A stretch of DNA of 55,084 bases from Bacteroidaceae bacterium (GTDB taxonomy: Bacteria > Bacteroidota > Bacteroidia > Bacteroidales > Bacteroidaceae): the NCBI GenBank assembly GCA_017645655.1, contig JAGCNZ010000121.1:1-55084 (forward strand), in the 5' to 3' direction. A program made the translations under genes and the position numbers. Position 1 is the stretch's first letter; each line of letters opens with the position of its first letter. Below, in pieces: positions 1 through 55,084 of this stretch. The notes beneath the pieces were generated by a model that saw only the letters and a list, made by a program, of their open reading frames with translations, had not been told where the DNA came from and searched no databases.

Positions 1-1
1 G

Positions 2-226
2 GACTACACCAAGAGCGACTGGATCATGTGGAGCGCAGCGATGGCTGCAACGGATAAAGACTTCCAGGCATTCGTTGACCCACTCTACAAGTACATCAAC
101 GAAACAGAGAGCCGCGTGCCTATTTCCGACTGGCACGACACGAAGACAGGCCGCATGACAGGCTTCAAGGCACGCAGCGTCATCGGCGGCTACTGGATGC
201 GAGTGCTGATGAATAAAATGAAATAA
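2..226 (+). CDS. Glutaminase-family (DUF4965/GtaA-like) protein, C-terminal end only
   Basis: This is the last 74 residues of a gene that begins before the window, read in frame from base 2 to the TAA at 224-226. The stretch with the words YTKSDWIMWSAAMA, RVPISDWHDT and ARSVIGGYWM matches my memory of the C-terminal end of Bacteroidetes glutaminase-domain proteins (DUF4965/DUF1793), which are large exported proteins. The catalytic part is outside the window, so the activity cannot be judged. A strong bidirectional terminator follows 36 bases downstream. Confidence 0.75.
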   Translation, partial: DYTKSDWIMWSAAMAATDKDFQAFVDPLYKYINETESRVPISDWHDTKTGRMTGFKARSVIGGYWMRVLMNKMK

Positions 227-262
227 GAGCCAACGCCCTCGTCGGGATTAGGGCATAAAGAC

Positions 263-301
263 AAAAAGTGGAGCAGGATTTCTTGTCCTGCTCCACTTTT
301 T
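263..301. terminator. Bidirectional intrinsic terminator
   Basis: A perfect 16-bp stem (263-278 with 286-301) has a 7-base loop. The stem starts with five A and ends with five T, so it can end transcription of the rightward gene ending at 226 and of the leftward gene ending at 315. Confidence 0.85.
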
Positions 302-314
302 GTATCATAGCGTT

Positions 315-2501
315 TCAACGCACCACCTTCTTTTGTCCGTTATGGATATAGATGCACTTCGACTTGCGCGATATTTTCTTTCCGTCGAGCGTGTACCATT
401 TCTCATCAACCGCATCCAACCCTTCAAGTTCATTGATGCCTGTCTCATCATCGACGTCGAAGAACTTCATTTCCGGAGCGTAGCTTGGCAGAGCTTCGTA
501 CTTGCTTGTTTTGCGAATAATCCATCGGAACGGACCGACAAACTCGAATGAGCTGAGACTGATGCTACCAATGTCATTAACGTAGTAGAAAGGGTCGTTG
601 CCGTTGATTGGCAGGTTATCATAGGTGGCGTAGAAGGAATAGATATTCTCCATTGTCTGTGTCATAGCCAGCACGCCCTCGTTCCTCGCCTTCAGCAGTG
701 TGTTGACCGAAGTGAAAGCATAATCTGGCACTGCTTCAAGAGGCTTATAAACGTATGGCATGTTGGCGTGCAGTACAGCTCCAGCGTCGAGTTTCTTCAG
801 GAAGACCCACATCTGTTCCGATGCTTCCACCTCCGGCGACGGTGAGTTAGCAATCATGTTGATTTTGTAGAACTGGAACTTATCCATGTCCTCAGCCTTG
901 ATAGTGTAGTCGAACGGCACGAGCCATGCCTGATACTTGCCGACACGTTCCCACCCGATTCTCTTTATGTAGGTGAGGGAATTTAGATATGGGTCATCAT
1001 AGTGATTATCATATTCTGTATTGTCATCGAATGTTGCCGTGTTCTCTATGAAGGTAGCGCTGACAGTCACGTTACCCCTGGGCATCATAAACATATTGTT
1101 TGATACCGAGACATCCTTATTATTCGAGGTGTTCTTGACGTTCAAGGCTCCTAAGCGGTAATAGAAATCAGGTGTGATGGTCAGTGTGACGTATTCGCCA
1201 AGCTTTGCCGTCGCCCTGTTTGCCGTCACTGTACCATGCTCAATGCCATCGGCAATAGTGATAGTGTAGTTCGTATCGTCCTTCGGCATGATGATATAGC
1301 GGCTGCTGGCCTCCGTGATAGTGAAGTAGGCATTTGCATTGGCAGTGACGTTGGTCGCGCCGTGCATGTAGGTGACGCTTCCTCTGATGCTCGACGCATC
1401 AACCATTTCGATGGAGTCGTAAATCGTTACCGCACCTATTTCGTTGGTGCAGGCAGGATAACAATATCCCGTTCCGATGCCATTTGCTCCCGTACCGCCA
1501 TTTGCCGTTACCGTTCCACCCTTGATGGTTATATTGCCGACCCTTACCGTTTTAGCCAAGCCATTGCCATAGATAACACCCGTGCCTATGCCTGCACCCC
1601 ATTGATCGTTCAGGCTTCCATTTGCCGTAATGTTTCCGCCTTCGATGACAATGTCGCCACCGATGACATCACCCGCAGGATTCCAAGCACGGCTCAGTCC
1701 GATACCTGCGGATTGCATGCTGCCATTTGCAGTGAGTGAACCTTCGCCCTTGATGGTAAGTGTTGTGCCTTCGCCGCCAATCTGGATGCCTGCCATAAAT
1801 TGGGCACCGGTCACGCTGTTAGTGCCAACGAGAGTAATCGTTGCCGAACCTTCGCAGATGATACTGCTGGTGAGGGTCACATTGCTGAGCGTGACACTTG
1901 CGTCTGGAGCAATCCACACCCAGCCCGATGTAGAGCCTGTCAGTATGTCGCCGTCCTGCGCCGTGTAGCTCTCATTGCCTGAGAGTGTAATCTTCTGAGA
2001 ATCTTTCACGGTTACCTTGGTTGTATTGCCAATCTGCGGATTGCCATCACCATTCGTATCGATTGCATAGACCTTCACCCAGTATTCGCCCAAGTCATCG
2101 ACAGGAATGGTGGCATCAAAGCCATGATTGCCCGTAATGTTCCTCGCAGCGTTTACATCAGGCCTCGAAACGTCGGCCATTATGCGATGATAGTCGCCAT
2201 ATTGTTGGGAGCATGACTCGTCGGTGTAGATATAAACATGTACCTCGATGGATTGCGCCGATGCATCGGGGTCGAAAGCCCATCCCACAACGAGGATAGA
2301 GTGGTCGCCACCTGTGCATTTGTCAAGGAAATTGTCTGGTATGCCAGCCCACGCCGCTGTTGTCATTACCCCAAACAGCAGCAGCATCACTGCCCGTGCA
2401 AGCCATCCCGTTTGTAGCGATGCCATCGCAACCTTCCCCTTTTCCGCCACCGCAGTCCATGTTGACTGCAGCAGGTCTGTAAGAAAACTTGTCTTTCTCA
2501 T
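315..2501 (-). CDS. Exported repeat-rich surface protein with C-terminal sorting-like tail
   Basis: The 728-residue protein has a long N-terminal region with a hydrophobic segment ending near AAWAG, consistent with export. The middle is Gly/Asn/Thr-rich and resembles Bacteroidetes beta-helix or carbohydrate-binding-like repeats, with recurring words such as ITIKGGTVTANG. This is followed by a bacterial-repeat-like stretch (KLGEYVTLTITPDFYYRL). The last 30 residues (WYTLDGKKISRK, IYIHNGQKKVVR) have the form of the C-terminal tail common on exported Prevotella proteins and similar in style to type IX secretion tails. Function unknown; I see no catalytic motif. It is transcribed alone, with a clear promoter at 2544-2575. 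Confidence 0.7.
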   Translation of the reverse strand: MRKTSFLTDLLQSTWTAVAEKGKVAMASLQTGWLARAVMLLLFGVMTTAAWAGIPDNFLDKCTGGDHSILVVGWAFDPDASAQSIEVHVYIYTDESCSQQYGDYHRIMADVSRPDVNAARNITGNHGFDATIPVDDLGEYWVKVYAIDTNGDGNPQIGNTTKVTVKDSQKITLSGNESYTAQDGDILTGSTSGWVWIAPDASVTLSNVTLTSSIICEGSATITLVGTNSVTGAQFMAGIQIGGEGTTLTIKGEGSLTANGSMQSAGIGLSRAWNPAGDVIGGDIVIEGGNITANGSLNDQWGAGIGTGVIYGNGLAKTVRVGNITIKGGTVTANGGTGANGIGTGYCYPACTNEIGAVTIYDSIEMVDASSIRGSVTYMHGATNVTANANAYFTITEASSRYIIMPKDDTNYTITIADGIEHGTVTANRATAKLGEYVTLTITPDFYYRLGALNVKNTSNNKDVSVSNNMFMMPRGNVTVSATFIENTATFDDNTEYDNHYDDPYLNSLTYIKRIGWERVGKYQAWLVPFDYTIKAEDMDKFQFYKINMIANSPSPEVEASEQMWVFLKKLDAGAVLHANMPYVYKPLEAVPDYAFTSVNTLLKARNEGVLAMTQTMENIYSFYATYDNLPINGNDPFYYVNDIGSISLSSFEFVGPFRWIIRKTSKYEALPSYAPEMKFFDVDDETGINELEGLDAVDEKWYTLDGKKISRKSKCIYIHNGQKKVVR

Positions 2502-2543
2502 AATGATTACAATTTATAGTGTGGTTCTCATCCTTTTCCGCAG

Positions 2544-2575
2544 CAAATATATGAAGAAATCAACAATCTCGCAAA
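2544..2575 (-). promoter_or_regulatory. Bacteroidetes promoter for the 315-2501 gene
   Basis: On the minus strand TATATTTG (2544-2551) is a -7 box and TTTG (2572-2575) a -33 box, with a 20-bp spacer. This matches the Bacteroidetes sigma factor consensus. Confidence 0.7.
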
Positions 2576-2684
2576 GTAATTTGCGGATTATTTCATAATA
2601 AAATGTAACATAATACAAAAGAGGAGAAAAACAATCGCCACACACGAGGACTGACATCTCCACAGAAGGTGATTTTTACCACAC

Positions 2685-2800
2685 CATGCTGTGTTTGTCA
2701 ACTTAGCACGTGTCGTTTGAAATTATTACAAGTAATATTTCAAATATTACACGTGTCGTTTACAATTTAGGCACGTGTCGTCAGACAACCAGGCATGTGC
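2685..2800 (+). repeat. CACGTG phased array, copy A
   Basis: CACGTG-type cores start at 2685 (CATGCT), 2707, 2729 (degenerate CAAGTA), 2750, 2772 and 2794 (CATGTG), so the steps are 22, 22, 21, 22, 22. The 21-bp unit contains the near-palindrome TAATATTTCAAATATTA. The copy is diverged, with TGTCGTTT after the core where other copies have TGATAATTT. It lies between the promoter of the exported protein and the 3' end of the MlaD gene. Confidence 0.75.
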
Positions 2801-2814
2801 TGACATCTGACCTT

Positions 2815-3705
2815 TCACTTCTTGCTTTCTTTCTTGCCGAACACCGAGAAGTGAACATAGCGCTTGGGATGGGCTTTGAGGTCGCTCACGAGGCTGTCCG
2901 CACTCTGCACCGTATGGTTGAGATTGTCGTAAACCGACGGATCGTTCATCAGCTTGCCAAGCGTTCCCTGCGGGCTCTGCATCTTTTCCATCATTTCGTG
3001 TACACTGCTGATGGTCTGGTTGACATTGTCCAAGGTTGCCTGCAGGTCCAGTTGGTTCATCTTGTCCGTCAAGGTGGTCACGTTCTCGCCAGCCTTCGTG
3101 AAAGTGCCCGTCAGCTGAGGTATATCGTTACGAAGCAACGTGTTAAGTTGCTGAGTGCTCTTGTTGAGGTTTTCCGTGATGAGTTCCGCGTTTTGAATGA
3201 TGAGCGGCAGGTTGGGGTTGGAGACCAGCGTGTTGAGTGTTGCCACAAGAGTATCGACTTTAGCAACGACCTCTTCCAGTTGCGGCACCATATCGCCCAC
3301 CTTCGCCATCAGGCCGCTCACGTCGTTGCCCATGATGGTGTCGCCCGGATGATAGGACTCGAGAAGGTTTGTGGCAAGCAGCATGTTGAGGGTGCAACCG
3401 CCCAAGAGGGCTTCGTCGAGCTGTGCCGAGCTGCCCTTCGGGATGCGGAGTCCCTTGTCTGTACTTATCTCGACAACTACGTTTCCAGGGTGATTGAAGT
3501 CATAGTCAATGTCGCTGACAATGCCAACCTTGTAGCCGTCGGCATAGACAGCGCTGCTCTTCGTCAGTCCTTTAGTGTTGCTGAAAGAGATATAGTATTT
3601 CTCGCTGGTGCTGAAGAGGTTGACGCCCTTCAGGAAGTTTATGCCGAGGAAGAGCGCTACGATGGCTACGACGCCGGTGATTCCTATCTTTACTTCTGTC
3701 TTCAC
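2815..3705 (-). CDS. MlaD/MCE-family lipid-transport protein
   Basis: The 296-residue protein has one N-terminal membrane helix (residues 7-25), then an MCE domain (about 35-110) with the pattern GLTKSSAVYADGYKVGIV. A long helical region follows, rich in Asn, Leu and Thr heptads. This is the single-pass, periplasm-facing architecture of MlaD, the substrate-binding subunit of phospholipid-transport ABC systems. The start is GTG at 3705. It follows the amidase gene by 61 bases; in Bacteroidetes I recall amidase and MCE genes as neighbours. The permease and ATPase partners are not in the window. Confidence 0.85.
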   Translation of the reverse strand: MKTEVKIGITGVVAIVALFLGINFLKGVNLFSTSEKYYISFSNTKGLTKSSAVYADGYKVGIVSDIDYDFNHPGNVVVEISTDKGLRIPKGSSAQLDEALLGGCTLNMLLATNLLESYHPGDTIMGNDVSGLMAKVGDMVPQLEEVVAKVDTLVATLNTLVSNPNLPLIIQNAELITENLNKSTQQLNTLLRNDIPQLTGTFTKAGENVTTLTDKMNQLDLQATLDNVNQTISSVHEMMEKMQSPQGTLGKLMNDPSVYDNLNHTVQSADSLVSDLKAHPKRYVHFSVFGKKESKK

Positions 3706-3715
3706 CTCACTTTTA

Positions 3716-3737
3716 CCATTTAATCATTTAACCTTTT
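3716..3737. repeat. Degenerate heptamer repeat (CCATTTA type)
   Basis: CCATTTA (3716-3722) and TCATTTA (3724-3730) are separated by one A. The repeat fills the spacer between the amidase and MlaD genes and belongs to the same family as the heptamers at 4852, 18384, 19133, 20437 and 23486. Confidence 0.5.
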
Positions 3738-3766
3738 CTATTTAATACACCGAACATGAGGAGGGC

Positions 3767-4510
3767 TTACTTCTTCTTGTAAGCGACAAACGCATTGTAG
3801 ATACTCTTGGCGAGTGCATTCACGCCTGCAGTCGAGGTGAGGTATGTCGCTTCGCTGGCATTGTTGATGTAGCCCAATTCGATGAGCACGCTTGGCATGC
3901 TTGTGGCGCGGAGCACAAGGAAACCGGCCTGATGCACGCCCTTGTCAACGCGTCCGGCTGTCGTGCGGAACTGCTTCTGGACGAGGCTCGCGAGTTTCAC
4001 GCTGCTCTCCATGTTCTTATCCTGCATGAGTTCGAAGATGATATAGCTTTCGCTCGAGTTGGGATCGAAGCCCTCGTACTTCTCCTCATAGTCGTTCTCG
4101 AGTGTGATGACCGAGTTTTCTCGCTTGGCGACGGCAAGGTTGTCGGCCGCTCTGTGCATACCCAACGTGTATGTCTCCGTGCCACGAGGCCCAACCTTGG
4201 CAGCCGTAGCGTTCGTGTGGATGCTGATGAAGAGGTCGGCCTTATTGCGGTTGGCGATGTTGGCACGTTCGTTCAGCTCGACAAAGGTGTCGGTCTTGCG
4301 CGTATAGACCACCTTCACATCCTTGCAGTTCTGCTCCACGAGTTTGCCAAAGGCGAGAGCAACAGCCAGATTGATGCTCTTCTCCTTCGCGCCATTAGCC
4401 ATTGCCCCGGGGTCTTTCCCACCATGACCGGCATCAATGACAAGCGTGTAAGGCATTGCCAAAAGGCAGACGAAAAGCAACAGAAAAGTGGCGATGTAGC
4501 GTCGTATCAT
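3767..4510 (-). CDS. N-acetylmuramoyl-L-alanine amidase (Amidase_3)
   Basis: The 247-residue protein has a signal-like N-terminus (about residues 1-20), so it should act in the periplasm by cutting the bond between muramic acid and the stem peptide. The Amidase_3 zinc motifs are present: VIDAGHGGKDPGA (His), AKEKSINL (Glu), FISIHTNA (His) and the catalytic VLIELGYINN (Glu). Its length is that of a catalytic domain alone, without a cell-wall-binding domain. The promoter is at 4536-4543 and the MlaD-like gene follows. Confidence 0.93.
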   Translation of the reverse strand: MIRRYIATFLLLFVCLLAMPYTLVIDAGHGGKDPGAMANGAKEKSINLAVALAFGKLVEQNCKDVKVVYTRKTDTFVELNERANIANRNKADLFISIHTNATAAKVGPRGTETYTLGMHRAADNLAVAKRENSVITLENDYEEKYEGFDPNSSESYIIFELMQDKNMESSVKLASLVQKQFRTTAGRVDKGVHQAGFLVLRATSMPSVLIELGYINNASEATYLTSTAGVNALAKSIYNAFVAYKKK

Positions 4511-4535
4511 ATATGTTTATACATTGTTCCGCGTG

Positions 4536-4543
4536 CAAAGATA
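4536..4543 (-). promoter_or_regulatory. -7 box upstream of the amidase gene
   Basis: The minus strand reads TATCTTTG, the Bacteroidetes -7 form, 26 bases before the amidase ATG. It suggests that amidase and mlaD are transcribed apart from the TonB receptor gene. Confidence 0.6.
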
Positions 4544-4600
4544 CGAAAAAAAAGTGAAACGTAACGAATGAAGCGTGAAAAAATCAATCTATCACTATTC

Positions 4601-4617
4601 CCTAATCCCTGATTATT
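4601..4617. repeat. GGGATTA-type heptamer run forming the end of a gene
   Basis: The minus strand reads CAGGGATTAGGGA. It is the same simple sequence as the larger run at 53882-53953 and supplies the last two or three codons and the TAG stop of the TonB receptor gene. Confidence 0.45.
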
Positions 4618-6659
4618 AACTTTATGCGTGCTCCTGCCATGACCCAGATGCCCGGTTGAGGCACAGAGCCGAGGTCGTAATAGCGATGGTTGGTGAGGTT
4701 TGTTGCCTGAACGAAAAGTTGGTAGCGAGGCGTTTCCCATTGCAACTTGGCATCGAGCATGGCATACGGATGATAGGGAACAAGGTTGCTGCCACTCACG
4801 TAACTGCCGACGCGCTCCTGCCAACGGAAGTCCCACGACAACTCGCAAATACCATTTAACCATTTACAATTTGACGATTTAACCTCTACGATGCGATGCG
4901 TGAGGCTCGCCACAGCTTTATGTCTCAAGTATTCCATCGCCATATTGCTTTTGACGACGCCTTCAGCATCATGTTTCGTCTGGTGGATGTAGGTGTATCC
5001 CACACTAAAGGAACGTACCCAAGTGTTGCGACCGAAGAGTTCCGGAAAAGACATCTTTCCCTGAACCTGCATGCCAAGATTGTCGAGGTCGAACGATGCG
5101 GTGTGGAAGATATCGTCCGGCGCATACATCACCCAGTCAATCATGCGGGTGCCGCGATGGTAGAAACCTCTCACGCTCGCTGCTGCCCCACTCCATCTGC
5201 ACTCGCCTCCAAGGGAAAAAGAGTGATTGTGCTCAGCCTTCAAGCCACGGTTGCCTTCATGAGTCGGGCTCTTGTAATAGAGTTCGGTGAAGGTCGGAAG
5301 ACGGAACCCCTTGTTGTAAGAAAAGAGGAACTTCCAGCGAGAACTTGGACGATAGGCTATGTCAACGCCCGGATAGAAGCGGAAGCGATGGTCTATGGCG
5401 GACGTCATGCTTGCCATCAGCCCTGCTGAAATGGTCCAATGCTTCAGCAGGATGTTGTGCTCGAGGCTGAAGGAAACGGTTGTCCGGTTGTCGCTCCAGA
5501 TATAGAAACTCCCTTCTGGTCGAGGGTTGCAGCCGAGGTTCGTGCTAAGGATGCTTTCGTGGCGAACTGTTGCCGAAGCCGCCGTCTTGCCAAGGCGCCA
5601 GTCAAAGTAGCCTCCTGCCTTAATGCCATAGACGTCCGAGCGATGGAAGTTCTCCCCGAAGGTCGTGCCTCGCACAAGTTCGAAGTTGTCCCACGAACGG
5701 TTCCAAAAGACGTGAGGCGTGAAGTGGAAGCGGCCTTTTGTCTCTGCGCTAATACTTGTCATGAGTCGCTGATTGCGCTCGTATTGGTCGGGATAGCTGG
5801 CGCTGTAGAATGTGTTGGCACCATAACTCTTCTTGGAGAAGCCGAGTTGCCAGTCGAGCTTAAGTGCGTTGTTGTCGAAGTCGCCCTGATAGAAGAGTTG
5901 TCCCTTCTGCCAGGAACTGTTGAGTGTGCCGCCATCGCTTCTGCCGCCGCCACCACTAATTCGGTTGCTAACCTTGCCAAGGGTAAGAGAAAGGCGTGCC
6001 TCGCCTTCTGCCGTGCCGTGGGAACCTCCCTGGGCAGAGAGTTCGACGTTTTGTCCCGCATCGTGCTTCGTGACGATATTTATCGCGCCGCCAAAGCTCT
6101 GACCGCCATAGACGCGACTTGCCGCACCCTCGAGCACTTCAATGCGCTCTATGTCGCAGATGCTGACGGGAAAGTCTGCCGACAGGTGTCCTGTCTGGGG
6201 ATTGCCGATGTCGATGCCGTTGAGCAGAAGCGTCACCTGGTCGAACGTACCTCCATCTATGCTGATGTCCGTCTGAATACCAAAGCCACCACGCTGACGG
6301 ACGTCCACGCCTGTGACTAACTTAAAGAGGTCGTTGATACTTTGTACCGCCGCCTGCTCGATGTCCTGGCGACTAAGTACACTGACGATTCGCGCTGACT
6401 GTAACTCAGTCAGGGGTGCCATGGTGCCGCTCACGGTCACCTCCGGCAGTTCTTCTTCGTCGATGAGAGTCTCCTCCTCAACAGGAATAACAGGAGAGCT
6501 CTGCCGCTGTGCCTGGGCTGCTGCTGCGACGCCTAAGGTGGCGACGCTGAGGACACCGATGCGCACTTGCCGATGAAGGCTGGCGAAGGCACAGTAGCCC
6601 TTGTTGGCGAACTGCTTCCAAGTGATGACGGCTGGCCTGGTCTGATGTCTTTTGTACAT
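4602..6659 (-). CDS. TonB-dependent outer-membrane receptor (BtuB-like)
   Basis: The 685-residue protein has a long N-terminal leader ending near AAAAQAQ and no carboxypeptidase-regulatory domain. The acidic, Val-rich EELPEVTVSG stretch could serve as TonB box. A plug domain follows (about 75-195: QSINDLFKLVTGVDVRQRG, VTLLLNGIDI, RVYGGQSFGGAINIVT), then a beta-barrel to the C-terminus. The plug looks BtuB-like, but no cobalamin riboswitch is visible in the 120-base upstream gap, so the ligand is unknown. Two heptamer-type repeats lie inside the ORF: residues 594-603 derive from one (4852-4880), and the final codons and stop derive from a GGGATTA-type run. Confidence 0.85.
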   Translation of the reverse strand: MYKRHQTRPAVITWKQFANKGYCAFASLHRQVRIGVLSVATLGVAAAAQAQRQSSPVIPVEEETLIDEEELPEVTVSGTMAPLTELQSARIVSVLSRQDIEQAAVQSINDLFKLVTGVDVRQRGGFGIQTDISIDGGTFDQVTLLLNGIDIGNPQTGHLSADFPVSICDIERIEVLEGAASRVYGGQSFGGAINIVTKHDAGQNVELSAQGGSHGTAEGEARLSLTLGKVSNRISGGGGRSDGGTLNSSWQKGQLFYQGDFDNNALKLDWQLGFSKKSYGANTFYSASYPDQYERNQRLMTSISAETKGRFHFTPHVFWNRSWDNFELVRGTTFGENFHRSDVYGIKAGGYFDWRLGKTAASATVRHESILSTNLGCNPRPEGSFYIWSDNRTTVSFSLEHNILLKHWTISAGLMASMTSAIDHRFRFYPGVDIAYRPSSRWKFLFSYNKGFRLPTFTELYYKSPTHEGNRGLKAEHNHSFSLGGECRWSGAAASVRGFYHRGTRMIDWVMYAPDDIFHTASFDLDNLGMQVQGKMSFPELFGRNTWVRSFSVGYTYIHQTKHDAEGVVKSNMAMEYLRHKAVASLTHRIVEVKSSNCKWLNGICELSWDFRWQERVGSYVSGSNLVPYHPYAMLDAKLQWETPRYQLFVQATNLTNHRYYDLGSVPQPGIWVMAGARIKLIIRD
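4852..4880. repeat. Intergenic-type heptamer repeat inside a coding region
   Basis: CCATTTA, CCATTTA, CAATTTG, ACGATTT follow at 4852, 4860, 4867 and 4874. These units are otherwise found in the spacers between genes of this window (3716, 18384, 19133, 20437). Here they are in frame and encode residues 594-603 of the TonB receptor, in the last third of the barrel. Confidence 0.6.
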
Positions 6660-6782
6660 TATTAATTAATTAAAAGTCCACTCCATGCTCCCTTTTTGGG
6701 GGAGTGTCTCGGTGCCGCTTGACTGTTCTGTTTGGGTAGAGACGCTCGCCTAAAGGGGGCGCAGAATGTGGGCTGTTACTAT

Positions 6783-7820
6783 TTATATCAGTTGCATGCC
6801 GGCTTCCTTGCATTCCTTACGCATTGCTTCGGGCCAGATGCTGGCTTGTGTCTCACCGATGTGAGCCTTATGCAGGAGCACCATGCATAGTCTGCTCTGC
6901 CCGATGCCGCCACCGATAGTCAGGGGAAGCGTGTCGCCGAGCAAGCGTTGGTGGAAATAGAGTTCCTTGCGTTCTTCCTTGCCTTGCAGGGCGAGCTGGC
7001 GGAGCAAGGACTCCTTGTCGACACGAATGCCCATCGAGCTGAGTTCGATACTCCTGCCGAGTGTAGGATACCATACAAGCAGGTCGCCGTTCAGTCCGAG
7101 GAAGCCGCTCTCGTTTGGCGTGCTCCAGTCGTCGTAGTCGGGAGCGCGGTTGTCGTGCACCTCACCATTCGAGAGTATTCCACCTATACCTATGATAAAT
7201 ACGGCGCCATAGGTCTTGCATATCAAGTCTTCGCGCTCTTTCGGAGTCTTGTCGGGATAGAGTTTCAGCAGCTCTTCGCTGTGAATGAAATGGATGTCCT
7301 CGGGCAGGTAAGGTGTCAGCTGAGGATAGTTCTCGCAGACGTAGAACTCGGTTCGCAGGATGGCGCTGTAAATCTTCTTGACAATGCGTCGCAGGTAGGC
7401 TTCGTTGCGGTTCTCGGCAAGCAGCACACGCTCCCAGTCCCATTGGTCCACGTAGAGGCTGTGGATGTTGTCAAGCTCTTCGTCTGCCCTGATAGCGTTC
7501 ATGTCCGTGACAATGCCGAAACCAGGTTTTGTCTGATACTCTGCGAGTGTAAGACGTTTCCATTTTGCGAGCGAATGTACCACTTCTGCCGTGGCATCTC
7601 CCATGTCCTTGATGGGGAACGAGACAGGACGCTCCACTCCATTCAGGTCGTCGTTGATGCCAAGTCCACGCAGCACGAAGAGTGGTGCGGTGACTCGACT
7701 GAGGCGAAGTTCTGTACTGAGACTGTTGAGGAAAAAGTCCTTGATTTTCTTGATTGCCTGCTCTGTCTGGTTCAGGCTCAGCAGTGCAGTATATCCTTCA
7801 GGCTTTAAGAGTTTACTCAT
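6783..7820 (-). CDS. asnA: Aspartate--ammonia ligase
   Basis: AsnA makes asparagine from aspartate, ammonia and ATP and has a class II aminoacyl-tRNA synthetase-like fold. Family blocks are present: LRLSRVTAPLFV, GIVTDMNAIRADE, LYVDQWDWE, KTYGAVFIIGIGG and the C-terminal LTIGGGIGQSRLCMVLL. I start at the ATG at 7820, giving 345 residues, close to the usual family length. The upstream ATG at 7832 lies only 9 bases from the -7 box and would fall at or before the transcription start. The TonB receptor gene follows after 123 bases. Confidence 0.95.
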   Translation of the reverse strand: MSKLLKPEGYTALLSLNQTEQAIKKIKDFFLNSLSTELRLSRVTAPLFVLRGLGINDDLNGVERPVSFPIKDMGDATAEVVHSLAKWKRLTLAEYQTKPGFGIVTDMNAIRADEELDNIHSLYVDQWDWERVLLAENRNEAYLRRIVKKIYSAILRTEFYVCENYPQLTPYLPEDIHFIHSEELLKLYPDKTPKEREDLICKTYGAVFIIGIGGILSNGEVHDNRAPDYDDWSTPNESGFLGLNGDLLVWYPTLGRSIELSSMGIRVDKESLLRQLALQGKEERKELYFHQRLLGDTLPLTIGGGIGQSRLCMVLLHKAHIGETQASIWPEAMRKECKEAGMQLI

Positions 7821-7840
7821 AACGTCAAACATTTTGCATG

Positions 7841-7848
7841 CAAAAGTA
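7841..7848 (-). promoter_or_regulatory. -7 box of asnA
   Basis: The minus strand reads TACTTTTG, a Bacteroidetes -7 variant, 21 bases upstream of the chosen asnA start. It excludes the earlier in-frame ATG. Confidence 0.55.
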
Positions 7849-7896
7849 CAGCTTTTATTTCAAATTGCCAACGAAATGAGCAAAAATGTTGCATTT

Positions 7897-8040
7897 TCAG
7901 TCCTCGAAATCATATCTGTCTAACAGTTTGCCACACTTAGAGCAGAAGACTTCGTGTTTGTGGATGACATTTCCGCAATCGTTGCAACGATAAGTCCGCT
8001 CTTCCTTTCTCTCCTTGTTTTCAGTGTTTGTCGTTTCCAT
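7897..8040 (-). CDS. 47-residue zinc-ribbon protein
   Basis: A short ORF from the ATG at 8040 to TGA encodes 47 residues. The N-terminal third is charged (Lys/Glu/Arg). It is followed by a CxxC pair (CNDC), a ten-residue spacer and a second CxxC pair (CSKC), then an acidic end. This is a minimal zinc ribbon, as seen in small nucleic-acid or ribosome-associated proteins; the function is unknown. A -7 box at 8062-8069 supports expression. It ends 76 bases before the asnA start, so asnA may be partly cotranscribed. Confidence 0.7.
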   Translation of the reverse strand: METTNTENKERKEERTYRCNDCGNVIHKHEVFCSKCGKLLDRYDFED

Positions 8041-8061
8041 AATAGCCTGAATTTTCTTCTG

Positions 8062-8069
8062 CAAAATTA
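8062..8069 (-). promoter_or_regulatory. -7 box of the zinc-ribbon gene
   Basis: The minus strand reads TAATTTTG, 22 bases upstream of the ATG at 8040. Confidence 0.5.
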
Positions 8070-8168
8070 CGAATTAGCAAGCACAATACAAAATAAAAAC
8101 GCGTATTTTTGCAGTCGGGCGCTGAAGAAGGCTATAAGAGCCCCTATAGCGACATGTTGGAGTTTGGT

Positions 8169-8253
8169 TCTTAGCGGCCGCCGTGAACATTTTTGGCGGG
8201 CGCTACGGTTTCTTTTGGCGGGCGCCGTGAATTCTTTTGGCGGGCGCCAAAAC
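8169..8253 (+). repeat. 22-bp tandem array with GGCGCC cores
   Basis: Four units begin at 8169, 8191, 8213 and 8235, an exact 22-bp period. Units 2-4 share TTTTGGCGGGCGC; unit 1 is degenerate. The cores are GCCGCC (8177), GGCGCT (8199), GGCGCC (8221) and GGCGCC (8243). It lies in the 386-base gap between the zinc-ribbon gene and the ABC-F gene. The rest of that gap has no gene I can support. Period and T-tract phase resemble the CACGTG arrays. Confidence 0.75.
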
Positions 8254-8427
8254 GTCACGCACCATGCGAAGTCTCCCTGCAAAGCACGTTGCACAACCCA
8301 TTTCAGCTGCCTGTGTCGCCCCACCTGGCAGGCGACGACAAATGAGCATGCAGGCGGTAAAAAATTTTGACCGGTTCGACGATTGGTGTTGAGACATTGA
8401 ATCTTTGCTGCTGAGACTGCCTGCGCC

Positions 8428-10320
8428 CTACTCTATCTCGCTGAGTTCGAGCCAACGCATCGATTTCTCGTCGAGAAGTTCATTGACGACGGGCAGCCGC
8501 TTGCTGAGGTCGATGATTTCCTGCGTCGAGATGGCACCGCTGCTGAGGGCAGCCTCGATGTCGGCCTTCTCGTTCTCCAGCTCGTCTATTTCCTTGCCGA
8601 GGGCCTCGAACTCCTGCCTCTCGCGGAATGACATCTTGCGCTTTCTCTCTCCCTGAAATCGCGGAGTACTCGGAGTGTTCTGAGTCTTCTTGGGCTCAGG
8701 CTCCAACTTCTCCCACTCGCGATACTGCGTGTAGTTGCCAGGGAAGTCCTTCACCACACCGTTTCCCTTGAAGACGAAGAGGTGGTCGACAACCTTGTCC
8801 ATGAAGTAGCGGTCGTGACTGATGATGATGACGCATCCACGGAAGTCCTGCAGGTATTGCTCGAGTATCTGCAGCGAGGTGATGTCCAGGTCGTTGGTCG
8901 GCTCGTCGAGGACCAGGAAGTTAGGGCTCTGCATAAGCACGGTGCAGAGATAGAGCCTACGCTTCTCGCCCCCGGAGAGCTTGTAGATGTAGTTCTGCTG
9001 CTGTTGGGGGGAGAACATGAAATGCTGCAGGAACTGCATGGCCGACAGCTTGCGGCCACCGCCCAGGTCAACGTACTCCGCCGTCTTTCGCACGGCATCT
9101 ATGACCTTCATCTGCTCGTTGAACTCCATCCCGTCCTGACTGTAATAGCCGAATCGCACGGTCTCTCCGACGACGAAGCGGCCGCTGTCGGGCTTCACCA
9201 AACCGAGCAGCATCTTGACAAACGTGCTCTTTCCGGTGCCATTGTTGCCCACAATACCCAGTTTCTCGTAGCGCGAGAAGTTGTAATAAAAGTCCTTGAG
9301 CAAGACGCGATTGCCGTAAGCCTTGCTTACATACTCGGCTTCGAATATCTTGCTCCCTATGTAGGTGGACTTCATCTCGAGCCGCACTTGCTGCTCCTCC
9401 AGCCTGCGATGGGCTTGTTTCTCAAGTTCGTAGAACGCCTCCTCACGGTATCTCGCCTTATGTCCCCTGGCTTGAGGCATCCTGCGCATCCAGTCGAGCT
9501 CCGTCCTGTAGAGGTTCGTAGCCCGTGCCACCTCGGCGCGAGCCACCTCCAGACGTTGCTCGCGATGCTCCAGGAAGTAGGCATAATTGCCCTGATAAGT
9601 GTAGACGGTTTCTTCGTCGAGCTCGAGGATGACCGAACAAACGCGGTCGAGGAAGTAACGGTCGTGCGTCACCATGAGGAGTGTGACATTCGAGCGTGAC
9701 AAATAATTCTCGAGCCACTCGATCATTTGAAGGTCGAGGTGGTTCGTCGGCTCGTCCAGGATGAGCAAGTCCGGCTCCATGATGAGGGTGTTGGCAAGTG
9801 CGACGCGCTTCAGTTGTCCACCCGAAAGTTGCGAGAGCGGCTTGTCGAACTCCGTGATGAAGAGTTGCGAGAGGATGGTCTTGGCGCGGTTCTCGTAGTC
9901 CCACGCCTTCTGTTGCTCCATGCGGTCGAGTAAGTCTTGCAGCCCCTCCTGCTGCTTCGCGCGGCCGGTCGGGCTTTGCTGAGCGTCCAGATTGGCAGCG
10001 GCCATGTACGACTCGTACTCCCGAATGAGGTTGGTCGTCTCGTTGCCATGCCAGAAGCAGGCTTCGATGACGGTCAGGTCGAGCGGGTAGTTCGGCGTCT
10101 GCTCCAAGTAGCCGACGCGCAGGTCATTGTGGAAGATGACTTGCCCCTCGTCCGCCTGGTCCGCCCCACTCAGGATGTTCAGGAGCGTACTCTTGCCCGT
10201 GCCGTTCTTAGCGATGAGCCCAACCTTCTGCCCTTCGCTGATGCTGAAGCTGAGGTCGCGGAAAAGCGTCTTGTCCCCCACACTTCGCGTCAGATTCTGT
10301 ACCTGCAAATATGAAACCAT
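8428..10320 (-). CDS. ABC-F family ATPase (Uup-like)
   Basis: The 630-residue soluble protein has two ABC ATPase domains and no membrane segment. Domain 1 has Walker A (KNGTGKST), signature LSGGQLKR and Walker B (LLILDEPTNHLDL). Domain 2 has GNNGTGKST, LSGGEKRR and FLVLDEPTNDLDI. An inter-domain linker and a C-terminal coiled coil (about 560-630) follow the Uup pattern. ABC-F proteins of this kind act on the ribosome or in replication-linked processes. I start at MVSYLQVQNL (10320), because the earlier ATG at 10344 lies upstream of the -7 box. Confidence 0.88.
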   Translation of the reverse strand: MVSYLQVQNLTRSVGDKTLFRDLSFSISEGQKVGLIAKNGTGKSTLLNILSGADQADEGQVIFHNDLRVGYLEQTPNYPLDLTVIEACFWHGNETTNLIREYESYMAAANLDAQQSPTGRAKQQEGLQDLLDRMEQQKAWDYENRAKTILSQLFITEFDKPLSQLSGGQLKRVALANTLIMEPDLLILDEPTNHLDLQMIEWLENYLSRSNVTLLMVTHDRYFLDRVCSVILELDEETVYTYQGNYAYFLEHREQRLEVARAEVARATNLYRTELDWMRRMPQARGHKARYREEAFYELEKQAHRRLEEQQVRLEMKSTYIGSKIFEAEYVSKAYGNRVLLKDFYYNFSRYEKLGIVGNNGTGKSTFVKMLLGLVKPDSGRFVVGETVRFGYYSQDGMEFNEQMKVIDAVRKTAEYVDLGGGRKLSAMQFLQHFMFSPQQQQNYIYKLSGGEKRRLYLCTVLMQSPNFLVLDEPTNDLDITSLQILEQYLQDFRGCVIIISHDRYFMDKVVDHLFVFKGNGVVKDFPGNYTQYREWEKLEPEPKKTQNTPSTPRFQGERKRKMSFRERQEFEALGKEIDELENEKADIEAALSSGAISTQEIIDLSKRLPVVNELLDEKSMRWLELSEIE

Positions 10321-10333
10321 TCTCTTTTTCCTG

Positions 10334-10341
10334 CAAATGTA
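10334..10341 (-). promoter_or_regulatory. -7 box of the ABC-F gene
   Basis: The minus strand reads TACATTTG, 14 bases upstream of the chosen start at 10320. Confidence 0.5.
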
Positions 10342-10446
10342 CAAAAAGATTAGCGATTTGTGATTAGAGAAGCGACGAAAAGTGCAAAAACAGCCGACAA
10401 ACGAAGATTTTTCACTATATCTCTTTTATTTTTCCACTTTTTGTCG

Positions 10447-10454
10447 TACCTTTG
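10447..10454 (+). promoter_or_regulatory. -7 box of rho
   Basis: TACCTTTG matches the Bacteroidetes -7 consensus and lies 98 bases before the rho ATG, leaving a leader of about 90 bases. Confidence 0.7.
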
Positions 10455-10477
10455 CACTCGTAATACCAAAGATAAGT

Positions 10478-10503
10478 ACTGCCTGTATATTCTTTTCGGC
10501 AGT
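10478..10503 (+). promoter_or_regulatory. Small hairpin in the rho leader
   Basis: ACTGCC (10478-10483) can pair with GGCAGT (10498-10503). Rho is autoregulated by its leader in other bacteria. Whether this 6-bp stem takes part is inference. Confidence 0.3.
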
Positions 10504-10551
10504 TCGTTATTTCCCTTACACATTATTTATTATTATTAGCATACACAGATT

Positions 10552-12339
10552 ATGCACAAAAGTGAACTTGAAGGAATGACTCTGGCAGAGCTTACTGCGC
10601 TTGCCGGAGAACTCGGTGCGGAACTTAGTAACGACCAGACAACACTCATCTACAACATATTGGATGCCCAATCTCTGCAGGCTCCTGTGGATTCTGCCCC
10701 GAAAAAGAGAGGCAGAAAGCCAAAGACAGCAGAACCTGCGACTGCCTCCGCCGCCGAGGAGAGCGTAAGCAAAGAGGCAGAAAAGGCAGCCGAGGCTGCT
10801 CCCGCTCCGAAGAAGCGTGGACGCAAGACCAAGGCAGAAAAGGAAGCGGAGAAGCAAGCGGAGGCAACCGAAAAAGCCGCCGCTGAGCAACCCGAGCAGA
10901 AAGAAGTGGCAGCGGAGCCTGCCGCTGAAGAGAAACCGGCTCCCGAGAAGAAGCGTCGCAAACGCATTGGAGAGACAAAGGCAGCAGAGGCAGCAGCCGC
11001 AGCAGCTGAGGACGCAGGCAACAAAAAGCAGTCGGACTCTCCTCAGGAAAACATCGCAGGAGCCGCTTCTGCTGACTTCATCATCATTCAGGACATCCCA
11101 TCAGCAGAGGAACAGGCAAAGGCAATAGCTGTAGCCCCCTCTAAACCTCCCCGAGTGGAGACATCTATACCCTCCCCATCGGTGGAGACGGAGGGAAACC
11201 GTGGAGCCTCCTCCTACAACTTCGGCGAGAACATTCGCGGCGAAGGCGTGCTCGAAGTGATGCCCGAAGGCTTTGGCTTCTTGCGCAGCAGCGACTATAA
11301 CTACCTGAGCAGCCCCGACGACATCTACGTCACACAGCAGACCATCAAGCAATACGGCCTGAAGACTGGCGACGTGGTGGAGGGTCCGGTGCGTCCCCCA
11401 GTGCGCGGCGAGAAGTTCTTCCCCCTGATTCGCGTGGAGCGCATCAATGGTTGCAACCCCGACACGGTACGCGACCGCAGTCCTTTCGAAAACCTTACGC
11501 CGCTCTTCCCGGACGAGAAGTTTAAGCTCTGCAAAGGCCAGGGCGACTCACTCTCCGCTCGTGTGGTGGACCTTTTCGCACCCATCGGCAAGGGCCAACG
11601 CGCGCTTATCGTGGCACAGCCTAAGACCGGCAAGACGCTTTTGATGAAGGACATTGCCAATGCCATCGCGGCTAATCACCCCGAGGCATACCTCATGATG
11701 CTGCTCATCGACGAGCGTCCTGAGGAAGTTACCGATATGGCACGAACGGTGAAGGCAGAGGTGATTGCCAGCACATTTGACGAACCGGCCGAGCGTCACG
11801 TCAAGATAGCGGGCATCGTCCTCGAGAAAGCAAAGCGCATGGTTGAGTGCGGACACGATGTAGTCATTTTCCTCGACTCGATTACGCGTCTTGCGAGAGC
11901 CTACAACACTGTTTCACCCGCCAGTGGTAAAGTGCTGAGTGGTGGTGTCGACGCCAATGCCCTGCACAAGCCAAAGCGGTTCTTCGGAGCTGCGCGAAAC
12001 ATCGAGAACGGCGGCAGCCTGACCATCATCGCCACTGCTCTCATTGATACGGGCAGCAAGATGGACGAGGTGATATTCGAGGAGTTCAAGGGAACCGGCA
12101 ACATGGAGCTGCAGCTCGACCGTATGCTCTCAAACAAACGCATCTTCCCGGCTGTCAACATCGTGGCCAGCAGCACGCGTCGCGACGACTTGCTGCAAGA
12201 CAAGTTGACACTCGACCGCATGTGGATTCTGCGCAAGTTCCTGGCAGACATGACGCCCATCGAGGCCATGAACGAAGTCAAGTCTCGCCTCGAGAACACG
12301 GAAAACAACGAGGAATTCCTGCTTAGCATGAATTCGTAA
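10552..12339 (+). CDS. rho: Transcription termination factor Rho with long N-terminal extension
   Basis: The 595-residue protein begins with a Rho-N-type segment ([15 protein letters not shown]). A disordered Lys/Ala/Glu/Pro linker follows (about 40-220) with repeated KKRGRK-type basic patches, then the RNA-binding cold-shock-like domain ([17 protein letters not shown]) and the hexameric ATPase. Walker A is [10 protein letters not shown] and Walker [17 protein letters not shown]. The linker is a known feature of Bacteroidetes Rho. Residues 194-219 (DNA 11131-11208) look like a CCTCC/GGAGG intergenic repeat captured in frame. The gene is monocistronic with its own promoter and terminator. Confidence 0.95.
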
Positions 12340-12416
12340 GGACTCGGAACACGCCGTTCGGGCAGTCGCGACTCGCCTGCCCTATCGACAATACATACCA
12401 TTGACAACAAATCAGA

Positions 12417-12455
12417 GCAGGGAACAACGCAATGTCGTTCCCTGCTTTTTCTTTC
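12417..12455 (+). terminator. Terminator of rho
   Basis: AGCAGGGAAC (12417-12426) pairs with GTTCCCTGCT (12438-12447), followed by a T-rich run. This is an intrinsic terminator about 80 bases after rho. Confidence 0.85.
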
Positions 12456-12481
12456 TTCACATGGAGTGGTTGAAAACGCGG

Positions 12482-12580
12482 CACGGGATAATTCCATTTT
12501 ACCCACGTGATAAATTCATTTTACCCACGTGATATTTTAAATATTACACGTGATAATTTTGTTTTACCCACGTGATGATT
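12482..12580 (+). repeat. CACGTG phased array, copy B
   Basis: Cores start at 12482 (CACGGG), 12504, 12526, 12547 and 12569, so the steps are 22, 22, 21, 22. Units are joined by T-rich spacers ending TTTTACC; the 21-bp unit carries ATATTTTAAATATT. It lies between the convergent 3' ends of rho and dedA, after the rho terminator. Confidence 0.85.
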
Positions 12581-12633
12581 TCTTACGCACCACGCCGGGT
12601 TAACAAACCCAACTCGTAAAGCTACCTGTTTCC

Positions 12634-13257
12634 TTACTTCTTTACACCTTTATAAACAAGGTAAAGCACGACCGCAACACCAAGGCAAAGCATTGCAATC
12701 TTCAGCTCGCCGCTATACTGAGCGACCTTCTCCTCGAGTTGTCCGCTGTAGTAGTGACCAATGTACCAACCCATGCCTGCAAGTATGGTGTTCCAGAGAC
12801 CTGCGCCCAGCGTGGTGTAAAACACGAAACGACCCAGACTCATCCTTGCCAAACCGGCAGGAATCGAGATGAGCTGGCGGACTGCAGGAACAAGGCGGCC
12901 AAAGAAAGTGCCAACCGCACCGTGCTCATCGAAGTAACGCTCCGCGTTCTCCACTTTCGCGCTGTCAATCAAGCACATATGGCCAATACGGCTCTCTGCG
13001 AAACGATATACGAGAGGACGCCCCAGGTAGCGTGCCAAACCATAGTTCACCAAAGCCCCGATGATGGCTCCAAGAGTGGCACAAACAATCACGAGAAACA
13101 CGTTCAATTCGCCTGTGGTAGCGGCTTTGTAGGCTGCTGGCGGCACTACCACCTCGCTTGGAAAGGGAATGAAACTGCTCTCGATGGCCATCAGGAGTGT
13201 GATGACCCAGTAGTTCAAGTGCTCGAGGCACCATGCTATGAATGGAATGGACTGCAT
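12634..13257 (-). CDS. DedA-family (SNARE-associated) membrane protein
   Basis: The 207-residue integral membrane protein has the DedA blocks ESSFIPFPSEVVV (re-entrant loop), FFGRLVPAVRQLISIPAG and a final helix with a KGVKK end. DedA proteins are transporter-like and are linked to undecaprenyl-phosphate or lipid recycling and envelope integrity. It is the last gene of the his-lys operon, one base after the glycosyltransferase-like gene. Confidence 0.9.
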   Translation of the reverse strand: MQSIPFIAWCLEHLNYWVITLLMAIESSFIPFPSEVVVPPAAYKAATTGELNVFLVIVCATLGAIIGALVNYGLARYLGRPLVYRFAESRIGHMCLIDSAKVENAERYFDEHGAVGTFFGRLVPAVRQLISIPAGLARMSLGRFVFYTTLGAGLWNTILAGMGWYIGHYYSGQLEEKVAQYSGELKIAMLCLGVAVVLYLVYKGVKK

Positions 13258-13258
13258 T

Positions 13259-13783
13259 CTACAATTTTATGATATGGCAATTAGACAATTTCAGGGTTTG
13301 AGATTGGAGCAGGATATTGCGTTTGCAAAGAATGATGGAAGAGGTCGGATTGAAGACAGAAAAGCTGCGACGGAAGATGCTACTGAGCCAGTTCCAACGG
13401 CTCTTTCGCTTTGTCTGGCCTATCACCACATCAACCTCGTCGCCACAGCATTTCGAGAGCGTCCTAAGCCAATCCTCGCTCGGCAAATTCACATCGACAG
13501 GCAGGACGGCAAGCCACTCATAGTTGGCTGCCTTTGCTCCCAATGTCAGTGCAAGTCGCTGGATATCAAGGCCTCTGGAACTTGCCGGGCAGAAGGTGTG
13601 ACTGAGGCACGAATGCTGCGCCTCCATGTCTTCGAGCCACTCTTCAAGGTCTTTGTCGTGCATCTTATCGACCACAATCACTTCATACTCACCGCCATAC
13701 GGCATGGAAAGCAAGCCGGGAAGGAGCTGCCTGAGCTGCATCTGTTGCTCCCCACAAGTGACGATGATGCTGACGTTATTCAT
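13259..13783 (-). CDS. Short glycosyltransferase family 2-like protein
   Basis: The 174-residue protein begins like a GT-A glycosyltransferase (NVSIIVTCGEQQMQLRQLLP, then EVIVVDKMHDKD). It continues with an acceptor-site-like block (EWLAVLPVDVNLPSEDWL), but it is shorter than most GT2 enzymes and lacks a clear DxD; VDV is in its place. The last 20 residues (QTLKLSNCHIIKL) derive from AT-rich DNA resembling the spacer repeats, so the reading frame may be truncated. It abuts lysA and dedA with 0-1 base gaps. Function uncertain. Confidence 0.6.
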   Translation of the reverse strand: MNNVSIIVTCGEQQMQLRQLLPGLLSMPYGGEYEVIVVDKMHDKDLEEWLEDMEAQHSCLSHTFCPASSRGLDIQRLALTLGAKAANYEWLAVLPVDVNLPSEDWLRTLSKCCGDEVDVVIGQTKRKSRWNWLSSIFRRSFSVFNPTSSIILCKRNILLQSQTLKLSNCHIIKL

Positions 13784-15004
13784 TTAATGTAGAATCTCTT
13801 CTGTCGTATATGCCTTGGGCAACTCGCGACAGTTGTACTGACTGGCCATCGTTTCGCCGTATGCACCCGCCGAACGAATGGCAAGAAGGTCGCCGCGACG
13901 AGTCTCAGGGAGTAGGAAATCCTTTGCAAACGTGTCGCTGCTCTCGCAGATAGGTCCGACGATATCGTACTTGACCGCAGCCTGCCGGCCATCGCCATCT
14001 GCCTGTTGCACCCCGTCTAATGTCCCCTGTCCGGCAGAGAGGTTCTGTATCTGATGGAGCGCACCATAGAGAGCCGGCCGAAGCAACTCGGTCATACCGG
14101 CATCGACGATGGCGAACTGCTTCGCCTTGGCTTGCTTGACATACAGGCAACGCGTGATGAGCGACCCGCACTGACCTGTCACCGCCCTTCCAAGTTCGAA
14201 GTGCAAACGCTGTCCTGGACGCAATTTCAAGTGTTTGGCATACGTCTCGAAGTATGACTTGAAGTCGGGAATCGGCGTCCCGTCCGGGTTCTGATAGTCG
14301 ATGCCCAAGCCCCCGCCCACATTGATATTGTGGACCTCCGTAATGCCAGACGCTTCGAGTTGGTCCTGCAGCTCATTGATGCGATGGCACAACGCCTCGA
14401 AATCATCCATCTGCAGGATTTGACTACCGATGTGGAAATGCAGTCCGACGAATCGCACACTTGGCATCGCTTGTGCCACACGAATGACGTGAAGCATGTC
14501 TTCCTTGGCAATGCCGAACTTGTTCTCAGCCAAACCAGTCGTGATATTCACATGAGTGTGGGCTCCGACATTGGGGTTGATGCGGAAGCTGACGTTGGCA
14601 ACCCTGTTCATCCTTGTGGCAATCTCGGCAATAACCTCAAGCTCGGGAATGCTCTCGACGTTGAAGTACTGGATGCCAGCCTCGAGAGCCAACTCGATTT
14701 CCCAATCCGACTTACCTACCCCAGCATAGACAATCTCGCTGGCAGGAAAGCCGTTCTCGAGACAAGCCCGTATCTCGCCGCCACTCACGCAATCGGCCCC
14801 AAAGCCTGCACGCTGTATCTGGCGGAGCACTTTGGCATTTGCACATGCCTTCACAGCATAGTGAAGATGCCAACCATCGCGCTTGTCGGTCTCGTTCTTG
14901 ATTGCCGAAAGCGTCTCAGCAAGCAAGTCGGTATCGTAATAATAGAAGGGCGTCTTGAGCGACTCGAAACGGCCCTCCAAGTCCTGTAACAATCTTTTTA
15001 CCAT
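13784..15004 (-). CDS. lysA: Diaminopimelate decarboxylase
   Basis: This PLP enzyme converts meso-diaminopimelate to lysine, the last step of the pathway. The 406-residue protein has the PLP lysine in HYAVKACAN, the glycine-rich phosphate-binding loop NINVGGGLGIDY, the GRA motif in HFELGRAVTGQ, and CESSD plus the AGAYGETMAS block near the C-terminus. Residues about 323-341 (SAGQGTLDGVQQADGDGRQ) look like an extra loop compared with the family as I know it. It starts 4 bases after lysC ends, so aspartate kinase and the final lysine step are made together. Confidence 0.95.
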   Translation of the reverse strand: MVKRLLQDLEGRFESLKTPFYYYDTDLLAETLSAIKNETDKRDGWHLHYAVKACANAKVLRQIQRAGFGADCVSGGEIRACLENGFPASEIVYAGVGKSDWEIELALEAGIQYFNVESIPELEVIAEIATRMNRVANVSFRINPNVGAHTHVNITTGLAENKFGIAKEDMLHVIRVAQAMPSVRFVGLHFHIGSQILQMDDFEALCHRINELQDQLEASGITEVHNINVGGGLGIDYQNPDGTPIPDFKSYFETYAKHLKLRPGQRLHFELGRAVTGQCGSLITRCLYVKQAKAKQFAIVDAGMTELLRPALYGALHQIQNLSAGQGTLDGVQQADGDGRQAAVKYDIVGPICESSDTFAKDFLLPETRRGDLLAIRSAGAYGETMASQYNCRELPKAYTTEEILH

Positions 15005-15008
15005 ATCT

Positions 15009-16325
15009 TTACTTGAATAGTGTATCGCTTAATGCTTGCAGGGTGCGTTTCTTGTCCTCGGCCTTCACCACAAACGAAATGTTGTGAGCAGAGCCGCCAT
15101 AGCTAATCATGCGCACCGGAATGTTCTTCAATGCCTGGCAAGCTATGGCTTCGAAGCCAACGTTATTGCTCGCCAAATCACCCACAACGCAGATGATGCA
15201 CATATCTTCCTCTACCGCAACGGTTCCGTACTTCTTCAGTTCGTTGACGATATCCTCGAGATGACGGAGGTCGTCGATGGTGACGCTGACTCCCACCTCA
15301 CTAGTGCAGACCATGTCTATGCTGGTCTTGTAGGTCTCGAATATCTCGAAGACTTTGCGCAAGAAACCATATGCCAGAAGCATTCGGCTGCTGTTTATCT
15401 GGATGCAGATGTTGCCGTCGCGAGCCGCAACAGCCTTAATCGTGCCTCGCTCGAAGTCGTTGTTGATGATAGTGCCAGGTGCAGTCGGGTCCATCGTGTT
15501 GAGCAGACGGACGGGAACACGGGCGAACTTGGCAGGCTGGATGCAGGTGGGATGCAATATCTTCGCGCCGAAATAAGCGAGCTCGGCAGCCTCCTCGAAG
15601 TACAACTGACGCACCGGTTCCGTGTGCTCCACGAAACGAGGGTCGTTGTTGTGCATGCCGTCGATGTCCGTCCAAATCTGAATCTCATCGGCTTGCACGG
15701 CAGCACCAACGAGGCAGGCAGTGTAGTCACTACCTCCACGCAGCAGATTGTCTATTTCACCATACGCATTCCTGCAAATGAAGCCCTGCGTCAAGTATAT
15801 CTGAAAGCCGGGATGAGCCTCGAGCACCTTCGTTATCCTATCCTTTATATAGTTCATGTCCGGCTCGCCATTCTTGTCTGTCCGGATGATGTCGAGCGCG
15901 TTGATGAGCAACGTCTTGACCCCGCATTCCTGGAGATAGTTGGCAACCATGTTGGTGCTTATTATCTCGCCTTGCGCCAAGATGACCTTCTCTTCGAAAC
16001 TTGTGAAGTGAACCTTGGTGAAGGAACGCAGATAGTCGAACTCATCATGCAGGAATCTCATCGTTTTCTGCTTGGCCTCATCGGTGTTGTAGAGTTTCTC
16101 GATGTGCCCCGCATAAGTCTGTTCGAGCAGATTTATAATGGTGTTAGCGCCTTCGGGATTCTTCTTGTAAAGATAGTCGGAGATTTCCACGAGGGTATTT
16201 GTCGTGCCGGACATGGCCGAGAGGACAACGAACTTGGTCTCTCCGTCGTTTGTAATGAGCTTTGAGACCTCTTGCATTCTCTGTGGTGAACCAACGGAGG
16301 TGCCACCAAACTTCAGTACTTTCAT
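15009..16325 (-). CDS. lysC: Aspartate kinase (monofunctional, lysine-type)
   Basis: The 438-residue protein has the kinase start KVLKFGGTSVGS, GGSDYTACLVGAA and WTDIDGMHNNDPR, followed by two ACT domains (about 310-438) for allosteric control. There is no fused homoserine dehydrogenase. It phosphorylates aspartate as the entry to lysine, threonine and methionine synthesis. Directly followed by lysA, which suggests a lysine/diaminopimelate role. I use lysC by role; a threonine-sensitive isoform cannot be excluded from sequence alone. Confidence 0.92.
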   Translation of the reverse strand: MKVLKFGGTSVGSPQRMQEVSKLITNDGETKFVVLSAMSGTTNTLVEISDYLYKKNPEGANTIINLLEQTYAGHIEKLYNTDEAKQKTMRFLHDEFDYLRSFTKVHFTSFEEKVILAQGEIISTNMVANYLQECGVKTLLINALDIIRTDKNGEPDMNYIKDRITKVLEAHPGFQIYLTQGFICRNAYGEIDNLLRGGSDYTACLVGAAVQADEIQIWTDIDGMHNNDPRFVEHTEPVRQLYFEEAAELAYFGAKILHPTCIQPAKFARVPVRLLNTMDPTAPGTIINNDFERGTIKAVAARDGNICIQINSSRMLLAYGFLRKVFEIFETYKTSIDMVCTSEVGVSVTIDDLRHLEDIVNELKKYGTVAVEEDMCIICVVGDLASNNVGFEAIACQALKNIPVRMISYGGSAHNISFVVKAEDKKRTLQALSDTLFK

Positions 16326-16329
16326 ATTA

Positions 16330-17001
16330 TTAAGCTTTGTTTTCTTTTTCTAGTTTCGCGTCAACACAGCGATAGACGGTGCCCGGGAAGAACTCCGGCC
16401 ACTGCATATTGTGCGTGCTGAGGATGACGGCAGTGTTGTTCTGGCGTCGTATCTCGTCGAGAAGAGCCAGGATAAGTTCGCCGTTTTCCGTGTCGAGGTT
16501 TCCCGTAGGTTCGTCTGCGAGGATGACTTTGGGATTGTTGAGGAGGGCACGGGCAATGCCGATGCGCTGCTGCTCACCGCCTGAGAGCTCATAGATGAAC
16601 TTGTCTTTCTTGTCGCTAAGCTTGACCATCTCGAGCACTTCACCTATTCTGTTGTCTCGCTCGGCCTTCTTTTTCCATCCGGTAGAGCGCAGAACGAAAT
16701 CGAGATTGCGTTGCACGGTGCGGTCTCTCATGAGCTGGAAGTCTTGAAAGACGATGCCCATTTGTCTTCTGAGGGCTGGCTGATGCTTTGTCTTGAAGCG
16801 GTTCATGTTGAAGCCAAGCACTTCGGCTTTGCCACCTTCGACAGGCAATTCGCCATAGATTGTCTTGAGCAAAGAGGACTTTCCGCTGCCTACAGGACCC
16901 GTGAGATAGACCATCTCGCCTTCCTCGACGCTAAAGTTCACCTTGTTCAGAACCAAATGTTCGTCCTGATAGATGTCTACATCTTTATAATTCAGTATCA
17001 T
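16330..17001 (-). CDS. ftsE: FtsE-like cell-division ABC ATPase
   Basis: The 223-residue ATPase has Walker A ([13 protein letters not shown]), Q-loop [12 protein letters not shown], signature LSGGEQQR, Walker [13 protein letters not shown] and the H-loop STHNM. The words and length fit FtsE, which works with FtsX at the division site to control peptidoglycan hydrolases. No ftsX is in the window, which I recall as usual in Bacteroidetes. It sits between hisIE (10 bases upstream) and lysC (4 bases downstream). Confidence 0.85.
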
Positions 17002-17011
17002 AATTTGCCGT

Positions 17012-17629
17012 TTAATGTTTCTTCCAGCCTGGGCTGTGACGTTCCATCAGTTCCCTTGCCATGTCTTCGATGCGGAGACCTTTGCTCGTGAGAAGCACGA
17101 TAAGGTGGTAGAGCATGTCGGAGCCCTCGTAGATGAGGCGGTCGTTGGTGCCGTTGGTAGCTTCGATGACGAGTTCCAGCGCCTCTTCTCCCACTTTCTG
17201 AGCCATGCGGTTCAAGCCGTCTTTGAAGAGCGAGGTAGTGTAACTTCCTTCGGGCATCTCTTTGTGACGCTTCTCGATGAAGTCGCTGAGTTCTGACAAA
17301 AAGAGCAACGGATTGGGGTTATTCTCTTCGCCCCAGCATGTGTCGGTGCCTTTGTGGCACGTCGGACCGTCTGGCGTTGCCTGAACAAGCAGGGTATCAT
17401 TGTCACAATCGGCTTTGATATCGACCAGGTGCAGGTAGTTGCCGCTGGTCTCACCCTTGGTCCAAAGGCATCCGCGGGAACGGCTGAAGAAGGTTACAAG
17501 CCCGGTTTCCTGAGTCTTTTGGAGTGCCTCCTCGTTCATATAGCCGAGCATGAGCACCACTTTCGTTGTGGCGTCCTGAATGATGGCGGGCACCAAGCCG
17601 CCACACTTATCGAAGTCTATCTTCATCAT
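17012..17629 (-). CDS. hisIE: Bifunctional phosphoribosyl-AMP cyclohydrolase / phosphoribosyl-ATP pyrophosphatase
   Basis: The 205-residue protein joins HisI (residues 1-110: [51 protein letters not shown]) to HisE (about 115-205: [22 protein letters not shown]). It carries out steps 2 and 3 of histidine synthesis. Its ATG overlaps the hisF stop by 4 bases (ATGA), which indicates translational coupling. Confidence 0.96.
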
Positions 17630-18381
17630 ATTCTAACGTTAATCTTCTCTTTCCTTAAATATGTCTTGAGTTCTGGAATGCTTATCTGACCGAAATGAAA
17701 CACGCTGGCGGCAAGCGCGGCGTCGGCATGACCCTGTGCAAAGACGTCGCGGAAGTCCTCCATCCGTCCTGCACCGCCGCTTGCGATGACGGGAATCGTC
17801 AGTTCCGAAGCAAGTCGGGCAAGTGCTTCGCAGGCAAATCCTTGTTTCACGCCGTCGTGGTTCATGCTGGTAAACAGGATTTCTCCGGCTCCGCGGCCGT
17901 TGACTTCCTTTGCCCAATCGAAGAGATTCCGGTCGGTAGGGATGCGTCCGCCATTGAGGAAACACGTCCAGACACCATTTTTCTCCTGCGCATCGATGGC
18001 AACAACGCAGACCTGACTGCCGAAATGGCGTACTATCTCGTCGATAAGTTCTGGTCTGCGAAGGGCTGCACTATTGATGCTTATCTTGTCGGCACCGGCA
18101 TTGAGCATCCGCTCCACGTCCCGCAGTTCGCTGATTCCCCCGCCTACCGTGAACGGGATGTCAACCTCGGCAGCCACTTTCTGCACCATATCGGTGAAGG
18201 TCTTGCGGCCTTCATGGCTGGCGGTTATGTCGAGGAAGACCAATTCGTCTGCCCCCTGCTGACTATACACCTTGCCGAGTTCCACGGGGTCGCCTGCCTG
18301 GCGAAGTTGCAGGAAGTTCGTGCCTTTGACGGTCTGCCCGTCTTTGACGTCGAGACAAGGTATGATGCGCTTTGCTAACAC
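17626..18381 (-). CDS. hisF: Imidazole glycerol phosphate synthase, cyclase subunit
   Basis: The 251-residue TIM barrel has [16 protein letters not shown] (catalytic Asp), [43 protein letters not shown] (second catalytic Asp) and VIASGGAG. It uses ammonia from HisH to close the imidazole ring. The start codon is GTG at 18381. A heptamer-filled spacer of 38 bases separates it from hisA. Confidence 0.96.
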
Positions 18382-18383
18382 CT

Positions 18384-18425
18384 ATTTAATTTACGATTTG
18401 ACGATTTGCTATTTACTATTTATCT
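18384..18425. repeat. Heptamer repeat between hisA and hisF
   Basis: Degenerate 7-bp units (ATTTAAT, TTACGAT, TTGACGA, TTTGCTA, TTTACTA) run in register from just upstream of hisF into the stop codon of hisA, so the repeat forms the end of hisA. Confidence 0.55.
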
Positions 18426-19133
18426 TCCCTTGAGCAAGGATTTCAAGTCGATATGTCCTTCGTAGAAGGCTTTGCCGAAGACGACGGCGGGGATGCCTGC
18501 CTGGTCGAGCGCCACGATATCTTCTGTGCTTCCTACGCCTCCGCTGGCAATCAGATGACAGTTCGGATAGCGGCGCATGATGCTCTGATAAAGTTCGATG
18601 GCAGGTCCGGCCAGCGTTCCGTCTCGGCTAATCTCCGTGCAAAGCACGTTCTTCGTGCCTGCTGCCATGTAGCGAGAGAGAAAATCTTCGAGCTCAACGT
18701 CCGAATCTTCCTTCCATCCATTGATTGAGACCTTGCCCTCTCGGACATCGGCCCCCAGGATGAGATGTTCCGCTCCGTATTTCCCGAGCCACTTCAGGTA
18801 GAGGTCGGGGTCGGTGATGGCAATGCTTCCAGCCGTTACCATTGAGGCTCCGGCATCGAACGCCCTTTCGAGGTCGTCGTCACTCTTCACGCCTCCACCG
18901 AAATCGACGATAAGATTCGTGTGAGCCGTAATGGCACGGAGGGCATCGAGGTTCACGACGTGCTGACTCTTGGCACCGTCCAAATCGACGACATGCAGGC
19001 GATGCATGCCCAGATCCTCAAATTGCTGAGCCATTTCGAGCGGGTCGCCATAGACCTTCTTCGTGTCGTAGTCGCCTTTGGTCAAGCGTACGCACTTGCC
19101 TTCGATGATGTCTATTGCTGGAATTAACTCCAT
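18420..19133 (-). CDS. hisA: 1-(5-phosphoribosyl)-5-[(5-phosphoribosylamino)methylideneamino]imidazole-4-carboxamide isomerase
   Basis: The 237-residue TIM barrel starts MELIPAIDIIEGKCVRLTKGD (catalytic Asp in the first block). It also has LHVVDLDGAK, IVDFGGGVKS, VTAGSIAITDP, CTEISRDGT (second catalytic Asp) and LIASGGVGS, then VVFGKAFYEG. It makes the substrate of HisF/HisH. It lies between hisH and hisF in the leftward operon. Confidence 0.96.
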   Translation of the reverse strand: MELIPAIDIIEGKCVRLTKGDYDTKKVYGDPLEMAQQFEDLGMHRLHVVDLDGAKSQHVVNLDALRAITAHTNLIVDFGGGVKSDDDLERAFDAGASMVTAGSIAITDPDLYLKWLGKYGAEHLILGADVREGKVSINGWKEDSDVELEDFLSRYMAAGTKNVLCTEISRDGTLAGPAIELYQSIMRRYPNCHLIASGGVGSTEDIVALDQAGIPAVVFGKAFYEGHIDLKSLLKGR

Positions 19134-19181
19134 TTACTATTTGACGATTTACGATTTACGGTTTATTTACGATTTACCTAT
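19133..19181. repeat. Heptamer repeat between hisH and hisA
   Basis: Seven 7-bp units in register: TTTACTA, TTTGACG, ATTTACG, ATTTACG, GTTTATT, TACGATT, TACCTAT. The run ends at a hairpin (19187-19205). Confidence 0.6.
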
Positions 19182-19186
19182 TTATT

Positions 19187-19205
19187 CCCCTCTCCTTGAG
19201 AGGGG
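19187..19205. repeat. Perfect 8-bp GC hairpin in the hisH-hisA spacer
   Basis: CCCCTCTC (19187-19194) pairs with GAGAGGGG (19198-19205) around a 3-base loop. No T run follows on the minus strand, so it is not a standard terminator. It could slow RNA decay or polymerase between hisH and hisA. Confidence 0.6.
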
Positions 19206-19218
19206 TAAGGGGTAAGGC

Positions 19219-19821
19219 TTATAGCTCAAGGAAGTTCTTTAATATCTGCTGCCCCACCTTGCCGCTCTTTTCGGGATGGAACTGTGTGGCATAGAAGTTA
19301 TCCTTTTGCATCGCCGCGCTGAACGGGTGAATGTATTCGGTGACTGCTGCCGTTTCCTTGCAGACGGGCACGTAGAAGCTGTGGACGAAGTAGACAAACT
19401 CGCCATCCAAACTCTCGAAAAGAGTTGATTTCGAATTTTGACTTTTATAGTTTTGAATGGAGTTCCAGCCCATGTGAGGTATCTTGTCCTCGTGCTTGAC
19501 GGGCACGAATCGCTTCACGTCCGCGTCGAAGATGCCGAGGCAATCCGTGTCGCCCTCTTCCGAATGACGGCACATCAGTTGCTGACCGATGCAGATGCCC
19601 AGGACGGGCTGTGTCAGCGAACGAATCACCTCGTCCAATCCTCGCTCGCGCAGGTAGTGCATCGCATTGCTGGCCTCGCCCTGACCAGGGAAGACAACGC
19701 GGTCGGCGCTCCTCAACTGCTCGGGAGAATCGGTCAGGATTGGTTCCACGCCTATTCGCTTCAAGGCATGAACCACCGAGAAGATATTGCCGGCATTGTA
19801 TTTAACGACTGCGACCTTCAT
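19219..19821 (-). CDS. hisH: Imidazole glycerol phosphate synthase, glutamine amidotransferase subunit
   Basis: The 200-residue class I amidotransferase supplies ammonia to HisF. It starts MKVAVVKYNAGN. The nucleophile Cys is in VLGICIGQQLMC, and the His and Glu are in ATQFHPEKSGK. The -7 box at 19851-19858 lies downstream of a longer in-frame start at 19863, so 19821 is the start. It is the first gene of a leftward operon running to dedA. Confidence 0.95.
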   Translation of the reverse strand: MKVAVVKYNAGNIFSVVHALKRIGVEPILTDSPEQLRSADRVVFPGQGEASNAMHYLRERGLDEVIRSLTQPVLGICIGQQLMCRHSEEGDTDCLGIFDADVKRFVPVKHEDKIPHMGWNSIQNYKSQNSKSTLFESLDGEFVYFVHSFYVPVCKETAAVTEYIHPFSAAMQKDNFYATQFHPEKSGKVGQQILKNFLEL

Positions 19822-19850
19822 GTATCTACGTGCGTGCTTGTTTCGGGCGA

Positions 19851-19858
19851 CAAAGATA
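19851..19858 (-). promoter_or_regulatory. -7 box of the his-lys-dedA operon
   Basis: The minus strand reads TATCTTTG, 30 bases upstream of hisH. I see no other good promoter in the short gaps of the operon down to dedA. Confidence 0.6.
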
Positions 19859-19960
19859 CACATATTATATTAAATAAGGAAACGAAAGGCGCGAAAAGTC
19901 TGCTAAATGGGCAAAAAATGGAAGAAAAGCCAACGAAGCAGGCCAAGTTTTCAAACACGG

Positions 19961-20060
19961 CACGTGATGATTGAAAACTTAACACGTTATAATTGCAAAT
20001 ATCACACGTTAAAAATAAAATATTACACGTGATATTTTCAATCAACCCACGTGACGTTTT
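19961..20060 (+). repeat. CACGTG phased array, copy C
   Basis: Cores start at 19961, 19983 (CACGTT), 20005 (CACGTT), 20026 and 20048; steps 22, 22, 21, 22. The leading unit has GATGATTGAAAAC after the core and the trailing unit ends GACGTTTTCC, as in other copies. It lies between the hisH promoter region and the 3' end of the DUF3276 gene. Confidence 0.85.
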
Positions 20061-20095
20061 CCAACCACCTCTGTTATGTTTTCCGACTCGGCTGC

Positions 20096-20434
20096 CTAAA
20101 ACTCCAAATCGAGCTTGATGGCATCGCCCTCCTGAGGTCGGTCGGGAGCCTCGCCTTGCTCGGAGGAAACGAAGCTGAACGCGTCGCTCAAGGCCTCCTG
20201 GAACTTGCCGAAGTCCTCGCGGAAAAGGAAAATCTTGTGCTTTTCGTAGCTTACCTGCGGCATCTCCTGCGTGCCGCCCAGCATCTTCTTGCTTTCGGTA
20301 ATACTCAGGTACATCTCCCCCTTGCGGTTGCGCTTCACGTCGATGTAATAGATGCGCTGCCCAGCCTTTATGGTTCGCGAGAAAAGAATTTCAGCATCAC
20401 GACCATCGAAAGTTTTCTTGTCTGCTTCCAACAT
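20096..20434 (-). CDS. DUF3276 family PUR-like nucleic-acid-binding protein
   Basis: The 112-residue protein has the words EILFSRTIKAGQRIYYIDVK, GEMYLSITESKK and KHKIFLFREDFGKFQEAL, typical of the DUF3276 proteins conserved across Bacteroidetes. These are related to PUR-alpha domains that bind single-stranded nucleic acid. The ATG at 20434 is preferred; the one at 20446 lies within a heptamer repeat (AAATGGTAAATGAT on the minus strand) that may have created it. The promoter is at 20479-20486. Confidence 0.8.
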   Translation of the reverse strand: MLEADKKTFDGRDAEILFSRTIKAGQRIYYIDVKRNRKGEMYLSITESKKMLGGTQEMPQVSYEKHKIFLFREDFGKFQEALSDAFSFVSSEQGEAPDRPQEGDAIKLDLEF

Positions 20435-20436
20435 AT

Positions 20437-20471
20437 CATTTACCATTTAATCATTCACCATTTTCCATTTT
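20437..20471. repeat. Heptamer repeat upstream of the DUF3276 gene
   Basis: TCATTTA, CCATTTA, ATCATTC, ACCATTT, TCCATTT run in register and fill the leader between the -7 box and the start codon. Confidence 0.55.
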
Positions 20472-20478
20472 GTTTTGG

Positions 20479-20486
20479 CAAATGTA
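20479..20486 (-). promoter_or_regulatory. -7 box of the DUF3276 gene
   Basis: The minus strand reads TACATTTG, 45 bases before the chosen start. Confidence 0.45.
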
Positions 20487-20516
20487 CAACTTTTTTTCAT
20501 ATTATACTATTCTTTT

Positions 20517-20544
20517 CAATTTCCAATTTTCAATTTTCAATTAT
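20517..20544. repeat. Heptamer repeat at the -33 position of the nusB promoter
   Basis: CAATTTC, CAATTTT, CAATTTT, CAATTAT end 6 bases before the -7 box at 20551, so the repeat occupies the -33 region. Confidence 0.55.
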
Positions 20545-20550
20545 TTTTCG

Positions 20551-20558
20551 TAACTTTG
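20551..20558 (+). promoter_or_regulatory. -7 box of the nusB operon
   Basis: TAACTTTG fits the Bacteroidetes consensus and lies 27 bases upstream of the nusB ATG. Confidence 0.65.
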
Positions 20559-20584
20559 CACGCGAATTAAGACAACAGCGCTCT

Positions 20585-21535
20585 ATGATAAACCGAGAAT
20601 TGATTCGCATTAAACTTGTGCAGGTGCTCTACTCCTATCTGCAGAAAGGAAGTCACAACCCCGATGCCTGCGAGAAGGAACTTATGCTGAGCCTGGACAA
20701 GGCCTACGACCTCTACAACCTGCTGCTGATGCTCATGGTGGAGGTGGGCAGGATGTCGGTCCGCATGTTGGAGGTGCGTCAGGCACGCAGCAAGAAACTG
20801 AAAGACGGCATCGAATGGAGCCGCAAGTTCGTGGACAACCGCTTCATCATCCAGCTCGACTCGAACCGACAACTCCGCGACTACTGCTCGGAACAGGCGC
20901 TCAGCTGGGCAGACCACGAAACCTTCGTGCGCAATCTATATAATAAAGTTGAAGAAAGCGATTTCTACAAAAACTATATGGAAAGCGAAACAAGAAGCTA
21001 CGAGGAGGACCGAGAAATATGGCGCATGATCTACAGACAGCTCATCTGTAACAACGAGGAACTCGCCGACCTGCTGGAAGACACGAATGTCTATTGGAAC
21101 GACGACAAGACAATCGTCGACACCTTTGTCCTGAAAACCATCAACCGCTTTACGGAAAACAGCACGTCGGCGCAACCGCTAATGCCCGAATACAAGAGCG
21201 ATGCCGACCTTGACTTTGCAAAGAAACTCCTTTCGCGTGCCATCATGGGGCAGGAGCACTACAACGAGCTCGTCAGCAGCACAACCCGCAAATGGGACTT
21301 CAAGCGCATCGCACTCATGGACCGCATCATCCTTCAGCTCGGCCTCGCGGAGATATTGACGTTCCCCAACATCCCGCTGAGCGTCAGCATCAACGAATAT
21401 GTCGATATCGCCAAGATGTACAGCACTCCGAAAAGCGACAAATACATCAACGCAACGCTCGACGCCATCGCCAAGAAACTGATGGAAGAAGGGAAACTCG
21501 TCAAAGAAGACACAAATCAAACACAAAATAACTAA
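20585..21535 (+). CDS. nusB: Transcription antitermination factor NusB
   Basis: The 316-residue protein is the long Bacteroidetes form of NusB. It begins MINRELIRIKLVQVLYSYLQ, and the C-terminal NusB core includes KRIALMDRIILQLGLAEIL and PLSVSINEYVDIAKMYS. NusB binds boxA RNA with S10 to allow antitermination of rRNA operons. The open frame runs upstream to 20051, but the promoter at 20551-20558 and the family start place the ATG at 20585. First gene of nusB-yajC-ybbR-coaE-DUF5606. Confidence 0.9.
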   Translation: MINRELIRIKLVQVLYSYLQKGSHNPDACEKELMLSLDKAYDLYNLLLMLMVEVGRMSVRMLEVRQARSKKLKDGIEWSRKFVDNRFIIQLDSNRQLRDYCSEQALSWADHETFVRNLYNKVEESDFYKNYMESETRSYEEDREIWRMIYRQLICNNEELADLLEDTNVYWNDDKTIVDTFVLKTINRFTENSTSAQPLMPEYKSDADLDFAKKLLSRAIMGQEHYNELVSSTTRKWDFKRIALMDRIILQLGLAEILTFPNIPLSVSINEYVDIAKMYSTPKSDKYINATLDAIAKKLMEEGKLVKEDTNQTQNN

Positions 21536-21549
21536 AATCTAAATTCAGT

Positions 21550-21858
21550 ATGAGCATCTTTTTAGCAGCACAACCCGCCGCCGGTGCCAACACGCAATTT
21601 CTTATCATGATGGTCGTCATCTTCGCCATCATGTGGTTCTTCATGATTCGTCCTCAGCAAAAGAGGCAAAAGGAAATCCAGAACTTCCGAAACTCGATTG
21701 CCCGCGGAACACAAGTCGTAACGGCTGGAGGCATCTACGGAACAGTGAAGGACATCGACGAGGTTGCCAACACGCTCAAAGTTGAGATTGCTAACGGCAT
21801 CGTCATCACCGTGGACAAGGGCAGCGTCTTTGCCTCCCCGCAGACGACAATCCAGTAG
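21550..21858 (+). CDS. yajC: Preprotein translocase accessory subunit YajC
   Basis: The 102-residue protein has one membrane helix (about 15-37) followed by MIRPQQKRQKEIQNFRNSI and the GTQVVTAGGIYGTVKDID block that defines YajC, a partner of SecDF in protein export. It lies 14 bases after nusB and 4 bases before the ybbR-like gene. Confidence 0.95.
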   Translation: MSIFLAAQPAAGANTQFLIMMVVIFAIMWFFMIRPQQKRQKEIQNFRNSIARGTQVVTAGGIYGTVKDIDEVANTLKVEIANGIVITVDKGSVFASPQTTIQ

Positions 21859-21862
21859 CAGC

Positions 21863-22873
21863 ATGTCGAAGGACAGGCGATTCTTCAAGCAATGGCGAGA
21901 GACATGGTTCGCGGCAAGAAGCCACGAACTGCTTGTCTTTTGCTTTTTCCTGGCCGTGTCCTTCGGTTTCTGGATGCTCCAAGCACTCAACGAGACCCTG
22001 GAACGAGAGATAAACATCCGGCTGGAACTCGACAACGTGCCCGACGACGTGGTCATCATCGACTCCCTACCCTCGTCTATCGGCGTCACGCTCCACGACA
22101 GAGGTCTTATCCTGGCACGCCAAAGCATCTCGAACCTCTTCCGACCGAAGCGCATCAAGGTTGACTTCAGAAAGTACGACGAAGGGAAAAGCGATGCCGA
22201 AATCTATGTCTCGACAGCCGAAGTGCAACGCCTGATTAGGCGAAATCTTGTTGTCTCCACCAACATACAGGCAGTTCGGCCGGACACTTTGCGCTTTTCC
22301 TTCAACCGCGGTCTCTCGAGAAAACTGCCGGTCAAGCTGGCCGGAACCTTCAAGGCCTCGCAGCAAAACTACATCCAAAGCATTCGTATCGAGCCAGATT
22401 CGGTCAGGGTATTTGCTCCCAAAGCCATCCTCGACACCGTGCGCGCCGTCCTTTCCGACGATTTTCTCTTCGAGGGGCTGCATGAGACGGGCAGCTACCA
22501 AATTGCCCTTCGCAAGCAGAAACTCATGAAATACGAGCCTGCGAGAGTCAACATCAGAGTAGGTGTTGGCTACTACACCGAGAAGACCATCAAGGTGCCG
22601 GTCATCGGATTGAACTTCCCGGCAGAGAAAAAGCTCCGCACCTTCCCGTCGCAAGTCAGCGTGACCTTCCGTGTGGAGTCCGGAAGATACAACCGTGTCA
22701 GCGCGGAAGACTTTGTTGTAGCGACGACCTACGAGGAGTTGTTGCAGAACACGGAAAGCAGCAAGCTCCGTCTGCACCTGAAAACCATCCCGGAGGGGGT
22801 CTCGAACGTCAGGATCTCGCCTCAGGAAATTGACTACCTCATCGAGCAGACATCGCAGGAAGAGGCAGAATAG
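21863..22873 (+). CDS. YbbR-like domain protein (CdaR-type)
   Basis: The 336-residue protein has one N-terminal membrane helix (about 22-40: ELLVFCFFLAVSFGFWML) and an extracytoplasmic part made of YbbR-like repeats (for example RKLPVKLAGTFKA, IRIEPDSVRVFAPKAIL and TIKVPVIGLNFP). YbbR proteins regulate the c-di-AMP cyclase in Firmicutes; the Bacteroidetes role is not established. The ATG at 21863 was chosen because earlier in-frame starts lie inside yajC. Confidence 0.82.
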   Translation: MSKDRRFFKQWRETWFAARSHELLVFCFFLAVSFGFWMLQALNETLEREINIRLELDNVPDDVVIIDSLPSSIGVTLHDRGLILARQSISNLFRPKRIKVDFRKYDEGKSDAEIYVSTAEVQRLIRRNLVVSTNIQAVRPDTLRFSFNRGLSRKLPVKLAGTFKASQQNYIQSIRIEPDSVRVFAPKAILDTVRAVLSDDFLFEGLHETGSYQIALRKQKLMKYEPARVNIRVGVGYYTEKTIKVPVIGLNFPAEKKLRTFPSQVSVTFRVESGRYNRVSAEDFVVATTYEELLQNTESSKLRLHLKTIPEGVSNVRISPQEIDYLIEQTSQEEAE

Positions 22874-22912
22874 ACACTCGACATCACACAATTCAGAATC
22901 CACCATACGCAG

Positions 22913-23503
22913 TTGAAAACGATAGGCATCACAGGCGGCATCGGTAGCGGAAAGAGCTACGTCTCCCATCTTCTCACGCAGGAGTTCGGCATTCCTGTCT
23001 ATGATTGCGACAAGGAGGCCAAGCGACTCACTGCCGAGAACGTGGAGATTCGCCAGAAGCTCATCGCCCTGATGGGTCCTGAGGTGTTCGACGGCAACAA
23101 GCTCAACAAGCCACTTCTGGCAGATTACCTCTTTGCCGACATCGAGCACGCCAGCGCCGTCAACGCCATCATCCACCCTGTCGTCCTTCTGGACTTCGCA
23201 GAATGGGCAAGAGCCAAGAGTCAAGAGTCTATTGTTGCCCTGGAAAGTGCAATACTCTACGAGAGCGGATTCAACAATGCGGTTGACTACGTCCTCTTCG
23301 TCGATGCCCCGGAAGACGTCCGGCTCCGCAGGGCGATGCTTCGTGACACTGCTACAGAAGCACAAATCCGCACCCGGATGAAGATGCAACAGCCTGATAT
23401 CCATCGTCTTCAGGCAGACTTCATCATCGACAACAGCACGGACGACGACACAAGATTACGGGTACAATTGACGGTCGCGCTTCGTCAAATCGTAAATAAA
23501 TAA
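22913..23503 (+). CDS. coaE: Dephospho-CoA kinase
   Basis: The 196-residue P-loop kinase (GITGGIGSGKSYVSHLL, YDCDKEAKRL, ALESAILYESGF) adds the 3'-phosphate in the last step of CoA synthesis. The start codon is TTG at 22913; no ATG fits before the P-loop. The last residues (IVNK) and the stop are written by a heptamer repeat that continues into the next spacer. Confidence 0.94.
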   Translation: MKTIGITGGIGSGKSYVSHLLTQEFGIPVYDCDKEAKRLTAENVEIRQKLIALMGPEVFDGNKLNKPLLADYLFADIEHASAVNAIIHPVVLLDFAEWARAKSQESIVALESAILYESGFNNAVDYVLFVDAPEDVRLRRAMLRDTATEAQIRTRMKMQQPDIHRLQADFIIDNSTDDDTRLRVQLTVALRQIVNK

Positions 23504-23555
23504 ATGTTTAATCGTAAATAAATAGTAAATAGTAAATCATTAAATAGTAAATAGG
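23486..23555. repeat. Ten-unit degenerate heptamer repeat after coaE
   Basis: Units in register: CAAATCG, TAAATAA, ATAAATG, TTTAATC, GTAAATA, AATAGTA, AATAGTA, AATCATT, AAATAGT, AAATAGG. It covers the 3' end of coaE and nearly the whole spacer to the DUF5606 gene. It is the longest unbroken heptamer run in the window. Confidence 0.7.
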
Positions 23556-23558
23556 ACA

Positions 23559-24002
23559 ATGCTTGAAACTATCTTAGCGATCTCCGGCAAACCCGGACTT
23601 TTCAGACTCGTATCGCGAGGCAACCACAGCCTCATCGTTGAAACAATCGACGCGCAGAAGAAGCGTTTCCCTGCATTCTCGGCAGATAAGGTCATCTCGC
23701 TGGCCGACATCGCTATGTACACAGACGAGAAGGAAGTGCCTCTGCGCCAGGTGCTGAACAGCATCAAGGCGAAGGAAAGCGGCAAAACAGCCTCCATCGA
23801 CTATCGCAAAGCATCGAAGGATGAGCTCTATGCTTATCTTGGAGAGGTGCTGCCCAACTACGACCACGACCGCATCTACCCGGGCGACATCAAGAAACTC
23901 GTTCAATGGTATAACATCCTTGTCGACAACGGCTTGACAGACTTTGATGAAACCCTTAAAGAAACTGAGGGAGACAACGTCGACGACAGGAAAGAGAAGT
24001 GA
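23559..24002 (+). CDS. DUF5606 family protein
   Basis: The 147-residue protein begins MLETILAISGKPGLFRLVSRG and contains IDAQKKRFPAF and ISLADIAMYTD, as in the Bacteroidetes DUF5606 proteins. There is no signal peptide or membrane segment. The C-terminal 15 residues are acidic and disordered. It is the last gene of the nusB operon. Its function is not known to me. Confidence 0.75.
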   Translation: MLETILAISGKPGLFRLVSRGNHSLIVETIDAQKKRFPAFSADKVISLADIAMYTDEKEVPLRQVLNSIKAKESGKTASIDYRKASKDELYAYLGEVLPNYDHDRIYPGDIKKLVQWYNILVDNGLTDFDETLKETEGDNVDDRKEK

Positions 24003-24007
24003 CCCAA

Positions 24008-24170
24008 CACGTCGGAACACACATCATGGCGTGCTGCGTTTTCCGACGCGGCACGCTGTGTCTTCAAACGACCCACGCGATAAATTCATTTTACCCACGT
24101 AATATTTTAAATATTCCACGTGATATTTTCATTTTACCCACGTGATAATTTTGATTTACCCACGTGACGT
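24008..24170 (+). repeat. CACGTG phased array, copy D (longest)
   Basis: Cores start at 24008 (CACGTC), 24030 (degenerate), 24052 (CACGCT), 24074 (CACGCG), 24096 (CACGTA), 24117, 24139 and 24161; steps 22, 22, 22, 22, 21, 22, 22. The 21-bp unit has AATATTTTAAATATTC. The array occupies most of the gap between the convergent 3' ends of the DUF5606 and rlmD genes. Confidence 0.88.
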
Positions 24171-24251
24171 TTTCCGACGCGACCCGACGCGCCAAAAGTC
24201 GCACGACTGTAAAGTCGGTCTTGTAGCCTTTCGCGAAAGCATCTGCAGCGT

Positions 24252-25691
24252 TTAAGCCTTCTTCTCGAGGAGCACGACGTTCTCCACATGTTGCGTGTGT
24301 GGGAACATATCTACCGGCTGAACTCGCTTCACTTCATACTTTTCGGAGAGCAATTGAAGGTCGCGAGCCTGCGTGGCAGGGTTGCAGCTAACATACACGA
24401 TACGCTGAGGGTCGGCAAAAAGGATGGCATCTATGACGTCCTGATGCATGCCGGCACGAGGCGGGTCGGTAATGATGATGTCGGGCTTGCCGTGCTTCTC
24501 GATGAAATCACGGTTGAGGATGTCCTTCATATCACCAGCGAAGAACTCCGTGTTCTCGATGCCGTTTATCTTCGAATTCACTTTGGCATCCTCGATAGCC
24601 TCAGGCACGTATTCTATTCCGATGACCTTGCGGGCCTGCCCAGCCACGAAGTTGGCGATTGTTCCAGTTCCCGTATATAAATCATAAACGAGTTCGCTTC
24701 CGGTCAGTCCTGCGAACTCGCGCGCTACCTTATATAATATATAGGCTTGTTCCGTGTTGGTCTGGTAGAAACTCTTCGGCCCAACTTTGAATTTGAGGCT
24801 TTCCATCTCGAGGAAGATATGGTCTGTTCCGCTGTAGAGCTGCACGTCGAGGTCGCCAATGGTATCGTTGAACTTCTCGTTGTTCACCCAAAGCAAGCTC
24901 GAGACCTCTGGGAAATTCTCGTGCATCCACTTCAACATTTCGAGGGCCTGCTGCTTTAGTTCGGGAGCGGAAAGCGTGTCGAAAGGCACGAAGCAGAATT
25001 GCATCAAGACCATCAACTCGCCTGTATTGGAGAGACGAATCATCATGTTCCTGAGCAAACCACGATGCTCGCGGGCATTGAAGAAGGTGAGTCCGTGCTC
25101 GTAGGCATAGTCCCTTGCTCCGTTGCGCAGGCGATTGTTGATGTCTTCCATAAGGCGACATTCCTGGATGGGCAGTATCTTGTCGAACGCTCCTGATGTG
25201 TGGAAGCCGACAGCACCGGGAAGTTCAAACTTCTTGCCCGACTGGATTTCCTCTTCGGTCAGCCAAATCTTGTCGGCAAACCCGAATTCAAGCTTGTTGC
25301 GGTAACATGTAATCTTCTCCGAACCGAGGATGGGAGTGCACTCCGGCAAGGGAATCTTACCGATGCGCTCCAGGTTGTCCATCACTTGCTTCTGCTTGTA
25401 GTGCAACTGGTCCTCGTAAGGAAGTATCTGCCACTTGCATCCGCCGCAAACGCCATAATGCGGACAGAAAGCATCTGCCCTGCGTTCGCTCTTCTTGTGG
25501 ATGTGTGTGCAAAGCGCTTCGGCATAGTGATGCTTCTTGCGCGTCACACGAAGGTCAACGACATCACCAGGCACAACATACGGCACGAAGACAACCAAGT
25601 CGTCAATCCGCACGAGTGCTTTCCCTTCGGCAGCAACATCCTGTATCTCTACCTCACGGTAAACGGGTAATTCTTTCTTCTTTCTCGACAT
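24252..25691 (-). CDS. rlmD: 23S rRNA uracil-C5-methyltransferase (RlmD/TrmA family)
   Basis: The 479-residue protein has an N-terminal TRAM domain (about 10-70) and a 4Fe-4S cysteine cluster (CPHYGVCGGCKWQ). The SAM-binding domain has LVYDLYTGTGTIANF and VIGIEYVPEAIEDAK, then DPPRAGM and the catalytic Cys in VYVSCNPATQARDL. It methylates a uridine in 23S rRNA or tRNA; RlmD is the best guess. The ATG at 25691 is used because the earlier ATG lies on the promoter (25713-25720). Confidence 0.9.
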   Translation of the reverse strand: MSRKKKELPVYREVEIQDVAAEGKALVRIDDLVVFVPYVVPGDVVDLRVTRKKHHYAEALCTHIHKKSERRADAFCPHYGVCGGCKWQILPYEDQLHYKQKQVMDNLERIGKIPLPECTPILGSEKITCYRNKLEFGFADKIWLTEEEIQSGKKFELPGAVGFHTSGAFDKILPIQECRLMEDINNRLRNGARDYAYEHGLTFFNAREHRGLLRNMMIRLSNTGELMVLMQFCFVPFDTLSAPELKQQALEMLKWMHENFPEVSSLLWVNNEKFNDTIGDLDVQLYSGTDHIFLEMESLKFKVGPKSFYQTNTEQAYILYKVAREFAGLTGSELVYDLYTGTGTIANFVAGQARKVIGIEYVPEAIEDAKVNSKINGIENTEFFAGDMKDILNRDFIEKHGKPDIIITDPPRAGMHQDVIDAILFADPQRIVYVSCNPATQARDLQLLSEKYEVKRVQPVDMFPHTQHVENVVLLEKKA

Positions 25692-25712
25692 ATTATAGCA
25701 TGTTTCGATGTG

Positions 25713-25720
25713 CAAAAGTA
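25713..25720 (-). promoter_or_regulatory. -7 box of rlmD
   Basis: The minus strand reads TACTTTTG, 22 bases before the chosen start, overlapping an alternative upstream ATG. Confidence 0.5.
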
Positions 25721-25782
25721 CGAATTTTCACTTAAACCGCAAAATTATTCAATGTGAATTATGATTTATGGATTATTTACTT

Positions 25783-25790
25783 TATCTTTG
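25783..25790 (+). promoter_or_regulatory. -7 box of ppdK
   Basis: TATCTTTG lies 40 bases before the ppdK ATG. Confidence 0.65.
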
Positions 25791-25829
25791 CCGATTGAAT
25801 AAAAACAAAACATACTAAATATATAAATT

Positions 25830-28553
25830 ATGAGTCAAAAACGTGTTTATACCTTCGGCAACGGACAAGCGGAAGGTAATGCGCAGATGCGCGAGCTGCT
25901 GGGTGGCAAGGGAGCTAACCTGGCGGAAATGAACCACATTGGTGTCCCTGTTCCTCCTGGCTTCACCATCACAACCGATACTTGCAACGAGTATTACAAG
26001 GTTGGTCAGGATAAGATAGTTGAAATCCTGCAGAAAGACGTAGATGCAGCTGTTGCTCATACCGAGAGCCTGATGCGCTGCAAGTTTGGCGACCCGAAGA
26101 ACCCGCTGCTCGTCAGCGTTCGTTCTGGTGCTCGTGCCTCAATGCCTGGCATGATGGACACCATTCTGAACCTTGGTCTTAACGATGAGGTAGCAGAAGG
26201 GATGGTAGCCAAGACCGGCAACCCGCACTTCGTTTATGACAGCTATCGCCGCTTCGTACAGATGTATGGCGACGTTGTGCTCGGCATGAAGCCTGAAAAC
26301 AAGGAAGACATCGACCCGTTCGAAGCCATCATCGAGAAGGTGAAGGAAGAGCAGGGCGTTACCCTCGACAAGGATCTCTCCGTTGAATCCCTGAAGAAAC
26401 TGGTTGAACTCTTCAAGAAGGCTATCAAGGAACAGACCGGCAAGGACTTCCCAACCGACCCGAAGGAACAGCTTTGGGGCGCTATCTGCGCTGTGTTCCG
26501 CAGCTGGATGAACGAGCGCGCCATCCTCTATCGTAAGATGGAAGGCATTCCCGACGAATGGGGAACAGCCGTTTCTGTTATGGCAATGGTGTTCGGCAAC
26601 ATGGGCGACACATCAGCTACTGGCGTTTGCTTCAGCCGCGACGCAGGTAATGGCGAGAACCTCTTCAACGGTGAGTACCTGATTAACGCTCAGGGCGAGG
26701 ACGTTGTGGCAGGTATCCGCACACCTCAGCAGATTACGAAGATTGGCTCTCAGCGTTGGGCAAAGCGTGCCGGCATTAGCGAGGAAGAGCGTGTAGCCAA
26801 GTATCCTTCTATGGAAGAGGCAATGCCCGAGCTCTACAAGGAGCTGGATGCTCTGCAGGACAAGCTTGAGAAGCACTACCACGACATGCAGGACATGGAG
26901 TTCACCGTACAGGAAGGCAAGCTCTGGTTCCTGCAGACACGTAACGGCAAGCGCACCGGCACAGCTATGGTCAAGATAGCTATGGACCTCCTCCACGAGG
27001 GCATGATCGACGAGAAGACAGCCATCCTGCGTTGCGAGCCTCAGAAGCTCGACGAGTTGCTGCACCCCGTATTCGACAAGCTCGCATTGAGCAAGGCAAA
27101 AGCCATCACGCAAGGTCTGCCTGCTTCTCCTGGTGCAGCATGCGGACAGATTGTCTTCCACGCTGACGATGCCGAAGCTTGGCATGCCGACGGACACAAG
27201 GTTATCATGGTTCGCATTGAGACAAGTCCCGAAGACCTCGCAGGTATGTCTGCAGCTGAGGGTATCCTGACAGCTCGCGGCGGCATGACCAGCCACGCAG
27301 CCGTTGTGGCTCGCGGCATGGGCAAATGTTGTGTCAGCGGTGCGGGCGGCATCAACGTGAACTACAAAGCTAAGACTGTCGAAATCGACGGCGTTGTATA
27401 TAAGGAAGGCGACTTCATCTCCCTGAACGGCACAACAGGTCAAGTCTTCGCTGGCGAGATACCTACAAAGGCTGCAGAACTGAGTGGCGACTTCAAGGAA
27501 CTGATGGATCTCTGCGACAAGTACACAAAGATGGAAATTCGCACCAATGCCGATACGCCTCACGATGCACAGGTGGCTCGCGACTTCGGCGCTAAGGGTA
27601 TCGGTCTGACCCGCACAGAGCACATGTTCTTCGATGGTCAGAAGATTATTGCCATGCGCGAGATGATTCTCTCCGACACAGTAGAAGGTCGTGAGAAGGC
27701 TCTTGCCAAGCTCCTCCCCTACCAGAAGGCCGACTTCTACGGCATCCTGAAAGCTATGGACGGACTGCACGTTAACATCCGCTTGCTTGATCCTCCATTG
27801 CACGAGTTCGTGCCGCACGATGAAGCAGGTCAGCAGTTGATGGCGAAAGAGATGGGTGTCAGCGTCGAAGACATCCAGAAGCGCGTTCTGTCTCTCTCCG
27901 AGAACAATCCCATGCTCGGCCATCGTGGTTGCCGTCTCGGCATCACATTCCCCGAAATCACAGCCATGCAGACTCGCGCCATCCTGAGCGCCGCTTGCGA
28001 ACTGAAGAAGGAAGGTTTCGACCCGAAACCCGAAATCATGGTGCCCCTCATCGGTATCCTCTACGAGCTCAAGCAGCAGAAGGCCATCATTCAGAAGGTC
28101 GCTGCAGAAGTCTTCGAGGAGTACGGCGTGAAGGTTGACTTCGAGATTGGCACGATGATTGAGATTCCTCGTGCTGCCCTCACAGCCGACCGCATTGCTA
28201 CCGAGGCAGAGTACTTCTCCTTCGGTACAAACGACTTGACTCAGATGACGTTCGGTTACAGCCGCGACGACATCGCAAGCTTCCTGCCCGCATACCTCGA
28301 GAAGAAGATTTTGAAGGTCGATCCCTTCCAGGTCCTCGACCAGAACGGCGTCGGCAAACTCGTGAAGTACGCTGTCGAGAAGGGTCGCGAAGTACGTCCC
28401 ACCCTGCGTTGCGGCATTTGCGGCGAGCACGGCGGCGAACCCAGTTCAGTTAAGTTCTGCGCCAAGATTGGCCTGAACTACGCCAGCTGCTCACCCTTCC
28501 GTGTGCCCATCGCACGCCTCGCTGCCGCCCAGGCAGCTGTGGAAGAGCAATAA
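25830..28553 (+). CDS. ppdK: Pyruvate, phosphate dikinase
   Basis: The 907-residue enzyme interconverts pyruvate, ATP and Pi with PEP, AMP and PPi. It has the N-terminal ATP-grasp nucleotide domain (LLGGKGANLAEMN, SVRSGARASMPGMMDT), the phosphohistidine swivel domain (GGMTSHAAVVARGMGK, catalytic His) and the C-terminal PEP/pyruvate barrel with the catalytic Cys in CGICGEHGGEPSS. The length is standard. It is monocistronic with a good promoter and terminator. Confidence 0.98.
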   Translation: MSQKRVYTFGNGQAEGNAQMRELLGGKGANLAEMNHIGVPVPPGFTITTDTCNEYYKVGQDKIVEILQKDVDAAVAHTESLMRCKFGDPKNPLLVSVRSGARASMPGMMDTILNLGLNDEVAEGMVAKTGNPHFVYDSYRRFVQMYGDVVLGMKPENKEDIDPFEAIIEKVKEEQGVTLDKDLSVESLKKLVELFKKAIKEQTGKDFPTDPKEQLWGAICAVFRSWMNERAILYRKMEGIPDEWGTAVSVMAMVFGNMGDTSATGVCFSRDAGNGENLFNGEYLINAQGEDVVAGIRTPQQITKIGSQRWAKRAGISEEERVAKYPSMEEAMPELYKELDALQDKLEKHYHDMQDMEFTVQEGKLWFLQTRNGKRTGTAMVKIAMDLLHEGMIDEKTAILRCEPQKLDELLHPVFDKLALSKAKAITQGLPASPGAACGQIVFHADDAEAWHADGHKVIMVRIETSPEDLAGMSAAEGILTARGGMTSHAAVVARGMGKCCVSGAGGINVNYKAKTVEIDGVVYKEGDFISLNGTTGQVFAGEIPTKAAELSGDFKELMDLCDKYTKMEIRTNADTPHDAQVARDFGAKGIGLTRTEHMFFDGQKIIAMREMILSDTVEGREKALAKLLPYQKADFYGILKAMDGLHVNIRLLDPPLHEFVPHDEAGQQLMAKEMGVSVEDIQKRVLSLSENNPMLGHRGCRLGITFPEITAMQTRAILSAACELKKEGFDPKPEIMVPLIGILYELKQQKAIIQKVAAEVFEEYGVKVDFEIGTMIEIPRAALTADRIATEAEYFSFGTNDLTQMTFGYSRDDIASFLPAYLEKKILKVDPFQVLDQNGVGKLVKYAVEKGREVRPTLRCGICGEHGGEPSSVKFCAKIGLNYASCSPFRVPIARLAAAQAAVEEQ

Positions 28554-28569
28554 TTACTCTCTTACATCT

Positions 28570-28602
28570 AAAGGACCTGTCCGCCTGGGCAGGTCCTTTT
28601 TT
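28570..28602 (+). terminator. Terminator of ppdK
   Basis: AAAGGACCTG (28570-28579) pairs with CAGGTCCTTT (28590-28599), followed by TTT. Confidence 0.85.
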
Positions 28603-28960
28603 ATACATAATTACTCACCGGCATGGGAATTTAACGAGAAAGTCATAGACTATATTTTCTACATTAATGAAACAATTGTCAATCGTGAAGATTCGGATAG
28701 TTCATTTGAGAGGATGTTGAAGTATAATCATATCGGCGGAGAGGTACTGGTATGAGCTGTCAACGACTTTCACTCTGTTTTACGACAGCTATTAAATCGC
28801 AGATATTCAACTGCATGTCACCGATCGTTGCTTGGATAGTCTAAAACCCTATTAATCTGTCAAGCGTGGGTAGTTTCACTGGCCTTACCCTGCCCAAATA
28901 CGAAAAAATAAGCCTAAAGAAATCGATTTCGCATGAAGATATATAGTTTATTGGGAAATA
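28603..28960 (+). other. Gap with possible gene remnant
   Basis: From 28603 to 28755 an open frame without a start codon reads NYSPAWEFNEKVIDYIFYIN and continues to GGEVLV and a stop. Its AT-rich composition and protein-like character suggest the tail of a lost gene, but I cannot name a family. Beyond it AGCTGTC (28754-28760) and GACAGCT flank a loop of about 24 bases. The rest up to the tcdA promoter holds nothing I can support. Confidence 0.3.
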
Positions 28961-28965
28961 CTTTG

Positions 28966-28973
28966 TACCTTTG
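28966..28973 (+). promoter_or_regulatory. -7 box of tcdA
   Basis: TACCTTTG lies 22 bases before the ATG at 28995. Confidence 0.65.
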
Positions 28974-28994
28974 CATGTGTAATATAGAAAGGTG

Positions 28995-29798
28995 ATGGCA
29001 ATACAAGATGCTATATTCAGGCGTTCAGAGCTGCTTTTGGGCAATGAAACAATGGAGCGAATAGCCCAGAAACGGGTAATTATCTTTGGTGTGGGCGGTG
29101 TCGGGTCGTGGTGTGCTGAGAGTCTTGTACGTAGCGGCATCAGGCAGTTGACGATTGTGGACAGCGACCGCGTGTGTATTACCAACATCAACCGACAGCT
29201 GATGGCCACCATGAAAACGGTGGGTAAGGTAAAGGTGGAAGCCCTGAAAGAACGACTGCTCACTATCAATCCACAGGCAGAGATAACTGCCTTGCAGAAA
29301 ATCTTCACGCAGGAGACTTCAGCATCATTCGACATAGATAGCTACGACTACATCATCGATGCCATAGACTCACTGAAGGACAAGGCGCTGCTTATCCTTA
29401 TGGCCTGCCAGTCGAAGGCCAAGTTCTTCTCGTCGATGGGTGCAGCTTTGAAAATGTCTCCCACGCGCATCCAGGTGTCGGAGTTCTGGAAAGTGACAGG
29501 CGATCCTCTTGCACGCGCACTCCGCAAAAAATTCAAAAGCCAAGGACAATACCCCAAGCGCAAGTTCCAGTGTGTCTATAGCGACGAGTTGTTAACCAAC
29601 CTTGGCCACAATGCCACCTGCGGCACAGAGCAGTGTATGTGTCCCAAGGCCAAGATGGGTCCCGGGGACCCCTCGCTGCTAAACCATGAGTGGTGCTCAT
29701 CCAAGGCTCAAATCAATGGAACGATGGCTCATATCACCGCCATATTCGGCTTTACGCTTGCAGGACTGGTGCTTCAAGATATCATGAAGTCTGTTTGA
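28995..29798 (+). CDS. tcdA: tRNA threonylcarbamoyladenosine dehydratase (TcdA/CsdL type)
   Basis: The 267-residue E1-like (ThiF-fold) enzyme has the Rossmann loop VIIFGVGGVGSWCAESLVRSG, VDSDRVCITNINRQL, YIIDAIDSLKDK and a C-terminal CTEQC-type segment (CGTEQCMC). It ATP-dependently cyclises t6A37 in tRNA to ct6A. The ATG at 28995 directly follows an in-frame GTG at 28992; I chose the ATG. Confidence 0.9.
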   Translation: MAIQDAIFRRSELLLGNETMERIAQKRVIIFGVGGVGSWCAESLVRSGIRQLTIVDSDRVCITNINRQLMATMKTVGKVKVEALKERLLTINPQAEITALQKIFTQETSASFDIDSYDYIIDAIDSLKDKALLILMACQSKAKFFSSMGAALKMSPTRIQVSEFWKVTGDPLARALRKKFKSQGQYPKRKFQCVYSDELLTNLGHNATCGTEQCMCPKAKMGPGDPSLLNHEWCSSKAQINGTMAHITAIFGFTLAGLVLQDIMKSV

Positions 29799-29832
29799 TG
29801 ATGGTTCGAGCACGGAGATACAGAGTGCTGTG

Positions 29833-29997
29833 ATGTTCAGCACGGCTTGCTGGTTCGGAACGTTGGCGGTGCTTTTCGCTTTGGCAGTCGCGCTGGCGTT
29901 GAACTTTTCCAGGCAGAAGTGTGAGCTGATGGGTGTCATTGTTCCTTCTTTTTTGCTTTTAGGGTTTCCCGGCAGAAGTTTCAACATAGTAATTTAG
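29833..29997 (+). CDS. Possible 54-residue hydrophobic small protein
   Basis: An ORF from ATG to TAG encodes 54 residues with a strongly hydrophobic helix (WFGTLAVLFALAVALALNF), then RQKCELMG and a second hydrophobic stretch ending GFPGRSFNIVI. It ends 10 bases before the next gene. A longer minus-strand ORF (29697-29987) covers the same DNA and also reads protein-like (MTPISSHFCLEKFNAS), so the coding strand is undecided. I recall no family. Confidence 0.25.
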   Translation: MFSTACWFGTLAVLFALAVALALNFSRQKCELMGVIVPSFLLLGFPGRSFNIVI

Positions 29998-30007
29998 AAA
30001 TCAAGAA

Positions 30008-30376
30008 ATGAAAAGAACAACACCCGAGTTTATCAATTCACTTGAGCCGAACGAGGTATTTGTGTTCGGCAGCAACCTGAAGGGAATGCATGGCGGGGGC
30101 GCGGCATACGTTGCGTATCGCAAGTTTGGAGCCATCATGGGACAAGGTGTCGGACTGCAGGGACAGAGTTATGCCATCCCAACAATGCAAGGCGGCGTCG
30201 AGACGATTCGTCCCTACGTGAACGAATTCATCGAGTTTGCTGTGCAGCATCCGGAACTGACATTCCTCGTCACACGCATCGGATGCGGCATCGCAGGCTT
30301 TACCGACGAGGAGATAGCCCCGCTCTTCACTGAAGCGCATGGCATCGCGAACATCGTCTTGCCCGAAGGGTGGTAA
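30008..30376 (+). CDS. A1S_2505-family (phage non-structural type) protein
   Basis: The 122-residue protein has NEVFVFGSNLKGMHGGGAA, GVGLQGQSYAIPT, FLVTRIGCGIAGF and the end IVLPEGW, all hallmarks of the A1S_2505 family found in phages and many chromosomes. The glycine-rich blocks suggest a macrodomain-like nucleotide-binding fold, but the biochemical role is unknown. It may share an mRNA with tcdA; I see no terminator between them. Confidence 0.8.
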   Translation: MKRTTPEFINSLEPNEVFVFGSNLKGMHGGGAAYVAYRKFGAIMGQGVGLQGQSYAIPTMQGGVETIRPYVNEFIEFAVQHPELTFLVTRIGCGIAGFTDEEIAPLFTEAHGIANIVLPEGW

Positions 30377-30420
30377 GGAAGATGGAAGACGGAAGAAGGA
30401 AGATGTAAGAGGGAAGGAGG
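30377..30420. repeat. GGAAGAN heptamer repeat between two convergent genes
   Basis: Six units in register: GGAAGAT, GGAAGAC, GGAAGAA, GGAAGAT, GTAAGAG, GGAAGGA. The run starts directly after the TAA of the A1S_2505 gene. Confidence 0.75.
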
Positions 30421-30427
30421 GTTAGTT

Positions 30428-31396
30428 TCAATCCTCAAGCGGCACTGCGTCCCAGCCGAAGTCCTGATAATACTTGACATCCAACTGGTGCTGCTGGATG
30501 TACTGCTGCAGTTGTTCCCTGCGGACTGCTTCGCGGAGGTCGTCGCTGCCGTGCATGTACTGGAAGACGTCGTAGTGCTCGCCAAAGATTCGCCTGGCGC
30601 TTGCAACGTTGCCGGCACCGTCTTCGGTTTGCTCGAAGCGGGTCACTTGCAACTTTCCGCCGTTCTTCTCGACGTACATGCAGCCCGAGTGATTGCCTCC
30701 GGAAACCGTCTTGAGCGTATCACCCACGATGTTGTAGTTGAACACCCAGAAGTCGCCATAGCATTTGCAACTTGAGGGTTCATCATTCTCGTCGCTGTCG
30801 TCGCCTTCTTCATTAGCCACAATCATCAGTACGGGGATGCTGATGTCGCCCTGCTGGTAGCCGGAACCGATCTCCTTCACCAGGTAGTCTCTCATTGTCT
30901 GCCGCAAAGCCTCCTCCTGACGCCAGATGGCGATGTAGTGGATGCAGTCCTGCTTGTGCTCGTCGAAGTCTGAGATGAGCCACTTTCCCCCGACTTTCTC
31001 CATGTAGAGCTTGTGCTCCTCGGTGTCCTCTTCTGGGCTGAAGGAGCCGTCATCCCACTTCTGACGGACGGTGAGGAGTGCGACGGCATGCGTTTTGTCC
31101 TTCAGTTCGACCGTATCGACCGTGTAGTCGGCGATTGTGCCGCCGTTGCCGGTAACGAAGTAGTAGAGCCATTCGTGGTCCATCGCCTCGTGTTCGGGCA
31201 GGTTGAACATCGTGTCGAGGACTGCATAGAAGTCGCTCGTCATGAAGTCTTTCGAGCGCTCGAGCAACTGGTGGTCAGGGATGTACTGGCACAACTCGTA
31301 GGCAATGCTGTTCAGGTCCTCGTCTGCTTTGTTACAGGACGAGAAAGAGATGCCACACACGACAAGTGCAGCAAGGAGAAACGATTTGTATGTCAT
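30428..31396 (-). CDS. Lipoprotein of unknown function
   Basis: The 322-residue protein has a lipoprotein signal (lipobox FSSC, Cys about residue 20). The first half resembles DUF3828/NTF2-like export proteins (ALLTVRQKWDDGSF, GGKWLISDFDEH). The second half has an acidic loop (EEGDDSDENDEP) and a Cys pair (CKC). No enzymatic motif. It is 2 bases downstream of the porT-like gene and probably cotranscribed with it. Confidence 0.7.
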   Translation of the reverse strand: MTYKSFLLAALVVCGISFSSCNKADEDLNSIAYELCQYIPDHQLLERSKDFMTSDFYAVLDTMFNLPEHEAMDHEWLYYFVTGNGGTIADYTVDTVELKDKTHAVALLTVRQKWDDGSFSPEEDTEEHKLYMEKVGGKWLISDFDEHKQDCIHYIAIWRQEEALRQTMRDYLVKEIGSGYQQGDISIPVLMIVANEEGDDSDENDEPSSCKCYGDFWVFNYNIVGDTLKTVSGGNHSGCMYVEKNGGKLQVTRFEQTEDGAGNVASARRIFGEHYDVFQYMHGSDDLREAVRREQLQQYIQQHQLDVKYYQDFGWDAVPLED

Positions 31397-31398
31397 AG

Positions 31399-32115
31399 CT
31401 ATTCGAAGTTAAGTGTCAGCACAATCAGCTTGCTGTGACCGCCGTTGACCGACCTCGTGAACTTCAGCAACGTGCCGTCGATGAGGTCGCTACGGTCTTT
31501 ATGTATGATGTCGAGCAAGCCGAAACAGAACTTCAGCTCAGGGTTGAGCTTGAAGAAAGGCAGGTAGATGTCGCATCCCATGCCTACCTCAAGATAGAGG
31601 TCGAAAGGCTTCAGTCGCAAGGCATCGTGCTTGCGGGCGGTGAGGTCGACCATGGGATTGATACCTGCAATGAGGTATGGGCGGAAATTATTGTAGCGAG
31701 GAGCGGCGAACTTCAAGTCGAGGGGAACTGATATATAAGTGCTCTTGAACACTTGTGTGCTGTCTGCCCCACTCTTTTGCTCATGATAGACGGCATGTTT
31801 CTGACCGAAATGAATCGTTGGCGACAGGCGAAGCGAGAGGTATTTGTTCAGTTTGAGAGCACCCAGCACACCCACCGTGAAGCCCGGACTATAGTTGTCT
31901 ATCTCGGCATACCACTGCTCGCCGGTCTCCGGATCGATGAATCCGTTGTTCTCCAGCTCGATATCCTGCATGTGCAGACCAAGCAAGAAGCCATAATGAA
32001 GCTTTCGCTCGTCGATATACGGGCGGTTCTGCACCTTGCGCTCCTGTGCTGCCAGACACAGAGCAAAGGTAATGGCTAAGAGCGATGCAATGCTCCTCAA
32101 TACGTTCGTACGCAT
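31399..32115 (-). CDS. porT: PorT-family outer-membrane beta-barrel protein
   Basis: The 238-residue protein has a signal peptide (to about LCLAAQ) and a small beta-barrel pattern: LHYGFLLGLHMQDIEL, FTVGVLGALKLNKYLSLRLSP, ISVPLDLKFAAPRYNNFRPYLIAG and an aromatic C-terminus (LTLNFE). This matches PorT, a component of type IX secretion first described in Porphyromonas gingivalis. The start ATG at 32115 follows an in-frame GTG. Confidence 0.8.
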   Translation of the reverse strand: MRTNVLRSIASLLAITFALCLAAQERKVQNRPYIDERKLHYGFLLGLHMQDIELENNGFIDPETGEQWYAEIDNYSPGFTVGVLGALKLNKYLSLRLSPTIHFGQKHAVYHEQKSGADSTQVFKSTYISVPLDLKFAAPRYNNFRPYLIAGINPMVDLTARKHDALRLKPFDLYLEVGMGCDIYLPFFKLNPELKFCFGLLDIIHKDRSDLIDGTLLKFTRSVNGGHSKLIVLTLNFE

Positions 32116-32222
32116 CACAATAATAACGTAAGCAAGCCCCTTTTTATTGCTTAAATCATTGTTTTTGGTGATAAAGGAGAAAAAAAGTCGGCATTTCCTA
32201 TGTCATTATCACTAAAAAAGAT

Positions 32223-32230
32223 TATCTTTG
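32223..32230 (+). promoter_or_regulatory. -7 box of the ferredoxin gene
   Basis: TATCTTTG lies 44 bases before the ferredoxin ATG. Confidence 0.6.
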
Positions 32231-32273
32231 CAACCGAAAACTAACGAAATACTAACTAAAGGTAAATTAAACT

Positions 32274-32438
32274 ATGGCTTACGTAATTAGTGACGATTGT
32301 GTTGCTTGCGGCACATGTATCGACGAATGTCCCGTAGGAGCTATCTCCGAAGGCGAAAAGTATTCAATCGACCCCGAGCAGTGCACCGAGTGTGGCACTT
32401 GCGCTGACGCATGCCCCAGCGGCGCTATCTCTCTCTAA
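32274..32438 (+). CDS. 2[4Fe-4S] ferredoxin
   Basis: A 54-residue protein has two clusters of CxxCxxCxxxCP: CVACGTCIDECP and CTECGTCADACP. This is the clostridial-type ferredoxin that carries low-potential electrons, for example for pyruvate:ferredoxin oxidoreductase. It has its own promoter and a strong terminator, so it is a separate, probably highly expressed unit. Confidence 0.95.
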   Translation: MAYVISDDCVACGTCIDECPVGAISEGEKYSIDPEQCTECGTCADACPSGAISL

Positions 32439-32460
32439 TCGAGAAACAACACATTTACAC

Positions 32461-32496
32461 AAAGGAGGATGTATCTGCGGATGCATCCTCCTTTTT
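32461..32496 (+). terminator. Terminator of the ferredoxin gene
   Basis: AAAGGAGGATG pairs with CATCCTCCTTT around a loop of about 10 bases, followed by a T run. Confidence 0.85.
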
Positions 32497-32504
32497 CATG
32501 GCAG

Positions 32505-32625
32505 CGTGTCGTGATGAAAAACTACCCACGTGATAAATTGATTTTACCCACGTGATATTTGAAATATTCCACGTGATATTTTCATTTTACCCACGTGATA
32601 ATTTCGTTTTACCCACGTGATGTTT
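32505..32625 (+). repeat. CACGTG phased array, copy E
   Basis: Cores start at 32505 (CGTGTC, degenerate), 32527, 32549, 32570, 32592 and 32614; steps 22, 22, 21, 22, 22. Five of six cores are exact. The 21-bp unit is ATATTTGAAATATTC between cores. It lies between the ferredoxin terminator and the 3' end of the metallophosphatase gene (convergent). Confidence 0.9.
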
Positions 32626-32655
32626 GGAAACCAGGCGTGCGTGGCGAGATGAACA

Positions 32656-33504
32656 TCAGAAGGGAGCTCCCACTCCAACCTCGATGGTTCCCAGGAAACG
32701 GGCATTCTTGCCTTGATGGTCGACGAGGACCTCATGGCCTTTCTCGTCGTGAAGATACTGAGGTTCCTTGAAGTAGGTATGCGAGTGACCGCCCAACAGG
32801 ATGTCGAGACCCGTGGTGTGGGCGATGAAATCGGGGTCCATGTCCTTTGCCTCACCCCATCCGAGATGGCTCAGACAAATGACTACATCGCAATTTTCCT
32901 CTTTCCTCAGACGGTCGATGACTGGCTGTGCCGCCTCGGCAGGCCTGGTATAGCGCATCCCCTCGAAGTTCTTTCCGGTGATAAGTCCCTGCGGCTGAGG
33001 GCAAACACCAAAGATGCCTACGCGTACGCCCGCGCGTTCCTTTATTATATAGGGCTTTACCAATCCCTCGCAAGGCGTGCCGGCAAAGTCGTAGTTGCAG
33101 CAGACGAAGGGGAACTCGGCCAGTCGAATCAGCCGGGCAAGGTTGTCGAGACCGAAGTCGAACTCATGGTTGCCGATGGTGCAAGCGTCGTATCTCATCA
33201 GATTCATCAACTTTACTTCCACCTCGCCCTTGAAGAGGTTGTAATACGCAGAACCCTGACTGAAGTCGCCACAATCGAAGAGGAGCAAATCGTCGGGATG
33301 TTCGTTTCTCAACTGCTCGAGGAGCACGACTCGACGCAGGTAGCCGCCTTTGTTGGCCTGGGCTGTGTCGCTGAAATTCACGGAGATAGGCTCGATGCAA
33401 GAATGCGTGTCGCTGGTGTGAACGACGAACAGCGAGCCATCCTGCGCAAAGCATAATGGCAGAAAGGACAGCGCGACAACCAGTGTAATTATGTATCTTC
33501 TCAT
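32656..33504 (-). CDS. Periplasmic metallophosphatase (5'-nucleotidase N-terminal domain)
   Basis: The 282-residue protein has a signal peptide (to about LCFAQ) and the UshA-type metallophosphatase motifs HTSDTHSC, LLFDCGDFSQGS, TIGNHEFDFG, ICLSHLG and LGGHSHTYF. These supply the two-metal site. It lacks the substrate-binding C-terminal domain, which is encoded by the gene 4 bases upstream. Together they should form a two-chain 5'-nucleotidase. Confidence 0.9.
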   Translation of the reverse strand: MRRYIITLVVALSFLPLCFAQDGSLFVVHTSDTHSCIEPISVNFSDTAQANKGGYLRRVVLLEQLRNEHPDDLLLFDCGDFSQGSAYYNLFKGEVEVKLMNLMRYDACTIGNHEFDFGLDNLARLIRLAEFPFVCCNYDFAGTPCEGLVKPYIIKERAGVRVGIFGVCPQPQGLITGKNFEGMRYTRPAEAAQPVIDRLRKEENCDVVICLSHLGWGEAKDMDPDFIAHTTGLDILLGGHSHTYFKEPQYLHDEKGHEVLVDHQGKNARFLGTIEVGVGAPF

Positions 33505-33508
33505 GGCT

Positions 33509-34249
33509 TTACTTTATCGTTATTCTTCCTTCTATCTTACTGTCTATCACTCTGTGCTTAATGATGTATTCCATCATTATGTCGCGAGCGAGAATGCCGA
33601 TGTCGTGCCGCTTGACGGCTTTCTTCAGGGCAAACATCTTGTCGTTGCCTTCCGCGAGATAGTCTATCGTAGCGACCGTATAGATGCGATGCGGGTCGAT
33701 TTCCTTGCCGCCTATGGTGCAGGAAAGCAGTTTGCCGTCGGACGATATCTCCATCCTCACGCTGCTGCTCACGCCTTCACCCTTCACGGCAGCGATGTTC
33801 CGCATCAGTTCGAGCAAGTCAGACCCTTTCATCTCGAGCACGACAATGTAGTTCTCGAAGGGCGAGATGAGCATGACATCGCCTCGACGCACGATGCCTT
33901 CGGGCATGTTATTGCGCAAGCCGCCGATGTTGACGAGCCCCATGTCCGCAGGCTCCAAGCCCGTAGCCGTTCCGCCCTCAATCATCACGTCTGCCGCCCA
34001 ATTGCTAAGCAAGCTTTCCGGCCGCTTGGCATTCATCGCTATCCTGCTCAAGCCAAGCACAGGAACCATCAAGCTGTCCACACTTGTCTTGTAAGGGGCA
34101 ACGATAGCGGCAGCTTCAGCAGACGGCGTCGCATCCAGTTCCGGCGTCACCTCCACGCGCTCCCAGCAGAAAGAATGCACCTTGTATTCTTGTGCCTGCA
34201 GGCAAGCTAATGGGAACAAAAGCAGTAAAAAAGTCTTTATCCTAAGCAT
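33509..34249 (-). CDS. 5'-nucleotidase C-terminal domain protein
   Basis: The 246-residue protein has a signal peptide (to about LACLQAQ) and the 5_nucleotid_C fold: SLLSNWAADVMIEG, DMGLVNIGGLRNNMPEG, GDVMLISPFENYIVVLEMKG, then TVATIDYLAEGNDKM. In ordinary 5'-nucleotidases this follows the phosphatase domain in the same chain; here it is separate and encoded first. The start at 34249 follows a -7 box at 34270-34277. Confidence 0.9.
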   Translation of the reverse strand: MLRIKTFLLLLFPLACLQAQEYKVHSFCWERVEVTPELDATPSAEAAAIVAPYKTSVDSLMVPVLGLSRIAMNAKRPESLLSNWAADVMIEGGTATGLEPADMGLVNIGGLRNNMPEGIVRRGDVMLISPFENYIVVLEMKGSDLLELMRNIAAVKGEGVSSSVRMEISSDGKLLSCTIGGKEIDPHRIYTVATIDYLAEGNDKMFALKKAVKRHDIGILARDIMMEYIIKHRVIDSKIEGRITIK

Positions 34250-34269
34250 CTTTTCATTGTTTTGACGTA

Positions 34270-34277
34270 CAAAAGTA
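34270..34277 (-). promoter_or_regulatory. -7 box of the split 5'-nucleotidase operon
   Basis: The minus strand reads TACTTTTG, 20 bases before the start at 34249. Confidence 0.5.
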
Positions 34278-34302
34278 CGAAAAAACACAGAAAAAATCAA
34301 AA

Positions 34303-34337
34303 CTTTCAACTCTAAACTTTCAACTTTCAACTTTTTA
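34303..34337. repeat. CTTTCAA heptamer repeat at the -33 position of the rplS promoter
   Basis: CTTTCAA, CTCTAAA, CTTTCAA, CTTTCAA, CTTTTTA run in register and end 3 bases before the -7 box at 34341. Confidence 0.65.
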
Positions 34338-34340
34338 TCG

Positions 34341-34348
34341 TACCTTTG
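34341..34348 (+). promoter_or_regulatory. -7 box of rplS
   Basis: TACCTTTG; the transcript would carry a leader of about 85 bases. Confidence 0.65.
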
Positions 34349-34360
34349 CACCCGCTTTCC

Positions 34361-34402
34361 CGTAGGTCGCTGGCAGGAAAAGAGAGACCTGTTATGCCTA
34401 CG
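34361..34402 (+). promoter_or_regulatory. Structured rplS leader RNA (candidate L19 autoregulatory element)
   Basis: CGTAGG (34361-34366) pairs with CCTACG (34397-34402), enclosing CAGG (34374-34377) and CCTG (34388-34391) around a purine-rich loop. An alternative GGTC/GACC pairing is possible. Ribosomal protein leaders of this shape often bind the product. The link to L19 is inference. Confidence 0.45.
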
Positions 34403-34439
34403 TGCGATCGACAAAACAATTTTATAACTAAAAAGCATT

Positions 34440-34808
34440 ATGGCTGATTTAATCAAAATTGCTGAAGAAGCATTTGCAACAGGCAAGAGCCATCCCAAGT
34501 TCAAGGCTGGCGACACAATCACCGTTGCATACAAAATTGTCGAAGGTAACAAGGAGCGTATCCAGCTCTATCGTGGCGTCTGCATCAAGATCAGCGGCCA
34601 TGGAGACAACAAGCGCTTCACTGTTCGCAAGATGTCAGGCACTGTGGGAGTTGAAAGAATCTTCCCCATCAGCAGTCCTAACATTGACAGCATTCAGGTG
34701 AACAAGGTTGGTAAGGTACGTCGCGCTAAGCTCTACTACCTGCGCAACCTCACTGGTAAGAAGGCTCGCATCGCCGAAAAGCGCGTCAGCGTACAGAAGG
34801 AGGACTAA
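34440..34808 (+). CDS. rplS: 50S ribosomal protein L19
   Basis: The 122-residue protein contains [49 protein letters not shown] and the basic C-terminal [18 protein letters not shown], all typical of L19 at the 30S-50S interface. It is alone, with promoter, leader and terminator. Confidence 0.98.
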
Positions 34809-34846
34809 GTCCCCTACCCTTTCTTACATCCAAAACATGGAAAAAG

Positions 34847-34877
34847 AAGCACCTGGCCTTTAAGGTCAGGTGCTTTC
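34847..34877 (+). terminator. Terminator of rplS
   Basis: AAGCACCTG (34847-34855) pairs with CAGGTGCTT (34867-34875), followed by TT. Confidence 0.75.
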
Positions 34878-34952
34878 CTTGTTATGTTTAGTTGTAATTA
34901 GCGGTTCGAACGAACTCGTCGCAAGCGGTCCGGACAAACGCAGCATTTCCAA

Positions 34953-37808
34953 TCACTTGACGACAAACTTCTTGCCGCCAATGATGTTGATGCCTTTCTG
35001 CATTTTACTCATGCGCTGACCAGCGAGATTGAACACCTTGTCGCCCATTACGTTCTGCGGCGAGAGAAGAGATGATATGCCGTCCTCGTTGTCGCTCAAG
35101 AGGATTTCAAGGAAGTCAACACTTTGCCCAACAAGTTGGAGGTAAGCCTGATTTGGCTCGATGCTCTCCACGTTGAACGCATAGAAACCCGGCACATCAT
35201 CCTGCGCCTGCAGTGTCAACACACTGACGGGCGCTGAGGGCATTTCAGTAACGGGCACGAAAGTGCCGCGAAGGCCGGTGGACGCTAACGGATAAGAAGT
35301 GAAGCCATTGCCATAGGCGAGCGACACTGTCTCACTTCTGCCGGCCAGAACGACAGGAGTGCCTGCTGGAACCACTCCGTCCTCGACCAGCGTGAGTAAA
35401 ACAAAGTTGCCTTCCAACTCATGAAGGGCAGGAGCAAGTGCTTCGCCTCCCTGAATCGAATCCATGAATATCGGCAGAGACAAGCCTTCGGGCTCTTCGT
35501 TTCCTTTCTCAAGAACGTAGACCAACGGCCCACTTACCGTTACATCATAGGGCAAGCAAAGCGTTCCGTAGTTCGCCGAACCGATGTGCGTCAAGGGTAC
35601 GGAGGCAGCCGGAACAGCTTCGGCAACGAGTTGCGAACCCAAGTCAGACTTGGCGTTAGAGTTTTCCCAAATCTGCAAGTAGCCGTGAGGACCACCGTGC
35701 GTATTGATGAAATAGTCTTGATAACCGTCGAGGCTTAGCGAGAAGCCGGCATTGTTGGCATGTGCTGTCCAACGGAAATCCCCATCGCGAAGGACGGCGT
35801 TCTTGATGCCGGCGGTGCCTTGCACTGAGGTTGCCGTGCCACTAACCGTGAGAGATTTGCTGTCGCCCATCAGCTTGTTGACAATCTGGAAGCCCTCGAT
35901 TGGGTTTCCAAAGAAGGCCCATTGGTAAGCGTCACTGGCTCGGACGAGGTTCGTGGCATAGAGTTCCGTCTCGGGATACGTTTCGACAGAGGCTTCGTCA
36001 TAGGCATGCGGATGGTATGGCTCGCGGTCTTCCCAGCCGACATAACGTTGCAAGCGGCCAGCCTTCAAGTTGTACCATTTGGTGCTGGTGGCAGTTGAGA
36101 TTTGGAACGGACCGTTCGCCCATCTCACGGTAACCCTGACGGAACCGCTCGTGATGGTCTTTGGGCTGTATGTGTAGGTACAGAAATCGTGGATGTATTC
36201 ATCGGGAAGGGCGGCCGTGCTGTTCCTTTGGCAAACTGCTGTGACCTCCTTCACCTTCTTGCCTCCGTAGTAGATATTGAAGGTGACGGTGACGTCGGAA
36301 GCTGGTGCCTCGACGTTCCAGATGTAGTTCATGTCGTTGGAGTATTCGGCGACGGGTCCGTTTGTGCCGCTGTTGACTGTCCAGAAGGTCCGTGCTGCTG
36401 CTTCCCAGTTGCCTGTGCCAACGGCGTTGGTGGCACGGATGGCGTATTGTCCCGAGGCATTCTTAAAGAATACTTGTGCTTCCCAGTCAGCGCGCTTGCT
36501 GCTGGCGTCAGTCCTGATGCGTCCGGAATTATAGGTAACATTGCCGTTGGTCTGAGTGGGGTTGGTGAAGTAGGCATTGAGCAAGTTGAAGCCATACGCA
36601 TAGGCGGCTCCTTTCACGCGTGAGAAAGTGAAGATGCCGGCGTCCATCGCGTCGTCGGTAAGCGTGCCTGAAGTGGTGAGATAGTACTTTGTGCCTGCAT
36701 ACATAGTCGTGATACAATACTGATTGCCTGCGGTGATGTCACCCAATGCATTGAAGTAGTCGGCATGCGGTCCGGGTCTTGTGTTGTTGGCTATGATGGC
36801 GTTGGTGAGTGTTTGTCCCTTGACGTTGTAGCTGCCGGAGTTGTCCTCGCCGGCAAAGTCCATGAGGATGATGCCCGTGGAGCCCGGGTGGTTGTTGATG
36901 TAGGTGGCGGCGGCGGCATTTTGCGTCTGCGCATTGTCGCGGTATCCATTGCTGGTGGCGAGGGTGTAGCTCAGTATGGTTTGCGTTTTCGAATAGCCCG
37001 AGGTCTGGTTGATGACCCAGAGTCCGGGGTCGGTATTCTCGGAGGTGGAGAACTGCAACATGCGTTCTACGCTGGCTTTCTTCGTTTCGGGTGCTCCGCT
37101 GGCGGACACGTCGTAGTAGTCCTGGACGTAGAGTTTGTCCTCTATTCCTATGCCGCGAATCTTGCCGCCCTTTTGGTTGTTGAAGTCCGGACTGAATCCC
37201 CATCCCGTGATGTACCCGCCTATGGGATCGGTGTCGTAGGTGTCGCGGCTGAGGATGAGGAGTTTGCCTCGCATGTCACCCAGCTTGGCCAAGGGGTCGT
37301 AGTTCACGGCATGGGTGCTTGTCGGAGCGCTGTTGAGCAGAGTAGCCATCAATGAGTTCCAACTGCTGTTGCTGTCGTCGGCTTCGGTCTCGTGGCGCAT
37401 GATGACGACACACATTTCTGTCGGGTGCTGGTCGAGCAGGTTGCAGAGTGTTGTGAGAGCGTCGTCGAAGTATAGATTCGTGGAAACGATGCCGTGATGG
37501 ATGCGGAGCCTGTTGTTGCTGACAGCAGGGCGAAGGTCGAAAGCCCTGATGCCGCTGTTCCATTGCTGTGTGAGGTTCAATTCCTGAGTGACCGCATACG
37601 TGCTGCCGTTAATGATGACATAGACGTTGTTCACGCCGTGACCGGTTCCTGCGTCGTGCGAGCCGGGAATGGAAAGCTGGCCTACAAAGGTGTTGTCGGG
37701 CACGCCTGCCATCCACGCTTCGTTGTCTGCCCAGGCCTGAAGGACGCCGAGACTCTGCATCATGCAGAAGATGAGTCCGGCAAAGAAAGTAGTTGTTAGT
37801 TTTTTCAT
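34953..37808 (-). CDS. Exported PI-PLC-like phosphodiesterase with sorting-like tail
   Basis: The 951-residue protein has a signal peptide (to about QAWA), then a PI-PLC X-type barrel (about 35-350). The two catalytic His are in LSIPGSHDAGTG (His51) and LRIHHGIV (His104/105), with IRAFDLRP between them. Such enzymes cleave phosphatidylinositol or GPI-like substrates. The middle (about 350-500) looks like a beta-trefoil-type domain; the rest is beta-rich and unassigned. The end (FNLAGQRMSKMQKGINII, then KKFVVK) is a sorting-like tail. The start at 37808 follows a -7 box at 37847. Confidence 0.82.
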   Translation of the reverse strand: MKKLTTTFFAGLIFCMMQSLGVLQAWADNEAWMAGVPDNTFVGQLSIPGSHDAGTGHGVNNVYVIINGSTYAVTQELNLTQQWNSGIRAFDLRPAVSNNRLRIHHGIVSTNLYFDDALTTLCNLLDQHPTEMCVVIMRHETEADDSNSSWNSLMATLLNSAPTSTHAVNYDPLAKLGDMRGKLLILSRDTYDTDPIGGYITGWGFSPDFNNQKGGKIRGIGIEDKLYVQDYYDVSASGAPETKKASVERMLQFSTSENTDPGLWVINQTSGYSKTQTILSYTLATSNGYRDNAQTQNAAAATYINNHPGSTGIILMDFAGEDNSGSYNVKGQTLTNAIIANNTRPGPHADYFNALGDITAGNQYCITTMYAGTKYYLTTSGTLTDDAMDAGIFTFSRVKGAAYAYGFNLLNAYFTNPTQTNGNVTYNSGRIRTDASSKRADWEAQVFFKNASGQYAIRATNAVGTGNWEAAARTFWTVNSGTNGPVAEYSNDMNYIWNVEAPASDVTVTFNIYYGGKKVKEVTAVCQRNSTAALPDEYIHDFCTYTYSPKTITSGSVRVTVRWANGPFQISTATSTKWYNLKAGRLQRYVGWEDREPYHPHAYDEASVETYPETELYATNLVRASDAYQWAFFGNPIEGFQIVNKLMGDSKSLTVSGTATSVQGTAGIKNAVLRDGDFRWTAHANNAGFSLSLDGYQDYFINTHGGPHGYLQIWENSNAKSDLGSQLVAEAVPAASVPLTHIGSANYGTLCLPYDVTVSGPLVYVLEKGNEEPEGLSLPIFMDSIQGGEALAPALHELEGNFVLLTLVEDGVVPAGTPVVLAGRSETVSLAYGNGFTSYPLASTGLRGTFVPVTEMPSAPVSVLTLQAQDDVPGFYAFNVESIEPNQAYLQLVGQSVDFLEILLSDNEDGISSLLSPQNVMGDKVFNLAGQRMSKMQKGINIIGGKKFVVK

Positions 37809-37846
37809 ATTGACTGGAATTATTCGTTTTAGTGCATAACTTTTTG

Positions 37847-37854
37847 CAAAGGTA
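37847..37854 (-). promoter_or_regulatory. -7 box of the PI-PLC gene
   Basis: The minus strand reads TACCTTTG, 39 bases before the chosen start, and excludes the longer frame starting at 37859. Confidence 0.6.
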
Positions 37855-37962
37855 CACATTTTTCTTTATTATCCAACAATATGCACAGGAAAAATGCAGC
37901 AAAAGGAAGCAAGCGCGGAACGTTTTTGTTTTCAACGCTCAACGGGAAGATGGAAAATGCTG

Positions 37963-38080
37963 CACGCGATGATGAAAAACATCACACGGGATAAATTAAT
38001 TTTACCCACGTGATATTTGAAATATTCCACGTGATAATTTCATTTTACCCACGTGATAAATTTATTTTACCCACGCCACG
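37963..38080 (+). repeat. CACGTG phased array, copy F
   Basis: Cores start at 37963 (CACGCG), 37985 (CACGGG), 38007, 38028, 38050 and 38072 (CACGCC); steps 22, 22, 21, 22, 22. The leading unit has GATGATGAAAAAC as in copies E and G. The array ends 2 bases before the stop codon of the YolD-like gene. Confidence 0.9.
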
Positions 38081-38081
38081 T

Positions 38082-38249
38082 TTACTCCACCTGCTGGCTG
38101 TGCTGCTCGGCGGTCTGCTCTATGGCGCTGCCATGCCCCGTCAGGGCGGCAAACGGGGCGAATTGCGCTGCACGCTGGAGCATGCTCATCTGGGGATGCT
38201 TGCTCGAGACGTGATGCGGCAGGTTGATGATATCGTCGTATTGTCCCAT
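38082..38249 (-). CDS. YolD-like mini-protein (55 residues)
   Basis: The ORF starts one base after the polymerase gene (TAGCATG). It encodes YDDIINLPHHVSSKHPQMSM, then LQRAAQFAPFAALTGHG, the conserved start of YolD-like proteins that accompany Y-family polymerases in many Gram-positive and Bacteroidetes genomes. Those proteins are about 100 residues; this one stops after the conserved half, next to the repeat array, so it is a short form or has lost its C-terminal half. Confidence 0.7.
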   Translation of the reverse strand: MGQYDDIINLPHHVSSKHPQMSMLQRAAQFAPFAALTGHGSAIEQTAEQHSQQVE

Positions 38250-38250
38250 G

Positions 38251-39684
38251 CTATGCCTTGTGTCCTCCTATTTGTTCGTTCCGTTCTTTGGCAGTCGCGC
38301 CCTCGGCATAGCTTGTGCCCCTGAGGATTGCATTCTTGCCGAAACGCTTCTTGATGCCTATCAGGGCTTCCTGCATCCTGCGCTCCTTCTCACGGTCAGA
38401 CTGCTGCCTCTGCTCCTCTTCCCGGGCAGACTCGTAGTCGACGAAGAGGTCGAGTTGCTGAGGGCCCGTTGCCCGACGGGATTCCTCCGCCGTCTGCTGA
38501 GACTCCCTGACAACATGATTCGTCGAGATATTCAAGCGACGGATGAGCAGATTGCGCCCCACGATGCTGTCGTAGAGCGACATCACGGCTCCGACAATCT
38601 CGCGGCTCGAGCTGCTGTGGCGGGCCAGGTTGGCTGTCCCATGAGCATGCTTCGGCACCGGTCGCCCGTAATAGTCGTTCACGATTTCGCCATGATACGT
38701 CGAAGCAATCTCGGGTCTCGTCAGGCATTCCCTGTCGTAGCTGACGGTAAGGACAAGCTGGTCGGTGAGCAGACGCTTTTCCACCAGGTCGAGACTAATG
38801 GCATCCGCCATCTCCATCACAACGTTTCTGGCCTTCTCGAAAGTATATGGTTCCGAAAGCACCTGCCCGCTGCTCATCGAGCGGGTCTCGGGGCGATACG
38901 CTTTCACGAGGTCGATGGTGCAAGGCTCCCAGCCCCAGGCGTGGTCTATCAACAGCTCGGCATTCACTCCGAAGAGCCTGTAGAGCAACTCCTCATCGGT
39001 TACCGACTGCCTGGCTACTTTTCCCATGGTGTCCAAACCGTACCTCGCCAGTTTCTCAGCAATGCCATGTCCCACTCTCCAAAAGTCCGTGATGGGAAAA
39101 TGATTCCAGAGTGTACGGCGATACGACATCTCGTCGAGCTCGGCAATGCGTACGCCGTCCTTGTCCGCAGGCATTTTCTTCGCCACGATATCCATGGCAA
39201 CCTTGGCAAGATACATGTTCGTGCCGATGCCCGCCGTTGCCGTGATGCCCGTCTGTCTCAGCACGTCGCGTATCATGGTTATGGCCAACTCGTGCGCCGT
39301 CTTGCGGTAAGTGGCCAGATAGTCCGTGACGTCCATGAAGACTTCATCAATGCTGTAAACGTGGATATCGTCGGACGAAACGTATTTCAGGTAGATATCG
39401 TAGATTTGGCAACTCACCTCGATGTACCTCGCCATGCGTGGCTTGGCAATGATAAAGTCGATGCCCCGGGCTTTTTGATTGACCTCGAAGAGTCGCGGAC
39501 GCCCCGGTATGCCCAATCGCTTCAGGGCAGGCGAGACAGCAAGACAGATGGTTTTGTCTGTCCTGCTCTCGTCCGCCACCACAAGTCTCGCGCTGAGCGG
39601 GTCGAGGCCTCGTGCCACGCATTCCACGCTGGCGTAGAACGACTTGAGGTCAATAGCGATATAAGTGCGATTCTTGCTCGTCAT
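38251..39684 (-). CDS. Y-family (UmuC/DinB-like) translesion DNA polymerase
   Basis: The 477-residue protein has the palm motifs YIAIDLKSFYASVE (metal-binding Asp) and HVYSIDEVFMDV (catalytic Asp-Glu). It also has a helix-hairpin-helix region (FWRVGHGIAEKLARYGLDTM), a little-finger domain, and a Gln-Gln-Leu-Asp-Leu-Phe motif (QQLDLF) that can bind the beta clamp. It is nearer to the YolD-associated UmuC-like group than to classical DinB. The ATG shares a base with the TonB receptor stop (TGATG), so it is translationally coupled to it. I see no LexA-type regulator here. Confidence 0.9.
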   Translation of the reverse strand: MTSKNRTYIAIDLKSFYASVECVARGLDPLSARLVVADESRTDKTICLAVSPALKRLGIPGRPRLFEVNQKARGIDFIIAKPRMARYIEVSCQIYDIYLKYVSSDDIHVYSIDEVFMDVTDYLATYRKTAHELAITMIRDVLRQTGITATAGIGTNMYLAKVAMDIVAKKMPADKDGVRIAELDEMSYRRTLWNHFPITDFWRVGHGIAEKLARYGLDTMGKVARQSVTDEELLYRLFGVNAELLIDHAWGWEPCTIDLVKAYRPETRSMSSGQVLSEPYTFEKARNVVMEMADAISLDLVEKRLLTDQLVLTVSYDRECLTRPEIASTYHGEIVNDYYGRPVPKHAHGTANLARHSSSSREIVGAVMSLYDSIVGRNLLIRRLNISTNHVVRESQQTAEESRRATGPQQLDLFVDYESAREEEQRQQSDREKERRMQEALIGIKKRFGKNAILRGTSYAEGATAKERNEQIGGHKA

Positions 39685-41789
39685 CAATGTAAATGAATAT
39701 CGACAGGGATGCTGACTTTCAAGCAGAAGTTCCTGCCCATGGCACAGATGCCTTGCCTGCCAGCCACGTTGTCCGTGTCGACATACTTCAGTCTGGAGAG
39801 GTGCGGCATGTAGGCTCTGTCCAAGAGGTTCTGGCAGGAAAAAGTGAGCTCGATGCAGTTGTGGCCGAAGATATGCAGGTCCGTGCCCGCCGACAGGTTG
39901 AGAAGCGCATAGGCGGGAGTCGCCGTCTCGGTATCATCGACTGCATAAAACTTGCTTTGTCGCAAGTTCAACTCCATGCCGAAGGCAAGGAAAGAGCGTC
40001 GCAAATGCCCCTTCGCAAAGTCGGGAAACTCGTAGCGGAGGTTGCTCGTCCACTTCGGAGCAGGCATCATGGGCAGCGACCTTGCTCCCTCGGGCTGGTC
40101 GAGTTGCACGCCTCGCACATAGCTGAAGGCATTCTCGACGTGGAGCGGATTGAAGGGATGCACGTCGACCGACACTTCGCCGCCCATCAGCCGGGCATCT
40201 CCCTGACGGTATTGATACGTCCGATACCCGTCTGTCACATAGGGGAGACGTGCCAGGAAGACGTAATCGTCAATCCAATTCGTGAAGAGCGACGCTTGAA
40301 GATTCACGACGCGGGACGTATAGTCGAGTCCCAAATCCAGCTGCGTACTCTTCTCTGGCCTGAGAAAAGCATTGCCGACCTCATATTGGATGCTGCCTTC
40401 ATGCACGCCGTTCGAGGAAAGTTCGCTGACCGTGGGAGCACGGAATCCACGCGCCGCATTCATTCGAAGGTTGAGTCGATTGGTAACATTCCACACCGCA
40501 CCAAGGCTTCCAGTCACGCCAGAAAAGTTCTTGCTCAACGCTTCGAAGCGCAACGCATCGTTTTCCATCAGCGATTCTGTCGTGAGATGACGGTTGTCGA
40601 AGCGTGCTCCACCGGAAAAATGCCACTTCCTACATTGCCATTCCGCCGTGGCGAAGATGCCAACGTCGAACAGGTGGTGGTCCGGTATCAAGTATTCCTC
40701 GCCCTGATTTATGTTCCTCTGCCACATGCCGCCAATGCCTGTGGAGATCTTCCAATCGTGTGGAAGCGAATGGAGATACTTGATATCATAGTTGACGGTA
40801 TGCAGTCGCATGGCCAGCTCGGCTTCCTCCTCTTCCTCGAACTCGCGGCGATAGTTCTGCTGATAGCCTATGACGGCTTTCAACGTGCCGTCCCCGAAGT
40901 ACCATGCATTATCGCTTACTGCCTTGTAGTGAAGCACTTTCTGATATGGCGAGACGATGGTGTAAGCCTTTCCACCCACGTCGCTGCCCACGAGTTCGCC
41001 TTCCGTGATGCCCGGCGTGAAGTTGACTCTCGAGAATCGGAGCCAGCTGTGACCCCAATTTCGGTTGATGCCGAGCATGCCCTGAACGTCCCGTTCCTTG
41101 AAGAAAGACCCGGGAACATAGCCGTCGACCTTGTTCTTGTAGCAATGCGCGGCCTTGTCGAGGAAGTGCCAATTCCAGAGAAATCCGTTGACGTTGCCTG
41201 CGAAGCCGACCCGGTAGTCGTAGAGTCCGTTGTTACTTTGGTACTGACTACCGACCTTGACCTGCATCGTACCTTCTTCCAAAGGACGCTCCGGATGCAG
41301 AATCATCACGCCGGCAATGGCGTCGCTGCCGTACATGAGCGATGCCGGCCCCTTTAGAACTTCGACGGAATGCACGCCTTCCTCGTCGACTTCCAGTCCG
41401 TGCTCGTCGCCCCATTGCTGTCCTTCCTGGCGGATTCCCTGGTCGACGACGACGACGCGATTGTAGCCGAGGCCGCGAATGACGGGTTTGGAGATGCCGG
41501 CTCCCGTGCTTATCTGGGAGAGTCCGGGCAGATGTCCGACTGCATCGACGAGGTTAGTGCACATAGATGCATGGAGTTGTTTGGGGGAGACGACCATGAA
41601 GGGCGATGCCGCATCCTTGAGTCTTTGCACACCGGCAATGCCTTGCACGGTCACTTCGCTCAGGATGGCTTCCTTCATCGGGTTGATACTGTCCTCCAGA
41701 CAAACGCTGTGCTGGTGGATGTCTTGTGCTGATATGGTTTGTGTGACTGCCCACAGACAGACACATATATATATAATAATGTGTTTCAT
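39684..41789 (-). CDS. TonB-dependent receptor, probably metal uptake
   Basis: The 701-residue protein has a signal peptide (MKHIIIYICVCLWAVTQTIS) and a His/Cys-containing start of the mature chain (QDIHQHSVCLEDS). The plug domain has TNLVDAVGHLPGLSQIS, VIRGLGYNRVVVVDQGIR, WGDEHGLEVD and ASLMYGSDAIAGVMIL; a 22-strand-type barrel follows. The plug resembles ZnuD/zinc-type receptors, and the neighbouring upstream protein is Cys/His-rich, so a metal ligand is likely. That is inference. The Y-family polymerase is encoded directly downstream. Confidence 0.82.
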   Translation of the reverse strand: MKHIIIYICVCLWAVTQTISAQDIHQHSVCLEDSINPMKEAILSEVTVQGIAGVQRLKDAASPFMVVSPKQLHASMCTNLVDAVGHLPGLSQISTGAGISKPVIRGLGYNRVVVVDQGIRQEGQQWGDEHGLEVDEEGVHSVEVLKGPASLMYGSDAIAGVMILHPERPLEEGTMQVKVGSQYQSNNGLYDYRVGFAGNVNGFLWNWHFLDKAAHCYKNKVDGYVPGSFFKERDVQGMLGINRNWGHSWLRFSRVNFTPGITEGELVGSDVGGKAYTIVSPYQKVLHYKAVSDNAWYFGDGTLKAVIGYQQNYRREFEEEEEAELAMRLHTVNYDIKYLHSLPHDWKISTGIGGMWQRNINQGEEYLIPDHHLFDVGIFATAEWQCRKWHFSGGARFDNRHLTTESLMENDALRFEALSKNFSGVTGSLGAVWNVTNRLNLRMNAARGFRAPTVSELSSNGVHEGSIQYEVGNAFLRPEKSTQLDLGLDYTSRVVNLQASLFTNWIDDYVFLARLPYVTDGYRTYQYRQGDARLMGGEVSVDVHPFNPLHVENAFSYVRGVQLDQPEGARSLPMMPAPKWTSNLRYEFPDFAKGHLRRSFLAFGMELNLRQSKFYAVDDTETATPAYALLNLSAGTDLHIFGHNCIELTFSCQNLLDRAYMPHLSRLKYVDTDNVAGRQGICAMGRNFCLKVSIPVDIHLH

Positions 41790-41916
41790 ATGTGTGATGC
41801 TAATGAAAATAACGTGCATTCCCCTATTCAAACTTGCGGCTGGATTGCGAGAAGGATGTTTATAAAATAATTTGCTGTCAGTAAAGAATTATGAATTAGC
41901 GGGTTGCCTTAATTCA

Positions 41917-42261
41917 TTAAACAGCAGGAGGAGCACGAAGTGTGGTGTAGCGAAGGCTTGCCTGGCGTGGAATCTGGTGCGACAAGGCATAGGAAACCTT
42001 TTGTTTAGGCTGGTAACAAAGCAATGCGACGGCAGCGGTGGCGGCATAGGATAGCGTGAGGAGTTGACACAGCACGCATTGGTGCATGCCGTCCGAGAGC
42101 TGCAGCAAATGCCCGTGACACTGGTGCTGCACGCACTCGGCACAAGCCGTCTCGCCATATTCGTCTGCAATATGAAGATGGAGCGACGAGATGAGGAGCA
42201 TCGGCAAATACACCGCCAGCAGCACCCACGAAGCAATATGTCTCTTTGTTATCGGGTTCAC
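41917..42261 (-). CDS. Small membrane protein with Cys/His metal-binding motifs
   Basis: The 114-residue protein has an N-terminal hydrophobic helix (WVLLAVYLPMLLISSLHLH) and a Cys/His-rich middle (CAECVQHQCHGHLLQ, HQCVLCQL) before a second hydrophobic segment. The start is GTG at 42261. Similar small proteins precede TonB receptors for zinc or copper in Bacteroidetes, as far as I recall, so it may bind the metal. It is 127 bases upstream of the receptor. Confidence 0.6.
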   Translation of the reverse strand: MNPITKRHIASWVLLAVYLPMLLISSLHLHIADEYGETACAECVQHQCHGHLLQLSDGMHQCVLCQLLTLSYAATAAVALLCYQPKQKVSYALSHQIPRQASLRYTTLRAPPAV

Positions 42262-42324
42262 GTGTGCAAGACTACACTTTCTATTTCATATACATACACA
42301 TCCAAGCATCTCATTATCTGCCCA

Positions 42325-42996
42325 TTATCCGACGAGTCTGAGTATCTGGCGTTCGTCCGCTTCGGGCAGAATCTGACGGAGGTGCCTGACGAGTCGGTCG
42401 AAGGAGGCTTCCGGAGAGCAATCTTTCCTGCAGAGTTCTTTGCCGAAGAGCGTTTCGGGCGTGTTGAGCAGGGACCAGCCCCAGCCGTATTCCCTGCCCC
42501 GCTTGTCGATGGGATACACGAAATTCTCGGTGACGATGTAGGTCGCCATCTGCAATTTGGTGACGTATCCGTCGAATTTCGACCGCATGCCTTTGCCGTT
42601 GAAACCGCATGCGGCCCTCAACTCTCTGGTGATGAGACTGCCTTCCTGCCTGAGTGTGTCGAGGATTGAGCCTTCGATAGTGTCGGACTCGGGACAGGGA
42701 AACTTGCTGCGACGGTAGTTGCAGAAGTCCGGCCACCATGCCTGGCTGATGAAGCCGGCCTTGCCCGCGAAGAATTTTCCGTAGAGGCAGGGCATCTCGG
42801 TCACTATCTGACCTTTCCACTTCCAGAGCGGCCAGTCCCAACCTCCATCGGGAAAGACGACGTAGCGGCAGTCCTCGTCGACGATTTCCTCGGCCGAGAA
42901 GCCATAGATACCGCTGTCGAGCAAGGGCAAGAAGCCAATCTCGTCGATCAACGTCATCAGTTCCGCTGCGGAACCGATGCTGGGAAACCTGTTCAT
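42325..42996 (-). CDS. AlkZ-related protein (winged-helix DNA-glycosylase-like)
   Basis: The 223-residue protein begins FPSIGSAAELMTLIDEIGFL and contains CLYGKFFAGKAGFIS, FCNYRR, ITRELRAACGF, VTKLQMATYIV and YGWGWSLLNTPETLFG. These are the blocks of the AlkZ-related group, relatives of DNA glycosylases that act on crosslinks. The activity of this group is not established. Rubredoxin lies 14 bases upstream, so the two are probably cotranscribed. Confidence 0.65.
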   Translation of the reverse strand: MNRFPSIGSAAELMTLIDEIGFLPLLDSGIYGFSAEEIVDEDCRYVVFPDGGWDWPLWKWKGQIVTEMPCLYGKFFAGKAGFISQAWWPDFCNYRRSKFPCPESDTIEGSILDTLRQEGSLITRELRAACGFNGKGMRSKFDGYVTKLQMATYIVTENFVYPIDKRGREYGWGWSLLNTPETLFGKELCRKDCSPEASFDRLVRHLRQILPEADERQILRLVG

Positions 42997-43010
42997 TATC
43001 CGAGGCTCGG

Positions 43011-43169
43011 TTACTCAGCAGCGAACTGATCTTTGCCGACGCCACACAGCGGGCATTCGAAGTCTTCGGGGACCTCTTCCCAAGGCGTGCCGGGAGCGAT
43101 GCCCTTTTCGGGTACTCCAACTTCGGGATCATACTCCCAACCGCATACTTCACATACGTACTTTGCCAT
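43011..43169 (-). CDS. Rubredoxin
   Basis: A 52-residue protein contains two CxxC knuckles ([13 protein letters not shown] and [11 protein letters not shown]), the full rubredoxin signature. It binds one iron and transfers electrons, in anaerobes often to peroxide- or oxygen-reducing enzymes. The promoter is at 43217-43224. Confidence 0.97.
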
Positions 43170-43216
43170 GACTTTTCTGGTTTAGAGGGTTAATACTGAA
43201 AGGTAAGTTTACTCTG

Positions 43217-43224
43217 CAAAGATA
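43217..43224 (-). promoter_or_regulatory. -7 box of rubredoxin
   Basis: The minus strand reads TATCTTTG, 48 bases before the rubredoxin ATG. Confidence 0.55.
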
Positions 43225-43306
43225 GTAAGTTTTCACATTCGACGCAAGACTCTTTGCCATAAAAAAGCTTAAAAATGTCGAGGCGGCATGTCGCCCGGAA
43301 AAACGC

Positions 43307-43445
43307 AACGTGGGTAAAATGAAATTATCACGTGGGTAAAATCAATTTATCACGTGGAATATTTCAAATATTACGTGGGTAAAATCAATTTATCACGTGG
43401 GTCGTTTTTCATCATCGCGTGGAGCACGTGGAAACTTGGCGTGGA
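43307..43445 (-). repeat. CACGTG phased array, copy G (inverted)
   Basis: Cores start at 43307 (AACGTG), 43329, 43351, 43372 (TACGTG), 43394, 43416 (CGCGTG) and 43438 (GGCGTG); steps 22, 22, 21, 22, 22, 22. An extra CACGTG lies out of register at 43425. Read on the minus strand the units have the same order as in copies D-F. It lies between the rubredoxin promoter and the asnS terminator. Confidence 0.9.
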
Positions 43446-43457
43446 ATTCCCGGTAAG

Positions 43458-43490
43458 ACAAAAAGAGCCTCCGCTTTCGGCAGAGGCTCT
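43458..43490 (-). terminator. Terminator of asnS
   Basis: AGAGCCTC (43464-43471) pairs with GAGGCTCT (43483-43490). On the minus strand the stem is followed by TTTTTG. Confidence 0.8.
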
Positions 43491-43511
43491 GGATAGGTAT
43501 TTAGCCGTTTC

Positions 43512-44948
43512 TTAGAACTCGGCGTTGCGGGGAGTCCTGGGGAACGGAATGACGTCGCGGATGTTCTGCATGCCGGTGACGAAGAGAATCAGGCGCTCGA
43601 AGCCAAGTCCGAAGCCTGCATGCGGGCAAGAACCATACTTGCGGGTATCGAGGTACCACCACAGGTGCGTCATGTCCATATCGCGTCGCTTCACCTCTGC
43701 CATCAGCTTGTCGTAGCTCTCCTCACGCACCGAACCACCGATAATCTCACCAATCGACGGGAAGAGAACATCGGTGCCCTGCATGGTGGGACCAGGCGCG
43801 ACAGCACCTTTATAGCCTATAGAGCCTTCTGCACACTCGGGGTTCTGCTTCATGTAGAACGACTTGAACGAACGCGGATAGTCGGTCATGATGACGGGCT
43901 TCTTGAAATGCTCCTCCACGAGGTAGCGTTCGTGCTCGCTCGCCAAGTCGTCGCCCCATTCGCAAGGGAACTCAAATTTCTTTCCATTCTGCTTTGCTTC
44001 CTGCAGAATCCTGATGCCCTCCGTGTAGGGAAGGCGGACAAACGTCTCCTTCAGCACGCCTTCGAGGCGCTCGAGAAGCGTCTTGTCAATCATCTTGTTG
44101 AGGAACTCCAGGTCGTCCTTGCAGTTGTCGAGCGCCCAGCGGACGCAGTACTTGATGAAGTCCTCCTCAAGGTCCATCAGCTCTTCCTGGTCGAGGAAGG
44201 CAACCTCGGGTTCTATCATCCAGAACTCGGCAAGGTGTCTCGGCGTATTCGAGTTCTCTGCACGGAAAGTGGGACCAAACGTGTAGATTGCTCCAAGCGC
44301 CGTCGCACCCAACTCACCCTCGAGCTGGCCGCTGACGGTCAACGATGTCTGCTCTCCGAAGAAGTCGTCGTCGAAGATAATCTTCCCGTTCTCATCCTTC
44401 TTGAGGTCATAGAGGTTCTTGGTCGTCACCTGGAACATATTGCCTGCACCCTCGCAATCGGAGGCCGTGATGAGTGGCGTATGGAAGTAGAAATAACCGT
44501 GCTCGTGGAAATATGTATGGATGGCGATGGCCATGTTGTGTCGGATGCGAAGAATCGCACCGAAGGTGTTCGTGCGGGGACGAAGGTGAGCAACGCTGCG
44601 CAGGAACTCCCAGCTGGCACCTTTCTTCTGCAAAGGATAGGTGTTGTCGCAGTCACCCAGCACCTCGATGGCAGTAGCCTGAACCTCGCTCGCCTGTCCG
44701 GCAGCAGGGCTCTCCACGAGTTTGCCCACGACGCTCAGGCAAGCACCAGTCGTCACACGCTTCAACGTCTCCTCTTCAAAATTGGCTTCATCGCCAACAA
44801 TCTGTATGTTCTTTATCGTCGAGCCGTCGTTCAGGGCAATGAAGAAAATGCCTTTACCGCCACGCTTGGTGCGTACCCAACCCTTCACACAAAGCTCCTT
44901 TCCATATTCTGTGCTCCTGAGAGCATCAATGACTTTAGTCCTTTTCAT
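43512..44948 (-). CDS. asnS: Asparagine--tRNA ligase
   Basis: The 478-residue class II synthetase has an N-terminal OB-fold anticodon-binding domain (about 1-110: [22 protein letters not shown]). The catalytic core has motif 2 ([22 protein letters not shown]) and motif 3 ([15 protein letters not shown]). The words fit AsnRS rather than AspRS. Last gene of the purB operon. With asnA in the window, both free asparagine and Asn-tRNA are made directly. Confidence 0.96.
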
Positions 44949-44977
44949 ATCTATATCTGGGAATTGAGAAATACGTA

Positions 44978-46228
44978 TTACTCGAAGGCACCCATCCTCA
45001 GCATGTTGACCTCCTGTTCAGTCAGGAAACGCCAATCGCCGCGACGCACGTTCTTCTTGGTCAGGCCAGCAAAGTAAACACGATCCAGGCGGATAACCTT
45101 GTAGCCAAGATGCTCGAAGATGCGACGCACGATGCGGTTCCTGCCGCTGTGAATCTCGATGCCCACCTGCTTGCGGTCAGTCTCGCTGGCATACTCGACA
45201 GCATCTGCATGGATTTCTCCGTCTTCAAGTTCGATGCCGTCGGCAATCTGCTTCATGTCCGCAGCAGTAACATTCTTGTCGAGATACACGTGATAAATCT
45301 TCTTTTTAAGGAACTGCGGATGCGTCAACTTAGTAGCCAACTCACCATCATTCGTGAGAAGAAGCACGCCGGTGGTGTTTCTGTCGAGTCGTCCGACAGG
45401 GTAGATACGCTCGCGACATGCGCCCTTCACGAGGTCCATCACCGTCTTGCGGTTCTGCGGATCGTCGGCCGTCGTCACATAGTCCTTGGGTTTATTCAGA
45501 AGTATGTACACCTTCTTTTCGATGCTGACGAGCTGATCGTGGAAATGCACCTCGTCTGAACGCTTCACCTTGGTGCCGAGCTCAGTCACTGTCACGCCGT
45601 TTACCTTGACGACACCGGCAGTGATGAAATCGTCTGCCTCACGGCGCGAGCACACACCAGCATTGGCAAGATACTTGTTCAGGCGTATTGGCTCGTCCGG
45701 ATCGACGTGGGTCTCCTTGTATTCAATCTGCTTCTTCATGCTATATTTAGCATGAGGATTGTAGCCGGTGCGGGGACGACGGCCGCCGCGGGCGCCTCCA
45801 TTTGGTGAGTAACCACTGCGGGATTGGTAACCTCCCTCGCGAGGCTGATAACCTTCACGTGGCTGATAACCTCCTTCACGGTTGTAACGTGGACGAGGCT
45901 GGTAGCTACCTTCGCGATTGATGCGTGGACGAGGTTGATAGCCTCCCTCTCTCTGTTGGTATCCACCGTCGCGTTGCTGGTAACCGTCGCGTTGCTGGTA
46001 GTTTCCGCCATCACGGTTATAACGTGGACGATAGCCGCCTTCACGCTGCTGATAGCCGCCCTCGCGGTTGTATCTGGGACGTGGTTGGTAGCCGCCTTCC
46101 TTGGGTTGGTAGCCGCCTTCCTTGGGTTGATAACCTCCTTCACGGTTGTAACGTGGACGATAGCCATCCCGGCGTTCGCCACTCTCTCCTTCGGAGAATT
46201 TGTCTCTCCAGTTTTCTTCGTTGTACAT
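44978..46228 (-). CDS. RluB/RsuA-type rRNA pseudouridine synthase with repetitive N-terminal extension
   Basis: The 416-residue protein has an S4 RNA-binding domain (about 178-235: [18 protein letters not shown]). A pseudouridine synthase domain follows with the catalytic Asp in [21 protein letters not shown] and the C-terminal [19 protein letters not shown]. The first 150 residues are a tandem, Arg/Gly/Tyr/Gln-rich, disordered repeat ([11 protein letters not shown] type), like RGG-box RNA-binding segments. asnS follows after 29 bases. Confidence 0.88.
45775..46190 (-). repeat. Tandem coding repeat in the pseudouridine synthase gene
   Basis: The DNA encoding the N-terminal extension is made of repeated 12-30 base units for [11 protein letters not shown] and [11 protein letters not shown]. 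Exact copies lie side by side near 46085-46125. Such DNA can gain or lose units in frame. Confidence 0.7.
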
Positions 46229-46263
46229 TTTGTTTGTTTAAGTGTTTAGATTAATGTGTTTTT

Positions 46264-47607
46264 CTATATTCCCGTATAGGTGTACGGGGTTATTGCACGC
46301 AGTTCTTCCTTCACGGACTCGCTGACGTTCAATTCTTCTATAAAGTTTTTGATGGTTGCCTGGTCGATGCCTTTGCCTGTTCGCGTGAGTGCTTTCAGGG
46401 CTTCATAGGGATGCGGATACGCTTCCCTGCGCAGTATTGTCTGAATAGCCTCGGCGCAAACGGCCCAGCAGCCTTCCAGGTCACGCCGTATTGCCTCTTC
46501 GTTGAGCACGAGTTTGCGCAAGCCTTTCAGTGTGCTCTGCAGGCTGATGAGCATGTGACCCACGGGAACACCGACGTTGCGAAGCACGGTGGAGTCGGTC
46601 AGGTCGCGCTGCAGGCGGCTGATAGGCAGCTTTTGGCTGAGGTGAGCCAGTATGGCATTGGCGATGCCGAGGTTGCCCTCCGAGTTTTCAAAGTCGATAG
46701 GATTGACCTTATGGGGCATTGCGCTCGAGCCCACTTCACCCGCCTTTATCTTCTGACGGAAGTATTCCATGGAGACATACTGCCAGAAGTCGCGGTCCAA
46801 GTCGATGATAATCGTGTTGATACGCTTCATTGCATCGAACACGGCGCCCAGTCCGTCGTAGTTGCTGATTTGTGTCGTGTACTCTTCACGCTCGAGTCCG
46901 AGGCTTTCACTGGTAAACTTGCGACCGAACTCGCGCCAATCGTAGTTGGGGTAAGCCACATGATGGGCATTGAAGTTGCCCGTCGCGCCGCCGAACTTGG
47001 CTGTAAGCGGACAGGCGCGGAGCATGCCGAGCTGGCGCCTGAGGCGATAGACGAAGACCATCACCTCCTTGCCCAGGCGCGTGGGACTTGCGGGCTGGCC
47101 GTGCGTCTTGGCAAGCATGGGCACGTCCTTCCAGTCCTCTGCGTATTGCTGCAACTGGGCTATCAGTTCTTCGAGGAGCGGATAGTAGACTTGCTCGAGC
47201 GCTTCCTTGATGCTGAGGGGCACGCTGGTGTTGTTGATGTCCTGACTTGTGAGGCCGAAGTGGATGAATTCCTTGTACTGTTCCAGCCCGCCTAAGCGGT
47301 CGAACTGCTCCTTGATGAAGTATTCCACAGCCTTAACATCGTGGTTAGTCACCGCTTCGATGTCCTTGATGCGCTGAGCGTCCTGCTCCGTGAAATTGAG
47401 ATAAATGCTGCGGAGCTGCTCGTCGCTGACGGGTATGCCTTGCAGCTGAGGCAGTGGCAAATGCACGAGCGCGAGGAAGTATTCCACTTCTACGCGAACG
47501 CGATAACGAATCAGGGCGTACTCCGAGAAGTAGGCCGCCAGGGGCTCAGTCTTGCCTCTGTATCTGCCGTCGATGGGCGAAACGGCTGTCAGCATATCCA
47601 GTTTCAT
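46264..47607 (-). CDS. purB: Adenylosuccinate lyase
   Basis: The 447-residue fumarase-superfamily enzyme has AVSPIDGRYRGKT, TNHDVKAVEYFIKE, EFIHFGLTSQDINNT, TRLGKEVMVF and the signature loop GSSAMPHKVNPIDFENSEGN. It acts twice in purine synthesis. The start at 47607 (MKLDMLTAVSP) is preferred because the earlier ATG at 47667 lies upstream of the -7 box at 47645. First gene of purB - pseudouridine synthase - asnS. Confidence 0.95.
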   Translation of the reverse strand: MKLDMLTAVSPIDGRYRGKTEPLAAYFSEYALIRYRVRVEVEYFLALVHLPLPQLQGIPVSDEQLRSIYLNFTEQDAQRIKDIEAVTNHDVKAVEYFIKEQFDRLGGLEQYKEFIHFGLTSQDINNTSVPLSIKEALEQVYYPLLEELIAQLQQYAEDWKDVPMLAKTHGQPASPTRLGKEVMVFVYRLRRQLGMLRACPLTAKFGGATGNFNAHHVAYPNYDWREFGRKFTSESLGLEREEYTTQISNYDGLGAVFDAMKRINTIIIDLDRDFWQYVSMEYFRQKIKAGEVGSSAMPHKVNPIDFENSEGNLGIANAILAHLSQKLPISRLQRDLTDSTVLRNVGVPVGHMLISLQSTLKGLRKLVLNEEAIRRDLEGCWAVCAEAIQTILRREAYPHPYEALKALTRTGKGIDQATIKNFIEELNVSESVKEELRAITPYTYTGI

Positions 47608-47644
47608 AAATATAAATAAGGTATCCTGTTCTTGAAAACGGCTG

Positions 47645-47652
47645 CAAAGGTA
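47645..47652 (-). promoter_or_regulatory. -7 box of the purB operon
   Basis: The minus strand reads TACCTTTG, 38 bases before the chosen purB start. Confidence 0.65.
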
Positions 47653-48339
47653 CAACATTTTCTTCACAATTCATAATTCTGCACAACATTTTATTCAAAA
47701 ACACGATTCGAGTCGGTCAGGACAGCACTGATAAGCACCAAGTAAAGGCAGAGAGACGGGCAGAGGACATTTTGACACTTTGCAAGCAAAACCGCCGATT
47801 TTGCTTACACCACAGTTTCAGGCAAACGCTCCAGAATCGCGTAAAATCCCTTCGCCGGCAGTTTGTAGCCCTTTTACAAAAAGACGCGCTTAAAACGAAA
47901 GTGTTTCAGAACAACCTCTGCCACAAGCGGTTGCAAGCGACACTCCATTTTCACCCTTCAATTTTCAATGGTCAAATTGCCATCTCCGCTTAGCAAAACA
48001 GGGCGTTTTTGCACGTTTTTGCACACTTTTCGGCACGCATTTTCTACTGACGATGCGCGGGAATATTTCAAATATCACGTGGAATATTTGCATTTATCAC
48101 GTGGAGTGTTTGAAATCATCCCCAGCCGCGACAACATTTTTGCCCTGTTTCGCTCGGTTTTTCGACTGTGCAAAAAGTGTCATATTGCAAGCAAAAGCAG
48201 GAATTTCGTTTACAGATGAATTCCGGCAAAACGTTCCGGCACAGGCAGCCCGACACAGCCCGGACGACACCGGCAAGTACGAAAAGAGCCCGACCGAAAT
48301 GACGGCCGGGCCCTGTTGCTGTAGGATGACTGGCGACGC
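47653..48339. other. Gene-free 690-base spacer
   Basis: I find no credible gene on either strand; the open frames have no family words and no promoter. The spacer holds a hairpin (GCAAGCAAAA at 47782 with TTTTGCTTAC ending 47808), T-rich TTTTTGCAC repeats near 48006-48025 and the partial CACGTG array copy H at 48055-48105. Its right end (48240-48339) lies after the 3' end of the PepSY-like gene. Confidence 0.6.
48055..48105 (-). repeat. CACGTG phased array, copy H (inverted, partial)
   Basis: Cores start at 48055 (GCGCGG, degenerate), 48076 and 48098; steps 21 and 22. The 21-bp unit has GAATATTTCAAATAT, identical in type to copies E-G. The outer units are missing. Confidence 0.75.
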
Positions 48340-48765
48340 CTAGTCGTCCATGCCGATGAGCACGCCCTGATAGTTGAACTTCAGGTCAATGTCGTTGGAC
48401 AACTCGATGTCGTAGCCATAGCGTTCTTTGTCGATTTTGGTGACAACGCAACCTTCGAAGTTGGCCTTCACGTACTCTATAATGGTCTCGGGAACAATGC
48501 CTTCGGGCACGGCGACGTTCTTGCGGTCGATCTTCTTCCAAGCGCCCTTCTTGCTGAACTCAATCTTTGTTCCGTCGGCCAGACGGCATTCGAAACTGTT
48601 CCAATCCTTCTCCGCATACATAATCTTCTGCCCTTTGAAGTTCGTTTGAACAAAACTTCTGGCAGTTTCGGGGAGTTGCTCTATGGGAATTGGCGTGTCG
48701 TCGGCCATGAGGCTGGACGAAATGAGGCACATCAGCGCCATCATCAGATACTTAAACATCTTCAT
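48340..48765 (-). CDS. PepSY-like (DUF2874) periplasmic protein
   Basis: The 141-residue protein has a signal peptide (to about SSLMA) and two PepSY-like repeats, with IPIEQLPETARSFVQTNF and VPETIIEYVKANFEG as the conserved helices, each followed by beta strands (YGYDIELSNDIDLKFNYQG). Family proteins are thought to bind or inhibit periplasmic partners; the function is not established. Probably cotranscribed with the related gene 22 bases upstream. Confidence 0.82.
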   Translation of the reverse strand: MKMFKYLMMALMCLISSSLMADDTPIPIEQLPETARSFVQTNFKGQKIMYAEKDWNSFECRLADGTKIEFSKKGAWKKIDRKNVAVPEGIVPETIIEYVKANFEGCVVTKIDKERYGYDIELSNDIDLKFNYQGVLIGMDD

Positions 48766-48787
48766 AACTATTTGTATTTAGGGTTGT

Positions 48788-49057
48788 TCAATCATCGACG
48801 TCGATGTCGCGAATCTCTCCTTTGCTGTCGAATTCGAGCTCCATACGGTTGTCGAATTTTACCTCGTACCAAGTCTTGAAGTTCTTGCGCTCCTTCTTGA
48901 CATAGAGCACCTTCGCGTCGCCCATCTTCTCGCGGATGTAGGTCTGTGCCGCCTCGGGCAGTTCCTCGACGGAGAGAATCTTCTTGCGATTGAGCTCGCA
49001 ACCAGTCAGCAACAGCATGGCAGCCATCGTGACGAATAAAAGCTTAACTCTTTTCAT
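48788..49057 (-). CDS. PepSY-like lipoprotein
   Basis: The 89-residue protein has a lipoprotein signal (lipobox LLTGC) and one PepSY-like repeat (LSVEELPEAAQTYIREKMGD, then FKTWYEVKFDNRMELEF and an acidic end). It is a one-repeat relative of the following gene. The start at 49057 follows a -7 box at 49092-49099. Confidence 0.82.
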   Translation of the reverse strand: MKRVKLLFVTMAAMLLLTGCELNRKKILSVEELPEAAQTYIREKMGDAKVLYVKKERKNFKTWYEVKFDNRMELEFDSKGEIRDIDVDD

Positions 49058-49091
49058 AGGGTTTAAGTATTTATAAATAGGTTTCCAATCG

Positions 49092-49099
49092 CAAAAGTA
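49092..49099 (-). promoter_or_regulatory. -7 box of the PepSY-like pair
   Basis: The minus strand reads TACTTTTG, 35 bases before the start at 49057. Confidence 0.5.
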
Positions 49100-49164
49100 C
49101 GAAGAATAATTCAATAATTCACAATTCTTAAAGGCTTTTTTTACGGAATGCGCGAAAAATGTCG

Positions 49165-49172
49165 TACCTTTG
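49165..49172 (+). promoter_or_regulatory. -7 box of relA
   Basis: TACCTTTG lies 43 bases before the ATG. The leader contains one isolated TACGTGGGT (49181-49189) like a single unit of the CACGTG arrays. Confidence 0.65.
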
Positions 49173-49215
49173 CATTCTGTTACGTGGGTGCAAGCCCAAC
49201 TAAACATCATTGGAA

Positions 49216-51435
49216 ATGAAGACAGCCAAGTTCTTTACCGACGAGGAAAGCATTCGCATCCAAACGGTGCAAAAGGAGCTGTTTGCCCTTGCAGCCGACG
49301 TGGTCCAGGAAGGCGACGAGGAGAAGATATCGCTGTACCTGGGGCGCGCCGTGGAGCAAGGAATGCTTCAGCGCGACGTGTTCGGCATCAATCCCATCGT
49401 GAAGGATACGGAGACAGCCCTCATCGTGGCCGAAGAAATCGGACTGACCAGAGGAAGCGTCGTCAGCGTGCTCCTGTGGTCGATGGTCAAGAGCGGAGCC
49501 GCTTCGCTGGATGAAATCCGGAAGGATTTCGGCGAAGAAGTGGCACACATCCTGCATGGGCTGATGCGCATCCGCGAAGTCTATGCCAAGAGCGCCACCG
49601 TGGGAAGCGAGAATTTCCGCAGCCTGCTCGTCACCTTCGCCGAGGACATGCGCGTCATCCTCATTATGATTGCCAACCGCGTCTGTGTGATGCGACAAAT
49701 CAAGGACAACGACAACGTCGAAGCACAAAGGAAGGTATCGATGGAAGCGGCATATCTCTACGCCCCCCTGGCGCATAAACTCGGCCTCTACAAACTGAAG
49801 AGCGAGCTGGAAGACCTCAGCCTGAAGTACCTCGAGCACGACGCCTACTACCATATCAAAGAGAAGCTCAACGAGACGAAGCGCAGTCGAGATGCCTACA
49901 TCGAACGCTTCCTCAAGCCCCTCGACGAGAAGCTCCAGGCAGCAGGCCTGCATTATCACATGAAAGGCCGCACCAAGAGCATACACTCCATCTGGCAGAA
50001 AATGCAGAAGCAGCACGTCGACGTCGATGGCGTCTACGACCTCTTTGCCATTCGCATCATCCTCCAATCGCCGCCCGAACGCGAGAAGATGGAGTGCTGG
50101 CAAGTGTTCAGCATCATCACCGACATGTACCAAAGCAACCCGAAACGTATGCGCGACTGGCTCTCCGTGCCCAAAAGCAACGGCTACGAAAGCCTTCACA
50201 TCACGGTGCTGGGTCCCGAACAGAAGTGGGTGGAAGTGCAAATCAGGACGGAACGCATGGACGACATAGCCGAGCACGGACTGGCCGCACACTGGCGCTA
50301 CAAGGGTATTCGGTCAGGGGAAAGCGGCGTGGAGGAATGGTTGGCAGGTGTCAGAAGCGCACTCGAAACAAACGACGATGCGCAGCTCATGGACCAGTTC
50401 CGCCTCGACCTCAAGGAGGACGAGGTGTTCGTCTTCACACCAAAAGGCGACATCTTCAAACTTCCGACGGGAGCGACGGTGCTCGACTTTGCCTATCACA
50501 TCCATTCAAAGGTGGGCAATCAATGCGTGGGAGCCCGCATCGGCGGCAAAAACGTCACAATCAGGCAGAAGCTGCAGAGCGGCGACCAAGTTGAAATCCT
50601 CACCAACAGCAACCAATCTCCCAAGCAAGATTGGCTGGGCATCGTCACGACCACACGAGCAAGGGCAAAGGTGCGGCAGAGTCTCAAGGAGATGGAAAGC
50701 AGGCAAGCACTCCTCGCTAAGGAGGAACTGGAGCGCAAGATGAAGAACAAGAAGCTCGACTACGAGGAGCCAGTCCTGATGCATACCATGACGAAACTCG
50801 GCTACCGCATCGTCACCGACTTCTATGCCGCGCTTGCAGATGGCAAACTCGACATGAACGCCGTCCTCGAGGCCTACGCGCAACAACAACGTTTCGACCA
50901 TGGCGAAGTGGAGAAGCAAGCTCCGACACTCAGCGCCGACCAGTTTGTGATGCCGGAAGACGAGAAAACTAAACGGCAAACAGAACAAGGCGATGTGCTC
51001 GTCATTGACCAAAACCTGAAAGGCCTCGACTTTCAAATGGCGAAATGCTGTCAGCCTGTATATGGCGATGCAGTCTTCGGCTTCGTCACAAGCGGTGGAG
51101 GCATCAAGATTCACCGTGAGGACTGTCCCAACGCACCGCAGCTGAGGCAACGTTTTGGTTATCGCATCGTCAAAGCGAAATGGGCAGGTAAGCGCGGCAG
51201 CCAGTATCCCATCACCCTCCGTGTCATAGGAAACGACGACATTGGCATCGTCAACAACATTACCAACATTATAAGCAAAGAAGAAAAGATCTTGCTGCGA
51301 AGCATCAGCATCGATAGCAACGATGGCCTCTTTAATGGCTCGCTAACCGTCATGCTCGACGATACCAGCCGCTTGCAACAACTCATCAAGAAACTAAAAA
51401 CCGTAAAAGGCGTAAAGAATGTATCAAGAAGTTAA
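49216..51435 (+). CDS. relA: RelA-type (p)ppGpp synthetase with degenerate hydrolase domain
   Basis: The 739-residue protein has the order HD-like, synthetase, TGS (about 393-455: VFVFTPKGDIFKLP), zinc-finger-like (AKCCQPVYGDAVFGFVTSGGG) and ACT. In the HD region the HDxxED motif is replaced by LLWSMVKSG, so hydrolysis should be lost, as in E. coli RelA. The synthetase has YDLFAIRII, RMRDWLSVPKSNGYESLH and VEVQIRTERMDDIAEHG. It senses starvation on the ribosome. A second, hydrolase-competent Rel/SpoT should exist elsewhere. The S9 peptidase start overlaps its end by 17 bases. Confidence 0.88.
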   Translation: MKTAKFFTDEESIRIQTVQKELFALAADVVQEGDEEKISLYLGRAVEQGMLQRDVFGINPIVKDTETALIVAEEIGLTRGSVVSVLLWSMVKSGAASLDEIRKDFGEEVAHILHGLMRIREVYAKSATVGSENFRSLLVTFAEDMRVILIMIANRVCVMRQIKDNDNVEAQRKVSMEAAYLYAPLAHKLGLYKLKSELEDLSLKYLEHDAYYHIKEKLNETKRSRDAYIERFLKPLDEKLQAAGLHYHMKGRTKSIHSIWQKMQKQHVDVDGVYDLFAIRIILQSPPEREKMECWQVFSIITDMYQSNPKRMRDWLSVPKSNGYESLHITVLGPEQKWVEVQIRTERMDDIAEHGLAAHWRYKGIRSGESGVEEWLAGVRSALETNDDAQLMDQFRLDLKEDEVFVFTPKGDIFKLPTGATVLDFAYHIHSKVGNQCVGARIGGKNVTIRQKLQSGDQVEILTNSNQSPKQDWLGIVTTTRARAKVRQSLKEMESRQALLAKEELERKMKNKKLDYEEPVLMHTMTKLGYRIVTDFYAALADGKLDMNAVLEAYAQQQRFDHGEVEKQAPTLSADQFVMPEDEKTKRQTEQGDVLVIDQNLKGLDFQMAKCCQPVYGDAVFGFVTSGGGIKIHREDCPNAPQLRQRFGYRIVKAKWAGKRGSQYPITLRVIGNDDIGIVNNITNIISKEEKILLRSISIDSNDGLFNGSLTVMLDDTSRLQQLIKKLKTVKGVKNVSRS

Positions 51436-53878
51436 AACCTTTTGGGCTGCGCTCGCCCTACTCACATTACCATTGATGGCGTCGGCCGAGACAAAAGACC
51501 TCTCAGGCATTCGCCTGGCTGGCCCCTACCCTATAACAAAACCATTTATGACTGACTCGCTCGATAGCGAAGGCAATCGCATCGATTTAGATAACGTCTT
51601 GATGGATGCTTTTGCGAAGACTGATATGTGGAAAGACAAGCCCTCTGTCGAAGAGATAGTTCTTTCTGCTACAGAAGAAGCTCAGGTATATATAGCAGGC
51701 TTTAACATGCAGAACATTGGCTATGCTAAGGGCAAGATTAATGTGAAATGCGAGAGCAAGCACAAACTCTTCATCGACGGGAACGAGCAGGGCGGCGACT
51801 TCGAACTCGTTCCTGGCAGACACGAAATAAGCATCAAGCTGCTTCGGAAAGGCGAGAAGCCCGATACGCTTCGTGTCTCCATCGAATGCGAACAAGCACT
51901 CGACATCAATCCCGAAGGAAAACGCTATTGGACGAATGCCGACATGATGCACGGCGAACGCATCAATGGCGTAGACCTTTCCAGCTCGGGCAAGTACGTC
52001 CGCATCCACAAAAGCATTACTTATAAGGGAGGCGAAACGGAAGGTAAAGACATCTTCATCGACCTAACAACTGGCAAGGAGTTCAGTCTCGACGGTTTCC
52101 AAAGGTGGCTGCCTAAAGGCGACCGTTACCTGCGCAGCTATCGAGAGACAGAAGGCACCCGCTGCTACGAGACGGTTGACCCCAAGACAGGCGAGCACAC
52201 CTTCATCGGCAAGTACAGCGGCAAAGGTTACGCCCAGCTTACCGAAGACTTGAAGCATTTCCTCGTGACCATCGACGAGAAGGTGCCTGAAGAGAAGAAC
52301 AAGGATGTTCATCAGATACTCGAGCCCGACGATCGACAGCCCGGCTGGCGCAATCGCCGCAACTACTCGCTCTATGACATCGAGACCGGCATCACGACGC
52401 CCATCACCAAAGGTGCTCGCAATGCCTATGTTACACCTAATCGCGATGCGAGTCGCTTCCTCGTTTCTATTTATAAAGAAGAACTGACAGAACGCCCCTT
52501 CAGCTTTACTGATGTGCTGCTATTCGACCCTGCTACAGGAAAAGCTGACACACTGATTCGTCACGATGGATTCATCAGTTCATTCCGTTTTTCGCCTGAC
52601 GAGAAGTACATAGCCATCACTGGAAGTCCTGAGGCTCTTGGCGGCATTGGTAACACACTTCCGGAAGACGTTACACCCAGCAGCTATGAATATGAGCTGT
52701 TCATCATGAACCTCGAAACGAAAGAGATTCGTTGTCTGACTCGCGACTTCGACCCCTCTGTCACTTCATATCATTGGTCGAAACAGGACGGTATGATTTA
52801 CGCTTTATGTGAGAACCGCGACCTGAAGAGCCTCTACCGCATCAATCCAAAGGATGGAAAGGCCGAGATGTTGCCACTCTCGGAACCTTATATATATAGT
52901 AGCTTCAGTCTTTCTGAGGAGAAACCTTTGCTCGCATATATTGGTGAGAGCAGCATGAGCACCGACCGTTGCTGGCTGCGCGACCTTAAGACGGGCAAAG
53001 AGAAAGTGCTTTGCAACCTCAACCCTACCCGACTGAAAGACATACAACTTGGCAAATGTCAGGATTGGAACTTCAAGGCAGAACGCGGCGACACGATTTA
53101 TGGCTGCTACTACCTGCCACCCTTCTTCGACGAGACGAAGCAATACCCGATGCTCGTCTATTACTACGGCGGCTGCTCGCCTGTAGGCAGAGTGCTCGAC
53201 AGCTACTACAACTATCAGGAATGGGCAGCGATGGGTTATGTGGTTTATGTCATTCAGCCATCCGGTTGCAGCGGCTTCGGTCAGGAGTTCGCTTCGCGCC
53301 ACGTGAATGCTTATGGCGATTATACAGCCGACGACATCATTCAGGGCACCAAGCAGTTCTGCAAAGAACATCCTTTCGTTAAAGCCGACAAGATTGGTTG
53401 CATGGGAGCAAGTTATGGTGGCTTCATGACAATGTATCTGCAGACAGTGACCGACATCTTTGCCGCTGCTATGAGCCATGCAGGCATCAGTAATCCTGCC
53501 AGCTATTGGGGCTATGGTTATTGGGGCTATACCTACAGTACGACCTCTGCAGCACATTCCTACCCGTGGAACAATATGGAACTTTACAGCGGTCATGCGC
53601 CCCTCTTTAACGCCGACAAAGTCCACACGCCAATCCTCTTCATGCATGGGGGCGCAGATACAAATGTGCCGATAAACGAGAGCATTCAGATGTTCACAGC
53701 CCTCAAACTGCTTGGTCGCGAGTGTGCCTTCATCACAGTCGAAGGCGAGAATCACCACATCCTGAACTACAACAAACGCATTCGTTGGCACGACAGCATC
53801 ATGGCATGGTTTGCAAAGTGGCTGCAAGACGACCCGACCTGGTGGAACTCGATGTATCCGGAGAAGAATATTAAGTGA
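51419..53878 (+). CDS. S9 family prolyl-oligopeptidase-like peptidase
   Basis: The 819-residue exported protein has a signal peptide (to about LMASA), a beta-propeller-like region (about 150-560) and a C-terminal alpha/beta hydrolase domain. Catalytic residues are Ser665 in MGASYGGFM, Asp747 in GGADTNVP and His779/780 in GENHHIL. Family members (DPP-IV/AAP type) trim peptides, often after proline. The ATG lies inside the end of relA, so translation is probably coupled. Confidence 0.92.
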   Translation: MYQEVKTFWAALALLTLPLMASAETKDLSGIRLAGPYPITKPFMTDSLDSEGNRIDLDNVLMDAFAKTDMWKDKPSVEEIVLSATEEAQVYIAGFNMQNIGYAKGKINVKCESKHKLFIDGNEQGGDFELVPGRHEISIKLLRKGEKPDTLRVSIECEQALDINPEGKRYWTNADMMHGERINGVDLSSSGKYVRIHKSITYKGGETEGKDIFIDLTTGKEFSLDGFQRWLPKGDRYLRSYRETEGTRCYETVDPKTGEHTFIGKYSGKGYAQLTEDLKHFLVTIDEKVPEEKNKDVHQILEPDDRQPGWRNRRNYSLYDIETGITTPITKGARNAYVTPNRDASRFLVSIYKEELTERPFSFTDVLLFDPATGKADTLIRHDGFISSFRFSPDEKYIAITGSPEALGGIGNTLPEDVTPSSYEYELFIMNLETKEIRCLTRDFDPSVTSYHWSKQDGMIYALCENRDLKSLYRINPKDGKAEMLPLSEPYIYSSFSLSEEKPLLAYIGESSMSTDRCWLRDLKTGKEKVLCNLNPTRLKDIQLGKCQDWNFKAERGDTIYGCYYLPPFFDETKQYPMLVYYYGGCSPVGRVLDSYYNYQEWAAMGYVVYVIQPSGCSGFGQEFASRHVNAYGDYTADDIIQGTKQFCKEHPFVKADKIGCMGASYGGFMTMYLQTVTDIFAAAMSHAGISNPASYWGYGYWGYTYSTTSAAHSYPWNNMELYSGHAPLFNADKVHTPILFMHGGADTNVPINESIQMFTALKLLGRECAFITVEGENHHILNYNKRIRWHDSIMAWFAKWLQDDPTWWNSMYPEKNIK

Positions 53879-53881
53879 AAT

Positions 53882-53953
53882 GGATTAGGGATTAGAGATT
53901 AGGGATTAGGGTTTGGTTGTTATAGGGATTAGGGATTAGAGATTAGAGATATG
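53882..53953. repeat. GGATTAG heptamer repeat (telomere-like simple sequence)
   Basis: Two blocks: GGATTAG, GGATTAG, AGATTAG, GGATTAG, GGTTTGG (53882-53916) and GGATTAG, GGATTAG, AGATTAG, AGATATG (53926-53953). The last unit contains the ATG of mutS2, so the repeat fills the whole gap between the S9 peptidase and mutS2. Confidence 0.75.
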
Positions 53954-55084
53954 ACATTTGAAGAGAAGATAGGATTCAATGAGATTCGTGCTATGCTGCA
54001 CGGCTACTGCTTCAGTCCGTTGGGACATGAGCGGGTGGATGCTATGCAGTTTCTTACAAATCATGAAGCCGTCACATCCATTCACCTGCAGCTTGCAGAG
54101 ATAAGTCATATCCTACAGACTTCTACGGAGTTACCAGAGCAAGACTTCTTCGACCTAAGAGCTGATATTCATCGCATTCACATCGAGGGAACATACCTCG
54201 AAGAGCAGACGACTTGGGAGCTCTTGCGAGCCTTGCGAACGCTTCATGGATGGGTGGATTGTGTACGTCGGCAAGATGAAGAGCACAGCTCAGGCATCAT
54301 GTATCCCGCTCTTGAGAAGCTTGCCGAAGGAGTTTTCACTTTTTCGTCCATTACGCGCCGTCTTGAGCAGATGCTGGACAAGTTCGGTCGCATAAAAGAC
54401 AACGCGAGCAGCGAACTCGCATCGATTCGTCGGGAACTGAAGCATGCCGAAGGAAGTGTCAGTCGCACCCTCGCAAACATCCTCAAATCGGCTCAAGCGG
54501 AGGGTCTTGTCGAGAAAGATGTTGCTCCTGCAATGCGCGACGGACGACTCGTCATCCCAGTCGCTCCTGCCTTGAAGCGTCGCATCAAAGGCATCGTGCA
54601 CGATGAGAGTGCGACGGGCAAGACTGTCTTTATTGAGCCAGCAGAAGTGGTGGAGGCCAACAACCGCATTCGTGAGCTGGAAGCCGACGAGAAGAGGGAG
54701 TTGATTCGCATCCTTCGTGAGTTTACCGAGCAATTACGCCCCAACATCAAGGAGCTGTTGCGAGGCTTCGAGTTCCTTGCCGACATCGAGTTCCTCATCG
54801 CGAAGTACCACTTCACAAAAGCCATCGCAGGCCTTTCGCCAGAGATTTATTCGACGCCCCTTATTGACTGGTTCGACGCAAGACATCCACTTCTGGAAGC
54901 CAAGCTCAAGAAGCAAGGCGAGAAGATTGTGCCGCTCAGCATCATGCTCAATCGCAAGAGGCACATCCTCATCATCAGCGGACCGAACGCAGGCGGCAAG
55001 AGCGTCTGCCTGAAGACTGTCGGCGTGCTGCAATACATGTTGCAAGGCGGACTCCCCGTTCCGATGGCAGACGGTTCGAGGGCA
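53951..55084 (+). CDS. mutS2: Endonuclease MutS2, N-terminal part
   Basis: The gene is open from the ATG at 53951 to the end of the window (378 codons). It begins MTFEEKIGFNEIRAMLHGYC and has a MutS core-like helical region, VAPAMRDGRLVIPV, GIVHDESATGKTVFIEPAE and the Walker A IISGPNAGGKSVCLKTVG near the right edge. MutS2 is linked to recombination control or to rescue of collided ribosomes. The Smr nuclease domain would lie beyond the window. Confidence 0.93.
   Translation, partial: MTFEEKIGFNEIRAMLHGYCFSPLGHERVDAMQFLTNHEAVTSIHLQLAEISHILQTSTELPEQDFFDLRADIHRIHIEGTYLEEQTTWELLRALRTLHGWVDCVRRQDEEHSSGIMYPALEKLAEGVFTFSSITRRLEQMLDKFGRIKDNASSELASIRRELKHAEGSVSRTLANILKSAQAEGLVEKDVAPAMRDGRLVIPVAPALKRRIKGIVHDESATGKTVFIEPAEVVEANNRIRELEADEKRELIRILREFTEQLRPNIKELLRGFEFLADIEFLIAKYHFTKAIAGLSPEIYSTPLIDWFDARHPLLEAKLKKQGEKIVPLSIMLNRKRHILIISGPNAGGKSVCLKTVGVLQYMLQGGLPVPMADGSRA

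Follow-up and report, generated by a model that had tools for sequence, protein, structure and literature searches.

Evenly spaced intergenic arrays with a 22-bp pitch in Bacteroidales: hints of an undescribed chromosome-structuring element

Results

The window and its arrays

The window, by which we mean the whole stretch of 55,084 nucleotides that was analysed, is contig C127 of the 2.74-Mb genome (G000) of a rumen bacterium, in 130 contigs and estimated to be 84% complete. Its gene content is ordinary: a Rho-type gene, a class II tRNA synthetase which we read as AsnS, an adenylosuccinate lyase, a pyruvate phosphate dikinase-type enzyme and others. Judged by this AsnS, its closest named relatives belong to the uncultured rumen Bacteroidaceae/Prevotellaceae, with Reindeer_1_mag_97 at 92%, in agreement with the Prevotellaceae frame adopted in the preliminary description. 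The Rfam scan of the window gave no match at the gathering score.

The hexanucleotide CACGTG occurs 31 times in the window where 15.2 occurrences are expected, a number reached by 1 of 100 shuffles. Fifteen pairs of these occurrences lie at a pitch of 21-22 bp, against 0.02 expected, and none of 100 shuffles reaches 15. The eight places at which CACGTG arrays had been reported are thus all confirmed, with the correction that the copies at 43307 and 48055 are on the minus strand. The array reported at 24008 is real but starts at about 24074, the segment 24008-24073 being made of degenerate outer units only. The arrays and the hairpins next to them are as follows (the hairpins were recognised by eye).

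2707..2799, plus strand: atypical CACGTG array, 4 cores, one step of 43
8171..8247, no strand: 22-bp array of non-CACGTG sequence, TTGGCGGGCGCC-type
12482..12574, plus strand: CACGTG array; the flanking convergent genes end at 12339 and 12634
19961..20053, plus strand: CACGTG array without the standard central unit
24074..24166, plus strand: CACGTG array singled out in the preliminary description; convergent genes end at 24002 and 24252
32459..32498, plus strand: terminator-like hairpin and T-run, just ahead of the array at 32527
32527..32619, plus strand: CACGTG array; the orthologous gap is array-free in G443, G027, G024 and G012
37963..38055, plus strand: CACGTG array
43307..43421, minus strand: CACGTG array behind asnS
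43459..43490, minus strand: terminator-like asnS hairpin, between asnS and the array at 43307
48055..48125, minus strand: short CACGTG array, exact cores at 48076-48103

The array at 8171..8247, the ninth 22-bp array of the window, occupies the widest hole between the CACGTG arrays.

Other repeats are present in the window. The segment 47770-48039, which adjoins the array at 48055, has several dispersed DNA matches in G027, G005, G443 and G013, and the array copies at 48076 and at L137:13867 have flanks in common; this suggests a second dispersed repeat. The open reading frame 44978-46228 has internal repeats of about 18-45 nt at 45834-46160, tandem GATTAGGGATTAG-like repeats lie at 53875-53950, directly behind a gene ending at 53878, and ATTTACG-like 7-bp repeats are found at 3712, 4848, 18390, 19133, 20439 and in other gaps.

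We surveyed 919,197 bases of the genome (34%), in which genes were called with a home-made hexamer-scoring gene caller. This part contains 84 arrays, or about 250 per genome by extrapolation, which means that the copies are not restricted to the window. Genome-wide, 515 pairs of CACGTG stand at a pitch of 21-22 bp, against 2 for the reversed pattern.

Anatomy of the arrays

The central unit of the arrays, whose definition includes its length of 21 bp, is CACGT followed by ATATTTNAAATATTM, and it is present in 60 of the 84 arrays. The unit preceding it is mostly ATAAATTSATTTTACC and measures 22 bp in 54 of 57 cases; the unit following it is ATAWTTTCATTTTACC, of 22 bp in 58 of 59 cases; the outer units drift toward GTTTGNAAAC. 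The unit order survives the alignment of the genome copies, since it is kept in the 60 arrays which have the central unit. The arrays are accordingly homologous, ordered and dispersed elements, as had been proposed from the window alone, with the correction that the copies at 2685 and 19961 are atypical. Fewer than half of the copies carry GATGATGAAAAAC, the sequence which had been described as the leading unit, and it is only one outer unit among several. What lies between the cores is found again in other arrays and does not consist of unique spacers, so that a CRISPR was rejected.

The 84 arrays contain 378 cores with at most one mismatch, 274 of them exact and 104 with one mismatch. The mismatches fall at position 6 in 71 cores, at position 5 in 21, at position 2 in 7, at positions 3 and 4 in 2 each and at position 1 in a single one. 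The CACG half of the core is kept and the TG half is not, without any compensating change; hence it seems that neither a cruciform nor an RNA hairpin is maintained. A protein reading the arrays is still the best guess, as the preliminary description had it, but the palindrome that this protein was supposed to read is not conserved, as the 71 of 104 mismatches at position 6 show. Given this one-sided conservation of the core, we would read the arrays as oriented, iteron-like repeats and not as hairpins.

When the left and right ends of 37 arrays are aligned (37 of each), a degenerate unit is found in phase on both sides and the similarity decays without a sharp end. No terminal repeats were seen at these aligned ends.

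Position, direction and a possible role in RNA

The arrays are intergenic. Only 1 of the 84 overlaps a called open reading frame (L133:15907-15975), 4 are at the edges of the stretches, and the 79 others lie in gaps. Convergent gaps hold 25 of these 79 arrays while they make up 37 of the 230 gaps of at least 150 bp; for divergent gaps the corresponding numbers are 7 of 79 and 62 of 230. The remaining 47 arrays are in tandem gaps, 38 of them closer to the 3' end of the upstream gene.

The direction of the arrays has a mild bias with that of the genes: both agree in 28 of 40 tandem-gap arrays, and the array follows the gene with the nearest end in 39 of 62 cases. Adjacent arrays have the same direction in 26 of 41 pairs (P 0.13). 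Replication polarity was considered and rejected, the direction having no clear relation to the local GC skew.

A terminator-like hairpin lies between the gene end and the array in 16 of the 55 cases with room for one (44 cases were too short and were set aside), compared with 55 of 425 gene ends generally. Being behind gene ends, with a mild direction bias, the arrays could be thought to act at the level of RNA, as transcription terminators or as 3'-UTR structures, and several arrays of the relative G025 (L150, L152) do end in CGCACCACGGTGCG, a perfect hairpin followed by a T-run, which is terminator-like. We nevertheless consider this explanation very improbable. The fold of 40 arrays reaches only -3.1 kcal/mol, with a covariation term of 0.02, and no RNA covariation was found among these 40; the changes in the core are uncompensated; the 16 arrays just mentioned have a separate hairpin terminator ahead of them; and arrays occur in both directions. 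An intrinsic terminator was also rejected on the ground that the arrays of this species lack a stable hairpin followed by a T-run, and a terminator role is unlikely for them.

Spacing along the chromosome

The arrays are more evenly spaced than chance would have it. The 47 distances between arrays in this genome have a mean of 6,552, a median of 5,412 and a coefficient of variation (CV) of 0.54; here as in the other species, long distances are truncated by stretches of 20 kb. When arrays are placed at random in the eligible gaps, with weights according to gap class, the mean CV is 0.89, and none of 5,000 permutations is at or below 0.54. If arrays are assigned to gaps by a stricter rule, which leaves 78 arrays and 45 distances, the CV is 0.51 against 0.84-0.87 under three weightings (0 of 4,000), and only 3 pairs of arrays are less than 3 kb apart where 12.8-14.2 are expected (0 of 4,000).

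Pooling all 22-bp arrays of this genome, whatever their sequence, gives a CV of 0.62-0.63 against 0.74-0.75, which is borderline (P 0.054-0.058), and pairs closer than 2 kb are rare (2 against 9.4-11.1 expected). No signal of mutual avoidance of unrelated arrays appears in this genome, where 12 arrays bear on it.

The same pitch with other letters in other species

We searched other genomes, one draft genome per species, in a way which is blind to the letters and considers only the self-similarity of a sequence under shift; as a detector of 22-bp arrays it misses degenerate ones and passes some simple repeats. The genus set, from which this species was excluded, comprised 91 loci with 491 gaps (132 kb); L016-L024 and L093 were assigned to it on the strength of AsnS identity. 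This set yields 59 arrays at 22, 8 at 21, 1 at 23 and 8 at 44. In other Bacteroidales (89 loci, 674 gaps, 162 kb) there are 10 arrays at 22 and 7 at 11. The three stretches of E. coli, which offer 84 gaps and only 20 kb, contain no array of any period, and shuffled sequences contain none either. Period 7 forms a second intergenic peak (17 in the genus set, 10 in other Bacteroidales, 13 in this species). The even spacing and the 22-bp pitch which other species have in common go beyond what the preliminary description had proposed.

The 69 arrays of pitch 22 outside this species (59 in the genus and 10 elsewhere) fall into 49 sequence families at 17/22. Their units can be as different as ACGCACCACGTTGCGACGCCCG (G025), GGTTAACCATTATCGGCAGAAA (G012), and CTATAGGGGAATGACAATCCCT and AAACTTCTGCAGTGAAGTTGGT (both G005). 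Dyad symmetry of at least 16/22 is found in 29% of the units against 2.7% of shuffled ones. Named cultured carriers among the sampled species are Hoylesella marshii, Bacteroides congonensis and Bacteroides sp. 51; in Hoylesella marshii DSM 16973 a second array family lies at L042.

A pitch that does not depend on the letters, together with the enrichment in dyad symmetry and the intergenic position, would also be obtained if the arrays were a by-product of mutation, Bacteroidales replication or repair tending to duplicate dyad-rich DNA over about two turns of the helix, with the products persisting under weak selection. This we judge improbable: it would leave aside the even spacing, the unit order and half-conserved core found across 84 arrays, and the sharpness of the peak, with 59 arrays at 22 for 1 at 23.

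Twelve other species were sampled for spacing. Ten of them carry 75 arrays in all, and none was detected in G031 (80 kb) or in G440 (20 kb), so that the element appears dispensable. The 54 distances pooled from these species, among which the long ones are cut short by stretches of 20 kb, have a median of 5,434, a mean of 6,538 and a CV of 0.62 against 0.82 (P 0.004); the pooled over-dispersion holds at four detection thresholds (P 0.002-0.012, G031 and G440 left out). Taken singly, G013 (P 0.002) and G012 (P 0.017) have a low CV, and G027, G025, G443 and G005 do not. Arrays occupy 18 of 36 convergent, 38 of 125 tandem and 19 of 71 divergent gaps in these species.

Neighbouring arrays of these species are related in sequence in 20 of 54 pairs and unrelated in 34. 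Unrelated pairs less than 2 kb apart number 2 against 5.7-6.1 expected (P 0.025-0.035 at two thresholds), a deficit which is not significant at two stricter thresholds. Mutual exclusion between unrelated families is therefore only suggestive.

Gain and loss of arrays

Using a model built from 40 arrays, we found one strong copy of the ordered array of this species in G027 and weaker matches in nine relatives, G027 included. With at most 65 candidates scored per genome, 51 of the 61 genus genomes have no match. The own-type ordered array is thus nearly private to this species.

The gap 32119-32655, behind a small gene which looks ferredoxin-like by eye, is array-free in G443, G027, G024 and G012. 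Compared with these relatives, the array in this gap resembles an insertion placed immediately after the hairpin. The corresponding gap of G033, of 1.5 kb, does carry a 22-bp array. When loci were compared in this way, relatives had an array in 3 of 10 comparisons for gaps that hold an array here and in 10 of 65 for other gaps.

These observations bear on the main rival explanation, according to which the arrays are a selfish, REP-like repeat, copied by a transposase or by gene conversion and surviving at the 3' ends of genes, close pairs being excluded by target immunity or lost by recombination. The copies are indeed ordered and homologous, the own-type array is almost private to the species, one orthologous gap is array-free in four relatives, and the position near gene ends is REP-like (PMC12306157). 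The non-autonomous spread proposed in the preliminary description is borne out to the extent that copies are gained or lost, as in the orthologous gap above, but the arrays showed neither sharp ends nor terminal repeats, and a search of this genome, which is 84% complete, yielded no RAYT. A pitch of 22 shared by 49 sequence families is not explained by the copying of one element. A selfish repeat suits this species well and fails to explain the pitch common to unrelated families; we regard it as possible but doubtful.

Six RAYT loci of relatives were inspected: 22-bp arrays lie within the stretch in two of them, and one more has a 44-bp repeat only. In G013, a 22-bp array of CTCACGAGTCATCGGCCATAAG-type directly adjoins a RAYT-type transposase gene (L158:17306-17636, L176).

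Candidate binding proteins and mobile relatives

No binder was found among the families searched, as ParB, RAYT, Rep_3 and the HU/IHF type do not fit. A ParB/Noc paralogue was rejected since each of nine genomes, this one included, has a single ParB_N match; G031 has three. The number of HU/IHF-type proteins (PF00216) does not separate the array-less G031 (4) and G440 (5) from 11 array-bearing genomes (3-8), and that of HU-HIG proteins does not do so either (7 and 6 against 3-16). An autoregulated binder was looked for next to the seven divergent-gap arrays, and none of the 10 flanking proteins scanned, out of 14, matches a DNA-binding family.

A Rep_3 initiator was sought by profile and protein search. 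It has matches in 15 of the 61 genus genomes and none in this incomplete genome. In ten of the 15 the match shows the same span; it is N-terminal in a protein of about 500 aa (L171:1285-2844, L168:670-2175, and L169:1396-2354, which runs off the locus). The L171 and L168 proteins also have Rep3_C and DnaA_N matches below the curated cut-offs. There are 22-bp arrays near the Rep_3 genes at L168 and L169 and 44-bp repeats at L171; such a protein is possibly the initiator of a second replicon.

It could then be asked whether the arrays act as iterons on the chromosome, binding an initiator of the plasmid-type Rep_3 family or titrating it. Oriented direct repeats of 22 bp are iteron-like, and the arrays near the Rep_3 genes of relatives are in line with this explanation. 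It seems very unlikely to us all the same, given the lack of a Rep_3 match in the genome at hand, the Rep_3 proteins of L168 and L171, which by eye are much alike, at odds with many unlike arrays, and the searches of mobile DNA: one array had no match in plasmid and phage records, and one unit pattern had none in viral contigs.

The generic CACGTG pattern does occur in viral contigs (L260-L272), as 13 stretches with a G+C of 0.52-0.71 and a pitch of exactly 22 bp. The 12 readable ones have unlike spacers; L261, L267 and L271 resemble each other.

Discussion

We tentatively favour, while holding it to be somewhat short of probable, the explanation that the arrays are docking platforms for a helix-phased DNA-binding protein, which would mark or insulate the chromosome every few kilobases. 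The oriented 22-bp pitch, the position, the in-phase decay of the ends and the even spacing favour such a docking array. The candidate protein would bind cooperatively, with one subunit per oriented unit, and as 22 bp correspond to two turns of the helix, successive subunits would be on one helix face. There would be a platform every 5-7 kb, behind the 3' ends of genes and above all between converging genes, serving for instance as a topological barrier or as a nucleoid anchor. From one lineage to another the recognised letters would change, by drift or by a switch, and pitch and spacing would be retained. The binding of a protein, its cooperativity and the chromosome-organising role are what we infer from these features of the arrays. 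The mild direction bias with the genes is not predicted by docking and speaks against it. Mutual avoidance of unrelated arrays would tell docking from the exclusion of repeats; it is not seen in this genome, and in the other species the evidence for it is no more than suggestive.

A wider claim, which we put forward with still more reserve, is that Bacteroidales have an architectural element defined by pitch and spacing and not by letters: units of 22 bp, about one array per 5-7 kb where present, behind gene ends. Its unit sequence would be replaced between lineages, by analogy with eukaryotic satellite or insulator DNA, and its binder would evolve fast. Repeats scattered over bacterial genomes are as a rule classed with selfish, REP-like DNA. 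Here, the even spacing and the pitch common to unrelated sequences suggest that architecture is under selection, and the same pitch with different letters in relatives hints at an undescribed chromosome-structuring element. If the binder exists, it would be a new chromosome-structuring protein, in an order abundant in the gut and the rumen. G031 and G440, array-less in the stretches sampled, are the relatives for comparison.

Comparison with known systems

Searching by titles and opening lines, in a literature which left most subscription journals outside, we found no paper on 22-bp intergenic arrays in Bacteroidales. Among the systems which can be compared, the parS sites of ParB/Noc are dispersed chromosome-organising sites with a CACGTG core. 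The arrays have this core and dispersed sites in common with them, but are tandem, with TACC and ATAA around the core in place of the parS flanks, and the genome has a single ParB match. The iterons of Rep_3 plasmid initiators are oriented direct repeats of about 22 bp, as the units of the arrays are; the arrays differ in being at hundreds of chromosomal places without an initiator gene alongside, and none was found in the incomplete genome.

REP/BIME sequences are stem-loops of 20-40 bp tagged GTAG or CGTC (PMC3733652), and REP repeats sit near gene ends (PMC12306157). Together with their RAYT they resemble the arrays in being high-copy, intergenic, near the 3' ends of genes, species-specific and partly palindromic. 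In contrast, the 103-column consensus of the arrays has, by eye, no GTAG or CGTC tag, no stem-loop is maintained, the tandem pitch is fixed at 22 bp, the spacing is even, and the 84% complete genome showed no RAYT. The BrickBuilt MITE of Porphyromonas gingivalis has, according to PMC4596501, a leader, a tail, IS5-like terminal inverted repeats, internal repeats of 23 nt and 10-20 copies. In contrast to it, the arrays number about 250, have a unit of 22 bp and are without visible terminal repeats or sharp ends; both are dispersed intergenic elements of Bacteroidales built on internal tandem repeats.
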